Shown here: one piece after another, positions 1 to 64,000 of the stretch
How the letters are laid out: the number at the start of each line of letters is the position of its first letter
Position numbering within the stretch: the stretch's first letter is position 1
Origin: an uncultured Planctomycetaceae bacterium
Lineage (GTDB): Bacteria; Planctomycetota; Planctomycetia; Planctomycetales; Planctomycetaceae
Direction of reading: 5' to 3'
NCBI GenBank assembly: GCA_937916515.1
Contig: CALFSX010000038.1
Span: 62,001 to 126,000 of the forward strand
DNA length: 64,000 nt
Notes under the pieces: generated by a model
What the model was told of the DNA's origin: nothing
The model's database searches: none
Seen by the model: only the letters and a program-made list of their open reading frames with translations
Position numbers and translations under genes: made by a program

Positions 1-3000
1 GCCGAGTGAGACTCGCACCCCGGTGCAAAACAGCGGGAGCTCGCCGCCGTCTTTTCGAAGGGCATGCAATTCCGTGGAGTTTTCACCCAATACAAACACG
101 TCACGGATGACCGCCGCAATCCGCTCGCGATCCCGCGGCACGATCGTATCGAGGGCAGTGTGATGTGTCATCTCTTCGTCTGACCAGCCGAGCAGAGTGT
201 CGTAGTTGTGGTTCCACCGGACGTATCGGCCGCTCTGGTCGAACGCGAAGGCGATGCCCGGTAAGCTTCCAAACATAGCCTGGAGAAGGCTTTTCTCCTC
301 GACGAGAGCTTGTTCAGCAGCTTTTCTTTCGGTGACATCGATTGAGATTCCGGTTAGACACACGGGCAGGCCCGCCGGATCGCTTTCAAGGGTTCCCCAC
401 TCCTCAAGCCACCGCGTTGTGCCGTCAGGGCGGACCACCCGGTACAGATTTCGGTAATCCGAACCATCGGCCAGACACGCTGCGATTCCGGCATCGAACT
501 GCTCTCGATCGTCCGGGTGCACCCTTGCCCGCACTGCGGCCACCGACTCAGGGGCATGCAGGTTCATCGGCAGGGCAGGTTCGGTGCTGAAGTACCGGCT
601 GACAGAGCCGGTCGCTGCGTCCCAAACGAACGCGACGGCAGTGGCTGCCGACAGCGCAATGCGGAGGCGAGCTTCGCTCTCACGGATCGCGTCCTCAGCC
701 CGCTTCCGTTCGGTAATATCGCGATTGAACCCCATCACGAGCCATTCGCCACCGATCTCGACGGCAGACGCAATGACTTCCAGGGGAAAGGTCGTTCCGT
801 CTTTGCGGCGGTGGGCCACCTCGAACGTGAGCGATTCGCCGGCCCGAAGCCGACGCATGCGGTCCGGCAGATTGGCGGCGTCGTCGGGCACATCGAGTTC
901 CTGCATTCGCATGGAAAAAAGTTCTTCCTTCGAGTACCCGTGCATCTTGACCGCGGCCGGGTTCGCAGCCCGGATGCGGCCCGTGAGGTCCATCAGGAAG
1001 ATCGCGTCGCTGCTGGTTTCGATCAGCGTGCGGTACCGCAGCTCGCTCTCCCGCAGCGCCTGTTCGGCCCGCTTTCGCTCGGTGATGTCGGTGATGAATC
1101 CCATGGACCGGTTGCCGGTGAGGCGGACCGCCGCGATCGAGATCTGACGCAACTCACCCGACTTCTGCCTGAGCAACCAGTCGACCTCGATCGCACCGTC
1201 CTGCTTGATGCGGTCGAACGAGGGCCGGGACTCGGCCTTCGCCTCGGGGGTGGTCAGGTCGCCGACGCCCATCCGGAGCAGCTCCTCCCGGTCGTACCCG
1301 GAGATGCGGCACGAGGCCGGGTTGACGTCGACGTAGCGGCCGTTCTCATCCAGTACGACGAGCCCGGTCGGGGCATACTCGATGTACGCCCGGAACCGCT
1401 CCTCGCTCTCCCGCAGAGCCTGCTCGGACCGCTTCTGTTCGGTAATATCCGTGGCGATGTTTGAATAGCCAAAAACCGTGCCGTCGGGATCGCGGAGCAG
1501 GACCACGGTGTTGATGATCGGCACCCGCTTCCCTGTCAGTGTCAACAGGTCGAACTCCCCTGACCAGGTGCCGGTTTCCCGGGTTTGCGTCAAAACGCTC
1601 TCGGCCAGAAACTGGTGGTTCTCCGAGGGGACGAGTTCCCAGAACGCGCGCCGGGTGACATCGTCGCCATCGGGAAATTCGAGGAGCGTGCGGAAAGCCG
1701 GGTTCATGTATGTGAGGGTCCCGTCCAGGCGCGAGATCCCGATGTCCTGGCCCGCGGCTTCGCAAAGGCGATAGAACTGCTCGGCCCGCGCGGATGCGAC
1801 GCTCAGGTCGGCAAGAGCCCGTTCAGCTTCATCTCGTGCCCGGCCAACTGCATCCTCGGCCTGTTTGCGCTCTGTGACATCGAGAACGGCCCCGACGGTT
1901 CGTATGGGTTGACGAGCGGTGCCTTCGCCCTCGAAGTATGTCTGCGACCGCGTGTCCAGCCACCGGAGCGAGCCATCGGGGCGAATAATTCGGTGCTCAA
2001 TGTCGAACAGGCCGTCACCTTTCGGATCGTGCGCCAGGCGAACCGCCTCCGCGATGCGTTCTCGATCACCCGGATGGACCAAATTGATGTAGTCCGCCAG
2101 CGCTACGCGTTGGTTTTCTTCACACCATCCGTTGATGATCTGTTGCTCGCGGGACCAGTAAATCTCGTCGGTGCGGTGGTCGTGATCGAAAATGCCAATC
2201 TGCGCGACCCGGATCGCCTGACCCAGGCGGTATTCACTTTCCCTCAGAGCCTGCTCTGTTCGTCGGCGTTCGGTGATATCCGTGATTGAGCCGGTCATGC
2301 GGACCGGCTTACCTGCAGCGTCCCATTCGGCCTGGCCACGCGACCGCACCCAGAGGTAGTCCCCCCTCTTGTGACGGAGCCGGAGTTCCATGTCATAGGG
2401 CTGTCGGCTCTGAAGGTGCCGCTCGGCTGCTTCCCACGCGGCCGAAAAGTCATTGGGGTGGACGCGTTCGGTGAAAGTTTCGAGGCGATTCGGCAATTCG
2501 TCAGGCAGGTAACCAAGCAGTTCCAGCCAACGGATGGAGAAATAGTGCTCGCCGCTGGCAATATCCCATTCCCACAATCCGTCGTTGGTTCCACGCTCTG
2601 CCCGCCGGTAACGGGCTTCGCTGTCGCGAAGTGCCTCTTCTGCCAGTTTCCGTCTGGAGATATCTGTGTGCGTGCCAAGCATGCGCAGCGGTTTCCCATC
2701 AGCGTCGTGCGCGACGATGCTCCCGATAGACAGAGTCCAAAGCCAACCTCCGGTGCTGGTGCGCTGGCGGAACTCCACATCATAGCCCGAAACTTCGCCG
2801 CGGACGTAGGCATCGAAGGTACTGTAGACTTTCTCTCGGTCGTCAGGGTGAAGACGCTCGGCCCATTTTGCATTGCTTTCCTCAAAGGTCGCCGGGTCGT
2901 GCCCGATCATCGTAGCGTATTCCGGGCTGACTTTGGCGTCACCCGTGGTGAGATCGAGATCGTAGAGCCCCTGGCCAGCCGCACGCAGCGACAGCCGCAG

Positions 3001-3069
3001 TTGCTCCTCGCTCTCGCGGAGCGCTTGCTCAGCTTGTTTCCGATCGCTGATGTCGATGAACGACGCCAT
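1..3069 (-). CDS. Multi-PAS sensor protein, downstream part (partial, after in-frame stop)
   Basis: This is the continuation, in the same frame, of the multi-PAS protein that starts near 4983. It is separated from the upstream part only by a TAG at 3097-3099. The first in-frame ATG after that stop is at 3069, with no convincing ribosome binding site. I followed the frame through eight PAS units. Each ends in the usual D[IV][TS]xRK signature followed by a short A-E-x-A-L-R-E-S-E linker helix (for example at about 3050, 2664, 2280, 1880, 1440, 1080, 720 and 339), all in register. The frame is still open at base 1, so any kinase or cyclase output domain lies outside the window. The region is clearly richer in G+C than its neighbours. 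It could be a separately translated protein, a readthrough product or the dead 3' half of a pseudogene. The family assignment is firm; whether it is expressed is unknown. Confidence 0.6.
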   Translation of the reverse strand, partial: MASFIDISDRKQAEQALRESEEQLRLSLRAAGQGLYDLDLTTGDAKVSPEYATMIGHDPATFEESNAKWAERLHPDDREKVYSTFDAYVRGEVSGYDVEFRQRTSTGGWLWTLSIGSIVAHDADGKPLRMLGTHTDISRRKLAEEALRDSEARYRRAERGTNDGLWEWDIASGEHYFSIRWLELLGYLPDELPNRLETFTERVHPNDFSAAWEAAERHLQSRQPYDMELRLRHKRGDYLWVRSRGQAEWDAAGKPVRMTGSITDITERRRTEQALRESEYRLGQAIRVAQIGIFDHDHRTDEIYWSREQQIINGWCEENQRVALADYINLVHPGDRERIAEAVRLAHDPKGDGLFDIEHRIIRPDGSLRWLDTRSQTYFEGEGTARQPIRTVGAVLDVTERKQAEDAVGRARDEAERALADLSVASARAEQFYRLCEAAGQDIGISRLDGTLTYMNPAFRTLLEFPDGDDVTRRAFWELVPSENHQFLAESVLTQTRETGTWSGEFDLLTLTGKRVPIINTVVLLRDPDGTVFGYSNIATDITEQKRSEQALRESEERFRAYIEYAPTGLVVLDENGRYVDVNPASCRISGYDREELLRMGVGDLTTPEAKAESRPSFDRIKQDGAIEVDWLLRQKSGELRQISIAAVRLTGNRSMGFITDITERKRAEQALRESELRYRTLIETSSDAIFLMDLTGRIRAANPAAVKMHGYSKEELFSMRMQELDVPDDAANLPDRMRRLRAGESLTFEVAHRRKDGTTFPLEVIASAVEIGGEWLVMGFNRDITERKRAEDAIRESEARLRIALSAATAVAFVWDAATGSVSRYFSTEPALPMNLHAPESVAAVRARVHPDDREQFDAGIAACLADGSDYRNLYRVVRPDGTTRWLEEWGTLESDPAGLPVCLTGISIDVTERKAAEQALVEEKSLLQAMFGSLPGIAFAFDQSGRYVRWNHNYDTLLGWSDEEMTHHTALDTIVPRDRERIAAVIRDVFVLGENSTELHALRKDGGELPLFCTGVRVSLG

Positions 3070-3096
3070 CAGATTCACCGGTCGACCGTGACGGTC

Positions 3097-4983
3097 CTAG
3101 ATCAGGTTGGCGGAAACCTGAGCATCAAAAACTGTTCCGTCGCGGCGAAGTCCCCGCAGTTCTCCAACCCAGCGACCGCTGGCGTGGAGAATCTGAATCG
3201 CAGCCTCGGCCTGCTCGGGATTCTCACACAACTCCTGTGGAGTCCGCCCCAGAATCTCATCGTCGTGATCGTATCCCCAAAACTGGACGAATGCGTGATT
3301 CACATAGATGATTCGGCCAGCGGCATCGCCAATGGCGATCGCGTTGAGCGAGGTGGCGATCGCTGTGTCCTTGAGTCGCAGTGTCTCCTCCGAAACTTTA
3401 CGTTCGGTCACGTCGCGGATGTAACCATGCCAGATGGTACTGCCGTCCGGCAAGCGCTCGGGAACCGCGTGCCCATCCAACCACCGAAGACCGCGCTTCG
3501 GCAGCTGAACCCGGTACTCGCAGCGCCATGGTTCCAGCGATTCGAGCGAGCGGCGGATGGTTTCCACGACCGCATCAAAATCTTCGGCGTGCAGTTGCCC
3601 GAAGACCGCCTCTGTGGATATGCGTACTTCCTCGGGCGTGACCTCGTAGATGTCACGGATTCCTTCGCTGGCGTATGGGAAGCAACTTCGACCGTCCGGC
3701 CACTGTTGGAACTGGTAGATGACGCCGGGAACCTGTTCGGACAGCTTTTGCAACAGCGCGTCGCGGGCGTGCAATTGTACGTCGGCCTGTTTCTCGGCCG
3801 TCACGTCGTTCAGGATTCCGTTCCACATGATCCGGCCGGAGGCGGTGATGGGCTCCGGAATCGACCGAGCTTTAACCCATCGCGTGTCGCCGGTTTTGGT
3901 CTGAAATCGGAATGTGTGCTGCCAGGGAGTGCCGTTCCGGGCAGACTCCTGAATCGTTTGCTGGACGCCGAGAATGTCGTCCGGGGTGATCCGCCCCCAA
4001 ATTCGATCGGGCTGGGCAATCACCTCGTCCGGCGTGTACCCTGTCAAATCCGTCGCCCCGCGGCTGACGAATGCGAACCCATCGGTGCCATCGGAGTCGA
4101 GATAATACTGGTAAACGACGCCCGGCACGGCTTCGGTGATGCTACGGAAACGCTCCTCGCTCTTCCGAAGAGCCGATTCGGCGACCTTCCGCTCGGCAAT
4201 TTCGCGTTCCAATCGGAGGCTCCGCTCGTGTCCGAATAACATCGCGCAGCGGACGTCTTCTGCGGTGTCGCGTCGGAACCATGATGCGAGCCACGACAGG
4301 ACGAAGCGAACGGGGCGACGGCGAGGGTGGCGGACCCGGAACGCTGCCCCACGCTCGATCGGTTCCCAGGTGACGATCGACGGTGCCAGCCCAAAATAGG
4401 TGGTCAACGCCCCGAACCCGATCGAATGGGCCTCCCAGAAGAGGTTCGACGGCATGGCAAACCCTGGTTCCAGCACCTCTTCAACCAGCACTTCCCGATC
4501 GCTGACCTGTGTGAACCGCGTTCTCAGGCATCGGTACAGTTGCTGAATGGCTCCGACTTCGGGGGCGGCGAGCCGTTCGAAGTATCGAGCCGGATGGAAC
4601 CAGAGTCCCGCAGCAGACAGAAGCGGCCGGAGATATGCGGATCCCTGATAGGATGTACACAGTTCAACCAGCTTATCAGTGGGCAGATCACCGTTACTGT
4701 TTTGAAAGAAGACGAGGTAGTCGTCCCACGGAATTGAGGCCGCTTGGTTTTGTAATTCGTCCAGCGTCCATTCTAATCCACGAGTGAGATGCGCGGTCGG
4801 TAATCCCATTCGCTGGAGTTGTTGGATCGCATAGCCCGTCGCCCGGCATGAGACGTCGCCAAGAGGCGGGTGAGGTTTCGCGGCCATTCGTTCTGTCAGG
4901 CTGTGTGGGAAATCGGATGTGATTTGTATGACCGGGAATAGTCGGGAAGCCACCAGTGTGCGGGGCTCGGTGCTGCCTCGCAT
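3097..4983 (-). CDS. Multi-PAS sensor protein, N-terminal part ending at in-frame TAG
   Basis: This is the N-terminal part of a giant sensory protein. The first ~220 residues have no PAS signature; the stretch around GYAIQQLQRMGLP looks like a small ligand-sensing domain that I cannot name. Three PAS/PAC units follow, separated by linker helices such as ERKVAESALRKSEERFRSI. The third stops at ANLI-TAG, exactly where a PAC segment would continue as D-R-H-G-R-P. The same frame does continue that way after the stop, so the protein is cut inside a domain rather than at a boundary. The longest open reading starts at a TTG (5055); ATG 4983 and ATG 4887 are better candidates and neither has a clear ribosome binding site. 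The likely role is signal perception for a histidine kinase, but no output domain is present in this fragment. Confidence 0.65.
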   Translation of the reverse strand: MRGSTEPRTLVASRLFPVIQITSDFPHSLTERMAAKPHPPLGDVSCRATGYAIQQLQRMGLPTAHLTRGLEWTLDELQNQAASIPWDDYLVFFQNSNGDLPTDKLVELCTSYQGSAYLRPLLSAAGLWFHPARYFERLAAPEVGAIQQLYRCLRTRFTQVSDREVLVEEVLEPGFAMPSNLFWEAHSIGFGALTTYFGLAPSIVTWEPIERGAAFRVRHPRRRPVRFVLSWLASWFRRDTAEDVRCAMLFGHERSLRLEREIAERKVAESALRKSEERFRSITEAVPGVVYQYYLDSDGTDGFAFVSRGATDLTGYTPDEVIAQPDRIWGRITPDDILGVQQTIQESARNGTPWQHTFRFQTKTGDTRWVKARSIPEPITASGRIMWNGILNDVTAEKQADVQLHARDALLQKLSEQVPGVIYQFQQWPDGRSCFPYASEGIRDIYEVTPEEVRISTEAVFGQLHAEDFDAVVETIRRSLESLEPWRCEYRVQLPKRGLRWLDGHAVPERLPDGSTIWHGYIRDVTERKVSEETLRLKDTAIATSLNAIAIGDAAGRIIYVNHAFVQFWGYDHDDEILGRTPQELCENPEQAEAAIQILHASGRWVGELRGLRRDGTVFDAQVSANLI

Positions 4984-5651
4984 CACTGTAGCTTCGACGG
5001 GATTTTGGTGATCACCCAGTGTACCAGCCCGTCTGGCATCTGTCTTGCGGGACAAATCGTTCGTTGTCGTACATTACGCTGGCAGAACAAATTGAACCAG
5101 GCCCCCAATTTTGGTTCGACGGTCTGTCACTGACGATCGATTCGATATTCGACCTGAACATCGTTAAACGGACAACGGAATTGCAATAGATACGCCGTGA
5201 GTTGCAGATCTGTCCCGTCGTCTTCTCCGTTACCGTAGTGAAAACTGGGCCATCCACCTGTCTTGTGGGCGATTTCCACAGAGGATGGGGCCCTCCCAAA
5301 GCTCTTGTTAGCCAACCGTTGATGAATTCTCGATTTGCAGTTTCAGGTTCGCAATCCAGCCAGTTAAATGCCTTAGAGGCCTCAGGAGCAGTTGGCTTTG
5401 TGGGCATGAACAGATGCCCCAGAGTGAATAAAAATAGAACCGGGCCATCCACCCTGAGGTTCATATTGATATGACGGATTTAGCGCAGAGGCGTTGTAAA
5501 CCCCCGAGGCGAGCTTGGGGGCGGCGTGTGTCTTGTCTCAAAGTTTGTCGGGGCTCTAAAACAGGATGGACAGAAGTCTCTCAGCCTTTTGGGCTGAGTG
5601 ACACACATCCAATTCATCAGCAAGTGCCGCTCCGCTGTTGGGACGTAAGGA
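4984..5651. other. Intergenic region with a decayed ORF and short repeats
   Basis: No convincing gene is visible. Overlapping minus-strand frames between about 5127 and 5464 contain protein-like fragments (for example HKTGGWPSFHYGNGED followed by a short tail), but no single frame holds together, which suggests a decayed gene. The 12-mer GGGCCATCCACC occurs twice, at 5247-5258 and 5442-5453. Two hairpins lie near 5501-5521 and 5580-5598. Confidence 0.4.
5580..5598. terminator. Hairpin downstream of the small lipoprotein gene
   Basis: CTCAGCC and GGCTGAG form a perfect 7-bp stem around a TTTTG loop. It lies 54 bases past the stop of the minus-strand lipoprotein gene. There is no U-tract on that strand, so it is at best a weak terminator or an mRNA 3' stabiliser. 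Confidence 0.3.
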
Positions 5652-5939
5652 TCAGTCGATTCCCAGGTTGCGTTCGATGTGTCGTGCTTCCGGCGACATC
5701 ACCAGATCCTGCCACCAGCGGTCCGGATCGCGTTCGCGTTCCTGGTCAAATCGGCCTTCCTTGCCGACGAATTCCCATTCGTCAACTTCATCGCCCGACA
5801 GTGCGTTGCCGTCGTTCGGATTGGGTTTGAACATTCGCATCGACTGCGACATCGCGTCCCGACTGGCGGTCAGCATGGTGCACCCGGTTGACGAAAAGGC
5901 AAAAACTGCAACGATAAGCGTTGAAATGCAGCGTTTCAT
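5652..5939 (-). CDS. Small predicted lipoprotein
   Basis: A 95-residue protein with a typical lipoprotein signal: a basic start (MKRC), a hydrophobic stretch (LIVAVFAFS) and a lipobox ending STG-Cys at residue 20. The mature part is short, charged and has no transmembrane segment. Its C-terminal half is rich in Glu, Arg and Trp (around DPDRWWQDLVMSPEARHIE). It is probably an outer-membrane-anchored or periplasmic protein. I do not recognise a named family; proteins of this shape are commonly annotated as hypothetical lipoproteins in planctomycetes. It stands alone on the minus strand, divergent from the PIG-L gene. Confidence 0.7.
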   Translation of the reverse strand: MKRCISTLIVAVFAFSSTGCTMLTASRDAMSQSMRMFKPNPNDGNALSGDEVDEWEFVGKEGRFDQERERDPDRWWQDLVMSPEARHIERNLGID

Positions 5940-6092
5940 TGGAAACTCGCAGTTTCAAAAACAGGCAGAATCTGCTGCAGCCTTTGAGGTTGCCGCGGCA
6001 GGATTCCAGCGAGTGAGCGTGAGATTGTAAGAGAGAGTCAATGCGCGCAATCGTGTCATAATTCGTCAATTGCGCCCATAGGAAAAAGTTTG

Positions 6093-6788
6093 ATGCAACC
6101 ATTGGATATTCTGGTCGTCGCCCCGCATCCGGATGATGCTGAAATCAGCGTGGGAGGCATCATTGCCGCATCTCGCCATCAGGGGCTGCGCGTGGGTGTG
6201 GTGGAACTTACCAGTGGTGAGCCGACTCCGCACGGAACGCCGGAACTGCGCCGCAAAGAAACAGCTGCGGCAACGGAGATTCTGGATTTATCGTGGAGAC
6301 AGAATCTGGAACTTCCCAACAGAAGTCTTCAACCGACTTTGGAAGCACGCCGTCGGCTGGCAGAAGTGTTCCGAGCGACTCGCCCCAGAATCATTCTGGC
6401 GCCCTATTGGCAGGACGCCCACCCAGATCACGTGGCCGCCAGCAGCTTGTGCGACGATGCTCGATTTTGGTCGAAGCTAAGCCGTTCAGATCTTGCCGGC
6501 GATCCGTGCTGGCCGCCGACGCTGCTGCACTTTTTCAGTATTCATCTAAGAATTCATCCGGCCGCATCCGTTGTTGTGGATGTGTCGCCGTTTATTGAAA
6601 CCAAGATGAATGCAGTAAAGGCCTACAGAAGTCAGCTGATTGAAGGACGTAGTCTGGAACATCCGACGGTGATCGACGACATTCGTGACCGAACGCGATA
6701 CTGGGGGTGGACGATCGGTAAAGCTTATGCGGAGCCACTATTTAACAGAGAGCAGGTTGGTATTCGCAGTCTGAACGATGTTCTGTAA
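6093..6788 (+). CDS. PIG-L family N-acetylglucosaminyl deacetylase (BshB1-like)
   Basis: A zinc-dependent de-N-acetylase of the PIG-L/LmbE family, 231 residues. The N-terminal metal site is visible as [13 protein letters not shown] (His-Pro-Asp-Asp). The second conserved block is HPDHVAAS near residue 110, which supplies another zinc ligand. The length and these motifs resemble BshB1, which deacetylates GlcNAc-malate in bacillithiol synthesis, but no bshA or bshC is present here, so the exact substrate is open. An in-frame TTG directly precedes the chosen ATG; ATG 6093 is preferred because AGGAAA lies at a suitable distance upstream. It is a soluble cytoplasmic protein. Family assignment is secure, pathway assignment is inference. 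Confidence 0.85.
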
Positions 6789-6882
6789 ACGGTCGGGGGC
6801 TCAGATTTTTACCTGATTAATAACCTGAATCGATTCGTCACAACAGGTTGTGCGGCTGGCACTGAATGAGTCGTGCGATAGG

Positions 6883-7590
6883 TCAATCGCTGTATGCGAT
6901 CTTTGCCCTTGGCGAGTTTGCGACGTAAAGTGAATCAACTTTTTGACGTACCATTTCAGCCGCTTCGCGTTCTTCAGATTCGTTCAGAACCTTCAGTTCG
7001 TCGGCATCAAGTGGTTTGCCATAGATCACAGTTACTGTTGCTGGTCGCACAAACCATGCACCTTTCGGCATGGCTTTGTCGGCACCGATAATGGCTACAG
7101 GATAGACGGGGACGTCAGTCCTTCTAACCAACGACATGAATCCGGGCTTGAACGTTTGAGGTGCTCCGGACGAACGCGTACCTTCAGGAAAGATGCCCAC
7201 CAGGTAGCCTTGTTCAAGTCGATCCAGCGCCGTTCGAACACTTCCGCCTCGAAAGGCGGTTCGGCTAATAGGAATCACGTGCGTGTTTCTGCAAATCCAG
7301 CCAATGAATGGCACCTTGAACAGGCTGTCGCGAGCCAGATACGAAACGGCTCTTGATAGTCTGACGGCCACAAACAGCGGATCCAGATAGCTTTGGTGAT
7401 TCACCAGCAGCACACCGCCCCGATTGTTGTCGAGGTTTTCGGCACCAATGATTTTGGTTCGGCACCAGAATCTTAGAGGCAGGTAAACGACCAGGTGGAT
7501 GAACATCCATGTCAGGCTGCGCCGAGAGTTTGGGGCTGTGGACGGTAAGTTATCAACGCTGTTATTGGTTGTGTTGTCTTCAGGTTCCAT
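6883..7590 (-). CDS. plsC: 1-acyl-sn-glycerol-3-phosphate acyltransferase
   Basis: A lysophosphatidic acid acyltransferase family protein, which transfers an acyl group to lysophosphatidate at the inner membrane face during phospholipid synthesis. The catalytic NHxxxxD box is seen as NHQSYLD, the substrate-binding block as FPEGTRS, and a further family block as PVYPVAIIG. A hydrophobic segment near residues 28-45 (WMFIHLVVYLPLRF) fits membrane attachment. At 235 residues it is normal for the family. The first ~25 residues are Asn/Ser-rich and may be an extension. It is convergent with the PIG-L gene and lies downstream of the HAD phosphatase gene on the same strand. Confidence 0.88.
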   Translation of the reverse strand: MEPEDNTTNNSVDNLPSTAPNSRRSLTWMFIHLVVYLPLRFWCRTKIIGAENLDNNRGGVLLVNHQSYLDPLFVAVRLSRAVSYLARDSLFKVPFIGWICRNTHVIPISRTAFRGGSVRTALDRLEQGYLVGIFPEGTRSSGAPQTFKPGFMSLVRRTDVPVYPVAIIGADKAMPKGAWFVRPATVTVIYGKPLDADELKVLNESEEREAAEMVRQKVDSLYVANSPRAKIAYSD

Positions 7591-7706
7591 AAGTCTTCAG
7601 GCTGAAATGCCTTGTTGTTGATTTCTGATCGATAAGCAATCGCGGTTGACCGCAGGATCTTTGTTAGCTGGAAAGCAGTCGGTTGAATGCGAGCAGTCTG
7701 CCGTGT

Positions 7707-8408
7707 TCAGCATCCGCCCATGGCCAGCAGCATATTGGCGACTTGTTCAAATCCGGAGAAGCTTTCCAATAGCAAATCGGGCGCATGCGGTTCCAGTTCG
7801 TGTACCGGGTAGGTTCCAGTGGCGACGGCAACGGCTTGAGCACCGATCGCTCGAGCACACCTGATGTCTGCGTCTGTGTCGCCGATGACGATTGCCTGAT
7901 GTCCGGCGACGTCGTATCCGACGTTCCTGGATGCAGTTGCCAGTGCGTTTTTTGCGACATTATCGCGGTTTGCTTCGTGGTCACCAAATCCACCAAATTG
8001 GAAATAGCTGTCGAGGCCGAATTGTCTGAGTTTAATCCAGGCCCCTTCTTCGTAGTTGCCGGTAATCAAAGACAGCGTGATGTTTGGGTGTTGTGCCAGA
8101 TGTCGAAGCAGCGGTTCAACTTCGGGAAGCAGGAATCCTTCGTCGTTGGCAAGACCGATTGATAATTCCGAAAGATAAGCAGATCGAAAGCGTTCTCGGC
8201 TTTGGTCCGAATTCTCGACCCCAAACCGCTCAAAAATCTCGTCTGTGATGCCTCGGTCAGTACGTCCTGCAGTTAAGACGCCTCCCAGCGGAAATTCGAT
8301 GCTGAATTCCCGCTGCAAGGCGGTAGAAATTGCCCTATGCCCTGCTCCACCCGTGCTTAGCAGCGTTCCATCGATATCAAAGAAGATGAATTTGTGTTGC
8401 GTCGCCAT
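7707..8408 (-). CDS. HAD-superfamily phosphohydrolase
   Basis: A haloacid dehalogenase-type hydrolase, probably a small-molecule phosphatase similar to phosphoglycolate phosphatase or beta-phosphoglucomutase. Motif I is FFDIDGTLLST near the N-terminus, with the nucleophile and acid Asp pair. Motif II is SLITGNYEEGA. Motif IV is IGDTDADIRCARAIG, which binds magnesium. The frame extends upstream to 8516, but that extension is not HAD-like; ATG 8408 places motif I at the usual position and gives 233 residues. No ribosome binding site decides the start. The substrate cannot be told from sequence. Confidence 0.85.
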   Translation of the reverse strand: MATQHKFIFFDIDGTLLSTGGAGHRAISTALQREFSIEFPLGGVLTAGRTDRGITDEIFERFGVENSDQSRERFRSAYLSELSIGLANDEGFLLPEVEPLLRHLAQHPNITLSLITGNYEEGAWIKLRQFGLDSYFQFGGFGDHEANRDNVAKNALATASRNVGYDVAGHQAIVIGDTDADIRCARAIGAQAVAVATGTYPVHELEPHAPDLLLESFSGFEQVANMLLAMGGC

Positions 8409-8625
8409 GTTGGGAGAGAGTGAAAAGTCGTGTTTGAGGGGAGGATATGGGCAAAAATCGTGAAACTGTGTGAGAATCGTGGATTCTGAGGATCTTGGGC
8501 CTTTTCTGAAGATCACTTGACCGATATTCTAGTGGGATCGATGTCTTTGGACGCTGCGTGAGCCGTCGGAAGATGAGTTAAAGACACTTTCATTGACAAA
8601 ATCTTGCATAAAACTGGTTGTTAAA

Positions 8626-8730
8626 ATGGCTAAGACAAATCGAAAACTAAGTAAGGCCAATCACGGACGACGTCCTGCCAGTTCAAAAGCTCGAAAGTTA
8701 AAGCGACGAAGCGTGAAGCTGTCGCGATAG
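8626..8730 (+). CDS. 34-residue highly basic conserved-looking protein
   Basis: A very short gene encoding MAKTNRKLSKANHGRRPASS followed by 14 more residues rich in Lys and Arg. About 40 percent of the residues are Lys or Arg and there is no acidic residue. It resembles tiny basic ribosome-associated proteins such as the bTHX type, but I cannot assign it to a named family with certainty. Support for a real gene comes from the strongly biased composition and the good rho-independent terminator 45 bases past the stop. It stands alone between the HAD gene (opposite strand) and the DUF1573 gene. Confidence 0.65.
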   Translation: MAKTNRKLSKANHGRRPASSKARKLKRRSVKLSR

Positions 8731-8774
8731 TTTGAGCTGAGTCTCAACGGCAAGTTGTTGCCCCAAAAACGTTC

Positions 8775-8804
8775 AAACCCGCTCTTTAACAGTGCGGGTT
8801 TTTT
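8775..8804 (+). terminator. Rho-independent terminator of the small basic protein gene
   Basis: AAACCCGC (8775-8782) pairs with GCGGGTTT (8794-8801), with an 11-base loop, and the stem runs directly into a T-tract (8799-8804). It fits termination of the short gene that ends at 8730. Confidence 0.8.
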
Positions 8805-9010
8805 ATTTGGTCTCGTTAAAGAGCCGGAGCTGAGTCCGAAAACAGCACTAGACGTGCTGAGATCTCTGTTAAAATGGGGTGTTGCCTGAAGGTTTGGGGA
8901 GATTTGCGAAGGTGCCTTCAGACGAAGGGGGTGCAGTTGGAGGTTCCGTTAAATCGGGATAGAAAAGCTGGATTTGGCCTGCGGGCGATTTTAAAGCGAA
9001 TAACCGCCGA

Positions 9011-9039
9011 TTGACACCTTGGGGCATTCCACCTAACGT
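9011..9039 (+). promoter_or_regulatory. Possible sigma70-type promoter
   Basis: A perfect TTGACA (9011-9016) is followed after 17 bases by TAACGT (9034-9039), which matches TATAAT poorly. It lies about 165 bases before the DUF1573 gene. The rest of 8805-9204 shows nothing recognisable. Confidence 0.3.
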
Positions 9040-9204
9040 ATTCACAGGCTCTTGTCGATTCTGAACTTAATCGCCCCTTGGCGGACGATTCCGTTAGAGT
9101 CCAATCGAATGGCCTGGGCGGGCTTCTTCTTTTTACAATTTTGCGGCCTTTTGTTTGATTCTGGTCGTTGGAAATTCAGTTTTCAGCAAGTTCGGATAGT
9201 CGTC

Positions 9205-10218
9205 ATGCGAAACCTGACATTTTTTGTTTCTACCGTATTCGCCGTTTTAAGCAGCGTTTCCAGTTCCAGTGTATGGGCTGATTCGTGGTCGGATCAGATC
9301 ATCGACACGAAGAAGATTGACTTTGGAGTTGTCGCGACTGGTTCTGCTACCAAGCAGCTTGTTGAGATTAAGAACGTTCTGACCCAAACGATCCACATTT
9401 CGGGTATCAGAACGTCCTGTCCCTGTGTGCAGTGGAAGATGCCGGACGGCGTTTCTCACCGTTACCTTCAGCCGGGCGAATCGTGTATTCTGGAAGTCAT
9501 GTTAGACACTCAAAAGTTCCGCCAGAAACGTGACGCGAACCTGATGATCACCATGGACGCTCCTCGGTATGCAGAACACAGCATTCCTGTTTCGGCTTAC
9601 ATTCGCACGGATGTGGTATTCAATCCGGGCATGATTCGCTTTGGCGAAGTTGAGCTTGGCAAACCAGGTCAGTCTGTCGTTGATATTGCCTACGCCGGAC
9701 GTCCTGACTGGGATATCGTGGATGTGAAGTTTGAGAACCCAGCTCTGAAAGCTTCGTTAAGCAAGCCTGAGCGTTCTGCCGGATTGATTAATTATCGGCT
9801 AACGATGGCATTGAACGAGACTGCCAAAGCGGGGCGGATTCGTGACGTTGTGACCCTCGTGACCAACGATAAGACCAACCCCTTTATTCCGCTGATGATT
9901 GATGGAATTATTGTTCCCGACATCACGGTGTCGCCATCGATTCTAAAAGTTGGGACAATCGCTCCCGGCAAGTCTTCTCGCGTGCAGGTTGCTTTGAAAG
10001 GGAAGACGCCGTTTCAGATTGAATCGATCGAATGTGAAGCGATGGCCAACAGCTTCCGCGCTAGTATCTCTGATTCAGTTCGCCCGTTTCACCTGGTGCC
10101 AATTGAGTTCAGTGGCGATTCTGGTGGTGTGGGTGCGTTTAATGAAGAGTTGGTGATCCGCATTGTTGGTCGTCCAGAACCTCTGCTGGTTACTGTGACT
10201 GGTGCGATCAGCAATTAG
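9205..10218 (+). CDS. Secreted DUF1573 domain protein
   Basis: A 337-residue exported protein. ATG 9205 starts a clear Sec signal peptide (MRNLTFFVSTVFAVLSS, cleavage probably after VWA). An upstream in-frame start at 9052 would bury that signal. The mature N-terminus carries a DUF1573 immunoglobulin-like domain with its signature: a region reading IDFGVVATGS and the CxC block TSCPCVQWK near residue 75. Further beta-rich repeats follow, with phrases such as PGMIRFGEVELG and PSILKVGTIAPG that look like repeated Ig-like units. The function of DUF1573 proteins is not established; they are numerous in planctomycetes and Bacteroidetes. A second member lies at 17147. Confidence 0.85.
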   Translation: MRNLTFFVSTVFAVLSSVSSSSVWADSWSDQIIDTKKIDFGVVATGSATKQLVEIKNVLTQTIHISGIRTSCPCVQWKMPDGVSHRYLQPGESCILEVMLDTQKFRQKRDANLMITMDAPRYAEHSIPVSAYIRTDVVFNPGMIRFGEVELGKPGQSVVDIAYAGRPDWDIVDVKFENPALKASLSKPERSAGLINYRLTMALNETAKAGRIRDVVTLVTNDKTNPFIPLMIDGIIVPDITVSPSILKVGTIAPGKSSRVQVALKGKTPFQIESIECEAMANSFRASISDSVRPFHLVPIEFSGDSGGVGAFNEELVIRIVGRPEPLLVTVTGAISN

Positions 10219-10288
10219 CGCCGCGTTTCGTTCGTAGTGCGATCCTCTGCTTCGAGTGGCGTTGTCATCTGTGAACCCGCTTGACGCC

Positions 10289-11698
10289 TTAACGGCTGAT
10301 GACGGATGTAATGCGGTCGCCCGTTCTGAAGCATACGATGAACGTGTTTTTTCCGTTCTCTACGGAAACCGTCGTCTGGCTGGTCGCGCTGCGGGGCGCT
10401 GTACCTGGCAGCGATGCGTTCAGGTTTAATGTGTGCACGCCATCAGGCAGTTCAACCTGAAGAACGTCGATTCTTTCCGGCAGCAGATTTATGTGGCGAG
10501 TATCGGGTTTCTCCATTGCTTCCCACGCGATTCCACCAAGGTTCATCAATAGATCTACTCCGGAATCGTTTGAGACGGAAAGGTGATCCTTCGCGGCGTA
10601 GACTGATGCTTTCTTTACGATTCGGCGAGCTACTGCGCGAGCTATCTGTTTGTCTCGGTCAGCCTGGTATGAGTCCCAGGCTGCCTGGTTAATGTCCAAT
10701 AATGGCACGCTGAAAACAGGAGGACTGGCTTCCTGTCCCGCGATCGTGACGGAGGTAACAAACGGGTCCATGCTTTGTTCGTCCACAGGTCGAGCGATTT
10801 TGACGGGGGCGATTGTTGGCGGAAGCGTGTGTTCTCCCACGGCACTGATAATTTGATCCGCGATAAGCAGTGCGGCGGATGTTGGTGCAGCCGTTTCAGC
10901 AGTCCAATCGGTTGCTCGGCCGACCAGTGTCACCACATGCACGACCCCATGTCCGGCGTTCGAGTTGACTCCAAAACCCGTCATAATGGGAGAGCGTCCG
11001 GCATTGTTCTGTCGTATGCGGTCTCCAGCGAATGAGTTCCAGTATTGAACGTCTGCGATCGCTTTGTCTGTGATGTTGGCATTCAGTGGAATTTCTGAGT
11101 GAACGGACGCAGACAAATAGGCGGTGAGTGCATTCGGTCTGAATCGATCGGGTACGACTGCGGGTGGTTGCGCCGCAGCTACATGACCGACGGTAACGAC
11201 GTTGCTGGCATTCGCGGATGATGACTGAATAAGCTGGCGATCAACAGAGGCGTGTTCCATCCCCTGACTTGCATACGCAAAGGCGTCCTGTCGGTCACCG
11301 ACCAGGCTGGTAAGCACCAGCAGATTGTCGATCATTCTTTGTTCAAATTCACGACCGCTCCAGGCGACCGCATGGTCGTCTGAGATAACAGCCGTGGCCT
11401 GTTCGCGGACGTCTTTTTGGCGAAGGAAGTCGATCTGCTTGCGGACTTTGTTCAGTTCCTGTTCGCAGGATTTAGCTTCGCCAGCCATTAGTTTGGCAAT
11501 GGCTTGATCGACAACGATAATTTCTTCTTCACCGCCGCGAAGCTTGCTGGCCTTTTCCAGTTCAGTGACTGCTGCTGATGCTTCGCCGCGATCAAACATG
11601 GCGATTGCAGAAAGGTGATGTTTGTGGGCGGACGCACAGCCAGAAAGCACAATGAGCAGTGCTAAGCAGAAAATCGATTTCGAAGTCTGAAAGTGCAT
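10289..11698 (-). CDS. COG3014-like lipoprotein, partner of LpoB-like gene
   Basis: A 469-residue lipoprotein with the lipobox LSGC around residue 20 after a hydrophobic segment (IFCLALLIVLSG). The N-terminal 100 residues are helical and TPR-like (FDRGEASAAVTELEKASKL). The middle contains a block (FRPNALTAYLSASVHSE) and later a conserved-looking stretch VARRIVKKASVYAAK. Length, layout and position next to an LpoB-type gene resemble COG3014 proteins, which neighbour lpoB/ycfL in some proteobacteria; this assignment is by memory of context, not a search. ATG 11698 is preferred over TTG 11707. It follows the LpoB-like gene after 94 bases on the same strand, so cotranscription is plausible. Probable role: periplasmic or outer-membrane envelope protein. 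Confidence 0.6.
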   Translation of the reverse strand: MHFQTSKSIFCLALLIVLSGCASAHKHHLSAIAMFDRGEASAAVTELEKASKLRGGEEEIIVVDQAIAKLMAGEAKSCEQELNKVRKQIDFLRQKDVREQATAVISDDHAVAWSGREFEQRMIDNLLVLTSLVGDRQDAFAYASQGMEHASVDRQLIQSSSANASNVVTVGHVAAAQPPAVVPDRFRPNALTAYLSASVHSEIPLNANITDKAIADVQYWNSFAGDRIRQNNAGRSPIMTGFGVNSNAGHGVVHVVTLVGRATDWTAETAAPTSAALLIADQIISAVGEHTLPPTIAPVKIARPVDEQSMDPFVTSVTIAGQEASPPVFSVPLLDINQAAWDSYQADRDKQIARAVARRIVKKASVYAAKDHLSVSNDSGVDLLMNLGGIAWEAMEKPDTRHINLLPERIDVLQVELPDGVHTLNLNASLPGTAPRSATSQTTVSVENGKNTFIVCFRTGDRITSVISR

Positions 11699-11792
11699 TT
11701 TGTGCAACGTTCGTCATTTCACAAAGTCGGCGTTGCTATGTTGGACAGCACTCGACCAGTCAAAGAACAGCATGTGGTACAGCAGTAGCCTG

Positions 11793-12461
11793 CTATCTGC
11801 CATATTGACGAAAGGCGGCCAGCTTGGACTTGTGATAGCCTTTTCTAAGTTCGGCCTGTTCTTTCAGTGACTCACCGGAATGAATATCCAGCAGTTCAAG
11901 CGTCAACAGGTAGTCTCGTTGATAGTCTTTGTTGCTGACAGTTGTTCCCGATGTGATCTTTGCGAACAGCAGATAGTCGAATGGTTGATCGATTCGTTCC
12001 AGAGCTGCCTGCAGTTGTCGTTGTTTTTCCGGAAGTACAAGCACGTCGGGGCGGCATCGGCATTCGACCATTGCGGCTTCCACATAGCGGCGACTGATCA
12101 TACGAAACTGGTCGGACTGGCCGATGAGTGCATCGATATGTTCGTAGATTTGTTCGTTGAAGTCGCCAACTTCTTCGCTGCTGTGATTTTCAACTCCCAC
12201 GAAGCAGACCTTCCTTACGGGCGTTCCGTGTTCGTTGGTGTACGACACGGTTTGCACGTCTGTGCAGGCTCGGCCCAGCATGCGGGCGACGGATTCGTCA
12301 ATCAGTGGCCTCCAGGTTTCGGCACCAGCTTCGTGGCTTCCGACCATGTCCTCGTCGTTTTTGCTAAGTACATGAGCATACTGCTTTCCTCGGCACCCGG
12401 ACAATATTGCGGTGGTGCAAAGAAGTAATGCGATGACCAAAGAACGGTTTCGTTTTTGCAT
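11793..12461 (-). CDS. LpoB-like penicillin-binding protein activator lipoprotein
   Basis: A 222-residue lipoprotein with lipobox LSGC (TAILSGCRG). The body follows the LpoB/COG3417 pattern. A first strand reads VCFVGVENHSSEEV, then a helix with DALIGQSDQFRMISRR. After that comes DYLLFAKITSGTTVSNK and finally LLTLELLDIHSGESL, equivalent to the LpoB segments for the conserved beta core. LpoB in Escherichia coli is an outer-membrane lipoprotein that stimulates the peptidoglycan synthase PBP1B; in a planctomycete the partner would have to be a different penicillin-binding protein. Several in-frame starts exist; ATG 12461 (MQKRNRS) gives the best signal peptide. It is followed by the COG3014-like gene. 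Confidence 0.65.
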   Translation of the reverse strand: MQKRNRSLVIALLLCTTAILSGCRGKQYAHVLSKNDEDMVGSHEAGAETWRPLIDESVARMLGRACTDVQTVSYTNEHGTPVRKVCFVGVENHSSEEVGDFNEQIYEHIDALIGQSDQFRMISRRYVEAAMVECRCRPDVLVLPEKQRQLQAALERIDQPFDYLLFAKITSGTTVSNKDYQRDYLLTLELLDIHSGESLKEQAELRKGYHKSKLAAFRQYGR

Positions 12462-12744
12462 TGTTCGATCCATCAAACAACTACACGGCAAGTGCAGACG
12501 ATTTCCTGTGATTTATCAAGGCGTTCGGCGAGTGCTTTTGGATGAATAAAGCCCGAACGCTCAATTGCATCGTGCAACTATGAGATTTCAGGAGCAGGAT
12601 TCCGCCAGGAACGCACTGTCGTGATATCGACGCACACAGCGCCGCGACTGTGGATTATTTCGGTTTCATGAAACAGGTAGAATAGGGATCGCGACCGGGG
12701 GCACCAAGATGACAATGCAATTTTGCAACCGGCAATTTCTGCGC

Positions 12745-12780
12745 AAAGAAAAAGGGATCCCGGTCGTGAAACGGGATCCC
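12745..12780 (-). terminator. Rho-independent terminator for the gene at 12826-13227
   Basis: On the minus strand GGGATCCCG pairs with CGGGATCCC (9-bp stem; 12772-12780 with 12754-12762) and is followed by TTTTTCTTT. It lies 46 bases past the stop of the TPR-like gene. The remaining bases of 12462-12825 show nothing else. Confidence 0.8.
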
Positions 12781-12825
12781 TCAGGAGAAGATTCTTTGTG
12801 AGTCGTTGCTGCGTAATGCTTTATG

Positions 12826-13227
12826 TTAAATGACTTCTGCAGCGGTGTCTGTTGATCGAAGGGTCAGTTCAGCATATGGCAATGCGATTCGCAGTTCGTA
12901 CTCGCGATCGCCGCCGAGAGTTTCGGCAAGATCTGCCATATCCTGGCTGCCAACGCTTCGATAGCAGCTGACAAGTTCGCTCCAGGCAAAGCGGCGAGCG
13001 GCTGATGGCATTTTTCGAGCAGCCTGTTCGAGGTGAGGAATGGCGGATTCCAGTTCGCCCGCTCGCTTCAGTGCGAGCCCCATAAGCAACTGTCGTGGTC
13101 CTTCCAATGGGCCAGCATCGTCGACCTTTCGCAGTTCCGTGACTGCTCGGTCTGGCATATTCAGTTCCATGTATCCGTCAGCAGCAACCAGGCGACGAAT
13201 CGTTTTTGGAGTGATGGAACTTCTCAT
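12826..13227 (-). CDS. Small TPR-like protein
   Basis: A 133-residue protein made almost entirely of paired helices of the tetratricopeptide type. Examples are YMELNMPDRAVTELRKV and LKRAGELESAIPHLEQAAR, each with the small and aromatic residues of a TPR. No signal peptide, so it is likely a cytoplasmic scaffold. The frame extends upstream to 13296, but ATG 13227 has a good ribosome binding site (AAGGAT, 7 bases upstream), which decides the start. It is monocistronic, with its own terminator, and divergent from the glycosyltransferase gene. An inverted repeat ATTGGC...GCCAAT (13289-13309) lies upstream. The partner is unknown. Confidence 0.75.
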   Translation of the reverse strand: MRSSITPKTIRRLVAADGYMELNMPDRAVTELRKVDDAGPLEGPRQLLMGLALKRAGELESAIPHLEQAARKMPSAARRFAWSELVSCYRSVGSQDMADLAETLGGDREYELRIALPYAELTLRSTDTAAEVI

Positions 13228-13288
13228 TGAATTATCCTTCTCAGTTTGATTCTGTTTTGAATGAGTGTGTCTCGTTCTGATAACAAGT

Positions 13289-13309
13289 ATTGGCAACTAG
13301 CGCGCCAAT
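13289..13309. promoter_or_regulatory. Inverted repeat in divergent intergenic region
   Basis: ATTGGC and GCCAAT flank 9 bases, giving a half-site arrangement typical of a dimeric regulator. It lies 62 bases upstream of the TPR-like gene. No regulator is suggested by the sequence. Nothing else is recognisable in 13310-13605. Confidence 0.25.
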
Positions 13310-13605
13310 TGCTTTTCGAAATAACAATTTGCGACATAACTTGTTTTTGAGTAGTGGTTTGTGGTTATGTGGTGTTGGGGACGCCAAGTGGTTTGTTCTG
13401 CCAAAAACTACAATGCCTGCAAGTGTGGAGAGCAGAACCGGCTAATTAATGTGTACGTATGTTCAGTTTTGTTGCCGAATTTACAAACGGAACGTTAACT
13501 GACCTGCTGCCATTCCACGATGAAGCGGCTTTTGGGTTCATTCCGACGGCTCGCTTTGTCGTAAGCTGAGGTATTGCGGTTTCTTCCGGACTCGAAAGTG
13601 ATTCC

Positions 13606-14727
13606 ATGTTGAGTTTTGTGCTGGCGAGTTTTTTCGCAGCGTTTCTGACTTCTTTGCTGGTAACCCCCTGTATTCGCCGGCTGGCTCCTGCGTTGGGGCT
13701 TGTGGATTTACCGGGGCACCGCAAGGTTCACGTCACTCCGACTCCCATGGGGGGCGGAATTGCCGTATTTCTGGGATTGCTTGTTCCCACGCTGGCGGCA
13801 TGGCTTCTGACTGACTCGATTTCGCAGCTTGTGCCGTTGTTGCAGAATCTGGGCGTCAGCCTGCAGCAGGATCGTGATTCGTTCATACAGATGGCGGGCA
13901 TTGCCGTGGGAGCAATTTTGCTGTTCGCACTGGGGCTGGCTGATGACCGTTGGGGGCTGTCCTGGAAACTGCGACTCGGTCTGCAACTTCTGGTTGCTTT
14001 CGGGGTGACTCAAGCAGGCGTTAAAGCGACGGTTTTTGTGGCTCAACCGTGGATCGGAATTGGCATAACGATGCTGTGGATTTTGATTCTTACCAACGCG
14101 ATGAATTTTTTGGACAACATGGATGGCCTGTCAGCGGGGATTGGCGTCATTGCGTCGATGATGTCTGTGGGGATTTTGCTGTTGATGGTTAAAGATCCGC
14201 ACTGGTCTGTATCGTTCGTGTTGCTGTTGCTGGGAGGTTCGTTAAGCGGATTTCTTTGCTGGAACCGCCCGCCCGCATCGATCTTTATGGGCGATAGCGG
14301 CAGCAATCTGATTGGCTTTCTGTTGGCGACGCTGACTGTTAGTGGAACGTTTTATGAACGTTCAGGCAGTCGGCACGTGATTCTGGCTCCACTGTGCGTG
14401 TTGGCGATTCCGCTTTACGATTTTGTGACGGTGATTTTAATTCGACTTAAAGCAGGCAGAAGTCCTTTTCACGGAGACAAGAGTCACTTTTCGCATCGTT
14501 TGGTTGAGTTGGGACTGCGGCCGGCCAGAGCAGTTTTGACGATTCATCTGGCAACGTTAATGACCGGACTGGGCGGACTGTTGCTGTATAAGGTTCAGGA
14601 TTGGACCGGAGCATTGTTGATTATTGCGATGATCTGCTGTGTGCTGTCTTTGGTTTCGATTCTTGAAACTGTCGGTCGAAGGTCCTTGACGGAACGCGAC
14701 CGGGAAGAGAAAAGCAGTGTTACCTAA
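13606..14727 (+). CDS. WecA/TagO-type undecaprenyl-phosphate glycosyl-1-phosphate transferase
   Basis: A polytopic membrane enzyme of the MraY/WecA family. It transfers a sugar-1-phosphate, usually GlcNAc-1-P, from UDP-sugar to undecaprenyl phosphate, the first lipid-linked step of surface polysaccharide synthesis. Seen: the metal-binding DDRWGL block near residue 125, the NAMNFLDNMDGLSAG block near 165, MGDSGSN near 226, and HFSHRL near 290, equivalent to the HIHHRL loop of WecA. About ten hydrophobic segments are visible over 373 residues, normal for the family. MraY is less likely because the early block MGGGIAVFLG and the HFSHRL loop are WecA/TagO-like. The O-antigen ligase-like gene follows after 90 bases, which supports a polysaccharide role. 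Confidence 0.88.
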   Translation: MLSFVLASFFAAFLTSLLVTPCIRRLAPALGLVDLPGHRKVHVTPTPMGGGIAVFLGLLVPTLAAWLLTDSISQLVPLLQNLGVSLQQDRDSFIQMAGIAVGAILLFALGLADDRWGLSWKLRLGLQLLVAFGVTQAGVKATVFVAQPWIGIGITMLWILILTNAMNFLDNMDGLSAGIGVIASMMSVGILLLMVKDPHWSVSFVLLLLGGSLSGFLCWNRPPASIFMGDSGSNLIGFLLATLTVSGTFYERSGSRHVILAPLCVLAIPLYDFVTVILIRLKAGRSPFHGDKSHFSHRLVELGLRPARAVLTIHLATLMTGLGGLLLYKVQDWTGALLIIAMICCVLSLVSILETVGRRSLTERDREEKSSVT

Positions 14728-14817
14728 GTTGTCTTTTGCTCTTGGTATTCTGCGTCATTCGGCTTAGCCGTAACGACGGTCTTCTTCGCTATCGCTGACC
14801 ACACAAACGTTGAATTC

Positions 14818-17085
14818 ATGAACCGAGTTGTCTTTCTGTTCTGTGCCTTGTTGACCGCGTGCTTTCTGTGGCCGTCGGAAGGTGCGATTAATGGAGATGG
14901 ACTGCATTTGGTTATTGGATCGCTGGGGCTGGCGAGCTTTGCTGCGTTTAAGTCTGCAAAAGCTGTTGGAACGTCGGTGCATCAGCGAGCGATTCTTCGG
15001 GTGGCCAGTGTGTTACCGTTTGTGATTTTGGGGTGTGGTTTCTGGCTGTCGACCTGGCACGTATTTGAGGTGCACGGTGATCGGCGAGCAGCGTTGAATC
15101 TGGCCTTTGAATGGACGGGGATACTGACTTCCTGCTGGTTGATTTATCGAATTATTCGCACGTTGAAAGATTATCAAACCATTACGATTCTGATCGTCAC
15201 GCTTGGCGTGGGAATGTCGGTGATGGGAATCGCGCAGCATCACGTGACGTACAATCGTCAGGCCGATTGGTATTTGCAACAACGAAGTCGATTAGTTGAA
15301 GCTCGTGAATCCGGTCAGTTGGAGGCATCTGTTCTGGAGAATCAGATGCAGGAGATGGGGGTTCCGTTGGATGGCCCGGGTTTGGAGTTGTTTGAGAATC
15401 GTTTGCTTTCCAGTTCAGAACCGTTTGCCACGTTTGCTCTTGCTAATACTCTGGGTGGCTTGCTGGCACCGGTAATAGTTCTGCTGTGTGCGGCCGTACT
15501 GGAAATGTTTCGACAACGGGCTTATGAAGGTGGGTTTCGTTGGGTTGTCTTCGGTTTATTGGTGGCTGTGGTGGGGTACTGTTTGCTACTGACGAAAAGT
15601 CGGACGGCCTGGGTTGGTTGCGTGGTCGGAATTGGGACACTTTTTTTTCAGCATTATCGCCGTGGGTCAACCGCGTGGTTTCGTCGCGTGCTTTGGGTTG
15701 TGGCAGGATTCATCGTGGTCGGCACGTTTGGGATGTACAGCGGAGCCATTGATAAAGAGGTGATACTGGAGGCTCCAAAGTCGCTTCAATATCGGATGTT
15801 CTATTGGATCGGAGCATCAGGTGTGATTGCCGAATCTCCTGTGTGGGGGGCTGGTCCGGGGAATTTTCGGCAATCTTATGTTGGTCATAAAGTGGCGGAA
15901 TCCAGCGAAGAGATTCTTGACCCGCACAACATTTTTCTGGATGCGTGGGGGGCAGCTGGAATCGTTGGGTTTGTCGCAATCTGTTGGATCGCACTAAGAC
16001 TTATGCAGCGAACATTTGCGGCGGGTGACACATCAACTGAAGACTCGACCGTTGCGACAGGACTGTCGTTGAAGAATTTACTCGGGGCGATCGGGTTTGG
16101 AACGTTGTTGCATCTGGGATGGCGGTGGTGTAGCGGTGGGGCGTTTGTTGATTTCGGTGCGAGCGACTTCTTTCTGTCCCAGGATCTATTGCTGCTTGTA
16201 CCGACTTTTGGTTGCCTTGCTGTCGTGCTTCTTCAGGGCCGAATGAATATTCCCGTGTACGCGTTTCGGTCGGCTGCGATTTGCCTGTTGGTGCATCTGA
16301 TGGGAGCCGGAGGTCTGCAGATTTCGATTGTGGGCCTTTTGCTTTGCTTGTTTTTTGCCATTTCGGAGATCGAATGGCAGCCCGTTGCTTCGGGGGGCGA
16401 AGTCGGCCCGGGATCTGTTGGGCGTGGGACTTCGAGGTTGGCTTTGTCCGTGATTCCGGTTGTGGGAGCGGCAATTGTCTTCTGGTGGGGTTTGGTGCCT
16501 GTCCTAAGAAGTCAGGCCAACATCGCTGTGGCTGAATTTCGTTCACACAACGGCGAAACAAATGCTGCGGTGGTCGCCTATGACCTGGCAATTCAGGTTG
16601 ATCCGTTGAGCGTACAATCGCGCCAACAAAAGTTGGAGGTTTTGACGTATGAACTGATGAGGTCTGCTGATCGCTATGCGCAAAATTCCAACCCCGATAT
16701 TTCTCTGGAAAATCGAGTGAAATCGGAGTTTGAACAGGTTTCTCAAGCAAGTGCCGAATTGATTGATGCGGACCGAAGAAGCCTGGCGGGCTACCTTTTT
16801 CGCAGTCGAGCGGCACTTCAGGCGTACCGGGTCATTGGTGATCCGGCGATTTTGCGGAGTTCTGTGGATGATATGCAGTACGTCGTGAACGGGTATCCAA
16901 CGAATGCGGCCTATGTTGCAGAGTTGGCCGTTTTGCACCAGGTTGCGGATAATTCAGAAGAGGCAGGCAAGGCCGCTGAAACAGCTTTGCGGCTGGAATC
17001 AATCAACCGAGTTTGGGGCCATTCTGATCGGTATCTTGATGAATCGACGATTGCTAAACTGAAGTTACTTGTTGAAAGTGAGTGA
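14818..17085 (+). CDS. O-antigen ligase/polymerase-like membrane protein with C-terminal TPR part
   Basis: A 755-residue protein with around a dozen hydrophobic segments in the first ~580 residues. The O-antigen ligase (Wzy_C/RfaL) signature is visible as WGAGPGNFRQSYV followed by LDPHNIFLDAWGAAGIVGF, with the conserved His in DPHN. An Arg-containing loop reads LLLTKSRTAWVG. After the last membrane segment, residues ~590-755 are soluble and TPR-like (NAAVVAYDLAIQVDPLS; AGKAAETALRLESIN). The family joins or polymerises lipid-linked oligosaccharides on the periplasmic face. Together with the preceding WecA-type gene it likely makes or attaches a surface polysaccharide. The exact reaction (ligase or polymerase) cannot be decided. 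Confidence 0.82.
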   Translation: MNRVVFLFCALLTACFLWPSEGAINGDGLHLVIGSLGLASFAAFKSAKAVGTSVHQRAILRVASVLPFVILGCGFWLSTWHVFEVHGDRRAALNLAFEWTGILTSCWLIYRIIRTLKDYQTITILIVTLGVGMSVMGIAQHHVTYNRQADWYLQQRSRLVEARESGQLEASVLENQMQEMGVPLDGPGLELFENRLLSSSEPFATFALANTLGGLLAPVIVLLCAAVLEMFRQRAYEGGFRWVVFGLLVAVVGYCLLLTKSRTAWVGCVVGIGTLFFQHYRRGSTAWFRRVLWVVAGFIVVGTFGMYSGAIDKEVILEAPKSLQYRMFYWIGASGVIAESPVWGAGPGNFRQSYVGHKVAESSEEILDPHNIFLDAWGAAGIVGFVAICWIALRLMQRTFAAGDTSTEDSTVATGLSLKNLLGAIGFGTLLHLGWRWCSGGAFVDFGASDFFLSQDLLLLVPTFGCLAVVLLQGRMNIPVYAFRSAAICLLVHLMGAGGLQISIVGLLLCLFFAISEIEWQPVASGGEVGPGSVGRGTSRLALSVIPVVGAAIVFWWGLVPVLRSQANIAVAEFRSHNGETNAAVVAYDLAIQVDPLSVQSRQQKLEVLTYELMRSADRYAQNSNPDISLENRVKSEFEQVSQASAELIDADRRSLAGYLFRSRAALQAYRVIGDPAILRSSVDDMQYVVNGYPTNAAYVAELAVLHQVADNSEEAGKAAETALRLESINRVWGHSDRYLDESTIAKLKLLVESE

Positions 17086-17146
17086 GAGTGGCTTTCCAAT
17101 CCTTCAGCTGAGGAATGGTTGGCCTGTGGTGTAGAAGGCAATTAAG

Positions 17147-18358
17147 ATGAAGAATCTGTTTTTTATAGTTGCTGCATTAGCCGTCGCGGCTGTTGTGAGC
17201 GTCGTCCTGTCGTCAAAAACTGAAGACGCTGAGAATCAAGTTGGCGTTACGGCAACTTTGAATGGCATTTCCGACAAGACGGTTGAAACGATCAAGGAAA
17301 AGCTGGCTACCGCAGAAGGTGATGAACGCCCTGTTGCGAAAGAGGTCGGGCCCTGGCCGAAGGCGGTTGCCAAATCGGTGGATTATGATTTTGGCCGGAT
17401 GCAAGTGAAGACGCAGCTTGATCACACCTTCACCATTCGGAATGACGGAGAGGCTACCTTAAATCTGAAGGCCGGCCAGTCCACGTGTAAGTGCACCGCA
17501 TTCACTCTTTCGAAAACCAGTGTGGAGCCCGGCGACTTTGCTGAATTGTTTATTCGCTGGGAAGGCAAGTTTAATGATGAACGATTCAGTCATGGCGGTC
17601 CAGTGTATACAGACGATCCGGACATGCCTGAAATACGTTTCGTTGTCCATGGTGCGGTAGACGATCCGGTCAAGGTGCTTCCTGAAGGTTTGTGGGATGC
17701 AGGTACAGTGACTGACTCTGCAGCGGGAACATTCAAGGCGATTATTTGTTCCAAGGTGTTTGATGATTTCAAGATCACTGAAATTAAATCAAATTCGCCG
17801 TACATCGAAACTTCTGTTGAACCGCTAACTGACAAGGTCCGCCTGGAAGTTGATGCGTTGGCGGGCTTCTTTGTGAATGTGAAGGTTTTGCCAGACATGC
17901 CTCCCGGACTACTCGAGGAAAAACTGGAGATTACTTTAGATTGCTTGAAAGACAGTCCTGTGATTGTTGATGTGACGGCCCAGAAAAATGGGGCAATCAC
18001 GGTATTGAATTCTCCGGATGCTTTATGGGTTGCTTCTTCGTCGGGGATTAAGCTGGGGCAGTTTTCAGCGGCAAAAGGTCGCAATGCGACGCTGATGCTG
18101 ATGGTGCAGACGAAAGGGATGACAGAGCCGCTGCAGATTTCTGACGTCGAAGCCTCGCCTGGATTCCTAAAAGCGAGTCTGGAGTTTGATAGCCATGCAT
18201 CGCACGAAATGGATCGCTATAAACTGTTGCTCAGCGTCCCACCGGGCATTCCGCCTCGGACCAGTCGAGATGGCTCAAACCCTGGCACTCTGAAACTTCA
18301 ACTGAACCACCCATCCGGACAGGTGCTTCAATTGAAAGTCGCATTTAGCACGTTTTAG
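17147..18358 (+). CDS. Exported or membrane-anchored DUF1573 domain protein
   Basis: A 403-residue protein with an N-terminal hydrophobic helix (FFIVAALAVAAVVSVVLS) that is either a signal peptide or an anchor. After a ~50-residue linker comes a DUF1573 domain: YDFGRMQVKTQLDHTFTIRN, then the CxC block STCKCTAF and the strand PGDFAELFIRWEG. Two further Ig-like regions follow. It starts 61 bases after the O-antigen ligase-like gene and precedes the nucleotidase/cytochrome gene by 89 bases, so the four genes from 13606 may form one operon. The biochemical function is unknown. It differs from the member at 9205 in having a longer linker. Confidence 0.83.
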   Translation: MKNLFFIVAALAVAAVVSVVLSSKTEDAENQVGVTATLNGISDKTVETIKEKLATAEGDERPVAKEVGPWPKAVAKSVDYDFGRMQVKTQLDHTFTIRNDGEATLNLKAGQSTCKCTAFTLSKTSVEPGDFAELFIRWEGKFNDERFSHGGPVYTDDPDMPEIRFVVHGAVDDPVKVLPEGLWDAGTVTDSAAGTFKAIICSKVFDDFKITEIKSNSPYIETSVEPLTDKVRLEVDALAGFFVNVKVLPDMPPGLLEEKLEITLDCLKDSPVIVDVTAQKNGAITVLNSPDALWVASSSGIKLGQFSAAKGRNATLMLMVQTKGMTEPLQISDVEASPGFLKASLEFDSHASHEMDRYKLLLSVPPGIPPRTSRDGSNPGTLKLQLNHPSGQVLQLKVAFSTF

Positions 18359-18447
18359 CGACAGACAGCTGAATGGCAGAGCGTTTTGGTATTCACCTCC
18401 AAGGTGTGTCTCGCTAACTTGATGGCTGACTCAGGAATGGAATTTTT

Positions 18448-20151
18448 ATGAATCAGTCATTTTCTCAATCAACGGCCCGTCTTTTGTTTTTGGTTGCCCT
18501 TGCCGCATGTGGGTTGGGCGGCTTCTATTTCTATCTGCAATCGACGAAAAACGTAGATTCTGATCAGGATTTGCCTTCAACAGGTGAATCTTTAGTTCCC
18601 GTGACTTCTGCTGTTGGTGAATCGAATGGTGGTCAGCCAGTTGAAGGTACTGCAGAGTCAACGCCAGCTGCTTCCACCGCTGATAACACTGATATGCCGC
18701 CGAAGCTGTCGGCGCGTCCGGTCGTGAAGATGCCGTGGGAAGACTGGCCTCAGCCAACCGCGGTTCTTGCATTGACTGGCGAGCAATCAGGATATTTTGA
18801 GCCCTGCGGCTGTTCTGAAAACCAGGCTGGCGGCATGTCTCGACGAGCCAGTTTGGTTAACAAGATGACCAGCGCCGGGTGGCCGGTTACCTGTCTGGAC
18901 ATCGGCGGACTTTCGCGACGCACGGGCGCTCAGGCGGGAATCAAGCTGCAGACATCGTTGAATGCTCTTGATATTGCTGGTTACCAGGCAGTTGGCCTGG
19001 GGATCGAAGAACTTCGACTGGGCGTCGATCGTCTACTGGACGTGCAGATGCAGCTGATGAATCAATCTACCAAATTAAGATTCTTATGTGCCAATGTTCA
19101 GTTGCTTGATGGAGCTTTGGAAGGCGAAGGGTTTCCGCAAAAGTTAATTGTCAATGATGTTGGTGGCCTGAAGATCGGCGTTACTTCCGTTTTGAGCGAA
19201 GGGATGCACCGAGAAGTCTTTCCGCTTGGTGATGCGAAATGGAGTGATCCGATTGCCGCTATTACTGCGGCGATGTCTGAATTCGATCAGCAGGGAGTTC
19301 AGCTTCGAGTGTTGCTATCGTACGCGTCCATTGAAGATTCGATTGAGTACGCCAAACAGTTTCCTAAGTTTAATGTGGTTCTTACCGCGCGAGGCGTGGG
19401 GGATCCGGATCCAAATGCGGCACCTCAAAAAGTTGGCGACACCTTGATTGTTGAGCCTGGACGCAAAGGTCGGCACGTTGGTGTGCTGGGTGTTTACAAG
19501 GAAGGCGACGAACTTTCGTTTCGCTACAAATTGGTCACTTTGGAACGGCAGGGGTTCCCGGAAACTCAATCCATGGTTGACCTGATGCAGAAGTATCAGA
19601 ATCGCTTAAAGGATGAACAGATCGTGCTGGTGGATGGTGTTTCTGCCCCTCATCCGTCTCAATCTAAGTTTGTTGGGGCAACCAAGTGCGGCGAGTGCCA
19701 TACGGAGGCTCTGGAAATTTGGGAAAATACTCCTCATGCTCATGCACTGGAAAGTCTGGATCCTGCGAACAAACGAGTGGGGCATGATCGACTGAATGGC
19801 ATCAACCGTTCCTTTGACCCGGAATGCCTGGCGTGTCATGTGACCGGTTGGGATCCTCAGGAGTACACTCGTTTTCGGTCGGGTTTTCTGAATGAAGAAT
19901 TCGCGACAAATGAAGGCGAAAAGGAACTTCACAAGTTATTGGCCGGTAGTCAGTGCGAAAATTGCCACGGCCCGGGAAGTCAGCACATCGAAATGGTTGA
20001 CGCGGGCGAGCCTGACGCAGGGAAAAGCGTTCGGGTAAGCAAGGAACAGGCGAAGAAAAGTCTTTGCAGCAAATGCCACGATGGCGATAACAGTCCGAAA
20101 TTTGAATTTGATTCGTACTGGGATAAGGTGAAACACTACGGAATGGACTAA
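18448..20151 (+). CDS. Fused 5'-nucleotidase-like / tetrahaem cytochrome c protein
   Basis: A 567-residue exported protein. Residues ~10-30 form a hydrophobic signal or anchor, followed by a Ser/Thr/Pro/Glu linker to ~95. Residues ~100-370 resemble the metallophosphatase/5'-nucleotidase (UshA-like) fold, beginning with the Cys motif EPCGCSENQAGGMSRRA. The C-terminal 160 residues hold four CxxCH haem sites: CGECH (~414), CLACH (~460), CENCH (~503) and CSKCH (~540). Spacing and the phrase CENCHGPGSQH are typical of the cytochrome c554/NrfB-like family. Such fusions are known from planctomycetes. It is likely a periplasmic redox protein; the nucleotidase part lacks an obvious complete metal site, so enzymatic activity is uncertain. 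Confidence 0.82.
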   Translation: MNQSFSQSTARLLFLVALAACGLGGFYFYLQSTKNVDSDQDLPSTGESLVPVTSAVGESNGGQPVEGTAESTPAASTADNTDMPPKLSARPVVKMPWEDWPQPTAVLALTGEQSGYFEPCGCSENQAGGMSRRASLVNKMTSAGWPVTCLDIGGLSRRTGAQAGIKLQTSLNALDIAGYQAVGLGIEELRLGVDRLLDVQMQLMNQSTKLRFLCANVQLLDGALEGEGFPQKLIVNDVGGLKIGVTSVLSEGMHREVFPLGDAKWSDPIAAITAAMSEFDQQGVQLRVLLSYASIEDSIEYAKQFPKFNVVLTARGVGDPDPNAAPQKVGDTLIVEPGRKGRHVGVLGVYKEGDELSFRYKLVTLERQGFPETQSMVDLMQKYQNRLKDEQIVLVDGVSAPHPSQSKFVGATKCGECHTEALEIWENTPHAHALESLDPANKRVGHDRLNGINRSFDPECLACHVTGWDPQEYTRFRSGFLNEEFATNEGEKELHKLLAGSQCENCHGPGSQHIEMVDAGEPDAGKSVRVSKEQAKKSLCSKCHDGDNSPKFEFDSYWDKVKHYGMD

Positions 20152-20296
20152 CCTCTGTGAGCCCGTCGCGTTTTGAGCATCCTGGACAGACATTGGGGCA
20201 CAACAGGATTGTTGGGCGATTCGGCATCGCCTTTTTAAGATGCTGGATTCAGAGTCCGTTTGTTTCGCAACCTTTTACTGCAGTCTTCACTACTCA

Positions 20297-20743
20297 ATGT
20301 CGTCCGATTCTTCTTTGCAACAGTTAGCCGAAATGGTGGGAGCACCATTGCCGGTAGAATACCTGGAATTGCTGCGCAACTATCCCGATGTGCTTCGCGC
20401 TGCGATGAGAGCACTCGACGATTCTGATGCCGAAGGCACGGTTGCCGATGTGGAACTTATTGCGGATCCGGATTGCGTGCTGGAGCTAAACATCGAAGCT
20501 CGCCAGGAATCCGTCACCGAACCTGACGGACTGGAATTTTTCTGGCCAGATCAGTTGCTGATTATTGGCGAAACTGGAGCCGGTGACTATTACTGCATGG
20601 ATGTTGAAGGTCAGGAAGAAGGCGTCATTCAGTTTGACCATCAGGCGGTCGTGTTCGAAGTGATTGCTGATTCACTGTCTGAGTTTATTAAAATACTTGA
20701 AGAAACGTTTTCGGAGCCACATTCAGATTCTGAATGCGAGTAG
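20297..20743 (+). CDS. SMI1/KNR4-like domain protein
   Basis: A 148-residue acidic protein. It begins with a helix and the phrase GAPLPVEYLELLRNYP, which matches the opening of SMI1/KNR4 (SUKH) domains. It continues with a DPDCVLELN strand and FFWPDQLLIIGETGAGDYYC, the core segment of that fold, ending in an acidic tail. SUKH proteins are often immunity proteins for toxins, but many are housekeeping proteins; no toxin gene is adjacent. ATG 20297 (MSSDSS) is chosen because the upstream extension to 20240 is poorly protein-like. It ends 14 bases before the DUF971 gene, so the two are probably cotranscribed. Confidence 0.75.
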   Translation: MSSDSSLQQLAEMVGAPLPVEYLELLRNYPDVLRAAMRALDDSDAEGTVADVELIADPDCVLELNIEARQESVTEPDGLEFFWPDQLLIIGETGAGDYYCMDVEGQEEGVIQFDHQAVVFEVIADSLSEFIKILEETFSEPHSDSECE

Positions 20744-20757
20744 TCAGAAAGTCACTT

Positions 20758-21069
20758 ATGCAAACGCCGCAAAACGTTCGCGTGTTGAAGGATGATCGGA
20801 TTCTGGAACTTGTCTGGAGCGAAGACGAAACAAGTCGTTTGCCGTTCTGCGAGATTCGTCGATCGTGTCGGTGCGCTGCATGCGTTGACGAATTTACGGG
20901 CCGCCAGATTCTGGATCCTGAAAGCGTTGACGAGACGATTGCTGCCGTTGATGTTTCCTTGACTGGCAATTACGCGATGAAGTTTCGCTGGTCTGATACT
21001 CACGATTCAGGGCTGTTTACATGGGACCACCTGCGATCTATCGCCAAGCGGATTCAGGAAGAAAAATAA
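20758..21069 (+). CDS. DUF971 protein
   Basis: A 103-residue soluble protein of the DUF971 type (also called the gamma-butyrobetaine hydroxylase-like N-terminal domain). The core reads LELVWSEDETSRLPFCEIRR, then SCRCAACVDE with three Cys residues suited to metal binding, and ends with FRWSDTHDSGLFTWDHLRSI, the family's His/Asp block. Free-standing DUF971 proteins are linked to iron-sulfur cluster biology in some bacteria, but no function is shown here. A start at 20734, overlapping the previous gene, is possible; ATG 20758 gives the usual family length. Confidence 0.82.
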   Translation: MQTPQNVRVLKDDRILELVWSEDETSRLPFCEIRRSCRCAACVDEFTGRQILDPESVDETIAAVDVSLTGNYAMKFRWSDTHDSGLFTWDHLRSIAKRIQEEK

Positions 21070-21599
21070 CTGATCGAATTTGCGTGCAAGCACCATGTGG
21101 AATGCACGCCCGTTTTATCAAGCGCGGAGTCAACTGTACCGACGCGCCGTTTGGGTGCGCATATAATCAAGTTGCCGCTTGCTTCGATGTTCGGCGTGTG
21201 ATTTCTGAAAACATACGCACGATGTCTGACGGCCAGCAGAAAACCGCCAGTTGCGATTGGTCAGCTCGGCGCAGCTTTCCGATGGTCAAGCTCGGTCTGC
21301 TCCGGAATTACTGATATCCGGTGGCTGCAAAAATTCGCTGAAGTGGCACTTTCTGCAACATAATTCCGTGAAAATGGCATCGGTGCGAAGCATCCGCCCA
21401 GCCTGCCGTTTTTTCTGCCGACTGCGTCGATTGGCAGCATTCCACAGGATCGGCAGACGTGTTAGGCTACCAACGCATTTTGGCTGTCCTTTGTGATTTG
21501 CCATAGATGGCAGGCCGTCAGAAGTTTTCCAGATTAACGATTGTCTGCGGATTAGTGGCAGGCGTCAAAGCGTGTTTTGTATTGATTGGGGTTTTGAAA
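21070..21599. other. Gene-free region upstream of recA
   Basis: About 530 bases without a convincing gene. Short open frames on both strands have no family features. It should hold the recA promoter. I see no obvious LexA box of either the Escherichia coli or Bacillus type, so SOS control cannot be inferred. Confidence 0.5.
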
Positions 21600-22679
21600 A
21601 TGGCGAAATCAAGAAGTAAGGCTCCGTTAAATCCAGTGGCTCCGGCTGGCAGCGATGGCAAGCTGATGCTGGACAATGCGGTTGGGCAGATCGAAAAGAT
21701 GTTCGGTCAAGGCTCAATCATGAAGCTTAATTCAGCCTCAGACGTGGCTGGCGTTCCAGGAATCTCTACGGGGGCGCTTTCATTGGACCTGGCGCTGGGC
21801 GGTCGAGGGTTTCCGCGAGGACGAATTATTGAAGTGTACGGACCGGAATCCAGCGGTAAGACGACTCTAGCGCTGCACGCGATTTCAAACGCACAAAAGG
21901 CTGGCGGAATTGCTGCATTCATCGACGCAGAACATGCGCTGGATCCTTCATGGGCGCGTCGGATCGGAGTCAACCTGGATGACCTGTTGGTGAGTCAACC
22001 GTCTTACGGCGAAGAAGCTTTGCAGATTGCAGAGATGCTGATCAAGTCTAACGCGGTGGATATTATTGTTGTCGACTCAGTGGCTGCACTTGTTCCCAAG
22101 TCAGAACTGGATGGAGAAATCGGTGATACTCACGTGGGCCTGCAGGCTCGAATGATGAGCCAGGCGATGCGAAAGCTGACCGGTGCCATTGCAAAGTCGA
22201 AAACAACAGTGATCTTCATCAACCAGATTCGCGAGAAAATTGGTGTGATGTTTGGTAGCCCGGAAACTACACCCGGTGGTCGAGCGTTGAAGTTTTATAG
22301 TTCTGCTCGAGTCGACGTTCGACGAATTTCTTCAATCAAGGATGGTGAGACACAAATCGGGATTCGCATGCGGGTCAAGATTGTGAAGAACAAAGTTGCG
22401 CCGCCGTTTCGTGTTGCTGAATTCGACATGTACAACACTTGCGGCATTAGTATGGAAGCCGACTTGCTGGACCTTGCCGTCGAAGACAAGATTATCGATC
22501 GCAGCGGAAGTTGGTTCAGTTATGGCAAGAACAAACTGGGCCAGGGACGCGACCGAGCACGTGCATTTTTGGAAGAAAATCCTGACGCGGTCATTGAGAT
22601 ACGCAACAAGGTTTTGGAAACACGTGGATATCCAACAACTGACATTGTTCCGGTAACCGAAGATGCTGCGGAAGAGTAG
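21600..22679 (+). CDS. recA: Recombinase RecA
   Basis: The strand-exchange recombinase for homologous recombination and SOS coprotease activity, 359 residues. The Walker A motif is GPESSGKTT near residue 83. The Walker B segment is [16 protein letters not shown]. Loop L1 is [14 protein letters not shown] and loop L2 lies near [20 protein letters not shown]. The C-terminal domain includes [15 protein letters not shown], and the end is acidic. The frame extends to 21507, but MAKSRSKAP at 21600 is the RecA-like start. It has a rho-independent terminator and lies about 570 bases before alaS, an arrangement common in bacteria; recX is absent between them. Confidence 0.97.
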
Positions 22680-22706
22680 ATTCAACTGACCACCGATTAA
22701 ATATTC

Positions 22707-22742
22707 AACCATTGCCACGTTTATTCGGGCAATGGTTTTTTT
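22707..22742 (+). terminator. Rho-independent terminator of recA
   Basis: AACCATTGCC pairs with GGCAATGGTT around an 11-base loop (22707-22737), running into a seven-T tract ending at 22742. It starts 28 bases after the recA stop. Confidence 0.85.
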
Positions 22743-22809
22743 ATTTGCGGGCCATCGTTCCCTGGCGTTTGTCTAATGTCTGCCGCTGACTCGCTTGGGC
22801 AACTACGGA

Positions 22810-22837
22810 TTTTGATTGCCGATTTTTGATTGCCGAT
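22810..22837. repeat. 14-bp tandem repeat, two copies
   Basis: TTTTGATTGCCGAT occurs twice head to tail without mismatch. It lies in the recA-alaS spacer (22743-23250), which holds no convincing gene; two opposed frames of ~126-129 codons overlap there but neither looks like a protein. Confidence 0.7.
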
Positions 22838-23250
22838 GACAGATACGGAGGTTGAAACGCTGCGTCGCCCGGGGATTCGACCACGGCAGGAATTTTAACA
22901 TCGAAGACAAATACGTCTCCTGTTTCTTCCTGTGGTTCGGCGGCCCGTGCCGCATTTCTGGCAGTCGGAGAGCATCAATAACCACCCAAATTGCTCTCGA
23001 ATTCGAGATGGGAAGCGGAAATAACCCATTGGTTGGCCTGGGACGATCACAGAGTCGCTTATTCGTCGTGCAGGAACCTGATTTTTGTGTAAACTGCAAA
23101 TTCTTCTGTCGATCCAGTGCCTGTCGTCGCCTGAATGGTGTCTGCTGTAAAGATTCAGCGATCAGGCGATCCAGAACAGACAATATGCTGCTGTCGCCCT
23201 GGTTCCAGATTAGATTTCCAGCCGTTCACACTACTTGTTGATTTCGTGAA

Positions 23251-25890
23251 ATGAAAACAGACGAACTACGCGAAAAGTACCTTAGCTTCTTCGAAACCAA
23301 AGGGTGTCTTCGGCGTCCCAGCGACGTTCTCGTTCCGAAAGACGACCCAACGGTTCTGTTTACTCCAGCTGGTATGAACCAGTTTAAAAATGAGTTCATG
23401 GGAATCGGGAAGCTGGAATTCACCGCAGCGACGACTTGCCAGAAATGTCTGCGAACGGGCGACATCAGCAACGTTGGGGTAACGGCTTATCACCATACCT
23501 TCTTCGAAATGCTTGGCAACTTTTCGTTTGGAGACTACTTCAAACGCGAGGCGATTCATTGGGCCTGGGAATTTCTGACGGACAAGAAGTGGCTGGGCCT
23601 GGATAAAGATCGCCTGACGGTCAGCGTTTACAAAGGTAAATGGGGATACGACGAGGAAGCGTTTAATATCTGGAAAGACGAAATCGGTTTGCCGGTTTCC
23701 AGCATTGCTTGTCTGGAAGAAGACGAAAACTACTGGCCTGCAAGTTCACCAAGTGATGGTCCGGACGGTGTCTGCGGGCCATGCAGTGAAATTTTCTACC
23801 ACCCACCCGGAACCGACAAAGACGTCGAGATCTGGAACCTGGTGTTCACTCAGTTCAATCGAGTGGGTGACCCTCCTAACAATCTGCGTGCCCTGCCCTC
23901 CAAGAATATCGACACCGGCATGGGGCTGGAACGCACAGCAGCAGTGTTGCAGGGCGTGCTAAGCAACTTTGAAAACGACGTGTTGAAGCCACTTTGTCTT
24001 GCCGCTGCTGATGTGGTGGGCATCAAGTATGCTTTTGATAGTCCGCAGGGGCGCCCGATTCGTCGTATTGCTGACCACGTGCGTGCTGCCACGTTTGCGA
24101 TGCACGAAGGCGTGGTACCTGATAAAGACAAGGAAAGCTATGTTATTCGCCAGTTGATTCGGCGAGCTCTTCTGGAAGGCTATTTGCTTGGTCGCAAAGA
24201 ACCGTTCCTGTATGAAATTGTTCCTGCTGTTGTTGATGTGATGAAGGGGGCCTATCCCGAAATTGCAGAGACAGTGGACAGTGTTCAAAACACAATGAAG
24301 GAAGAGGAAGCTCAGTTTCTTGATACCATCGATCATGGCCTGACTCGATTTGATAAATTTGCTGTCGCGGCAAAATCCAGCGGTAATAATTTGATTAGCG
24401 GTGATGACGCATTCACGCTGCATACAGAAGACGGTTTTTTGGTTGAGTTGACTGAAGCCATCGCAACAGATCGCGGTCTAAGCGTTGATATGAAGCAATT
24501 CAAGAAACGAATGGCCGTTCACGAAGAGGTTAGCCGAGGCGGTCGAAAGGTCGACGTCATGTCCGCAGGTCCGCTGGACCTGATTCGCAAGGAGTTTGGC
24601 GATACGGAGTTTGTTGGCTACGAATCAACATCAACCGATGCCAAAGTTGTTGGACTGCTGGTCGACAAGCAATCTGTATCCGAAGTGCCAGCTGGCTATT
24701 CTGACGCATTCGGAATTGTTCTCGATCGGACTCCGTTCTATGGAGAATCCGGCGGGCAGGTGGGTGATTCGGGCACAATCAAGGCCGCAGGGCTGGAGAT
24801 TCAGGTGGTCGATTGCCAGAAACACCAGCAGGCGCTGTTTGTGGCGATTGGCTATTTGAAGAGCGGCAAGATTTCCGTTGGTGATGCCATCGCCGCTGAT
24901 GTCGATGTTGCCAATCGCACGGCCATTCGTCGAGCTCACTCTGCGACTCATATTCTGCATCACGCGCTGCATGAGACCATTGGTGAAACCGCAACTCAGC
25001 GAGGTTCCAAGGTTGAAGGCGATGCCCTGCGTTTCGACTTTGCTCACAAGCAGGCTTTAACGCCTGAAGAAGTTCGCAAAGTGGAAGATATCATCAACGC
25101 GGAAATTGCCAGCGGTGCAACGATCAACACCGAACTGCTTCCAATTAAGCAGGCTCGCGAACGCGGTGCCATGGCTTTGTTTGGTGAGAAGTATCCAGAC
25201 GAAGTTCGTGTCGTGACGATGGGTGACTTCAGTGTGGAACTTTGCGGTGGCACCCATTTGACAAACACAGGACAAGTGGGCCTTTGTCGCATCGTGTCGG
25301 AAGAGCCGGTTGCGAAAGGTGTTCGCAGAATCACAGCTGTGACCGGACCAAAGGCTGTGCAAAAGGGGCGTGAAACGGATGAGGTTGTTGCTGAATTGCA
25401 GAAGCTTTTGAAGGCAACTCGTCCTGAAGAACTTGTTGTAAAAGTTGCGACGCTTCAGAATCAGCTGAAGGATTTATCAAAGCAACTTTCAGATCTTTCC
25501 AAAGCATCGGTTTCTGATGCTGTCGGAGATATTGCCGCTTCTGCGGAAGAGCTTAACGGCGTGAAGTTGGTTGTGCAGAAACTGGAAAACACAACTCGAG
25601 AAGGGCTTCGCGAATTTGTCGATCAGTTGCGAGACAACCATGGACCTGTGGCCGTGATTCTGGGAGCTGAGGTTGATGGCAAGGTGGCATTGATCGCCGG
25701 AGTCAGCAAGTCTTTGGTAAAAGAAAAAGGCCTGAACGCTGGTCATGTCATCAAAGCCGCCGCTCAGGTTGCTGGCGGCGGCGGCGGCGGACGTCCGGAT
25801 ATGGCAGAAGCGGGAGCCAAGTTTGTCGACAAGATCGACGAAGCAATTGCCGTCGGCATGGCAACGTTTAAGGAACAATTGCAGTCCTGA
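23251..25890 (+). CDS. alaS: Alanine--tRNA ligase
   Basis: A class II aminoacyl-tRNA synthetase that charges tRNA-Ala, 879 residues, full length. The catalytic domain begins at residue 1 with the family opening and contains [32 protein letters not shown] (motif 2) and [16 protein letters not shown] (motif 3). The editing domain shows [19 protein letters not shown], the HxxxH zinc site, and later CGGTH. The C-Ala domain ends with a Gly-rich stretch ([16 protein letters not shown]), normal for AlaS. A bidirectional terminator follows. It lies downstream of recA. Confidence 0.98.
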
Positions 25891-26046
25891 AACGAGTCGC
25901 TTTGTCAATTGGCTTAACCATAGGCTTACAGCGATTTTCGCTGACTTGTGGCCGCGGAGAACGCGATTTGGACTTTGCGGGCGGTTCCCCACGAGCCAGA
26001 ACGGTCCACAACAATAAGTAAACTGCTCTAGCTTCCTGAAAACAAT

Positions 26047-26077
26047 GAAAGGCCGTTCCGATCAGGAACGGCCTTTC
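26047..26077. terminator. Bidirectional terminator between alaS and the DapA-family gene
   Basis: GAAAGGCCGTTCC (26047-26059) pairs perfectly with GGAACGGCCTTTC (26065-26077) around GATCA. It sits between two convergent genes, 157 bases after alaS and 28 bases after the minus-strand lyase. Short T-runs are present on both sides. Confidence 0.8.
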
Positions 26078-26104
26078 GGCTTTTCAGGTTCTGCAACTTA
26101 TATT

Positions 26105-27130
26105 CTACATCAGTCCTCGGCGGTTTAGTTCTGCGACCACCTGTTGCACGATTGCGGAAACTTCAGCGGGGTTGTCTGCTGGTGATGCACCAGCAATGGG
26201 GCAACCGCCAATTGGTTGATCGGTAAATCCGTGATTGGATAGCATGCATTGCAGTTCGCGGCTGAGCGTCTGCAGGTCTGTGTGTTGTTCCGACGACATA
26301 GGTTGTCTGCCTTGCCCCATTTCGAATCCACGCAGGTTAACGGCAGCTCGGAAACCTTCCGGAAACTCGGCTGAGTAAATCATTGTGTCAAACAGCTTGA
26401 CTAAGTCGTATTGTACTCGGCGAGCTTCGTCGATTTGGTAGGTCGTCGTGAGGTCGTACAGTTTTCGAGTAAGTTCGGGGACGACTCCTGAACTGGCGTT
26501 GGTGCCGCCATCACAACCCACAAGCAGCATGGGCATCAACGCTGCGTCCCAGCCAGTTAAGAAGGAAAATTCCGGGCGGTTCGGTTTTACCGCCTGGATC
26601 ATGCGGATCATGTGCGGGATTTCGCCGGACGAATCTTTGATGGCGACAATACGTTCGCATTCTTCCGAGAGCCGCTGGATTGTGGGAACATCAATCGGGC
26701 TGGCGAACATTGGGATGTTGTAAAGCGTTACGTCAATCGGAGTGTTGTCGCCGATTTCTTTGAAGTACGCGTAAACGCTGGCGGGACTCAGCTTGTAATA
26801 GAACGGTGCCACAATCGCGACAGCGCGGATTCCCAGCGACGCATAGTATTCGCAGGCTGCCAATGTTTCTTTAACGTTGGCTTCAGCCGCACCCGCCAAA
26901 ATGGGAACTCGACCTCGCGTCTGGTCCGCGATGATGGCGACAATTCGGCGGCGTTCTTCGGGAGTGAAGCGAGTGAATTCGCCAGTGGACCCATTCGGGT
27001 ATAGCCCGTGGACTCCACGTTCAATCAGCCATTCGACATAGCGACGTAGCTCTGCTTCATTGATGCCGCCATCGGCAGAATATGGAACCAGGTTAGGAGT
27101 GAAGATTCCCTGAAGGCGTGCGTTTGACAT
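26105..27130 (-). CDS. DapA/NanA-family lyase with C-terminal tail
   Basis: A TIM-barrel class I aldolase/lyase of the dihydrodipicolinate synthase family, 341 residues. Seen: [19 protein letters not shown] (substrate carboxylate site), LYNIPMF with the conserved Tyr, and [10 protein letters not shown] with the Schiff-base Lys. True DapA is usually ~290-300 residues. Here about 40 residues are added: a Gly/Pro/Ala linker and an amphipathic helix ([19 protein letters not shown]) resembling a bacterial-microcompartment encapsulation peptide. The gene follows nhaC on the same strand after 85 bases. There are no other lysine-pathway genes here, so a role in sugar-acid or sialic-acid-like breakdown is as likely as dihydrodipicolinate synthesis. 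Substrate unknown. Confidence 0.85.
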
Positions 27131-27215
27131 AGCGTTGCTGTAAGTTAAGGAACGAGCGAAACGAAATTGGAATTGGTGCGCAAGGTTGTATTAAATGCTG
27201 TTTATTAGCGAGTCA

Positions 27216-28835
27216 TCAGGATGTGGATGAAGCGTCGCTGGCAGCAGGTTTTGAATCTTCCGGAGTCTGGCCGAAAAACACGATCGCTCCAACACATAAT
27301 CCTATGCTAAGGGGTAATGCTATCCACCACGGGACACCAAAACCAATGGGAAGGTATCCAAACAACAGCGAGCCTATGGCGATAACAATTGCATAGGGCA
27401 CTTGGGTTGCGACATGATGTAAATGGTCGCAACCTGAAGCAGCAGAAGAAAGCACTGTTGTGTCAGAAATCGGCGAACAGTGATCTCCGAAAATCGCTCC
27501 CGCCAGAATCGCTCCCACGGTGGCCAGAAACACCGGATCGTTTGGTGACACAGGTGCGTCAGCGCTGCCCAGAATCGCCGCAGCCATCGGGATGAACATT
27601 GGCACCAACAGTCCCATTGTGGCGAATGAACTGCCAACCGAAACGGCGATTGCACCGGACGTGATGAATGCAATCGCTGGCAGAAATTGTGGTTTTATTG
27701 AGTCGCCAATCAGTGATGTTATGTACTCCGCCGTTCCCAGTTGTCCGCTGTCGCAGATTGCTCCAATGGCCCACGCAAGCGTCAGTACGATGACGGCGGG
27801 GATCATTGACCCCACGCCTCGAGCCCAGCTTTCAGAACACTCAGTCACTTTCATTTTTCCAAACGTAATTGCTGACAGGATTGCAGCGGCTGACGCTGCC
27901 AGCGACGTGATTAGCAGCAGTCTGTAAGAATCAACTCCGGATAGCCAGCCGTTATCGGGACTGCCAGGATCTGCAAGTCGCGCGGCGGCGTGAGCAAAAT
28001 AGTCTCGCAGCAGCAGAGAGCCAACTGTGATCAGCAGGACGGAAACCGGAATAATGGCCGTCCACATTGATGCTGTCGTTTCTGCGTTTTCAGACGACTG
28101 ATGTTCGGGAGTTTGTCGCTGAGCGTTTCGTTCGGCTTTCAGCATGGGGCCAAAATCTTTGCCTGTGTAAGCAATGACTCCCACAAAAATAATCGCGATG
28201 ATTGGATAGATGCGATAGGGGATGGTGCCCAGAAAAACTTCTGTGACGTCAGCACTCATGCCGGCTTGAGTTAAACCCGCTTCGACATAGCCGAGTTCAA
28301 CGGCCGTCCATGTAGAAAGTGCCAGCCCTGCAATCGGGGCTGCCGTGGCATCAACAAGAAAGGCGAGCTTGGCTCGAGAGATTTTCAGCTTGTCAGTGAG
28401 AGGTCGAACGGACCCGCCAATCAGCATCGTATTGGCGTAGTCGTCAAAGAAGACGATGATTCCTGCCAGCCATGTTGCTACCTGTCCTTTTCTTCTGGTG
28501 TTGGCATAATTCGCGATTTTTCCAACAACGGCCAGCGTGCCCTTGCTGTCATTCATCAGCCCGATCATGGAACCCAGTAGGATGGTGAACAGAATCACCG
28601 AAGCATGTTCCGCGTTGGCAACCTGATCGACAAAGACATTGCAAAAACTGTCAACGCAAAGCATCAGGTTGAAGTCTGTCAGCACCAGACAGCCTGAAAG
28701 AACGGCCAGCAACAGCGCGAAGTTAACTTCTTTAAGAAGGACAGCCAGCCCGATTGCCAACACGGGCGGTGCGATTCGCAGCCAGGGATATGCTTGTACC
28801 AGTGTTTCAGTTGCGACGTGAGACTCGGTCAACAT
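27216..28835 (-). CDS. Na+/H+ antiporter NhaC family protein
   Basis: A 539-residue inner-membrane transporter with about 12 hydrophobic segments. The NhaC family region is visible around GIIVFFDDYANTMLIGGSVR (residue ~125), which includes the conserved Asp-Asp pair. A second repeat-like region follows around GAIFGDHCSPISDTTVLSSA near residue 450, also typical of NhaC. The N-terminal segment is hydrophobic with the start close to a charged turn. The family exchanges Na+ for H+, or in some members malate/lactate or small organic ions. The DapA-family gene follows directly and is probably cotranscribed, so transport of that enzyme's substrate is possible but unproven. Confidence 0.85.
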   Translation of the reverse strand: MLTESHVATETLVQAYPWLRIAPPVLAIGLAVLLKEVNFALLLAVLSGCLVLTDFNLMLCVDSFCNVFVDQVANAEHASVILFTILLGSMIGLMNDSKGTLAVVGKIANYANTRRKGQVATWLAGIIVFFDDYANTMLIGGSVRPLTDKLKISRAKLAFLVDATAAPIAGLALSTWTAVELGYVEAGLTQAGMSADVTEVFLGTIPYRIYPIIAIIFVGVIAYTGKDFGPMLKAERNAQRQTPEHQSSENAETTASMWTAIIPVSVLLITVGSLLLRDYFAHAAARLADPGSPDNGWLSGVDSYRLLLITSLAASAAAILSAITFGKMKVTECSESWARGVGSMIPAVIVLTLAWAIGAICDSGQLGTAEYITSLIGDSIKPQFLPAIAFITSGAIAVSVGSSFATMGLLVPMFIPMAAAILGSADAPVSPNDPVFLATVGAILAGAIFGDHCSPISDTTVLSSAASGCDHLHHVATQVPYAIVIAIGSLLFGYLPIGFGVPWWIALPLSIGLCVGAIVFFGQTPEDSKPAASDASSTS

Positions 28836-28952
28836 GGGCGATCTGCTTCAAATGAATCTGGGTTTAACCCCGCAGAGTAATTAAATGGACTCGCCTGATT
28901 TGTTTCATTGTTTGCTGCTTAACGAAGCATTGTCGTCTACCCGAATATTCGT

Positions 28953-30101
28953 TTAGGTCGGCAGCACCGCCATAAAACGATTACCTTCGCTTAAGGATTC
29001 CTGCAGCAGGATTCCATTATGCATTCTCGTAATTTGCCACACGTGACATAGACCGAATCCAAGTCCTCGACCCGCCTGTCGCCCAGAAAAAAATGGATCA
29101 AACAGGTGTTGCCGAATGTCCGGTGGAATGGCGGGGCCATTGTCTGTGATCTTCAGGCAAACTGCGTGCGTGCCTTCGCGTTGCAGTTCTACGGTGACCT
29201 GCCCTTCCCCATTCAATTCGTTGACGGCTTCGCACGCATTACGAAGCAGATGCGAAATTAGTGTCGCTATTTGTGTTTCATCTGCAAAAACCTGAATCTG
29301 ACTATTGGCGGAAAAGCGGACTCGCGCCCCCTTCGGATTCAAATCGGCAGACAAGCCATTGATTGCTTTGTCGACAATGTTGTTTAACACGCATGTTGTG
29401 AATTCTGGCTGAGGCGGGCGAGCAAACAACATCGTATCGCCAATCATGTCGCGGACGCGCCATGCCTGGGCACCGATGGTCTCCAGCGCCTGTCGGTGAT
29501 CAGCACGATCAGCTCGTTTTAATAGTAGCTGAGTCTGCCCGATAATGCTGCCTAACGGATTATTGATTTCATGCCCTGCACCCGCGGCGAATTCGGCAAG
29601 TGATTCCATGTGGTCCGGATTTGCGAACGACGTGGACGGAGTCGTCCAGCGAGACAGCAGCTTGCGACTTAGGTTCTTAATCAGTTCGACTCGATCATCA
29701 TCAGCGGCTGTTTCGTCGCGAACGGCAAACACTGCGGAAAGGTGCTCCGGCCAGCAGACGATGTCGGTTGGTGATTTGATACTGCATGGGCCATTCGCCG
29801 CGAATAAATGTTCGGGCTTTAGCAACGACGCGATTGATGCCTTTTCGCGGCCCACATAGATGGCGATGTGAGTTTCGTTGTCGCGTTGTCCGTGAGCGAC
29901 GATACATGTTTCGCTGGAATCGAAGATCGCTACAGCAACACGCTCGGAACTTAGAAAGTTCATCCATGCGGCGGCACATGCCAACGCAGCGTCTTCAGCT
30001 GTCGATGGAGAGACCAGTGCCTGCAGGATTTCCAGATCCCAGTCTTCCTGGTCGCCTTGTGATTGTGACTTTTGCAATGGTTCGGTTCTGGTGGTGTTCA
30101 T
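28953..30101 (-). CDS. Sensor histidine kinase
   Basis: A soluble two-component kinase, 382 residues, with no transmembrane segment. Residues ~25-160 form a GAF-like sensor region without clear ligand residues. The dimerisation/phosphoacceptor box is GAGHEINNPLGSIIG (His ~178). The ATPase domain shows the N box LLRNACEAV, the G1 box ITDNGPAIP and the G2 box GRGLGFGLCHVW. The receiver-HTH regulator lies upstream on the same strand, but a terminator hairpin lies between them, so cotranscription is partial or absent. The signal is unknown. Confidence 0.88.
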   Translation of the reverse strand: MNTTRTEPLQKSQSQGDQEDWDLEILQALVSPSTAEDAALACAAAWMNFLSSERVAVAIFDSSETCIVAHGQRDNETHIAIYVGREKASIASLLKPEHLFAANGPCSIKSPTDIVCWPEHLSAVFAVRDETAADDDRVELIKNLSRKLLSRWTTPSTSFANPDHMESLAEFAAGAGHEINNPLGSIIGQTQLLLKRADRADHRQALETIGAQAWRVRDMIGDTMLFARPPQPEFTTCVLNNIVDKAINGLSADLNPKGARVRFSANSQIQVFADETQIATLISHLLRNACEAVNELNGEGQVTVELQREGTHAVCLKITDNGPAIPPDIRQHLFDPFFSGRQAGRGLGFGLCHVWQITRMHNGILLQESLSEGNRFMAVLPT

Positions 30102-30129
30102 ATCAGCAGTGCAGCCATTGCACCTCTAC

Positions 30130-30160
30130 AAAAACAGCGGTCGCTAAATAGCGACCGCTG
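30130..30160 (-). terminator. Terminator between the response regulator and the histidine kinase
   Basis: CAGCGGTCGCTA (30135-30146) and TAGCGACCGCTG (30149-30160) form a perfect 12-bp stem, followed on the minus strand by five T (30134-30130). It begins 30 bases after the regulator stop and ends 29 bases before the kinase start. Confidence 0.8.
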
Positions 30161-30189
30161 GGTAGTTTACAACACCGTTGCAATGAAGA

Positions 30190-30768
30190 CTAAGCTGTCA
30201 ACTGCTCAATATCGAGCAGTCTGCAGATTCGTTCGATCAGTTGATCGACTTCGAACGGTTTCTGCAGGAATTGATCGGCTCCGGACTCCTTGAGGTCCTG
30301 AATCTTATCCTGTTCAACCATACCGCTGATGCAGATGATTCGAACATCATCCAGTGTTGAGTCCGTGCGAACTCGCTGGCAAACTTCCTTGCCGTTAATG
30401 TCTGGAAGCATCACGTCCAGCACGATGATGTCCGGATGATATTCTTTCACCATCATGCCAGCATCGAACCCGTTGTTGGCGACTCTGGTTTCGAATCGAC
30501 CATCAGCTTCCAGAGCATCGACGATCAGTTCTACCAATTCCTCATCGTCATCGACGATCAGCGCTTTTCGTTTTCCACTTTCAAGGGCATCTGTGGGAAT
30601 GCCGTTATCCTTCATGAACTTATAAAGGATATCGCGTGGAATACGACGAAAACGCGACCCGGGTACGCGAAACCCCTTGAGTTGCCCGGAATCAAAACAG
30701 CGAATGATGGTCTGCTGGCTGACTTTGCAGATCTTCGCGGCTTCCCCCGTCGTAAAGACTGTCTTCAT
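30190..30768 (-). CDS. Response regulator with N-terminal excisionase-type HTH
   Basis: A 192-residue regulator with the domain order reversed from the usual one. Residues 1-50 are a MerR/excisionase-like HTH (FTTGEAAKICKVSQQTIIRC, then a wing with GFRVPGSRFRRIPRD). Residues ~70-190 are a receiver domain: acidic pair in ALIVDDDEELVELI, the phosphoacceptor Asp in IIVLDVMLPDING, Ser in CISGMVEQ and Lys in FLQKPFEVDQLIERI. This architecture is common in planctomycetes. It probably acts as a phosphorylation-controlled DNA-binding protein and is likely partnered with the adjacent kinase. Confidence 0.88.
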   Translation of the reverse strand: MKTVFTTGEAAKICKVSQQTIIRCFDSGQLKGFRVPGSRFRRIPRDILYKFMKDNGIPTDALESGKRKALIVDDDEELVELIVDALEADGRFETRVANNGFDAGMMVKEYHPDIIVLDVMLPDINGKEVCQRVRTDSTLDDVRIICISGMVEQDKIQDLKESGADQFLQKPFEVDQLIERICRLLDIEQLTA

Positions 30769-31165
30769 GGTTCACAATCCGTTCTGTGATGAGCTGCCTT
30801 ACGGCAGTTGTGCACATCCGACCTCGGCCGGACACCATCCGTGTTTTGCCAAGAATAAAAAGAGGCTGGACCTAGATGTTGAGACAAGGTGCAGTTGAAA
30901 AAGAATTACCACTTAAGGTGACAGATAAACTGTCAGGCCTCACCAGACCGGCTGGCTCATGGTAGTTCCCCTAGCTTTCTCATTCCTCAACATCGCCGAT
31001 TGTATCTATTCGTAGAAGTCGGTCAACGGGAGTTTCATGGTGTATGTCACCTGTTTTGCCTTGCTTGCAGAAATTGCTGAAAGTCGCCGGCTTTCGAAAT
31101 TCAATTCTGCTCAGGATTGGCCGAAAATGCCGTAGAATTTCCACAAAGTGATACAGGACAGGCAA
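30769..31165. other. Region between the regulator and mnmG
   Basis: About 400 bases without a supported gene. One 61-codon minus frame starts at a TTG right after the mnmG stop but has no family features. TGACAG and CTGTCA form an inverted repeat around ATAAA at 30920-30936, a possible operator or weak hairpin upstream of the regulator gene. Confidence 0.4.
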
Positions 31166-33016
31166 TTAGGGTTTGTCCGCATTCTCGGGGGAGCCCGTTC
31201 CTTCTGCCTTTAAGTACATCATCAAGACAGCGATATCGGCAGGCGTTATCCCGCTAACTCGACTGGCCTGGCCTAAAGTAGCAGGGCGCAGTTTTCCCAG
31301 TTTCTCTCTGGCTTCATGGCGTAGCTGAGTAATTCCGGCAAATTTGAAGCTCTCGGGGATTCGGATACTGTCTACTTTCTGCAGTTTTGAAATCTCCATT
31401 TCCTGACGGCGGATGTATCCGGCGTATTGAACTTCGATTTCCATTTGCCGTTTGGCTCGATCAGAGAAACTGGCGGCTGCGATGTCTGGAGCCATCTGTT
31501 CAACGTTGTTCCAGGTGATTTCCGGACGTCGCAACCATTCTTCCATCGACTTTCCCTGATACCGATGATCGGCAATCAGTTTTTGCATCTGGGCAATTTC
31601 CTGTTCGTAGGCGTCGTGTTTTTGTTTACGTTCTGCGCTGACAAGTCCGATTTCGATTCCGAGTGGTGTCAGTCGGCGGTCCGCGTTGTCCTGCCGCAGC
31701 AGCATGCGATACTCGGCTCGAGATGTAAACATGCGGTATGGTTCGTCGACGCCCTTGGTGACAAGGTCATCGATAAGCACGCCCAGGTACGCCTGACTTC
31801 GGTCTAATATAAACGGTGATTTGCCAGCGACCTTCAACGCAGCATTGATCCCCGCCAGCAGTCCCTGACCAGCCGCTTCTTCATACCCTGTTGTGCCATT
31901 CAATTGTCCCGCGAAATACAGGCCTTCTACCAGGCGAGTTTCCATCGATGCGTGCAATTGGGTTGGTGGAGCGAAATCGTATTCAACGGCATAGCCAAAT
32001 CGCATGATGTCAGAGTTTTCGAGTCCTGGAATCATACGGATCATGCGGTCCTGAACGTCGCGCGGCAGGCTGGTTGAAATTCCGTTGCAGTAGTATTCCA
32101 GAGTGTTCCGGCCTTCGGGTTCCAGAAAAATCTGATGCGTTTCTTTGTCTGCAAAGCGAACGACCTTGTCTTCGATCGAAGGGCAATAGCGTGGCCCGGT
32201 TGATTCAATCTGCCCGGAATACATCGGCGCACGATGCAGGTTTTCGCGTATTAACGCGTGCATTTCGGGAGTCGTTTCCGTCAGGTGGCAATCCATCTGC
32301 GGTTGTGTAATTGAGTTGTTTAAGTACGAAAACGGTTGAGGGACATCGTCACCCGGCTGTGCCGTACACTTTGAAAAGTCGATTGTTCTACCGTTGATTC
32401 TCGCTGGCGTGCCGGTTTTGAACCGTTCCAGCTGAAAGCCGAGCGACAGCAGTTCTCCGGAAATCCCGTGAGACGCACGTTCTCCCGCACGTCCACCTTC
32501 GGATTGGGTTTCTCCTGTGTGCATGATTGCTTTAAGGAAGGTGCCCGTCGTCAAGATAACGGCAGCAGCACGATAGACGGTTCCTCCGGCAACTCGGACG
32601 CCGGTGACTTTTCCGTTGTCGGTTTCCAGTACTTCCACAAGTTCCTGACGTAGGCTCAGGTTGTCCTGCTGTTCGACTCGCCACTTCATGTCGAACTGGT
32701 AGGCCTTCTTGTCTGCCTGAGCACGTGGGCTGTGCATGGCCGGGCCTTTGCCGCTGTTCAGCATGCGAAACTGAATGCCGGTCGCGTCAATCACTCGCCC
32801 CATTTCTCCACCAAGTGCATCGATCTCGCGAACGATTTGCCCCTTGGCGACGCCACCGATGGCCGGATTGCAGCTCATTTGCCCAACCGTATCGCAGCTC
32901 ATGGTCAGCAACGCGGTCTTTGCTCCAAGTCGAGCTGCTGCGAGTGCTGCTTCCGTGCCAGCGTGTCCGGCTCCCACAACAACGACATCAAATTGATAGT
33001 GATCGAAAGACGGCAT
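31166..33016 (-). CDS. mnmG: tRNA uridine-5-carboxymethylaminomethyl modification enzyme MnmG (GidA)
   Basis: An FAD-dependent enzyme that with MnmE installs the 5-carboxymethylaminomethyl group on U34 of certain tRNAs. It is 616 residues, normal for the family. The FAD-binding N-terminus is VVVVGAGHAGTEAALAAARL. Family blocks follow: SCNPAIGGVAKGQIVREIDA, RMLNSGKGPAMHSPRAQADK, FKTGTPARIN, and AGQLNGTTGYEEAAGQGLLAG. The C-terminal helical domain carries the SRVSGITPADIAVLMMYLK segment. It is the last gene of a long minus-strand housekeeping run. mnmE is not in the window. Confidence 0.97.
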   Translation of the reverse strand: MPSFDHYQFDVVVVGAGHAGTEAALAAARLGAKTALLTMSCDTVGQMSCNPAIGGVAKGQIVREIDALGGEMGRVIDATGIQFRMLNSGKGPAMHSPRAQADKKAYQFDMKWRVEQQDNLSLRQELVEVLETDNGKVTGVRVAGGTVYRAAAVILTTGTFLKAIMHTGETQSEGGRAGERASHGISGELLSLGFQLERFKTGTPARINGRTIDFSKCTAQPGDDVPQPFSYLNNSITQPQMDCHLTETTPEMHALIRENLHRAPMYSGQIESTGPRYCPSIEDKVVRFADKETHQIFLEPEGRNTLEYYCNGISTSLPRDVQDRMIRMIPGLENSDIMRFGYAVEYDFAPPTQLHASMETRLVEGLYFAGQLNGTTGYEEAAGQGLLAGINAALKVAGKSPFILDRSQAYLGVLIDDLVTKGVDEPYRMFTSRAEYRMLLRQDNADRRLTPLGIEIGLVSAERKQKHDAYEQEIAQMQKLIADHRYQGKSMEEWLRRPEITWNNVEQMAPDIAAASFSDRAKRQMEIEVQYAGYIRRQEMEISKLQKVDSIRIPESFKFAGITQLRHEAREKLGKLRPATLGQASRVSGITPADIAVLMMYLKAEGTGSPENADKP

Positions 33017-33323
33017 GGATGTTTCTTTGAAGTTCTAATTGCAGCTGCAGCAAGTTAAATCTTGCGGATACCGAAGTTGGTCGCGTTGCGGATCGCGAAA
33101 GCGCGTTTGCACATTCTTTCGCTTGGCGAGAGGCGAAAAGGTGTTTTGGTCGGCACAGACTACCTGCTGGGCGTCGCTGTTCAAGATGCGATGGGATGTC
33201 ATCGTACCGTGACAACTGAAGCCAGACGAATGAAATGACAGCCGCAATACGTTGAGTGTTGAAACTGAGCGATTCTATTGTAATTGCTGAAACACACAGA
33301 AATTGAGTCAGCCCAACGACAGC

Positions 33324-34469
33324 CTAAAACAGCTTCGGGTGCGAGTTGGCATCCGAATCGTCATCGCTGCTTTTTTTTGGTTTCGGCGGCTTCTTGCCGA
33401 GATGGTTCCATGCTTCGATGGTGATGATACGTCCTCGTGGAGAACGTTGGATAAGTCCTTCACGCAGCAGATACGGCTCAATTTCATCTTCAAGTGTATC
33501 TGAAGGAATGTTCATGGTGTGAGCGATGGCCTGCACGCCGGCTGGCCCGCCTCCGAAAACAGTGATGATTGTTTCAAGGTATTGTCGGTCGAGTTCTTCC
33601 AGGCCCCGATGGTCAACGCCCTTCATCTTCAATGCCTGCTTTGCAATGTCGAACGAAATCTTCCCGTTGCCACGAGCATCCGCGTAGTCTCGCGTCCACA
33701 GCAGCCAGTTGTTGGCTTTGCGAGGAGTTCCTCGTGAACGCAATGCGATTTCTCGAGCTGCATCTTCGGTGATTTCGGTCCGAAGTTTTTTTGCGTTGCG
33801 GCAGACAATCGTTGTTAGTTCTTCAAGGGTATAAAAGTTGAGATGTTCGCGGTTGACAAAGCGATCACGAAGTGGGGCCGTTAGCATCCCGCTGCGCGTG
33901 GTGGCCCCAATAACAGTAAATGGTTGAAGCTGCATGTTGATGGTGCGAGCATTCAATCCATCACCAAGCGTAATATCGACTCGGAAATCTTCCATCGCCG
34001 GATAAATAAACTCTTCAACCGCTGGCGGCAACCGGTGGATTTCGTCAATGAACAGAACAGAGCCCTTACCAGCATTTGTCAGGTACGGCAAAAGGTCCTT
34101 CGGTGCGCTAAGTGATGGGCCGGCCGTGATTTGGAAGTCGGTACCGAGTTCTTTGGGAATGACACTGGCCAGAGTTGTTTTTCCAAGTCCTGGAGGGCCA
34201 TCCAACAGAAGGTGTCCGAGTGGCTGTTCACGTTTGCGAGCAGCTTCCAGAAGAATGCGAATGCGTTCGACAACGGCTGTTTGACCGATGACATCGCTAA
34301 GCTTTGAGGGACGCAGTGCTTCATCGGCTTCCGGTTGATCTTCGCCATCTTCAAATGCACTACGCAATGGAGTGTCTGGTGGAAGCTTGAACCCGCTGGT
34401 CGACGATTGGGGATTTCGTTTTCCTTCGTCATCGTCGTCAGACTGACGAATGGTCGTTTCTCTGGCCAT
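33324..34469 (-). CDS. ruvB: Holliday junction branch migration ATPase RuvB
   Basis: The AAA+ motor of the RuvAB complex that drives branch migration, 381 residues. Walker [14 protein letters not shown]. Walker [11 protein letters not shown]. Sensor 1 region: [21 protein letters not shown]. The C-terminal winged-helix domain contains [18 protein letters not shown] and [10 protein letters not shown]. An acidic, low-complexity extension of ~40 residues precedes the ATPase core and a short Lys/Asp tail follows it, longer than the ~340 residues usual for RuvB. ruvA and ruvC are not adjacent. It follows the TPR gene on the same strand after 96 bases. Confidence 0.96.
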
Positions 34470-34565
34470 TGATTATCCGTAGCTGCCAGTCGCATTAAGA
34501 TCTGGACTTGATCGAATGTGCTTTGCAATCGAGTGGTTGAACGTTGCCTTGCGTTTTAAACAAAC

Positions 34566-36920
34566 CTACTCGGATTTGCCTTCGGTAAGCGACTTCAGCT
34601 TATCGCTGATTCGCTTCACAATTTCTTCGTCTGGTGCCGGTGACGATTGTTCGACTTCCAGAGCTTCCTTCCATGACGTGGTCGCTTCGCCCTTCAGTTT
34701 GAGCGCATTTTGAGCGTCACCGAGATGTTCGATAATTGTTGAGTCGCGATAGTCGGGGTCTGCATTGGCTTTCTTAAGAACCTCGACAGCTTCTTCGTGC
34801 TTGTTCAGCCGAAAAAGCACCCAGCCCAAGCTGTCCAGATACGCGGGGTTATCCGGTTCTGCTGCGACTGCAATTCGGATCATCTTTTCAGCCTTTTCAA
34901 GGTTCTTGCCTTGTTCGGCATACAGATAGCCAAGGTCGTTATTGACTCCCGGATCGTCCGGTGAAAGCACGTAGACTTCCTCAAGAATTCGTTCACCGTT
35001 GGCAAGGTCGCCTTTTTGCACAAAGGCATTGGACAATGCTGTTCTGGTGCGTCGTGCAATATCTTCATCCAGGCCTTCAATTTTGAGTACGTTTTCGTAG
35101 GCCGAGATACTGTCGTCCCATTGTCGCAGTTGTGTGAACAGTGCACCCAGTAGAATGCCTGCCCGACCAGCCAATGAAGGATCGATATCTGCAAGTTTGA
35201 TTGCCGCCTTTAGACTTTGCTCTGCTTCGTTGTATTGTTTTGCCTGAAGGTAGACCCATCCCAGTTGATATGTCAGCTCGGGATTTTCCGGTCGAAGCTT
35301 CAACGCCGTTTGGATTGCCGCGATGGCGTCCTTGAAGTTTTCGTTGAACACTTCAGCCTGTGAAAGTCTGTAGAGTGCGACAACCTGTTGTCCGGCTTCC
35401 AGGCCTGGAACTGACAGCAATTGGCGAAACGTTGCCGCCGATTCGGCATACTTGTCTTGAAGAAGCCGGCTCAGTCCCAGTCGTGCAAGCACCTCAACGC
35501 CCATGCGAGGATCTGGGTTGAGGTCTAACGTTGCCTGCAATAGGCGCTCTTCTTCGGCAGGCTGTTCAAGATCTTCCGCAACCTGACTGAACAGGTAGGT
35601 TTCTGCTGGCAGAGTTTTTTCGCCTTTATCAATCGATGCAATACTGGCTGCGACCACTTTCTTTGCGAACTCCGGATCGTTCAGGATGTTGTTCTTCAAT
35701 GGAATTAATTCCACCACGGTGATTCTGGCCGACAAGGCTTTCTTAACTCGGTTAAGAAGCGATTCCGCGTCCTGATTCAAGATGTCAACACGAATCAAAC
35801 CGATGTAACCGCTGGCGTCTCCCGAATCGACGATCACTTTCTTGAAGACATCTTCTGCCGCCTTGGCGTCACCTTTTTCGATTAGAAATTCACCAAGAAA
35901 CAGCTGTACCTTGCTGGCATCATTTGTATCAGCTTCAAGTTCTGTCAGGCGTTGCGTGATTTGATCTGATCGCTTTGTGGCTCGATAGATATCCGCCAGC
36001 AACTGCAGTGAGCCTCGGCTTCTTTGTTTCGATTCAAAATAGCGGTTTAGATTTTTCTCTGCAGATTCCAGATCGTCTTTGCGATGCTGGGCCAGGGCGA
36101 GTAGTAAATGGTAGTCGCCGGGTTGATCTTTGTTGATTCGTGCCAGTGCAGAAAACGCGTCGATCGCTCGATCATACTTGCCGATTTGAAGCATTACCGT
36201 TCCAATGCCTTCGTAACCGGTGGCGCGATCTTTCATCAAGGCCTGATGTTCGCGGAAGTCGAGCCCGAAGTTTTCAGGCTTCTCCAGCGATTCCAGCAAC
36301 ACTTCATAACTTTCTGCTGCCTTGGTGGGATCATTGATTTCCCGATAAAGCGTTCCGCGGATACTGTGAATTCGGATGAAGTTTGCAGACTCCTTCTTGA
36401 GTTCTGCTGAAGCCAGCGCTTCCTCGATCATTTGAAGTGCTTCGGGAATATTGCCTCGGGCTCGCAGCAGCACTGCAAGTTGCAGGCGAATATCGAAGTC
36501 GTCCGGATTAAGCGAAGCCGCCTTTCGGGCCATTTCTTCCGCCTGTTGTACTCGCCCAAGTCGCATTAACAGCAACGCGTGTGCTTTGACGGGTTCCGAT
36601 GCAGTCGGGTCTGCTTCGGCAGCTTTTCGATATGCCTTGAGTGCGTCGGCGAGCTTGCCGTTTTTCTGCTGAGCCAGGCCGTCCATATAGTGAGCAAGCG
36701 ACTCTGTCTTCTGGGCTTCCGTTGGTTTAAGCGGATCTTTCAGCTCCGGAGAATTATCGTCTCCCGGCTGCTGAGCTTCTTCAATTGGTGTCAATGCTTT
36801 GTCGGCTGCGTCCCGCTTAAGTTCCTGAGGCGTCGGACTGGCGAACGCCGTTGTAACCCAAATGTTCAGAACCGCGGCAAGTGCCAGCAATTGAAGGAAG
36901 TGCAGTTGTGTTTTTGACAT
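34566..36920 (-). CDS. Exported TPR-repeat protein
   Basis: A 784-residue protein with a signal peptide (MSKTQLHFLQLLALAAVLN, cleavage near TAFA-SP). A charged linker to ~75 is followed by tetratricopeptide repeats along almost the whole length. Clear units are LADALKAYRKAAEADP, YDRAIDAFSALARINKD, YNEAEQSLKAAIKLADIDP and KHEEAVEVLKKANADPD. No catalytic domain is visible. It is probably a periplasmic scaffold for envelope assembly. It lies between the EndoIII-like gene and ruvB, same strand; with 200 bases before it, an independent promoter is possible. Confidence 0.85.
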   Translation of the reverse strand: MSKTQLHFLQLLALAAVLNIWVTTAFASPTPQELKRDAADKALTPIEEAQQPGDDNSPELKDPLKPTEAQKTESLAHYMDGLAQQKNGKLADALKAYRKAAEADPTASEPVKAHALLLMRLGRVQQAEEMARKAASLNPDDFDIRLQLAVLLRARGNIPEALQMIEEALASAELKKESANFIRIHSIRGTLYREINDPTKAAESYEVLLESLEKPENFGLDFREHQALMKDRATGYEGIGTVMLQIGKYDRAIDAFSALARINKDQPGDYHLLLALAQHRKDDLESAEKNLNRYFESKQRSRGSLQLLADIYRATKRSDQITQRLTELEADTNDASKVQLFLGEFLIEKGDAKAAEDVFKKVIVDSGDASGYIGLIRVDILNQDAESLLNRVKKALSARITVVELIPLKNNILNDPEFAKKVVAASIASIDKGEKTLPAETYLFSQVAEDLEQPAEEERLLQATLDLNPDPRMGVEVLARLGLSRLLQDKYAESAATFRQLLSVPGLEAGQQVVALYRLSQAEVFNENFKDAIAAIQTALKLRPENPELTYQLGWVYLQAKQYNEAEQSLKAAIKLADIDPSLAGRAGILLGALFTQLRQWDDSISAYENVLKIEGLDEDIARRTRTALSNAFVQKGDLANGERILEEVYVLSPDDPGVNNDLGYLYAEQGKNLEKAEKMIRIAVAAEPDNPAYLDSLGWVLFRLNKHEEAVEVLKKANADPDYRDSTIIEHLGDAQNALKLKGEATTSWKEALEVEQSSPAPDEEIVKRISDKLKSLTEGKSE

Positions 36921-37125
36921 CGAGGCGACCGTTGAAATCAGGATCTGGTAGCGCCTTTTCCGACGACAATAATCGCCATACAGGCACTGAAGACCTGATC
37001 ATTGTCGCTAATTCGCTGCACAATGAGAAGTCAGATCGTGGGGCAGAATTTTTCGGTCTCGTCTGCCCGAAATCGGTCATTGAACCGGACCGGCGGCGGG
37101 CTTCATACGGACACTGAAATCGCCG

Positions 37126-38118
37126 TTATCGTTTCTTTTTGGGGACGGCTGTCTTCTTGGTGCCTGACTGAGACTTTGGTGACGAACTTGCCTTGGTCGT
37201 CGTCTTTTTGGTGCTTCCTGAAGCTTTTTTGGCAGGAGGAGACTTCTTGGCTGTTGAGTTTTTCGCTGCGGTTTTCTTCGCTGCTGTTGCAGGTGTGGCC
37301 GTTTTCTTGCTCGACGCCGCAGCCTTTGGAGCGGCTTCTGCCGGAGCGGTGGTTTTCTTCGCTTTAGCCTTCTTCTTTGTTGGCGCGGGAGCTGAAGGGG
37401 CCTTCTTTTTCTTTTTCGGTGACTTTAATGTGTTCAGATTTTCTTCGACCCGAAGAATGTCAAATTCATCGTCGAACGTCTCAGTGAAGCGACCTTCGAA
37501 TTTCGGATCAGTCGCCAGTTTTCGTAGCAGGTGGCAGAAGCCCCAGGTTTCTGCCTTCTTCAGACCGCCCTTCAGGAATTCAGCAGCTTCGTCGATGTCG
37601 GTTGCCTCGGGAACAATCCCCAGATGAATGGCGGCTCGAAGTGAAACTGAATCCAGAATAACGGAGTGACTTCCCAGAATCTGATGCAGCGTGAAGCTGA
37701 CCACAAACGGCGACAGAAACTCAATTTTCTTCAGACGCTTTTGAGCTGACTCGACAGTGAGCTTAGCCAGCTTTTCGAATTCAAACGTATAGCTGCTTTC
37801 GAATACGAATCGCAGGATTGAACGAATCCGAAGCCCCTTCCATTCGGCATCTTTCAGGTCTGAAAGAGTACGTTCGATTTCGGTGACGGAACTGACTCTG
37901 ATTTCGTTAAGGTCGAAATAGGACTTCATCAACTTCGCGTAGCTGGCTTCCGCTGCTTCCCACGAATTGTCTTCCAGGCACACAGCAAAAAGCATCGTTT
38001 CCAGAACTGGCAGCTTTAGTTTAGGCAGCGATTTGCCGTAGTCTTTTTGCAGCAGAGCAGTCAGCTTTTTGCACGCCAGTGCTTTGTCGCTTGCCTTGGT
38101 TGCTGATGCTGTTGACAT
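37126..38118 (-). CDS. EndoIII-like domain protein with lysine-rich histone-H1-like tail
   Basis: A 330-residue protein. Residues ~40-205 match the helical HhH-GPD (endonuclease III) layout: LPVLETMLFAVCLEDNSWEA at the start and, near 155, VILDSVSLRAAIHLGIV, the place of the catalytic Asp segment (VDTHVxRVxxRLG). The preceding helix-hairpin-helix, normally LPGVGRKTA, is replaced by IEFLSPFVVSFTL, so the catalytic Lys and the DNA-binding hairpin are missing. There is no iron-sulfur Cys cluster. From residue ~235 to the end it is a Lys/Ala/Ser/Thr/Pro-rich tail of about 95 residues, like histone H1 or bacterial H1-like proteins. It is probably a non-catalytic nucleic-acid-binding protein. It starts 50 bases after rbfA. 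Confidence 0.75.
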   Translation of the reverse strand: MSTASATKASDKALACKKLTALLQKDYGKSLPKLKLPVLETMLFAVCLEDNSWEAAEASYAKLMKSYFDLNEIRVSSVTEIERTLSDLKDAEWKGLRIRSILRFVFESSYTFEFEKLAKLTVESAQKRLKKIEFLSPFVVSFTLHQILGSHSVILDSVSLRAAIHLGIVPEATDIDEAAEFLKGGLKKAETWGFCHLLRKLATDPKFEGRFTETFDDEFDILRVEENLNTLKSPKKKKKAPSAPAPTKKKAKAKKTTAPAEAAPKAAASSKKTATPATAAKKTAAKNSTAKKSPPAKKASGSTKKTTTKASSSPKSQSGTKKTAVPKKKR

Positions 38119-38168
38119 TGTCTTTTCCTGTCAGGAGATAACTTAACGATACCTGGCGAATGCAATAT

Positions 38169-38585
38169 TTAAGCTTCGCCTGCAGATTCATCTTCGGGAT
38201 TGACGTCCGATTCCAACATCACTTCGTCGGATTCTTCATCTTCTGCGGGAAGCACTTCCCTTAGGATTTTGGAGGCCTCAGCAGATTTTTGAACTCCGCT
38301 GTCGATTTGGAAACGCAATTCCGGCGTGTATCTGGTTTTAACACGGTCGGCCACTTTTGACTGAATATATCCGCGAGCGGAATTCAGTCCGTGAAGTGTC
38401 AACGCAGCTTCTTTTTCTGTGCCCATGACAGAAATTCGCACTTTTGCGTAACGAAGATCCGGGCTGACTTCTGCTCCCAGAACCGTCACATTTTTAATGC
38501 GAGGGTCCCGAAGTTCCAGCAGAATTGTTGTGCTTACAACTTCGCGAATCACCGAGGCAACTCGGGCTGTTCGACGTGATGACAT
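38169..38585 (-). CDS. rbfA: Ribosome-binding factor A
   Basis: A late 30S maturation factor with a KH-like fold, 138 residues. Seen: RTARVASVIREVVSTTILLEL at the start, DPRIKNVTVLGAEVSPDLRYAKVRISV as the central strands, and the C-terminal RYTPELRFQIDSGVQKSAEA block. The last ~25 residues are an acidic tail beyond the usual domain. Start ATG 38585 is supported by a strong Shine-Dalgarno sequence (GGAGG, 6 bases upstream). It follows infB after 96 bases, the classical nusA-infB-rbfA order. Confidence 0.95.
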   Translation of the reverse strand: MSSRRTARVASVIREVVSTTILLELRDPRIKNVTVLGAEVSPDLRYAKVRISVMGTEKEAALTLHGLNSARGYIQSKVADRVKTRYTPELRFQIDSGVQKSAEASKILREVLPAEDEESDEVMLESDVNPEDESAGEA

Positions 38586-38681
38586 TCATAACCTCCAATC
38601 GGCATCCAGTTTGGACTTACCTGTATTCCGATGCGGATATCGCAACGGTGTCAGGTAAGGTTCTTGACGTTCAGGATTCGA

Positions 38682-41537
38682 TCAGGAGAACGTTCTCTGA
38701 ATTTCGTCGATTCGGAATGCCTCCAACAGGTCTCCGTCTTTTACATCGTTAAATCCGTCCAGACGGATACCGCATTCCATGCCTTCACGGACTTCCTTCG
38801 CATCGTCTTTTTCGCGTTTCAAAGACCCAATACGATAGTCATTCAGGACTGTGTTATCACGGATGACGTGAACGCGATTGTCGCGAGCAATTGTGCCGTT
38901 CAAAACACGACAACCAGCGATGGTTCCGAAACGACTGATGGTGAACGTTCGCAAAACAATCGCTCGACCCGTGGCCACTTCGACACGTTCTGGACGCAAC
39001 ATTCCTTCCAGTGACTGACGAATCTGTTCCGTTACTTCATAGATGATGTTGTATCGGCGAACGTCGACGCCTTCGGCTTCAGCCAGATGTTGAGCTCGAT
39101 CTTCTGCAATGACGTGGAAGGCAATGATGATGGCCTTCGCCGCACTTGCAAGATAGACGTCGCTCTCGTTAACTCCGCCCACGCCTTCGTGGATGATGGA
39201 AACTTTTACTTCCGGATGAGAGAACTTTCCAAGCTCGCCGCGAATCGCTTCCAGCGAACCAGGAGTGTCCGCTTTCAGAATCAATGGCAATTCCTGAACG
39301 CCTTCGCCAGCGCGAGCGGCATTCAGGATGTCATCCAGAGTAAGTGGCTTGCCCTTGCGAGACAGTGACGCTTCTCGTCCTTCGTGTTGCCGACTTTCTG
39401 CAACCTGTCGAGCTTCGTCGATATCCTTCATCACAAAGAAGTGAACACCAGCGGTTGGGACTTCGTCAAGGCCCGCCACTTTGACGGGAGTTGAAGGCCC
39501 GGCTTCTTTGACGGCCTGCCCCTTATCGTTGTACATCGCTCTGATTCGTCCATAGCTGGTACCACACAACACGTCGTCGCCAACGCGAAGTGTGCCTTTC
39601 TGGACAATCATCCATGCAATTACGCCGCGACCCTCGTCTCTAAACGCTTCCAGACAAACGCCCAGTGCATTTCGATCAGGATTCGCACGGTATTCCTGCA
39701 GTTCAGCCGTAAGCTGAATCGTTTCCAGCAGGTTGTCCAGGCCCATTCCGGTTTCACCGGACGTTCGCACAACTTCGTACTCTCCGCCCCATTCGGCAGG
39801 AAGCAGCTCGTGTTGAGCCAATTGCTGCAGAATTCGTTGTTCGTCAACGTCCGGCAGGTCCATCTTATTCAACGCAATCACGATCGGAACACCGGCGTTC
39901 TTTGCGTGGCTGATACATTCGACGGTTTGAGGCATAACGCCGTCGTCCGCTGCAATGACCAAAACGATGATGTCGGTCACGTTTGCACCACGAGCTCGCA
40001 TTTCGCCGAAGGCTGCGTGGCCCGGCGTGTCGACGAACGTCAGGTTCAGACCTTCGTTTTCTACCTGGTAAGCAGCGATATGTTGCGTAATTCCGCCTGC
40101 TTCACCCGACGCCACATGCGCGTTTCTAAGCTTATCGACAAGCGTGGTCTTACCATGGTCGACGTGCCCAAGGATTGTCACGATTGGAGGACGCCATGCC
40201 AGATCTTCATCTTCGTCCTCGTGGTCGAGAGATTCAAGAAGCTCGGTTTCGATGTCTCGACCGCGTTTAATTTCCAGGTCAACGCCAAGTTCCATGGCGA
40301 CTTCCAACGCATCTGACTCAGCCAGTTCGTCGTTGATCGTTACCATTTTACCAGCTTTGAAGAAGTAGCCCATGATGGACTTCGCTGGTCGGCCAATTGC
40401 TTCCGACAGATTACGCACAGTAATCGGGAATTCAATCTGAGCCGTTGTCTTCAGATCGACAGCCGGTCCTTTGCGTTTGCGACGCAGCTTCTTCTGCTGA
40501 CGTTGCTCTTCACGAGCTCGTCGAAGGTCTTCCAGCAGCGAACCCTTGCGAGCGCCGGGGCGCTTCTTGGCTCCACCCTGCATGGCTCCGTCATGTTCTG
40601 CCTTGGCCTGCTTAAGTTGTTTAAGCTGATCTGCCAGCGGGCTGCTTTTGTCAACGATCTGCTCCAAAGAGATGTCAGGCTTCATCGCCTTCTCATCTGC
40701 CTTCTTTGGTTTCGCCTTAATGACAGGCGGCTGATACATTGGCGGTGCGGCTACCAGCGGTCGCCCCATTGGGCCCTTGCGTGGTGCTGGTTCGCGTTCT
40801 TTTTCTTTTGGAGCTGGATTTGTGTCTGCCGCCTGTTCGCGATCCTTAATGGATCCAATCGGCTTCATTTCCCGCGGCGCTGAACGCTGCATACGGTTCA
40901 TCGGTGAAGATGATTTTCGGGGAGCTGATTCAACTAACTGAGCCGCAGGTTCGGCTGGGGTAACTTTTGCTGCTTCGATCACCGCTTCGACTGTTTCTTC
41001 TGCTACTTCAACTTCTGCTTGTGGCTCTTCTTTGGGCTCAATTGTCGCGGGCGACTTCTCGCTCGTTTTGGCGACTGGCTCAGCAACTTCTAATTCCGGA
41101 GCAACATCAGCTGCTTCTGACTCGGCTTCAACGGCCTGCTCTGGAGCTTCTACTTCCGCAGCAACTTCGACTACGGTTTTGACTTCCACAGGTTCAGCTT
41201 CAACCTGCTCTTCTTTCTCCGGCTCTGGCAATTCTTCGGCGGGAGGCTCAGCCTGGACGGGAGTTTCTTCGCGGGAAACTTTCGGTGGCAGGGTTCGGAT
41301 GTCGCGAACTTTGCCCGCCTTGACGTCTCGAACGGGCGCAAGTGGCTCCTGCTGTTTTGCAGGGGCATCCGCCTTTCCATCGAGTCCCTTGATATACGTT
41401 ACGATCTGGTCGCGTTCTTCCGGCGTAATTGTCGCCAGCGCGTTACGGAGCTTGACGCCTGCGTCATCACAGAGTCCAAGCAAAACCTTGCTGTCGAGGC
41501 CCAGTTCCCTGGCCAAAGCAAAGATACGAATCTTCAA
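38682..41537 (-). CDS. infB: Translation initiation factor IF-2
   Basis: The GTPase that places initiator tRNA on the 30S subunit, 951 residues with the start chosen here. The N-terminal IF2_N helix reads [20 protein letters not shown] ~330-residue Pro/Glu/Ala/Lys-rich linker follows. A second IF2_N-like region lies near 370-420, then the G domain with [14 protein letters not shown] (G1), [12 protein letters not shown] (G3) and NKMDLPD (G4), and the beta-barrel and C-terminal domains. The frame reaches 41567, but TTG 41537 begins exactly at the family's K-I-R-I-F start and has AAGGGG about 8 bases upstream, so TTG is preferred to the in-frame ACG/ATG region further up. Confidence 0.95.
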
Positions 41538-41899
41538 GACAACTACCCCTTCGACGCGGCGCGTCAACCTTCTTCTGGTTAACGCGGTCGATTAGGACCG
41601 ATCGTGTCTGTGGGACACTTCGGTACATTTCAACGTGCTTCGCAAATTTTAGAAACGAGTGGAATTTTATGGTTCATGATTTCAGCCATTCGCCAGTGAT
41701 GACGAACTTCATTCAGTTATTGATTTGGAAGGCAGTCTCCAGGGAATGGTGATAATCACAAACTCGTTTGAGGCAAGGCCTCTGTAATCAGATAACAGAC
41801 CGCTTTCGGTCTGTTGCAAATCCGATTTTGATCAAAAACAACCAGCTATTGCCAGAAGGCGTTCAAGAAGCAGGAAATACCGGCCTGTTGAACCACGCT
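41538..41899 (-). other. nusA-infB spacer with a hairpin
   Basis: A gap of 362 bases without a gene, unusually long inside the nusA-infB pair. On either strand AACAGACCG and CGGTCTGTT pair (41794-41802 with 41807-41815; 9-bp stem, 4-base loop) about 85 bases after the nusA stop. It has no proper U-tract, so it may be an mRNA processing or stability element rather than a terminator. Confidence 0.5.
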
Positions 41900-43273
41900 C
41901 TAGTCAGCCTTTTCTGTCTCCTGATCTTCTACAGTATCTACGTGTTCAATCTCTTCTGTTGGTTCCTGCAATTCCGTTGTCGCTGCGTCTTCTGTTTCTT
42001 CAACAGCAGCCCCGGCAGGTCCTTCTGCATCGGCCTCAACCTCTGTTGCTGGCGGTGCCTTCGGCTTTGGAGCAGGTGGAGGCGGCGGATTCAATTTTCG
42101 AGCGATTTCTTCCTGTTCGATTCGTTCACTTTCAACGTCAGCAAAAGCGATGACTTCATCGACGTCTTCCTGACTCATGCCACTCATTTCCATGAGTTCA
42201 TCAGGTTCAATGACCGACAGGTCGTCAAATGTGAAGAAGCCTTGTGAGACAAGGTTTTCGACAAGTTCGGCAGGCATTTTCGGAACAACGCTGAACGCTT
42301 CGATGGAAATATCCAGTTGCTCGTCCAACGATTCCTGAGTCATCACGTTGATGTCCCAGCCCACAAGCTTTGATGCAAGGCGAACGTTTTGGCCTCGGCG
42401 TCCGATTGCCAAAGACAGCTGATCTTCGCGGACCAGAACAATCACTTTGCCCAGCATCGGACAAAGAATAACGTCCTCAGCTTCCGCGGGTTGCAGTGCA
42501 TTGGGGACAAGAATTTGAAGGCTGTCATTCCAACGCACGATATCAATGCGTTCGCCGTTCAGTTCTTCAACAATGCCTCGAATTCGCGCACCGCGAACTC
42601 CGACGCATGCCCCAACACAGTCAACTGTGCTGTCAAATGAAGATACGGCAACCTTTGAGCGGTGTCCGGCTTCACGAGCGATCGATCGAGTTTCGATCAC
42701 GTGGTCGTTGACTTCAGGGATCTCAACCTCGAACAGGCGTCGAACGAAGTCGGCATGAGTTCGTGATAAGATGACTCGAACTCTTGATCCGGCTTTCTTC
42801 ACGTCCATCACAATCGCTCGGACACGATCACCGACTCGGTAGCTCTCTTTATTGATCTGTTCACTTCGTGGGAGAATCGCTTCAACCTTGCCCAGGTTGA
42901 CAATCACTGTGCCACGATCCACTCGAGTGACGGCTCCCGTCACAAGCTGGCTTTTCAGGTCCAAAAATTCTTCGTAAAGGGAGTCACGCTCCGCTTCTCG
43001 AATTCGCTGAATCATCACCTGCTTGGCGGTTTGAGCTGAGATTCGTCCCAGCAGGTCGCCAATCAGTTCTGGTTCCAGCATTGCGCCATCGCAAGTCAAA
43101 GACGGCTCACCCGTGTCGCGGTCGATGCGCACCTTGAGCACTTCCTCTTCCGAGAAGTGTTTTCGAGCAGCTGAAAGAATAGCTTGTTCGATACCCTCGA
43201 AGACGATGTCTTTGTCAATTGCCTTGTCGCGATGAATCGCATCAACAATGCGTTTGATCTCGTCGCCGTTCAT
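41900..43273 (-). CDS. nusA: Transcription termination/antitermination factor NusA
   Basis: An RNA polymerase-associated elongation factor, 457 residues. The N-terminal domain reads [30 protein letters not shown]. The S1 domain lies around residues 125-200 ([23 protein letters not shown]). KH1 and KH2 follow, with [22 protein letters not shown] and [16 protein letters not shown]. One helical repeat is seen ([20 protein letters not shown]). The end is a Pro- and Glu-rich acidic tail of ~70 residues. The frame extends to 43354, but ATG 43273 matches the family start and lies after a terminator hairpin. rimP is not upstream; a 69-residue protein gene is. Confidence 0.96.
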
Positions 43274-43303
43274 ATCCCGAAACCGTTTCGTATTGACCTT
43301 ATA

Positions 43304-43361
43304 ATAAAAAAAGTGGGAACGAGTCCCACTTTTCAACGCTGATTTCGAAGCCAAAATCAGC
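43304..43361 (-). terminator. Two hairpins and U-tract in the nusA leader (attenuator candidate)
   Basis: Reading toward nusA, a first hairpin pairs GCTGATTT with AAATCAGC (43361-43354 with 43345-43338). A second pairs AAAAGTGGGA with TCCCACTTTT (43333-43324 with 43318-43309) and runs into seven T in total. The U-tract ends about 31 bases before the nusA ATG. This has the form of an intrinsic terminator. The 12-bp palindrome CCTGAATTCAGG lies just upstream at 43387-43398. Confidence 0.75.
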
Positions 43362-43614
43362 AGGCATTCTTCTGATATCTGCCAAGCCTGAATTCAGGTT
43401 AAGCAAACAGCAGAAGGATGGGTGTCTCTTAACGCTTATGCATGATCAAATCCTGTATGCCAAGTTGGTCTTACACTCGGCAGTTCGGAGTCGCGAGCTA
43501 AAGCTACTAAACGATGAAGTTCATCTTTCAGCAGAAGCTGGGACGATATCTGCGGTTTCGCACGCTGTCAAGCATCAGCAAGGCGTTACGTCCCATTCAC
43601 TGAGATTCATTGCG

Positions 43615-43824
43615 TTATTCGCCAGAACCGCCTTTTACGGACTCCCGAGCCAGCAGTCGGGCGGCTTTGTAGGCGTGTTTTAGAGTGAATACACGTGACT
43701 CAATTTGTTCTGCCGAAAAATACCGTCCTACTTCACTTGGCGGCAGGCCCGCCAATGCGAGAGTGAGTGGCATCAGGTCAAGGAATTCCTTGTATCGTCT
43801 TTGTTGGTCAGACGGGTCGGACAT
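43615..43824 (-). CDS. Small conserved-looking helical protein upstream of nusA
   Basis: A 69-residue protein starting MSDPSDQQRRYKEFLDLMPL. It is predicted all-helical with an amphipathic pattern (LTLALAGLPPSEVGRYFSAEQIESRVF) and a basic second half (LKHAYKAARLLARESV). It has no signal peptide. I do not recognise the family. The protein-like composition and its position between the FHA gene and nusA on the same strand support it being real. AAAGATAAG lies before the ATG as a weak ribosome binding site. Confidence 0.65.
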   Translation of the reverse strand: MSDPSDQQRRYKEFLDLMPLTLALAGLPPSEVGRYFSAEQIESRVFTLKHAYKAARLLARESVKGGSGE

Positions 43825-43885
43825 TGCTTATCTTTACGCAGTGGTTTGCTGTTGTTAAAACGTCTGGCGGAGTTAGCGGGGCGTT

Positions 43886-44821
43886 TTAGCCGCCAGGACG
43901 TCGCTGCATGTGCTTCTGGATAATTGCGGCGGCAGTCGAGTTAGACTTTTCTGCGGTGCCGGCTTCGGCTGCAGGTTCAGTTTCGACTGGTTTTGGGGGT
44001 TCTGGTTTAAGTCCCGTTTCGGCAGGGTCAGGAAGTGCCAGGTTTGCGAATTCGGCAGCTGATTTAGTCGCCTCCTGTGGGGGAGCCACTTCTTGCTGCA
44101 TTTGCTGAGGGTACCCGGGCATCGGCATTTGGTTGGGGTACGGTTGTTGATACATCGGCATCTGCTGAGGCATGCCCATATATGGATAATTGCCGTACAT
44201 GGGATAGCCGCCCATCTGCGGCATCATGGGTTGATAAGGCATTTGCCCGGGATGCATCATCGGTTGCGAAATAACGGTTGTGTCTCCAGTTCCTGCCGCC
44301 AGCGTCTGTGGAGGGGCGGCAGGGGCAACTGCAGCTGCCGGAACAACCGGAATCTCGGTTATTGGAGTTGCCGATGGAAGTGGCGTTGCTTCGTTGGCTG
44401 CAACGACCTCTGCGGGGGAGATTGGCGGCATTTCCGACAACGTGTCGTTGCCTGCCACAATTGTTTCTGAGTTGGCAGCCGTGTCGCCAGCGGCCGGCTT
44501 GGGAACCGAGTCGTCAATGTTTGGCTCATTGATCTTTACCTCAAATTCAAGGCTGCCAACGATGACGTGATCGCCCGGCTGCAGAACCACCTCTTTACGG
44601 ATTCTTTCTCCGTTGACGACAGTTCCGTTGGTGCTGCCCAGATCGCGAAGTCTCACTGAGAAGTCGTCAACCGTGAATACGCAATGATGTCGGCTGACAA
44701 GTTCGCTGTTTGGGCGAAGCTGACAGTCTTGCTCTCGTCCGATTAAAAACTTCTTCCGGTCCAGACGAATGACCTGACCGGAGTGTTTTCCACCTATGAC
44801 GCTGAGTTCGACGCTGATCAT
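43886..44821 (-). CDS. FHA-domain protein with Pro/Met/Gln-rich linker
   Basis: A 311-residue cytoplasmic protein. Residues 1-97 are a forkhead-associated phosphothreonine-binding domain, with FLIGREQDCQLRPNSELVSRHH (Arg and Ser-Arg-His-His) and LRDLGSTNGTVVNGERI. The middle is low-complexity: Pro/Ala to ~185, then a Met/Pro/Gln/Tyr/Gly stretch (PMYGNYPYMGMPQQMPMY) to ~240. The C-terminus is short and charged. Such proteins usually bind Thr-phosphorylated targets of Ser/Thr kinases; no kinase is adjacent. It precedes the 69-residue gene by 61 bases. Confidence 0.85.
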   Translation of the reverse strand: MISVELSVIGGKHSGQVIRLDRKKFLIGREQDCQLRPNSELVSRHHCVFTVDDFSVRLRDLGSTNGTVVNGERIRKEVVLQPGDHVIVGSLEFEVKINEPNIDDSVPKPAAGDTAANSETIVAGNDTLSEMPPISPAEVVAANEATPLPSATPITEIPVVPAAAVAPAAPPQTLAAGTGDTTVISQPMMHPGQMPYQPMMPQMGGYPMYGNYPYMGMPQQMPMYQQPYPNQMPMPGYPQQMQQEVAPPQEATKSAAEFANLALPDPAETGLKPEPPKPVETEPAAEAGTAEKSNSTAAAIIQKHMQRRPGG

Positions 44822-45067
44822 ATTCTTGGTTGCTCCTCAGGTTGTGGCCGTTGCTCGCGGCCTGCAGACCTCTATGGAATTTCGTAGTTGTTCGCGTATG
44901 CGATTCAGGCACCCACGACGATATTTCTATTTCGAAAATTCATTGCATTTCTGCAAATTTGACCTAATCGTAGTCGCCCTCTACGAATCCGCCTCTTTGT
45001 ATTTCATCGGAGAGTGCGTCAGTTGTAAAGAATTCGAAAGGTAAGGCTCCCTGCATTTCTCCGAATA

Positions 45068-45095
45068 TTGCCCACTTCGTTTAATTTATTATAAT
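45068..45095 (+). promoter_or_regulatory. Sigma70-like promoter in the gap 44822-45145
   Basis: TTGCCC (45068-45073), a 16-base spacer and a perfect TATAAT (45090-45095). The -10 is near-palindromic (TTATAATAA), so it might serve the FHA gene on the other strand, with a long leader. No plus-strand gene follows. The rest of this 324-base gap shows nothing. Confidence 0.3.
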
Positions 45096-45145
45096 AGGGC
45101 GTGTTCGTTTGTATACCCATTGAGGCTGATTCTCTTGGGCATGTT

Positions 45146-45880
45146 TCACGTAGGGTGAGCAATGGCTGCGGCAATTGCACCCGCCAGTTTATCGTGGAAT
45201 ACGTCCGGTTCGAAATTGGGCCACAAGTCGCAAATTCCCTCCATGTTTGGAGCAAAAGGCGACTTCTTCAGCAGAATGCTGCCATGCTGCAGGATGCTTC
45301 CTTTTCTTCTGCGTTGAGCGCTTCCGACAATCTTCATTCCATTGGAAACGATATCTCGTGGATCGGATCGGAGAAAACAAAGGAAGTTTTCTTCTGATTT
45401 CTCAGGCAGCTGCCGTTCCGTGGGAGGCTCACTGGAGCTTGAACTGGTTGGCTTTTGGTTCGCAGGATCCATATGGGCTGGATTCTGGTCAGCTCGCATC
45501 AAGGACTGCACTCCGAGATATTGCATCAGTTCAATAATCGCCGTGTGAACTTTCTCGTAGGCCTGAACGGGGTTTCCGCGAAACGGATGGCTGGCTGGAA
45601 CCGCCAACGAGTACGTGATTTCTTGATGGTGCAGGATTGCTCCACCGCCCGTTAATCGTTTAACGCACGGCAGCAGAGCCAGCGGCCCATCGGGGACGGC
45701 GTCGACCTTCTGGAAATGTCCCAGGGTGATTGTAGGGGTCGACCATTCGTAAATGCGCACGAATCCTCGGGTTTCGTCATCGCAAACGGTTTCCAGCAAG
45801 CCAGCATCGATGTCCATGTTTTGCGCGCCGGTCAGTGGACGCGGTTCGACAATAACCTGGATTTCGAATTTGGTTGTCAT
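45146..45880 (-). CDS. LipM-like octanoyltransferase / lipoate-protein ligase family protein
   Basis: A member of the BPL/LplA/LipB superfamily, 244 residues, which acts in attaching octanoyl or lipoyl groups to carrier proteins. Seen: the RLTGGGAILHHQEITYSLAVP block and the Lys segment NGMKIVGSAQRRRKGSILQHGSI. A Cys-containing segment (LCFLRSDPRDIV) sits just before the Lys block, at the position of the catalytic Cys of LipM-type octanoyltransferases, so LipM is favoured over LplA. An unusual Ser/Pro/Gln-rich insertion of ~30 residues precedes it. It follows rpiB after 23 bases, likely in one operon. Confidence 0.8.
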   Translation of the reverse strand: MTTKFEIQVIVEPRPLTGAQNMDIDAGLLETVCDDETRGFVRIYEWSTPTITLGHFQKVDAVPDGPLALLPCVKRLTGGGAILHHQEITYSLAVPASHPFRGNPVQAYEKVHTAIIELMQYLGVQSLMRADQNPAHMDPANQKPTSSSSSEPPTERQLPEKSEENFLCFLRSDPRDIVSNGMKIVGSAQRRRKGSILQHGSILLKKSPFAPNMEGICDLWPNFEPDVFHDKLAGAIAAAIAHPT

Positions 45881-45903
45881 CGCTGGGACGCTTTCCGGCG
45901 ACG

Positions 45904-46380
45904 TTATTCAACGACAGGTTTGGCAGTCAGGTTCGCCGCGCTGTTGTTTTCGATGTCTGCAATTTTGCTGAGACGTCGCGCGTGCCGACCTTCTTCAAAT
46001 GCCGTATTTAACCAAATCTGCACGATTTGTTCAGCAAGCTGATCGCTTAACTGATCAGCGGACAGGCAGACAACGTTGGCGTCATTGTGTAAACGGCTAA
46101 ATTCGGCAGTAACGCTGTCATTGCAATTGGCAGCTCGAACCCCGGAAAATTTATTGGCGGCGATGCACATACCAATTCCGGTTCCACAGATCAGAATGCC
46201 GCGATCAACCGCGTGCGATGCAACTGATGAGGCGACCCGTGATGCATAGTCGGGGTAGTCGACGCTGTCAGTAGACTCTGGTCCAAAGTCGTTGACGGAA
46301 TGTCCCAAGCTCTGAATCAACTGAACAAGTCGATTCTTCATCAGGAATCCTCTGTGGTCGCTGGCGATGCCGATCTTCAT
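45904..46380 (-). CDS. rpiB: Ribose-5-phosphate isomerase B
   Basis: A sugar-phosphate isomerase of the RpiB/LacAB family (ribose 5-phosphate to ribulose 5-phosphate), 158 residues. Seen: MKIGIASDHRGFLMKNRLVQ at the start, DYPDYASRVASSV, the CGTGIGMCIAANKFSGVRAA phosphate and ring-opening block with catalytic Cys, and HNDANVVCLSAD. The ATG overlaps the stop of the upstream phosphatase gene as ATGA, showing translational coupling. The frame extends upstream to 46431 but not in a family-like way. The LMW phosphatase-RpiB pairing is also known from Bacillus (ywlE-ywlF). Confidence 0.94.
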   Translation of the reverse strand: MKIGIASDHRGFLMKNRLVQLIQSLGHSVNDFGPESTDSVDYPDYASRVASSVASHAVDRGILICGTGIGMCIAANKFSGVRAANCNDSVTAEFSRLHNDANVVCLSADQLSDQLAEQIVQIWLNTAFEEGRHARRLSKIADIENNSAANLTAKPVVE

Positions 46381-46856
46381 TTTGCTTCGGTGTCTTTCTT
46401 CAGTGTTTCGTCGAGAAACGTCTTCACGCAACTCGTAATTTCATCGGCACAGGTGGCGTATTCTGACAGGTCGCCGCCAATTGGGTCGCTAATACTCAAT
46501 CCATCGCGGCAAACCAGTCTCATTTTGGTTGCCAGGTCGGGGCGAGCGTTTTGTAAAATTCGTAGGTGATTTGCGGTCATCGCCAGAATCCAATCTGACT
46601 GAACCAGCATCTCATCCGTCACTTGTTGGCTTAGATGTTGAGACAGGCTTATTCCACGATTGTGCAGCACTTTTACCGCGTTACTGGAAGCCGGTTCGCT
46701 ATCGGCTGCGGAAACACCGGCAGAGAACACGTCGATTCCGTGTTCACGCAGCCTTTCTTCAGCGCAATTGAGATGTTGGCTTGCCAATTGCCGAAAGATA
46801 GCCTCGGCCATCGGACTGCGGCACGTGTTGCCAGTGCAAACAAAAAGAACTCTCAA
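46377..46856 (-). CDS. Low-molecular-weight phosphatase, YwlE-like
   Basis: A phosphatase of the LMW-PTP fold, 159 residues from TTG 46856. The P-loop reads VCTGNTCRSPMAEAIF, with the Cys nucleophile and Arg; the general-acid loop is ISDPIGGD. In the loop, Thr follows Asn (CTGNTCRS); in YwlE of Bacillus that Thr gives specificity for phosphoarginine, whereas tyrosine phosphatases usually have Ile (CxGNICRS). The arginine-phosphatase role is therefore a reasonable inference. The frame runs to 46949 without an ATG, but TTG 46856 places the P-loop at the normal distance from the N-terminus. It is coupled to rpiB by ATGA overlap. Confidence 0.85.
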   Translation of the reverse strand: MRVLFVCTGNTCRSPMAEAIFRQLASQHLNCAEERLREHGIDVFSAGVSAADSEPASSNAVKVLHNRGISLSQHLSQQVTDEMLVQSDWILAMTANHLRILQNARPDLATKMRLVCRDGLSISDPIGGDLSEYATCADEITSCVKTFLDETLKKDTEAK

Positions 46857-47587
46857 GAAATCGGTGCCCCGTAACGCAAGCGTCTTGTGATCGAATTTGG
46901 AACGATGTTTTGGCTTCGTTTCCGCGTATGATTGCGTTGATCCCGTCAAATCTCAAGGGGCAGCGCCGTCTGGGCCGATTTCTATCGCCGAATGAGCGTT
47001 TGGCGGCTGTTTTTGATTCGCCGCAAAGTGTTTCACACAAGTTGTTTACGGCAATTGTCTGGGTTTGCTTGCCGATTTTGCGGTATTGTTTGTCTGCGGG
47101 TGAGTTATTCGTTTCGTCCTTCTCTGGATTGCTTAATCTGGCCATTCGCTCAGCGGGAATGCTCTTTCGGCACCTTTTTGTTGACGCTTCGAGCCGAGCA
47201 CGGGCTTCGCAGGTGACCCAGTGGCGTAGTACGCGGCAATACGTGGGAAGTTCTAATCGCCGAGCCGCTCCGTTGTGGCTACGAGAATTATACAAACCGT
47301 ATCGTGCGTCATTTTGAATAAGACTTTACGATTTTCAGCTTCCATATTCTGTGAATTCCCGGGGTGGGGCGAATGTTGCGAGGTCTTCGCTGAAGATTGG
47401 TTCATCTGCACAGAGGCTTAGCGTTGCGGGGCAACTTCTGTGTCCGGTACTTCGCGCTGCCTATTGTTCCTGCTTTTCAGGCATGCGGCACATTGATTTT
47501 TGCACATGCTTTACTTCGCATCCCACAAGAATATCACTGCAGCACGCTGGTCGTCGGCCGTGGTTGGAATCGAGCGACGGACTGCGA
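46857..47587. other. Gene-free or unresolved region
   Basis: About 730 bases with overlapping frames on both strands (a plus frame near 46928-47317 and a minus frame near 46759-47295). Neither has domain features, a signal sequence or a ribosome binding site, and both are rich in Arg/Ser as expected for non-coding frames. I see no gene I can support. Confidence 0.4.
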
Positions 47588-48526
47588 TTAGCTCTCGTAG
47601 CGTGTCTGGCTCCAGTCTGTTGCCAGGTTGCAAAGGGTCTCGTTAACGCTTGAATCCTCGCTGCAGGCGACGATACCGGGAAATCTGAGCATATCCGCTC
47701 GGTCATCCATCCAAAGTTCGCGATAGTGGACTGGTTGCTGATTGTGCGCCCAGACAGCGTCGCCGCCGAGCAGTCTGGCAATGTGCATTGAAACCGGAAA
47801 GTCATAAATGTTCGGGGAGTGGATGAGCGATCCAATATATTCGCCGGTTGCCATAAGTGGATAAATGCTGCCCTGCATTTCGTCTGACGTGCGGCCTTGA
47901 AGTTGCAGCCCATCAACTTCGCGAGCTCGCTCGGCATCGCGATGTTGGAAACCGATTAGATAAACGCCTTTTCCGTGTTTTCTGTCAGCATTTTTCAGGT
48001 TCGGAAGGTGATCCAGAATTGTTCGAGCCGGTTGATTTGTATCGTCCGGGCCACATCGAAGGCTGTCCGGGCCGACTTCGACCCATGTTCCGTTTTCTCC
48101 CATTTCCGGCGCAAACACGAGTGAATAAAAGGGAGTTTCTTCATCGTGGAGATGCACGATAATTGAGTATCCGTTGCCTGAGCGGTCACGATACTGTTTA
48201 GTGCCGTCGATTGGGTCGATGGCGATTGCCAGTGAGGCATCCTGTGAAAAAAGACGCATGTCGCCAGTGGATTCTTCACCTTCAATTCGGCACGTCTTCA
48301 GTACCGGGGCAGCGTCTCGTAACGCAGCAACCAGCAGTTCCTGCACCGATAGATCCGCCAGAGTCAGCGCGTCTGTATTCGCGCTGCCGGACGACTTTCC
48401 TTCGACGGCGATGTTAAACTGTCGAAGTTTTTTCGCGACGGCTCCACACCATCGCATAACTGGTGGCAGCGTTTGCGAAAGAGCAGCGATGATTTCGTTA
48501 AGCTGTGGGTGTTTTGAGTGAGTCAT
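47588..48526 (-). CDS. Inositol monophosphatase family protein
   Basis: A Mg2+-dependent, Li+-sensitive phosphatase-fold protein, 312 residues. The metal-binding blocks are EGEESTG (~residue 83) and AIDPIDGTKQYRDRSGNGYS (~102), and the C-terminal block is HSPNIYDFPVSMHIARLLGG, where the family normally has WD.AA. Possible substrates are inositol phosphates, 3'-phosphoadenosine 5'-phosphate (CysQ-like) or fructose 1,6-bisphosphate. The replaced WD block argues against a classical inositol monophosphatase and for the 3'(2'),5'-bisphosphate nucleotidase branch, but this is uncertain. It is downstream of the ligase gene on the same strand after 110 bases. Confidence 0.82.
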   Translation of the reverse strand: MTHSKHPQLNEIIAALSQTLPPVMRWCGAVAKKLRQFNIAVEGKSSGSANTDALTLADLSVQELLVAALRDAAPVLKTCRIEGEESTGDMRLFSQDASLAIAIDPIDGTKQYRDRSGNGYSIIVHLHDEETPFYSLVFAPEMGENGTWVEVGPDSLRCGPDDTNQPARTILDHLPNLKNADRKHGKGVYLIGFQHRDAERAREVDGLQLQGRTSDEMQGSIYPLMATGEYIGSLIHSPNIYDFPVSMHIARLLGGDAVWAHNQQPVHYRELWMDDRADMLRFPGIVACSEDSSVNETLCNLATDWSQTRYES

Positions 48527-48636
48527 CAGTTGTTTTGCTTTTTGAAATGTGAATTTCGATTACCGGGGTGGCACGTGGTTGTATGCGTTTGTCAGTTCAG
48601 TGCGTTTGTCACTTCAGGAGCATTGCTCTGCCGTCG

Positions 48637-49533
48637 TTACTGCAGGTTGGGTTCTGTGTCCTTCGATTCAAGCCATTGAATCAGGTGATCAGCAATGTTT
48701 ATTCGGCATGTTTTTTCCAGAGCTCTCCAGCCGGGCACTGCATTAACTTCAATGACAACAGCCGTGTTCTGTTCGTTGTACATTAAGTCGATTCCGCAGA
48801 ACACGCAGCCTGTGATTTCTGCCGACGCTATCGCCAATTCGATCTCTTGTGCGTTCGGCGAGTATTGTTCAGCCTGTCCGGCCTGAGCGACGTTGGCTCG
48901 AAAATCTCCCGCTGCGGGTCGGCGTTTCATGGAGCCGACGACCTGTCCGTCCAGCACCAGTATGCGGATATCTTCCATCGGGCCGCGGTTGAAGCGTTGC
49001 ACATAGATCGCTGTATTCAGGCGTTCTAAAGTGCGAAAAGTTCGCAATGCCATTTCCGGGTGGTCAACTCTCATGATTCCCCTGCCCTCGGCCCCGAACA
49101 GCGGTTTCACAACCACGTCGCGTCCCAGTAATTCGAAGGCGTCCATAGCGATTTCGCTGGTTTCGCACACGATGGTATCAGGGATAGGGATGTCGTTTTC
49201 CGCAAGCTTTTGAGTCGTCAGGTACTTGTCGACCGCGCATTCCAGCGACCGAGGTGAGTTGATGATTCGAACTCCAGCCTGTTCCAACGCAATCAGGAAA
49301 TCCATTCGCAGAATGACCTGCTCCAGAGATCCCGGCGGCATCGTTCGTACGATCAGCGCGTCCAGTTCGGATGCCTGTTGGTCGCCGATCCAAAATTCGG
49401 TTTTGCCGTTGATGATGCGTGCACTTTGTTGGGCAAAATGCAGTTCGGCTGCGAAGTGTCCACGATTAGTGGCCGCTGTGCAGATTTCGTTGACGTACCA
49501 ACTGCCTTCGTTTCCTAAAACACCAATGCGCAT
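48637..49533 (-). CDS. RimK-like ATP-grasp ligase, probably for tetrahydromethanopterin
   Basis: An ATP-grasp ligase of the RimK/MptN group, 298 residues. Seen: the pre-ATP-grasp start MRIGVLGNEGSWYVNEI, DKYLTTQKLAENDIPIPDTI, the ATP-binding strand DVVVKPLFGAEGRGIMRV, QRFNRGPMEDIRILVLDGQVVG, and the metal site CGIDLMYNEQNTAVVIEVNAVPGW. RimK-type enzymes add glutamate to a carboxylate; the MptN/CofF group does this on tetrahydromethanopterin or coenzyme F420. The gene starts 12 bases after mch, so a role in making the tetrahydromethanopterin tail is the best inference. No F420-dependent gene is visible here. Confidence 0.85.
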   Translation of the reverse strand: MRIGVLGNEGSWYVNEICTAATNRGHFAAELHFAQQSARIINGKTEFWIGDQQASELDALIVRTMPPGSLEQVILRMDFLIALEQAGVRIINSPRSLECAVDKYLTTQKLAENDIPIPDTIVCETSEIAMDAFELLGRDVVVKPLFGAEGRGIMRVDHPEMALRTFRTLERLNTAIYVQRFNRGPMEDIRILVLDGQVVGSMKRRPAAGDFRANVAQAGQAEQYSPNAQEIELAIASAEITGCVFCGIDLMYNEQNTAVVIEVNAVPGWRALEKTCRINIADHLIQWLESKDTEPNLQ

Positions 49534-49545
49534 TTTTGCTGCTGT

Positions 49546-50511
49546 CTACATTGCGAAAGACTGGTGGAGCAGTTCGGGTACGATTGTTCCAAACTGATAG
49601 CTGTTGCCGGTTTTTACGCTGTGAAAGATCACTAACGCCGGGCTGAACAGGTCTTTGTCCATCGCGTAGAAATCGTGATTTGCTTTCTTAAACAGGCTCA
49701 GGAATTGTTCGCCGTGTGACGGGGAGGAATTCGACGGCGTTTTGGGGCCTGCCGCCTGAATCGTTTCGTCGTCGCAGTCGACCCAAAGGTTTACCGTGGA
49801 GCCGTAAAGGATGGAGTCATTAGTGCGTCCGATTCCCTGAAGGTCGTTCTTCGCCACCGGGGGCAGCGGCGCCGCGCCTGCCGCACTAACAACGGATTGC
49901 ACCGGAAAGTGTAGTTCGTGGAGTTTATGCATCGCAGTTTCGACAGAACGAGCGACAACCTGCAGGTTGCCAGCCTGAGATGAAGTGGGGGCAACGGCCA
50001 GAATGAGTTCGGCTGAGCTGGCCAATCCACTTTTGATGGCTGCGACGGCAGCGTCGGTCGGCAGCGTTGACGCTTCAAGAACACCGACGCAAATCGTCGG
50101 GGCGTTCCCGCTGGATACTTCTTTCTCGGCCGGAAATTCTGTAAACAGTGGCTCCGTGGCAGCGGCGGCTCGCATTGGACCAGAACCCATTGCAAAGTAA
50201 TCTTCGGTGGCAATTTTCCATCCCGCGTATTGCGAATGCAGGCAGGCTGCCAGCGGGTGGTCTGTTCGGACAACGACCTGCGGCAATGGGATCACGCTGG
50301 AAGGAGCTTCCAGCGATATACTCGCCATGTCGCTCATGCAAATCCGAGCCAGTTGCAATCCGGCTTCCAGGCCACCTAAGGTCTCGACTCCAAAGTCAAG
50401 CACCTTCGCTGCTGCGATTTCTGACGTGGCAATTCGCAGGCGATCGGCATTAGCAATGCATTGCTGAACAATGGCTGCCGCTGATTTGTTAAGTTGAATT
50501 CCGGAGAGCAT
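49546..50511 (-). CDS. mch: Methenyltetrahydromethanopterin cyclohydrolase
   Basis: The enzyme that interconverts methenyl- and formyl-tetrahydromethanopterin in C1 transfer, 321 residues. Seen: QLNKSAAAIVQQCIANAD near the start, DFGVETLGGLEAG, the central block DYFAMGSGPMRAAAA, and the strongly conserved VVSAAGAAPLPPVAKNDLQG followed by IGRTNDSILYGSTVNLWV. The frame extends to 50640, but ATG 50511 gives the family start. It is followed by the RimK-like ligase after 12 bases. Tetrahydromethanopterin C1 genes are known from some planctomycetes; other genes of the pathway (fae, mtdB, ftr/fhc) are not in this window. Confidence 0.93.
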   Translation of the reverse strand: MLSGIQLNKSAAAIVQQCIANADRLRIATSEIAAAKVLDFGVETLGGLEAGLQLARICMSDMASISLEAPSSVIPLPQVVVRTDHPLAACLHSQYAGWKIATEDYFAMGSGPMRAAAATEPLFTEFPAEKEVSSGNAPTICVGVLEASTLPTDAAVAAIKSGLASSAELILAVAPTSSQAGNLQVVARSVETAMHKLHELHFPVQSVVSAAGAAPLPPVAKNDLQGIGRTNDSILYGSTVNLWVDCDDETIQAAGPKTPSNSSPSHGEQFLSLFKKANHDFYAMDKDLFSPALVIFHSVKTGNSYQFGTIVPELLHQSFAM

Positions 50512-50714
50512 GATTATTTGTTTGATGTTCGGTTGAGGCTGGTGAGTGCTTATGTGGATCGCCTGCGGCTGGTGATTTCGCGACTCAGCCGATTTTAGCG
50601 TATTTCCACGTTCCTGTTTTGAATCGCTGGCTTTTCGCAACCTGGCTCTTCGAAACGCAGTGGCTGGGCGTTCATGTGCGAAGAATAGCAGGCTTTTGCG
50701 TTGTTGCTACTGCC

Positions 50715-50837
50715 GTGCGTCGCCGGATAGAATTAGAAGGGAGAGCTGGTTTTGCGTTCTTTTTTTGCCAGCGCTGCAAAGAAATGTATCCCATTGCGTG
50801 GTCTGACAGTGGCAAATTCAGTTGGGGGCCAATATGA
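50715..50837 (+). CDS. Possible 40-residue CxxC protein
   Basis: A tiny frame reading, from GTG 50715, RRRIELEGRAGFAFFFCQRC then KEMYPIAWSDSGKFSWGPI. It has one CxxC pair with nearby aromatic residues, like half a zinc ribbon. Its TGA overlaps the ATG of the MOSC gene as ATGA, the pattern of translational coupling, which is the main reason to list it. The start is uncertain; the frame is open upstream to 50619. Otherwise 50512-50833 holds no gene. Confidence 0.3.
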   Translation: MRRRIELEGRAGFAFFFCQRCKEMYPIAWSDSGKFSWGPI

Positions 50838-51319
50838 AGATTGAGCTTCTGGAAACACGCAAATTTGTTGGTTGTGTTGAATGGCTTGGGCTTGCGAAAG
50901 AGCGGTTCGGGGTGATTCACACGCCGCCGGAAGTGACGTTGATAAAAGGCGCTGGGATTGAAGGCGAACACCACGCGGCGGATCCGGCTAGAGAAAAACG
51001 GCGAGTGACCTTGTTTCAGCATGAGCACATCGACGTGATCGCGAGGTTGCTGGGGCAAGCGAATATCGATCCTGCTGCGTTTCGGCGTAATATTGTTGTA
51101 TCTGGCATAAATATTGCGTCGCTGATTGGTCGCCGCTTCATGGTTGGTGGTGCTGTATTGTTTGGCACCAGCGATTGTCCTCCCTGTGCAAGAATGGAGA
51201 AAACGGTCGGCAAGGGTGCTTATTCAGCAATGACTTCTCACGGGGGAATCACGGCAATCGTAGAATCAGGAAGTATTGTTCGGCTGGGCGATCAGGTTCA
51301 GGCTTTGCCCGGTGCCTGA
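50834..51319 (+). CDS. MOSC domain protein
   Basis: A 161-residue protein of the MOSC (molybdenum cofactor sulfurase C-terminal) domain family, beta-barrel. Seen: GIEGEHHAADPAREKRRVTLFQ, equivalent to the conserved G-D-x-H region, then the strand block FRRNIVVSGINIASL, and the conserved Cys in FGTSDCPPCARMEKTVG. The family includes YiiM-like proteins that act in molybdenum cofactor-dependent detoxification, but many members are uncharacterised. Start ATG 50834 has GGGGG 7 bases upstream and overlaps the stop of a possible small CxxC protein. It is divergent from mch. Confidence 0.85.
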   Translation: MKIELLETRKFVGCVEWLGLAKERFGVIHTPPEVTLIKGAGIEGEHHAADPAREKRRVTLFQHEHIDVIARLLGQANIDPAAFRRNIVVSGINIASLIGRRFMVGGAVLFGTSDCPPCARMEKTVGKGAYSAMTSHGGITAIVESGSIVRLGDQVQALPGA

Positions 51320-51668
51320 TTTCGAAAACATTTGTGAGGAAACACGATTCCGTTCGTCTGAAATTCGTTCACGGCGTGTTGCTTTTTGTAGACGCCCCTG
51401 AAAATGCAGGTTTTTCAGTTCCCAATGGATTGAACTGAGCGTTTCATGGATTGAAAGTGGCTGGTAAGGCTCCCATACTGGGGGCAGAGTAACAGCAGTA
51501 GGGCCGTGGGCTTGCTGTTTTGAACTGCTGTTGGTGATTCGCCAAAATTGATTTGCCAGATTTTTTGAGACCGACAGATCTTAATGACGGGGACTTTGGC
51601 CTGACGGTCACTGATTCAGTCAGGAGACTCTGGGATTTGATGGCAGATCAGTTTTCAACGGAGCGTTC

Positions 51669-54089
51669 ATGCTTTTGAAACGTCTGAAGTCGCTGTTCTT
51701 TCCTTGCTCGAAGCGCAAACTTCGAGTCAGGATGAATTTACGCACTGCGGACGTTTTGGAAACTCGTCAGCTATTAAGTGCGGTAACGATCCAGCTTGCT
51801 GCATCAAAAGACAACACTATCTATCAAGCTGATGCTGACGTCAGCAATGGCCAGGGCGAATTTGTTCTTGCCGGCGGTGGAACTCGCGGATTGATTCAGT
51901 TCGATGTGAATGCCGGAACGATTCCGTCTGGGTCGACCATTATTGATGCTGTGCTGACGCTGAATCTGGGGCTCGATGGCGGCGGACAGTCTGCAGTTTC
52001 TGTTCACCGAGTTTCGTCTTCGTGGGGCGAAGCCGGATCAAACGCTTCCGGCGATGAATCTCAGGGAGCTGTTGCTCAACAGTTTGACGCGACCTGGCTG
52101 TATTCGTCCTTCGACGGTCAGCTGTGGAATTCTCCTGGCGGTGACTTTGCTGGCGCTTCGGCAACAACTGTGGTGGGCGGTGTTGGCACCTACGAATGGT
52201 TGGGCGGTGGGCTGATTGACGACGTTCAGGCGTGGGTCGACGGCGTTTCGTCCAATTTCGGCTGGCTTGTTCAGGCTGGCGGTGGAGCTCTGAAATCCTT
52301 CATCAGCAAAGATGGACCAGATGTAAGTCTGGCTCCCACTCTTGAAATCACATTCGAAGAACCTCCGGTGCCTCACGGTGTCGTCGAAGGTCGAATCTGG
52401 AATGATCTGAATGCTGATGGTAAGCCATTGGATAACCCCGTTTCCGATTTGGGTTTGTCCGTATTTCGCAGCACATACTTCAATGCCTTTGGCGGCCAGG
52501 AATATTGGTATCGCTCGGCTTCCAGCAATGCCTGGTACTTCCTGACGCCGGATGGCACTTTGACCAGGTGGTCCGGGGCCGGTGGTACGTTAAGTGGAGA
52601 AGTTGTTACGACCCTGGATCAACGCTTCTATTACGATCCGTCCTTGATCGTTCGTTCTGTAACCGAATCTGAACCGTGGCTGGATGGTCGAGAAGTAGAG
52701 TTGGTGGATAGTCAGGGGTCTGTCTATGCCACTACTGTAACGTCTGGTCGAGATATTGACGGCAACGGAGTTATTGATGCGTTGACGGAAGGTGGTTGGT
52801 ATCGGTTTGAAGATGTTCCCAGCGATCAGGTCTTTACCGTTCGGCAGATTCTTCCAACTGGCTGGGTTGAAAGTGCTACGGTTGATATCGATATCAGCAA
52901 CGGAACTGAGCAGCTGGTCAACGGTCTTGAGTTGCGAATGCGTGGGTCATTTTACGAAGGTGACGGCGGGCTTGGTGAGAAGTGGGTGTTCAGCGAACGG
53001 AAAGGGTGGCACTTTATAACTCCCGATGGCAATCTTTATCGATGGGATGGTAAGCCAATCTCAAAGGCTGCTCCGCTGAAAGGGACGCTGGTTGCAACAA
53101 TTGGAACAATGTATTTTTCGGATCCGACAAAACTGTTTAACGGTCAGTTTCGCACTGACGGATTGTCGGAAGGCGATTTACTGTTTCGGGTCGACTTCGG
53201 CGCTCGAGAAACGTTTGCCGTAAGTGGTCGAGTGTGGATGGATTTTTATGCCAACGGCATTCGAGAGGAAATGACATACGTTCCAGAGTATGTTCCGGAC
53301 ACTGAGCTGGGCGTCGGCGAAGAATGGTTTTTTGACGAACCCAATGACGTCTGGTACATCATTAATGCAGACGGCGAATTTCAATACTGGGGTCCTTCTC
53401 CGACCTCCGGAAGTAATGGATCTGGCGGTGGGGCTGGCGGTGTAGGTACCGGGAATTCCACTGGTTCGGGGCCAGGTGGGGATCCGGAAGGTGGCGCGAC
53501 CGCAACTGCCATTTATCAGGTCGAGCCGTGGCTGAATAACCGAACCGTTGAGCTCATTGATTCCACGGGGCGTGTGGTTGCGACTACAGTTTCATACAGC
53601 ATTGACTTGAACGGCGACGGCGAAATCCAGAACGAATCAGAACGTGGCCACTACACATTCCGTGATGTTGAGCCCGGCGAATACACGGTTCGTACACTAA
53701 CCGATCAGGTTTGGAGCCAGACGTCGCCTGTTTCATCAAGTCAGTCGATCGCGATTGGTCTGGATGCTCAGTACAGCTTTCGCTCAACAAACAGCAGTTT
53801 TACAAACTGGGGCGGTAAAAACGAACGCTGGATTATTGACGGTCTTGGGCGTTGGTATTACATGTTGCCTGATGGAAGTTTGTACGAATGGCAGGTTGGT
53901 ACCGGTTCTCAAGGCGTGGAATTGGGTGGCACGCTGATCGCCAGCCTGAGTTCTGAATACTACGACGATCTAAGGCTGTTGACAGATCCAGATACCGCTG
54001 CGGCAACTGTGATTGTGAGTGCCAACTCAGTTGTGAAGCAGGTCGTCTTTGGCAACCACAAGCTGTTTAGCGACGTGCCTGCGTCGTAA
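51669..54089 (+). CDS. LEPR-XLL surface protein with DNRLRE-like and repeat domains
   Basis: An 806-residue exported protein. Residues ~1-37 carry the planctomycete LEPR-XLL sorting motif (LETRQLLSA). Residues ~38-235 look like a DNRLRE/jellyroll carbohydrate- or surface-binding domain (GLIQFDVNAGTIPSGSTII; FGWLVQAGGG). From ~240 there are SdrD-like units (GVVEGRIWNDLNADGK; VSGRVWMDFYANG) with ELIDSTGRVVATTV and FRDVEPGEYTVR. Between them a motif of about 25 residues recurs four times, near 277, 436, 551 and 718: W..[YF]xxPDGxLYxW, each followed by GTLVATL..YY.DP. It is probably a cell-surface protein. A terminator follows. The role of the repeat is unknown. Confidence 0.85.
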   Translation: MLLKRLKSLFFPCSKRKLRVRMNLRTADVLETRQLLSAVTIQLAASKDNTIYQADADVSNGQGEFVLAGGGTRGLIQFDVNAGTIPSGSTIIDAVLTLNLGLDGGGQSAVSVHRVSSSWGEAGSNASGDESQGAVAQQFDATWLYSSFDGQLWNSPGGDFAGASATTVVGGVGTYEWLGGGLIDDVQAWVDGVSSNFGWLVQAGGGALKSFISKDGPDVSLAPTLEITFEEPPVPHGVVEGRIWNDLNADGKPLDNPVSDLGLSVFRSTYFNAFGGQEYWYRSASSNAWYFLTPDGTLTRWSGAGGTLSGEVVTTLDQRFYYDPSLIVRSVTESEPWLDGREVELVDSQGSVYATTVTSGRDIDGNGVIDALTEGGWYRFEDVPSDQVFTVRQILPTGWVESATVDIDISNGTEQLVNGLELRMRGSFYEGDGGLGEKWVFSERKGWHFITPDGNLYRWDGKPISKAAPLKGTLVATIGTMYFSDPTKLFNGQFRTDGLSEGDLLFRVDFGARETFAVSGRVWMDFYANGIREEMTYVPEYVPDTELGVGEEWFFDEPNDVWYIINADGEFQYWGPSPTSGSNGSGGGAGGVGTGNSTGSGPGGDPEGGATATAIYQVEPWLNNRTVELIDSTGRVVATTVSYSIDLNGDGEIQNESERGHYTFRDVEPGEYTVRTLTDQVWSQTSPVSSSQSIAIGLDAQYSFRSTNSSFTNWGGKNERWIIDGLGRWYYMLPDGSLYEWQVGTGSQGVELGGTLIASLSSEYYDDLRLLTDPDTAAATVIVSANSVVKQVVFGNHKLFSDVPAS

Positions 54090-54132
54090 TCGACGCTATC
54101 CACTATTCCAACTCCCAGCCAGATTGCATAAA

Positions 54133-54164
54133 AAAGCCCGACTTCATTAAAGAAGGCGGGCTTT
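54133..54164. terminator. Bidirectional terminator between the surface protein and cyclophilin genes
   Basis: AAAGCCCG (54133-54140) pairs with CGGGCTTT (54157-54164), with an inner CTTC/GAAG pair. It lies between two convergent genes, 44 bases after the surface protein stop and 41 bases after the cyclophilin stop (minus strand), with A/T runs on both sides. Confidence 0.78.
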
Positions 54165-54204
54165 GGCGTTTCATAGGTTTGCTGAAGATTTTTCTTCAAC
54201 CAAA

Positions 54205-54741
54205 CTAAACAGGCGTTGCAATTACCTTTGCCGATTCAATCACAGCGCTCGTCTTTGGTCGATCGCCATGATCTACCGACAGACTTCCGATTTTTCGGAC
54301 AACTTCCATGCTGGCTTCGTCAGCCGTTCGCCCGAATGCTGTGTACTGGTTGTCAAGGTGAGTGTGCGAGCCCAGACAGATGAAAAATTGAGATCCGGCT
54401 GAATTCGGTGACGTTGATCGCGCCATGGACAGTACGCCTTCAACGTGTGGAGTTGAGTTGAACTCTGCGTTGATGTTGTATCCTGGTCCGCCCGTTCCTG
54501 TTCCGCTGGGGCAACCACCTTGAATCATGAATCCACCAATGACGCGGTGGAAAATAAGGCCGTCATAGAATCCGATTTTGGCCAGTCCCAACATGTTGCC
54601 GCAATGTCCCGGCGCCACGTCTGGAAGAAGGTCAAGCAGAATGCGACCGTGGTTAGTGTTTAGTTCGATTTGGTAATTATTGGCTTCGAAGTCGATCGTT
54701 TTCAGAGCTTCGAGGACTTCGGGCTGGTAATTCTTTGACAT
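54205..54741 (-). CDS. Cyclophilin-type peptidyl-prolyl isomerase
   Basis: A cis-trans prolyl isomerase of the cyclophilin family, 178 residues. The catalytic blocks are FYDGLIFHRVIGGFMIQGGCP (Arg of FHR), EGVLSMARSTSPNSAGSQFFI and LDNQYTAFGRTADEASMEVV. There is no signal peptide, so it is a cytoplasmic isomerase; a preceding ~25-residue segment (MSKNYQPEVLEAL) is an extension. It probably assists protein folding. It is flanked by a convergent surface-protein gene and the 5-oxoprolinase gene. Confidence 0.93.
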   Translation of the reverse strand: MSKNYQPEVLEALKTIDFEANNYQIELNTNHGRILLDLLPDVAPGHCGNMLGLAKIGFYDGLIFHRVIGGFMIQGGCPSGTGTGGPGYNINAEFNSTPHVEGVLSMARSTSPNSAGSQFFICLGSHTHLDNQYTAFGRTADEASMEVVRKIGSLSVDHGDRPKTSAVIESAKVIATPV

Positions 54742-54866
54742 TTGCAGACTTCCTGCTGTGAGAGCGATAGTTAATTGTCGGTGGTTTTTTAAGGCAGTGA
54801 ATCAGGCACGAACCGTCCTGGATTTCGGGGCGAAACGCAAGTGTTCCGCATATTCTCGTAAAGATA

Positions 54867-57800
54867 TCACTCCTTCTGTGGAATACCACAACCCCCGCCG
54901 CCTGGTGTTGCGATTCGCAGGATATCACCCGAATCCAGACGCCGCGAAAAGCTTCCCCCAACGTCTGCTCCGTCGATTAAGTTGCTTCCTGGCAAGCCTG
55001 GCTGACCGCCGTCGATTCCATACGGGGCATTTTTACCGCGTCGCAGTGATAACATGGATACCTGTAAAGGTCTCAGGAATTCGAGTTCTCGAATGATGCC
55101 GTTTCCTCCCGAAAATCGCCCTGCTCCACCGGAATGTTGCCGAATGGAAAACTGCCGAATCCTTATCGGATAGCGTTGTTCCATAACTTCAGGGTCGGTC
55201 AATCTGGTGTTGGTCATGTGCGTATGAACAGCATCAGCTCCGTTGGAAATTGCTGTTGCACCCGCACCGCCGCAAATCGTTTCGTAGTAACCGAACGTGC
55301 CGTCGCCGAATGTCAGGTTATTCATAGTCCCCTGGCTGGCTGCTGCCAGATTTAAAGCGCCCAGCACCACGTCAACGATGCGTTGAGATGTCTCCACATT
55401 TCCACCAACGACAGCTGGTGATTTTTCAGGACTGTGACCCGGTTGTGGGTTAAGCAGCCCCGGCGGCACGATAATTTTTACGGGCGATAGAACTCCCGCG
55501 TTGAGTGGGACGCGTTGATTTAACAAACAGCGAAAGCAGTACAACACTGCCGATGTGGTGATCGCCAGATTCGCATTCAGGTTGCCCGGATGAACGCCGT
55601 CTGTGCCCGTGAAATCGACGGTGGCCTTGTCGCCGTCAATGGTGATATCGACTTTGATTGTTGTTCCATCGTCCAGTGAATCCTGAAACGCATAAGAACG
55701 ATCTTCAAGCAGTGAAAGGCATAGCCGCATTTTCTTTTCAGCGGCCGCCTGAATGTGTTGCATATAGTTTTGTACGGTTTTCACCGAGTGCTTACTGCAA
55801 AGTTCTTTAAGCAGCCGCATTCCCGCTTCGTTGGCTGCGGCCTGAGCTGCCAGGTCGGCAAGGTTGTCTTCCACGGATCGACTCGGGAATGAGCCGGAAC
55901 TTAGCAACCTTCTCATCTGCGTTTCGTGAGACCGCCCTTTGCTGACCAGTCTTTGGCTGCGAATCAGAACGCCTTCTTCCGATAGATTCCTGGAAAATGG
56001 CGGCATGCTGCCCGGTACGATGCCTCCAATTTCTGCATGATGAGCTCGGTTAGCCACAAAGAATGCGGGCTTTGCATCGTTGCTGCGGTCGAGATCCTTG
56101 TCTTGATTTTTGACGAACGTTGCGGCGGATCCGCACACAAAGACGGGAGTAATCACGGTAACGTCTGGCAGGTGTGAACCGCCTCGATAGGGATCGTTGG
56201 TTACGAACACGTCACCCGGCTGCATGTCTGGGTGATCGCACATGATCGCTCGCACGGTTTCCCCCATCGCACCCAGATGAACGGGGACATGAGGTGCGTT
56301 AACAACCAGTTTGCCTTCGCTATCAAACAACGCGCAACTGAAGTCCAGGCGTTCACGGACGTTTGTTGAGGTTGATGTTCGCCGTAATGTTTCTCCCATT
56401 TGTTCGGCGATCGATACAAACTGGTTGTTGAAGACTTCCAGCAGTACCGGATCCGGTGCCACGTCACGTTTCGTATTGGGTGGCACGAAATGCTGTGCGC
56501 TGTTCTGTGCATTTGAAACGGAATTTACAGTGATTTTGATTGTGCCGCGATTGGAAACTACGGCGCTGCAACCGGGTTCAATAAACACCGTTGATGTGGG
56601 TTCGCAGATAATCGCTGGCCCATCGATTGGGTGGTTTTGCGGAATAGATTGCCGCGTGAAAATCTGCGATTTGATGCTCTGCCCGGCAAACCAAACCTTT
56701 TTGAATTCAGTGGATGCTGCATTGGAAATATGTGCAACTGTTCCGCTGTTGTCTGCGGGCTGAGCTGAAAATGCTGTGGTTCCTGGTCCCGCTTTTCCAA
56801 TCGATTCGACGGTCATCGCCGCCACTTCGATTTGTTTGGATGGTCTTCGATATCCGAACAATCTTTCGTGTTCGACTTCAAACGCTTCACGAAACGTCAT
56901 GTTGTCAGACGCAGCAATCGTTAAAGCGGAGTCTGTGCCGACGTATCGCAGTTGCAGGCTGAGTGTTGCTGGTTGAATGCTTGGCTGAGGAATTCCCTGA
57001 TCACGAACTTCCTGTTCTGCATTTGCTCCAAGTTCAGCCTTCAGTGCAGCGATATGCTGAAGTGTGGTTTCATTCAGGAGTTGCAGAACGCTGGACTGTC
57101 GAATCACTCTTACGTCTGCCTGGCCCATTCCGTAGGCGCTTAAAATTCCAGCAAAGGGATGAATCAGCACCGTACGGATGCCAAGATTTCTGGCAATACT
57201 GCACGCATGTTGCCCCCCTGCTCCTCCAAAGCTGACCAGCGCATAATCTGCTGGATGGTAGCCTTTGGCAACGGAAACTTTGCGAATCGCCTGCACCATG
57301 TTATCGTTGGCAAGCTGCAGCAAACCTTCTGCAATTTCCTGTAACGGTGAGTCATGCTGGATAGCTCCCGCCTTTGCCATTTCGCTTCTCAGGTCCAGCA
57401 GTTGCTGTTCGATGGCCTGGTTGTTTAGCTGGAATGGAAAGTGTTCCGAGAGAACTCGCCCCAGAAACACGTTCAGGTCCGTCACTGTCAAGGGGCCGCC
57501 CGCTCCATAGCACGCTGGGCCGGGTGAGGCACCCGCACTTTGTGGCCCGACAAACAAACGTGTTCCGTCAAAGCCACAAATGCTGCCTCCACCTGCCGCA
57601 ACGGTTTCAATTGCCAGTGTGGGTGTCAGAATTCGAACGCCCGCTTTGGTTGTCTCCGTTTCGAATTCGAACCTGCCATCGTATCTGGCAACATCGGTGC
57701 TGGTGCCACCCATGTCGAATCCGATTGCGTTTCGGCAGCCTTCCGATTCTGCAACTTTTGAGAATCCCACAATGCCGCCGGCTGGCCCGGAAAGTATGCA

Positions 57801-58757
57801 GTCGCGTCCTCGGAAAGAGTGGCTGTCAACCAGTCCGCCGGTTGACGTCATGACCTGAATTTCGCTGCCCGGTAAATGCGAACGTACTTCGTTCATATAC
57901 TGTCGCAGCACGGGATTAAGATAGGCATCCAGAACGGTTGTGTCACAACGCGGCACAAAACGAATCAACGGTGAAACTTCCGACGAACAGCTGATTTCCG
58001 AAAAGCCTCGATTTCGCAGCAATCCTTCAACGAATTGCTCGTGGACAGGATTGCGATATGCGTTCATGAAACAAACGGCGACACTGTCAAAATTCGTTGG
58101 CTGCAGTTCGTCTGGCAGAATTTCCGGCGGCGATTTAAGCACGTTGCCTTCTGTGGAAATTCGTTCGTCGATTTCGAACACGTGCGAAAACAGGGGTTCC
58201 GGTTTGCGGATGTTCAGATCAAACAGTGATGGGCGATCCTGATTTCCGATCAACGGCACATCGCCGAATCCTTTGGTTGTTACTAAAGCCGTGCGTGCTC
58301 CTGTGCGAGTCAGCAACGCGTTGGTGCCGCGAGTTGTTCCGAAACGCACACGAACCGGTGGGCACTTTGCTTCAGCCGGAAGTTGCAACAGCCAACGAAT
58401 GGCAAGAATTGGGGCCAGTAGACCGGCGTCCAATTCGTACGAGGCAGCGTTTAATTGCTGAACGGGCGAATCAAGAATGAGATCTCTACTGGCGGGACTA
58501 AAGTCAACAACTTTTGCCGTTTGCAGCACCTGACCGCTGACTGACAGCAACCTGCAATCGGCTCCAACCCAGAAGCCAGGCGGATCTGCTTTTCGAAGTC
58601 CGTCACGAATCGTCGAGCCATCTGCACTGTCAATTGTGCCTTTGGTTATTCCGGAGCTGAGCGTTTTAAATTGCAGCAACGTGCCATCTAACGTGACAGC
58701 GATGCAGTCTGTGAATGTTCCGCCGACGTCTATCCAGAATTCCCAGCAGTTTGACAT
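54867..58757 (-). CDS. Fused hydantoinase A/B (5-oxoprolinase-type)
   Basis: A 1296-residue ATP-dependent hydrolase in which HyuA and HyuB homologues are joined, as in 5-oxoprolinase. It opens 5-oxoproline or hydantoin rings with ATP. The A part (~1-730) begins with the ribokinase-like phosphate loop [14 protein letters not shown] and contains [20 protein letters not shown] and [21 protein letters not shown] variable linker follows. The B part (~770-1296) contains [35 protein letters not shown]-like and [17 protein letters not shown]-like blocks, and [20 protein letters not shown]. It is full length. The substrate cannot be settled from sequence. It is divergent from the photolyase gene. Confidence 0.92.
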
Positions 58758-59052
58758 TGTCTCCGCGACGCCTTGATAACAATTGTTTTGGTAAAGCCGA
58801 TACGTGTCGTGAATAGTAATGGGATTGGCTGCATTCGTCCGGCAAACCTGTAGCCGATTCGTTGAATGTCTGCCAATAAGCCAGGCACCTGATCGCGTCG
58901 AATTCTTGCACAGCCTGTTTCCTGGTTGTGCTTTTTAAACCGAAATGTTCCTGATTTGGCACGTTTTGTTGGCGATTCACGGGCCGAAATCATGATTGCG
59001 ACTAAGATCGTTCACTGAAACTAGTTCCATATCAATCTACATATAGATTCCG

Positions 59053-60543
59053 ATGACCGTAGCCAATATTCGCATCCGTGCCGTCAATGAAATTGATCCC
59101 AATCCAAACGGCGACTTTGTGCTGTATTGGATGACGGCAAATCGACGTCTTCACTACAACTTTTCTTTGCAGCGTGCCGTGGAATGGGCGATCGAACTGC
59201 AGCGCCCGTTGCTGATTCTGGAAGCACTGCGAAGTGGTTACGAATGGGCGAGTGTTCGCATTCATCGCTTTGTCATTCAGGGAATGGCGGACAACAAGGC
59301 AGCTGCGGAGTCTGCAAAAGTTGCCTACTATCCGTACATTGAACCCGACAATGGTGCTGGCAGCGGAATGCTGGAAACTCTGGCGGAGGACGCCTGCGTG
59401 GTGGTGACCGACGACTTTCCATGCTTCTTTATTCCACGCATGGTGAACGCGGTTGCTCGCCGAGTGCCTGTTAAAATGGAGGCCGTTGATTCCAATGGAA
59501 TCTACCCCATGCGAGCCACTGATCGTGTTTTTACTCGAGCGTTTTCTTTCCGCAATCATCTGCAGAAAACGTTGACACCGTTTCTGGATGACTTTCCGGT
59601 TAAGGATCCCTTGAAGGCAAAGGGGCTGATCGTCGGCAATTCGATTCCGGCCACGTTTTTGCAGCGTTGGCCGGCCGCAACGGATGAACTTCTGGCGGCT
59701 TCACAAAGCGAGCTTAGTGTACTGCCAATCGATCAAGCCGTGGGGCCAGCCTTTCAGGTTGGTGGTGAAGTGGCCGCCAGAAAACAGCTGGCTGGTTTTA
59801 TCAATAAGCGGATGCATCGCTATGCCGACGATCGCAATCAGCCCGACGACGATCCCAGCAGCGGGCTGTCAGCGTATCTTCACTTCGGGCATGTTTCGGC
59901 TCACGAAGTGTTTCTGGCAGTGGCAAAAAGCGAAGAATGGGACGTCGATCAGTTGCGTGATGTGAAAACAACCAAGGGCAGTCGAGAAGGCTGGTGGAAC
60001 ATGTCCCCAGCGGCCGAAGCTTTTCTTGACGAACTTATTACCTGGCGGGAAATTGGCTACAACGCCTGCTGCCACGATCCAGATTATGACAAGTACGAAT
60101 CGCTTCCGGATTTCGCCAAAATAACGTTGGAAGAACACTCGTCTGATTTGCGGCCATTCGTTTATGGATACGAACAGCTTCGCGATGCGAAAACTCACGA
60201 CGACATTTGGAACGCTGCTCAAACTCAGCTTGTCACCGAAGGTCGGATGCACAACTATCTAAGAATGTTGTGGGGCAAGAAGATTCTGGAATGGTCCGAA
60301 ACGCCACAGGAGGCGCTGCGCGTGATGATTGATTTAAACAATCGTTATGCCGTAGACGGACGCAATCCGAATTCATATTCGGGCATCTTCTGGGTGCTGG
60401 GCCGCTACGACCGAGCGTGGGGACCGGAGCGTCCGATTTTCGGAAAGATTCGCTACATGAGTTCCGACAGTACGCGCAAGAAGCTGAAGTTGAAAGGCTA
60501 TCTGGAAAAGTACGGCAAGCCTGATTCTGAACGATTGTTTTGA
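59053..60543 (+). CDS. Class II-type deoxyribodipyrimidine photolyase
   Basis: An FAD-dependent, light-driven repair enzyme for cyclobutane pyrimidine dimers, 496 residues. The N-terminal alpha/beta domain reads FVLYWMTANRRLHYNFSLQR. The FAD-binding part shows SAYLHFGHVSAHEVFLA, then TWREIGYNACCHDPDYDKY, EGRMHNYLRMLWGKKILEWS and NNRYAVDGRNPNSYSGIFWV, and ends with RPIFGKIRYMSSDSTRKKLK. The Gly-Arg-x-Pro-Asn and IFGKIRYM blocks are characteristic of class II photolyases. ATG 59053 is used; no ribosome binding site is evident. It is divergent from the 5-oxoprolinase-type gene. Confidence 0.93.
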   Translation: MTVANIRIRAVNEIDPNPNGDFVLYWMTANRRLHYNFSLQRAVEWAIELQRPLLILEALRSGYEWASVRIHRFVIQGMADNKAAAESAKVAYYPYIEPDNGAGSGMLETLAEDACVVVTDDFPCFFIPRMVNAVARRVPVKMEAVDSNGIYPMRATDRVFTRAFSFRNHLQKTLTPFLDDFPVKDPLKAKGLIVGNSIPATFLQRWPAATDELLAASQSELSVLPIDQAVGPAFQVGGEVAARKQLAGFINKRMHRYADDRNQPDDDPSSGLSAYLHFGHVSAHEVFLAVAKSEEWDVDQLRDVKTTKGSREGWWNMSPAAEAFLDELITWREIGYNACCHDPDYDKYESLPDFAKITLEEHSSDLRPFVYGYEQLRDAKTHDDIWNAAQTQLVTEGRMHNYLRMLWGKKILEWSETPQEALRVMIDLNNRYAVDGRNPNSYSGIFWVLGRYDRAWGPERPIFGKIRYMSSDSTRKKLKLKGYLEKYGKPDSERLF

Positions 60544-60654
60544 GTTGTCGTAATTGGGGCATGTGAGCCGTTTCGGTGACCGTCAAACTTGCCTAGCAAA
60601 GCGTCTCGTCGATACCATCCCGCATCAATTCTATTCGCTTTGAAAGCAAGTCCG

Positions 60655-61536
60655 ATGTTGATTCGACTTTTAGTCTGTGTTGTCCCGTTCTTCGCGGTTG
60701 AGGTGAAAGCTGAAACGAAGCCCTCAAAGGTGGAGTTTGAGACTCAGGAGAAGATCGTTTATTCAAAAGTTGGTGATCGAGAACTGTTGTTGGACGCTTT
60801 TATTCCGAAGGCGGAAGGCAAGTATCCGGCGGTTTTGGTTGTTCACGGTGGAGCGTGGAGGTCTGGCAGTCGCCTGCAATTACGAGGCTATGCCACGGCA
60901 CTTGCGGAACGAGGCTTCGCGTGTTTTGCCATCGATTACCGGTTGGCTCCCACGCACAAATTTCCGGCTCAGATTGATGATTGTCGGGAAGCTGTGAAGT
61001 GGATTCGCAGCCATGCCGCAGACTATAAGGTGGACGGCCAAAAACTGGGAGCGATCGGCTATTCAGCGGGCGGCCATTTGGTATCGCTGTTAGCGACGAC
61101 TGGCGAAGCGCCGGCTGAGCAGAACGGTAACGTTGACACTCGGCTGCAGGCTGTTGTCGCGGGCGGCGCTCCCACCGACTTTCGTTGGTTTCCAGACAAC
61201 GGCAAATGGGCCGAATACTGGATGGGCGGCGACCTTGATTCCGAAAAGGAAAAATTTCTGAGTGCGTCAGCCGCTGCATTTGTGGATAGCACCGATCCGC
61301 CTGTGTTCTTTTTTAACGGAACCGCCGACACTCTGGTGCCGATTGCATGGTCCCAAGCATGCTTTGAAGCCTTAAAGCAGAGCGGCGTGAAAACTGAGAT
61401 GCATACGATCGAAGGTGCTGGACACATGCAAGCCGCAGCAAATGTGGAGGCATTGGAAAAGGCGTATGAATTTTTGCGACGCGAACTTCAGGGAGCCGCT
61501 GATTCTGGCAACGGCAAGTCGGTTGATGAGCGGTAA
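60655..61536 (+). CDS. Exported alpha/beta-hydrolase (esterase/lipase)
   Basis: A secreted serine hydrolase, 293 residues from ATG 60655. A short signal peptide (LIRLLVCVVPFFAVEVKA) is followed by an alpha/beta-hydrolase fold. Seen: LVVHGGAWRSGSRLQLRGYA with the HGG oxyanion hole, FACFAIDYRLAPTHKFPAQI, the nucleophile elbow GAIGYSAGGHLVSLL, Asp in NGTADTLVPIAWS and His in EGAGHMQA. It resembles the BD-FAE/acetyl-esterase group. The frame extends upstream to 60589, but the ATG at 60655 gives the signal peptide. It is followed by another esterase gene. Confidence 0.88.
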   Translation: MLIRLLVCVVPFFAVEVKAETKPSKVEFETQEKIVYSKVGDRELLLDAFIPKAEGKYPAVLVVHGGAWRSGSRLQLRGYATALAERGFACFAIDYRLAPTHKFPAQIDDCREAVKWIRSHAADYKVDGQKLGAIGYSAGGHLVSLLATTGEAPAEQNGNVDTRLQAVVAGGAPTDFRWFPDNGKWAEYWMGGDLDSEKEKFLSASAAAFVDSTDPPVFFFNGTADTLVPIAWSQACFEALKQSGVKTEMHTIEGAGHMQAAANVEALEKAYEFLRRELQGAADSGNGKSVDER

Positions 61537-61647
61537 ACGATGTTGATTGTTTCAGCCGTTGCAGTCGATGATTTCTGAACGGATTTGTGGGACCAACGTG
61601 GCCTTGGGCAGGTTCCTCTTTGAACGCAATCTGTTACACTGGGATGC

Positions 61648-62769
61648 ATGAAAAACATCTTTTTGGCCAATTTGGCTATCGTCAGCGTTTGCGGTTTGTT
61701 CATTATGCCGGAAGCAATTGCTCAGCAGTTTCGTTCGCCGGAAGTGCATGCCGATCGCAGTGTCACACTGCGGTTCAGGTCGCAATCCGCTGATGTCGTG
61801 AAAGTTTCCGTTGCCGGGCAGAATCTGGATCTTGTTAAAGGTGATGGTCATGTTTGGGAGGCGACTACAAAACCGCTTCCTGCTGGTATTCATGACTACA
61901 TGTTTGATGTGGATGGCACTAAGGTGCTGGACCCTTCCAATCGCAACGTGAAAAAGTGGTTCACTTTGGCCAGTATGGTCGAGGTTCCGGGGACGCCGCC
62001 TTTGTTGACTGAGTTTCAGGAAGTGCCTCACGGTGTCGTGCAGCGACTGATTTATCCGTCGCAAACGGTCGGCCATTCTCGCCCGGTGATTGTTTACACT
62101 CCTCCGGACTACGATGCAAAGTCTGACAAGACCTATCCTCTGGTGATTTTGATGCACGGTTTTGGCGACGACGAAACCGCATGGACGGAAGTTGGGCGAG
62201 CTCATTTGATTGCCGACAACCTGCTGGCTCAGAATAAGATCAGCGGTTGTGTTATCGCGATGCCGTTTGGTCATCCGGTTCTACCGCCGTTTGGCAAACG
62301 GCCGGAAAACTATTTTGTAGAGAACAATGATTTGTATGAGCAGGATCTGACCAAAGATCTGCTGCCATTTTTGGAGTCCAGATTCAACGTGCGGACGGAC
62401 GCGGCCAGTCGGTCCATTGTTGGTCTGTCAATGGGGGGCGGGCATGCCATTGATACTGGTTTGAAGAATCTGGACAAGTTCAGCAGCATCGGCGCTTTTA
62501 GCGCGGCTGCACCGGAGGCAGATTCAGAGGATCTTGTATCGAAGTATTCGGGATTGTTTGGAAGTCCTCCAGCCGCAAACCAGTTGAAGCACTTTTGGAT
62601 TCCGATTGGTAAGCAGGACTTCCTGTTAGATCGCAACCGAAAGTTTGTTGAGCTGCTGACTGAGAAGAAAGTTCAGCATGATTTTAAGCTGACGGACGGC
62701 GGGCACTCATGGGATGTTTGGCGAGTGTATCTGCCCGAATTTCTGCAGATGGTTGTTCCTTACGAATAG
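61648..62769 (+). CDS. Secreted CE1-type esterase with N-terminal Ig-like (E-set) domain
   Basis: A 373-residue exported esterase. After a signal peptide (MKNIFLANLAIVSVCGLFI, ending near AIA) comes a CBM48-like E-set domain (VTLRFRSQSADVVKVSVAG; LPAGIHDYMFDVDGTKV). From ~110 it is an alpha/beta-hydrolase of the esterase D/feruloyl-esterase type: RPVIVYTPPDYDAKSDKTYP, LVILMHGFGDDETAW, nucleophile elbow SIVGLSMGGGHAID, Asp in IPIGKQDFLLDRN, and His in LTDGGHSWDVWR. Such enzymes hydrolyse acyl groups on plant or algal polysaccharides. It follows the other esterase gene after 111 bases, so both may serve polysaccharide breakdown. Confidence 0.88.
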   Translation: MKNIFLANLAIVSVCGLFIMPEAIAQQFRSPEVHADRSVTLRFRSQSADVVKVSVAGQNLDLVKGDGHVWEATTKPLPAGIHDYMFDVDGTKVLDPSNRNVKKWFTLASMVEVPGTPPLLTEFQEVPHGVVQRLIYPSQTVGHSRPVIVYTPPDYDAKSDKTYPLVILMHGFGDDETAWTEVGRAHLIADNLLAQNKISGCVIAMPFGHPVLPPFGKRPENYFVENNDLYEQDLTKDLLPFLESRFNVRTDAASRSIVGLSMGGGHAIDTGLKNLDKFSSIGAFSAAAPEADSEDLVSKYSGLFGSPPAANQLKHFWIPIGKQDFLLDRNRKFVELLTEKKVQHDFKLTDGGHSWDVWRVYLPEFLQMVVPYE

Positions 62770-63131
62770 CTTTCCGGCAGAAGTTGCTGGAGATTACTGC
62801 GTGGACCTCAGATCGTTCAGGCGACAGTAGGCATGTGGACGCTTGCCTGTATTTCTCAATGCAACAGTTTGCCTCCCTGCTCTCACTGGTGCAGGTTGCT
62901 ATTTGCTGCGTGCGAAACTGTCGCGATTGAACGATTTGCGGGGTGAGACAATCATCAAAGTTTCACTTACCGCTACATGACGAATGATTCACACAGGTGA
63001 TTCGACTGTTGCAGGTGGCTCGTCATATCTGCTGTTGCCGCCAAACGTGTAAGTCTCCGCAATATCAGCACAACCAATTTTCGATGACTTAGTTCGAAGA
63101 GTTTGTCTCAATCGAAATCAGGTCAACGACT
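62770..63131. other. Gene-free stretch
   Basis: About 360 bases after the esterase gene with no ORF that looks like a protein, no terminator with a U-tract and no repeat that I could see. Confidence 0.5.
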
Positions 63132-63374
63132 ATGTTGGAAGCTCCAACACAACAACAGAAGCAGCTTTGGGTGGCCAACAGGCTACACAGAATTTGCACC
63201 TCATTCAGGTCGTCTGCAAAGATGGAACCTTGTCTTGAACAATACGAGCAACGTGTTCGATTGCTGATGGGCGAAGATGTTACTCCAGCAGCCGCTGCGT
63301 GGATTGAAATCATTGTTCAAAGTTTAAGAACCGGCACGACGTTTTGTGCTGAAGAATACCTGCGTGTGAGATGA
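63132..63374 (+). CDS. Possible small hypothetical protein
   Basis: An 80-residue frame starting MLEAPTQQQKQLWVANRLHR. The second half (LEQYEQRVRLLMGEDVTPAA, then WIEIIVQSLRTG) is predicted helical and protein-like, with a balanced composition. There is no signal peptide, no known motif and no clear ribosome binding site. The opposite strand frame is less convincing. No neighbour suggests a role. Confidence 0.35.
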   Translation: MLEAPTQQQKQLWVANRLHRICTSFRSSAKMEPCLEQYEQRVRLLMGEDVTPAAAAWIEIIVQSLRTGTTFCAEEYLRVR

Positions 63375-63828
63375 TTTTGTCGTTGTTCGCGGTGACCGCC
63401 ATGGGTGCCGTTGTTTCGGTTTTGAGCTGTGATTGATTCGCTGCTGCGTCAGTGAAGCCCAGATCCCGAATTTGTCGCGAGTCTCTGATTAAGTCGCAAT
63501 GTGGTTCATGTGACGACGCTCACGTAGCGCCAATCCGCTTGCTGACTCTCGCCGACAGTCGCCCCCAAACCACTTAGCTCGAAGGTTTTAACGCAGAGGC
63601 CACAAAGGAACGCAGCAGCAGCAGGACTCTGTGCGTCTGCCCGCGATGTACAGCTTCTCTTATACTGTCGCAGCTGACGCAGTGAAATTATGCGGGGCAG
63701 CCGAAATCGGTGACTGCACGCGCTTCAGCTGTTGTCGATCTTTGTCTGGTTCTTCAGGAATTGTCAGACAATTTTGATTGTTCCTGCGTTCTCTTTGCTG
63801 GCCCTTAACGTCGCAAAAGGAGCACGCA
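63375..63828. other. Gene-free stretch with a dispersed-repeat-like segment
   Basis: About 450 bases without a supported gene. The stretch TTAACGCAGAGGCCACAAAG (63579 on) resembles short sequences often scattered in intergenic DNA of these genomes; the region contains the ribosome binding site of the next gene (AAGGAG, 63816-63821). Confidence 0.35.
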
Positions 63829-64000
63829 GTGAAACGACGAGCATTTTGGTTGTCAGTGTTTGTTATCGCTGGCGTGGTGGCTGGCATGTTCATTTGGCCA
63901 ACCGTTGTCCACCTGCGAGAGCAGGCGGACAGGTCGGCGAATAAGCAGGACTTGAAGCAGATTATGCTGGGGCTGCACAACTATCACGAGAAACACGATA
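63829..64000 (+). CDS. DUF1559-like secreted protein, 5' end only
   Basis: Starts with GTG 63829, supported by a good Shine-Dalgarno sequence (AAGGAG, 7 bases upstream). The 57 visible residues begin with a basic N-terminus and a hydrophobic segment (FWLSVFVIAGVVAGMFI), followed by VVHLREQADRSANKQDLKQI and MLGLHNYHEKHD. That part matches the opening of planctomycete DUF1559 proteins (R-E-A-A-R-R-x-x-C-x-N-N-L-K-Q-I-x-L-A-L-H-N-Y-H), though a prepilin-type GFTLIE motif is absent, so it may be a divergent member. It runs off the right edge, so domain content is unknown. Confidence 0.7.
   Translation, partial: MKRRAFWLSVFVIAGVVAGMFIWPTVVHLREQADRSANKQDLKQIMLGLHNYHEKHD

Follow-up and report, generated by a model that had tools for sequence, protein, structure and literature searches.

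A conserved ultra-short reading frame and a putative ribosome-linked attenuator in the nusA-infB-rbfA leader of a planctomycete family

The nusA-infB-rbfA leader in the 64-kb planctomycete window (the whole stretch of DNA analyzed here) contains a Shine-Dalgarno (SD) sequence and a mini-ORF of only four sense codons upstream of an intrinsic terminator. We regard it as reasonably probable that the leader works as a ribosome-linked attenuator of transcription, with termination before nusA changing according to whether the mini-ORF is occupied. An attenuator ahead of nusA-infB-rbfA had been proposed in an initial annotation, and this much stood: the terminator lies in the leader, and a promoter was found only upstream of it. 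What the annotation missed was the SD with its ultra-short ORF, approximately 115 nt ahead of the terminator. Judged from the sequence, this is the unusual part of the leader and the part that brings translation in. The elements in the window are arranged in the order promoter, SD and mini-ORF, two hairpins, intrinsic terminator and nusA, followed on the minus strand by infB and then rbfA, and the order of the leader is kept across the family (Table 1).

Table 1. Features of the nusA leader and operon in the window
Feature	Coordinates	Strand	Basis and remarks
Promoter TTGACA-17-TATCGT	43543..43571	minus	Consensus scan and conserved pattern in relatives
SD (AGGA) of the mini-ORF	43451..43454	minus	Sequence
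Mini-ORF, ATG CAT AAG CGT TAA (MHKR-stop)	43429..43443	minus	Sequence; equivalent frame in 86/89 leaders
Long hairpin P1, with palindrome CCTGAATTCAGG at the tip, following the mini-ORF	43365..43420 (56 nt)	minus	Folding
Hairpin P2, directly before the terminator	43338..43361	minus	Folding
Intrinsic terminator, stem AAAAGTGGGA/TCCCACTTTT, T7	43306..43334	minus	Scan, folding, family conservation
nusA	41900..43273	minus	ORF, ATG at 43273; Pfam NusA_N, S1, KH_5
infB (IF2)	38682..41567	minus	ORF and Pfam IF-2; the TTG start as listed may not be the true one
rbfA	38169..38585	minus	Pfam RBFA

An ultra-short reading frame conserved upstream of nusA

The planctomycete of the window belongs to the same genus-level group as the Fuerstiella records, and a nusA homolog was detected in 55 of 58 genomes. 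The 130 upstream regions were reduced to 89 distinct leaders with a recognized terminator: 18 were set aside (17 of other families, L035–L051, and L033 of the family), nine gave no terminator with a motif-based pattern (L017, L024, L101, L103, L104, L114, L118, L125 and L126) and 14 were duplicates. An SD followed by ATG, zero to three more codons and a stop, the ATG lying 175 to 80 nt before the terminator, was present in 86 of the 89, a count that depends on an SD list of seven 4-mers chosen by us and that does not represent independent events because the leaders have common ancestry. Dinucleotide shuffles gave 3.4/89 and the antisense strand 0/89, and in the window such frames have a background of about 0.02 per 95 nt, whichever strand is read. 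In 42/89 leaders the ATG is immediately followed by the stop, compared with 0.8 expected; the codon after an SD-preceded ATG in this stretch of the leader is TAG in 20 cases, TGA in 14, TAA in nine and TGG in one. ATG-stop sites numbered 63 in total, 43 of them with their own SD.

The three leaders without a counted mini-ORF are L030, where the frame has five sense codons; L034, with ATGTAA but no counted SD; and L072, where GTG replaces ATG and the same frame is retained. Eight of the nine regions in which the motif-based pattern recognized no terminator were rechecked (all except L104), and an SD start-stop was found within 700 nt in seven; L024 fails the SD rule. When counted by genus, with up to five sense codons permitted, the mini-ORF is present in 24 of the 27 family genera sampled. 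Two of the remaining genera have an ATG-stop in place without a counted SD, and in the third (L033) no terminator was found. The distance from the ATG to the terminator is held at a median of 115 nt (IQR 108–128, range 88–172) in a thinned set of 53 leaders that have few 7-mers in common. A sharp G/A-rich peak is located at −12 to −9 from the mini-ORF ATG (87 leaders); the presence of an SD within −16 to −4 was a selection criterion, whereas its exact position was not.

The sense codons of the mini-ORF are variable. Close relatives have ATGCACAGTATGTGA, ATGTACAGTATGTGA, ATGAGTAGTATGTAA, ATGCTGAACATGTGA or ATGCATTAA, and other genera often have ATG directly followed by TAA, TAG or TGA, together with short frames such as ATGTTTTAA, ATGATATAG and ATGTTAGCGTGA. 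The start-stop form is not universal, because the window's own frame has sense codons after the ATG. Within one clade the sense codons differ and the start and stop are constant (ATGATGTAG, ATGAGATAG, ATGATATAG), and in many of the longer mini-ORFs the final codon before the stop is again ATG. Variable sense codons combined with a constant SD, start and early stop look like the pattern expected from selection for translating a minimal frame. Conserved one-codon frames are missed by ORF callers that apply a minimum length.

Terminator, promoter and alternative readings of the leader

A terminator hairpin with seven T just upstream of nusA was part of the initial annotation, and both are present: the stem-loop at 43334–43308 has 11 pairs and a loop of 5, the seven T occupy 43312–43306, and the U-run ends 32 nt before the nusA ATG. 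The consensus scan is not significant alone (two terminator-like sites compared with 1.4 expected in 1.3 kb); we take the terminator to be real because it is conserved in the family and unique in the genome, with a single occurrence of the exact pattern in 8.33 Mb. Conservation of the hairpin in related genomes is borne out by a motif-free search of the 700 nt before nusA, where the best terminator was a GTGGG or GCGGG hairpin in 91 of 97 distinct family regions (85 and six, respectively) and another in six. In four of these six (L025, L118, L122 and L125) the different hairpin is about 350 nt before nusA. L033, a member of the family, has no recognizable terminator, including in the motif-free search. 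GTGGG stands opposite CCCGC in 63/89 leaders and opposite CCCAC in 21/89, counts that are biased because the pattern selecting the 89 leaders requires GTGGG-like arms; the motif-free count of 97 regions repeats the result without the motif. GTGGG opposite CCCGC gives a G-U pair, so the sequence of the 5′ arm is conserved beyond pairing.

The constancy of the 5′ arm is consistent with a protein such as NusA recognizing it, an idea put forward for the rimP-leader (PMC2965389), and NusA feedback at the terminator is plausible from the sequence. The leader could be a plain NusA feedback attenuator, in which abundant NusA would recognize the GTGGG terminator and raise termination, and the mini-ORF, with no control over the terminator, would only shelter the leader (from Rho or RNases) or park a ribosome. 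Besides the 5′ arm, this reading is supported by the rimP-leader, which as described has a conserved GGG...CCC terminator, no visible antiterminator and a proposed role for NusA, and by E. coli NusA, which represses its own operon (cited in PMC2965389); no antiterminator was found in the leaders studied here either. However, it offers no account of the SD and minimal frame kept at a set distance in 86/89 leaders, and we consider it rather unlikely.

The rimP-leader itself is a conserved GGGc...gCCC terminator before rimP-nusA-infB, described in its general form without an antiterminator (Naville and Gautheret, 2010; PMC2965389). Both leaders have an intrinsic terminator with a G-rich 5′ arm and a C-rich 3′ arm, in the leader of an operon with nusA and infB, and no visible antiterminator. 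Unlike the rimP-leader, the leader here precedes nusA, has the motif GTGGGA...TCCC/GCCC and carries an SD and ultra-short ORF upstream. The GGG...CCC of the stem motif is kept, whereas the window has GGGA...TCCC in place of the inner c/g. The first gene here is not rimP, as it is behind the rimP-leader, and RimP (PF02576) was found in 0/20 planctomycete genomes searched, the window's own included; a control search matched 10/14 named genomes. The section of PMC2965389 on the rimP-leader describes no uORF, and planctomycetes are unmentioned in the paper's text. Leader termination before the same operon has also been reported for S. agalactiae (PMC4448216). Rfam searches at gathering score gave 0 matches in the window and 0 in 10 related loci; below gathering score, five weak, unrelated, chance-level matches were seen in the leader (E up to 5).

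Transcription would start near 43536. The consensus scan for the window promoter is weak alone (one found compared with 0.9 expected by chance in 1.3 kb), but the pattern TTGACN-16to18-TANNNT was found upstream of the mini-ORF in 84/88 leaders, with 0.7 expected; one of the 89 was left out because its upstream sequence is too short. The same pattern was found between the terminator and nusA in 0/88 leaders (0.4 expected), so the sequences give no sign of the promoter between hairpin and nusA that the initial annotation had held to be incompatible with attenuation. With the promoter pattern upstream of the terminator and none behind it, nusA transcripts should therefore pass through the terminator, as they would in an attenuator.

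A strong promoter pattern and a terminator that bracket a structured RNA would also suit a free small RNA of about 230 nt, for example one binding or counting initiating ribosomes, with nusA expressed by leakage only. We consider this improbable: the leader element precedes nusA in every locus examined, no second copy of the leader or of the terminator pattern was found in the window's own genome, the promoter pattern is absent behind the terminator in the 88 leaders, and the primary sequence of the leader is strongly divergent between clades. An FHA-domain gene and a 69-aa ORF are located 5′ of the leader on the same strand, but it is very improbable that the terminator is simply theirs, with nusA transcribed from a separate promoter, given the conserved promoter pattern between those genes and the terminator, its absence behind the terminator and the closeness of the U-run to the nusA ATG in the window.

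The 69-aa ORF (43824–43612, minus strand), which separates the FHA gene from the nusA promoter, has no Pfam match; in close relatives a similar C-terminal sequence seems to stand before the promoter. A small inverted repeat, CGAAAC-GGTTTCG (43291–43279, minus strand), lies directly 5′ of the nusA ATG, occurs in a subset of the leaders of the genus and could fold over the nusA ribosome binding site. An in-frame TTG at 43354, which would extend nusA through the terminator, was rejected as an improbable start because the ATG-start query matches relatives from residue 1 in 35/55 genomes, and because the remaining 20/55 match within residues 2–5 and the upstream leader sequence diverges. No tRNA or tmRNA was found in the 64-kb window.

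Leader folding and the proposed role of the ribosome

The 168-nt leader has a predicted folding energy of −55.5 kcal/mol compared with a shuffle mean of −37.85 (z −4.46, 0/200 shuffles as good). In the thinned set of 53 leaders, the interval between mini-ORF and terminator is structured (mean z −2.20, 68% below −1.5), whereas the mini-ORF zone is unstructured (mean z −0.28). Openness in the zone from SD to AUG slightly exceeds the leader mean, by 0.05 (n = 87, unthinned; p 0.0008). The second hairpin annotated before the terminator was recovered as P2, and the annotated 12-bp palindrome (CCTGAATTCAGG, 43387–43398) is the tip of the longer hairpin P1. As a conserved element the palindrome was ruled out, since it is absent from the other seven clade A leaders.

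Direct pairing tests gave no excess, and a classical antiterminator is therefore not claimed. Duplexes between the leader and the terminator 5′ arm were no stronger than in shuffles (mean z +0.07, 87 leaders), and a local antiterminator test gave a mean z of +0.05, with the best duplex near the mini-ORF in 25/53 leaders compared with 20.9 expected (P 0.14). Across all 87 leaders the effect of blocking the ribosome footprint had no uniform direction, with 11 up and 20 down (p 0.09). RNAalifold predicts a conserved hairpin around the mini-ORF of the M(D/G)K(M/I)-stop leaders, and in this group blocking the footprint lowered the freedom of the terminator arm in 12/18 leaders and raised it in 1/18. 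The sequences themselves establish how the leader is arranged, that the arrangement is conserved, and that SD, start and early stop persist. Translation of the mini-ORF and its effect on termination are inferred and, because no family-wide antiterminator was found, so are the coupling of the mini-ORF to the terminator, its direction and its signal.

In the ribosome-linked attenuator that we favor, RNA polymerase would start at the upstream promoter and expose the SD and the ultra-short ORF, on which a ribosome would initiate, whether the frame has four sense codons, as in the window, or is start-stop only, as in many relatives. In start-stop forms, AUG would be in the P site and the stop codon in the A site until release factor acts. 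The presence of the ribosome while polymerase crosses the next ~140 nt would alter leader folding or polymerase coupling, and polymerase would accordingly stop more or less often at the GTGGG terminator ahead of nusA, where NusA may act as well. Since the mini-ORF is almost all initiation and termination, such a device would report the capacity for translation initiation, the process served by the operon products IF2 and RbfA. The conservation of the mini-ORF, its held distance, the structured interval, the upstream-only promoter, the folding response of the M(D/G)K(M/I)-stop leaders and the precedent of vmlR (see below) suggest an attenuator of this kind. Counted against it are the negative search for a family-wide antiterminator, the non-uniform effect of ribosome block on folding, the four sense codons of the window's own frame, the leader without a terminator (L033) and common ancestry.

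More tentatively, it is possible that the start-stop frame is a minimal gauge of initiation (and release), with AUG-stop occupancy setting termination before nusA-infB-rbfA. The quantity measured by the cell would then be initiation, almost or entirely free of elongation, and it would be used to set IF2, RbfA and NusA. What leader-peptide attenuators usually sense is elongation, through charged tRNA, or stalling caused by antibiotics. If the proposal is true, a leader frame without any elongation would serve as a natural sensor of translation initiation in many species, and transcription termination would be tied to initiation in the core operon for NusA, IF2 and RbfA. The balance of nusA-infB against ribosome supply becomes a directly testable question in planctomycetes.

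Relation to described short frames and to other families

The AUG-stop of plant NIP5;1 and the bar minigenes of phage lambda are one- or two-codon ORFs that act through ribosome dwell or tRNA drop-off; unlike the frames described here, they are associated with eukaryotic mRNA decay or phage toxicity, and no transcription terminator is involved. A tested precedent in logic is vmlR, where a three-codon uORF controls an intrinsic terminator, mutants of the SD or start codon abolish induction, and the effect depends on initiating ribosomes (PMC9226507). As described there, vmlR-type leaders also have an SD, a few-codon uORF in or before the first hairpin, further hairpins and an intrinsic terminator before the main gene, and the hairpin-embedded mini-ORF of the M(D/G)K(M/I)-stop leaders resembles vmlR SL-1 (PMC9226507). 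They differ in that vmlR is an antibiotic resistance gene induced by antibiotic, whereas the leaders here precede a core operon, have frames reduced down to a bare start-stop and have no demonstrated antiterminator. Start-stop sites with a possible regulatory role, in which the stop follows directly or almost directly after AUG, have been reported in E. coli and C. jejuni; the 18 listed for C. jejuni are putative, internal and out-of-frame, and are not described in that account as leader attenuators (PMC11955535). In E. coli, termination-reinitiation can take place at AUGUGA-type sites (PMC9841429), and this could by analogy apply to the TGA mini-ORFs but not to the TAA or TAG forms. Among the matches listed from the open-access literature, no bacterial leader attenuator and no nusA leader was described with a start-stop or minimal uORF. 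The terminator of the planctomycete leader resembles the rimP-leader, and the logic of the leader resembles vmlR-type short-uORF attenuators.

Outside the family, an SD mini-ORF was found within 500 nt in 2/17 leaders read (L039 and L045), from 22 genomes with a match. Three genera of another planctomycete family (L038, L039 and L041) keep a GTGGG-type terminator, and in L039 a candidate start-stop lies 140 nt before the terminator. The terminator may be older than the mini-ORF, because that family keeps the terminator and the mini-ORF occurs in so few leaders outside the family. In L038, L039 and L041 the AAGTGGGA-type terminator is located 200–355 nt before nusA, and a CCACT shortly before it in L038 and L039, noted by eye only, could pair with the terminator 5′ arm. 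In a third family (L035, L036 and L040), the nusA leaders have a different terminator or none and, again by eye only, have in common an ATGGT(A/G)TCG stretch that could start another leader frame, which in L035 reads MVS-stop.
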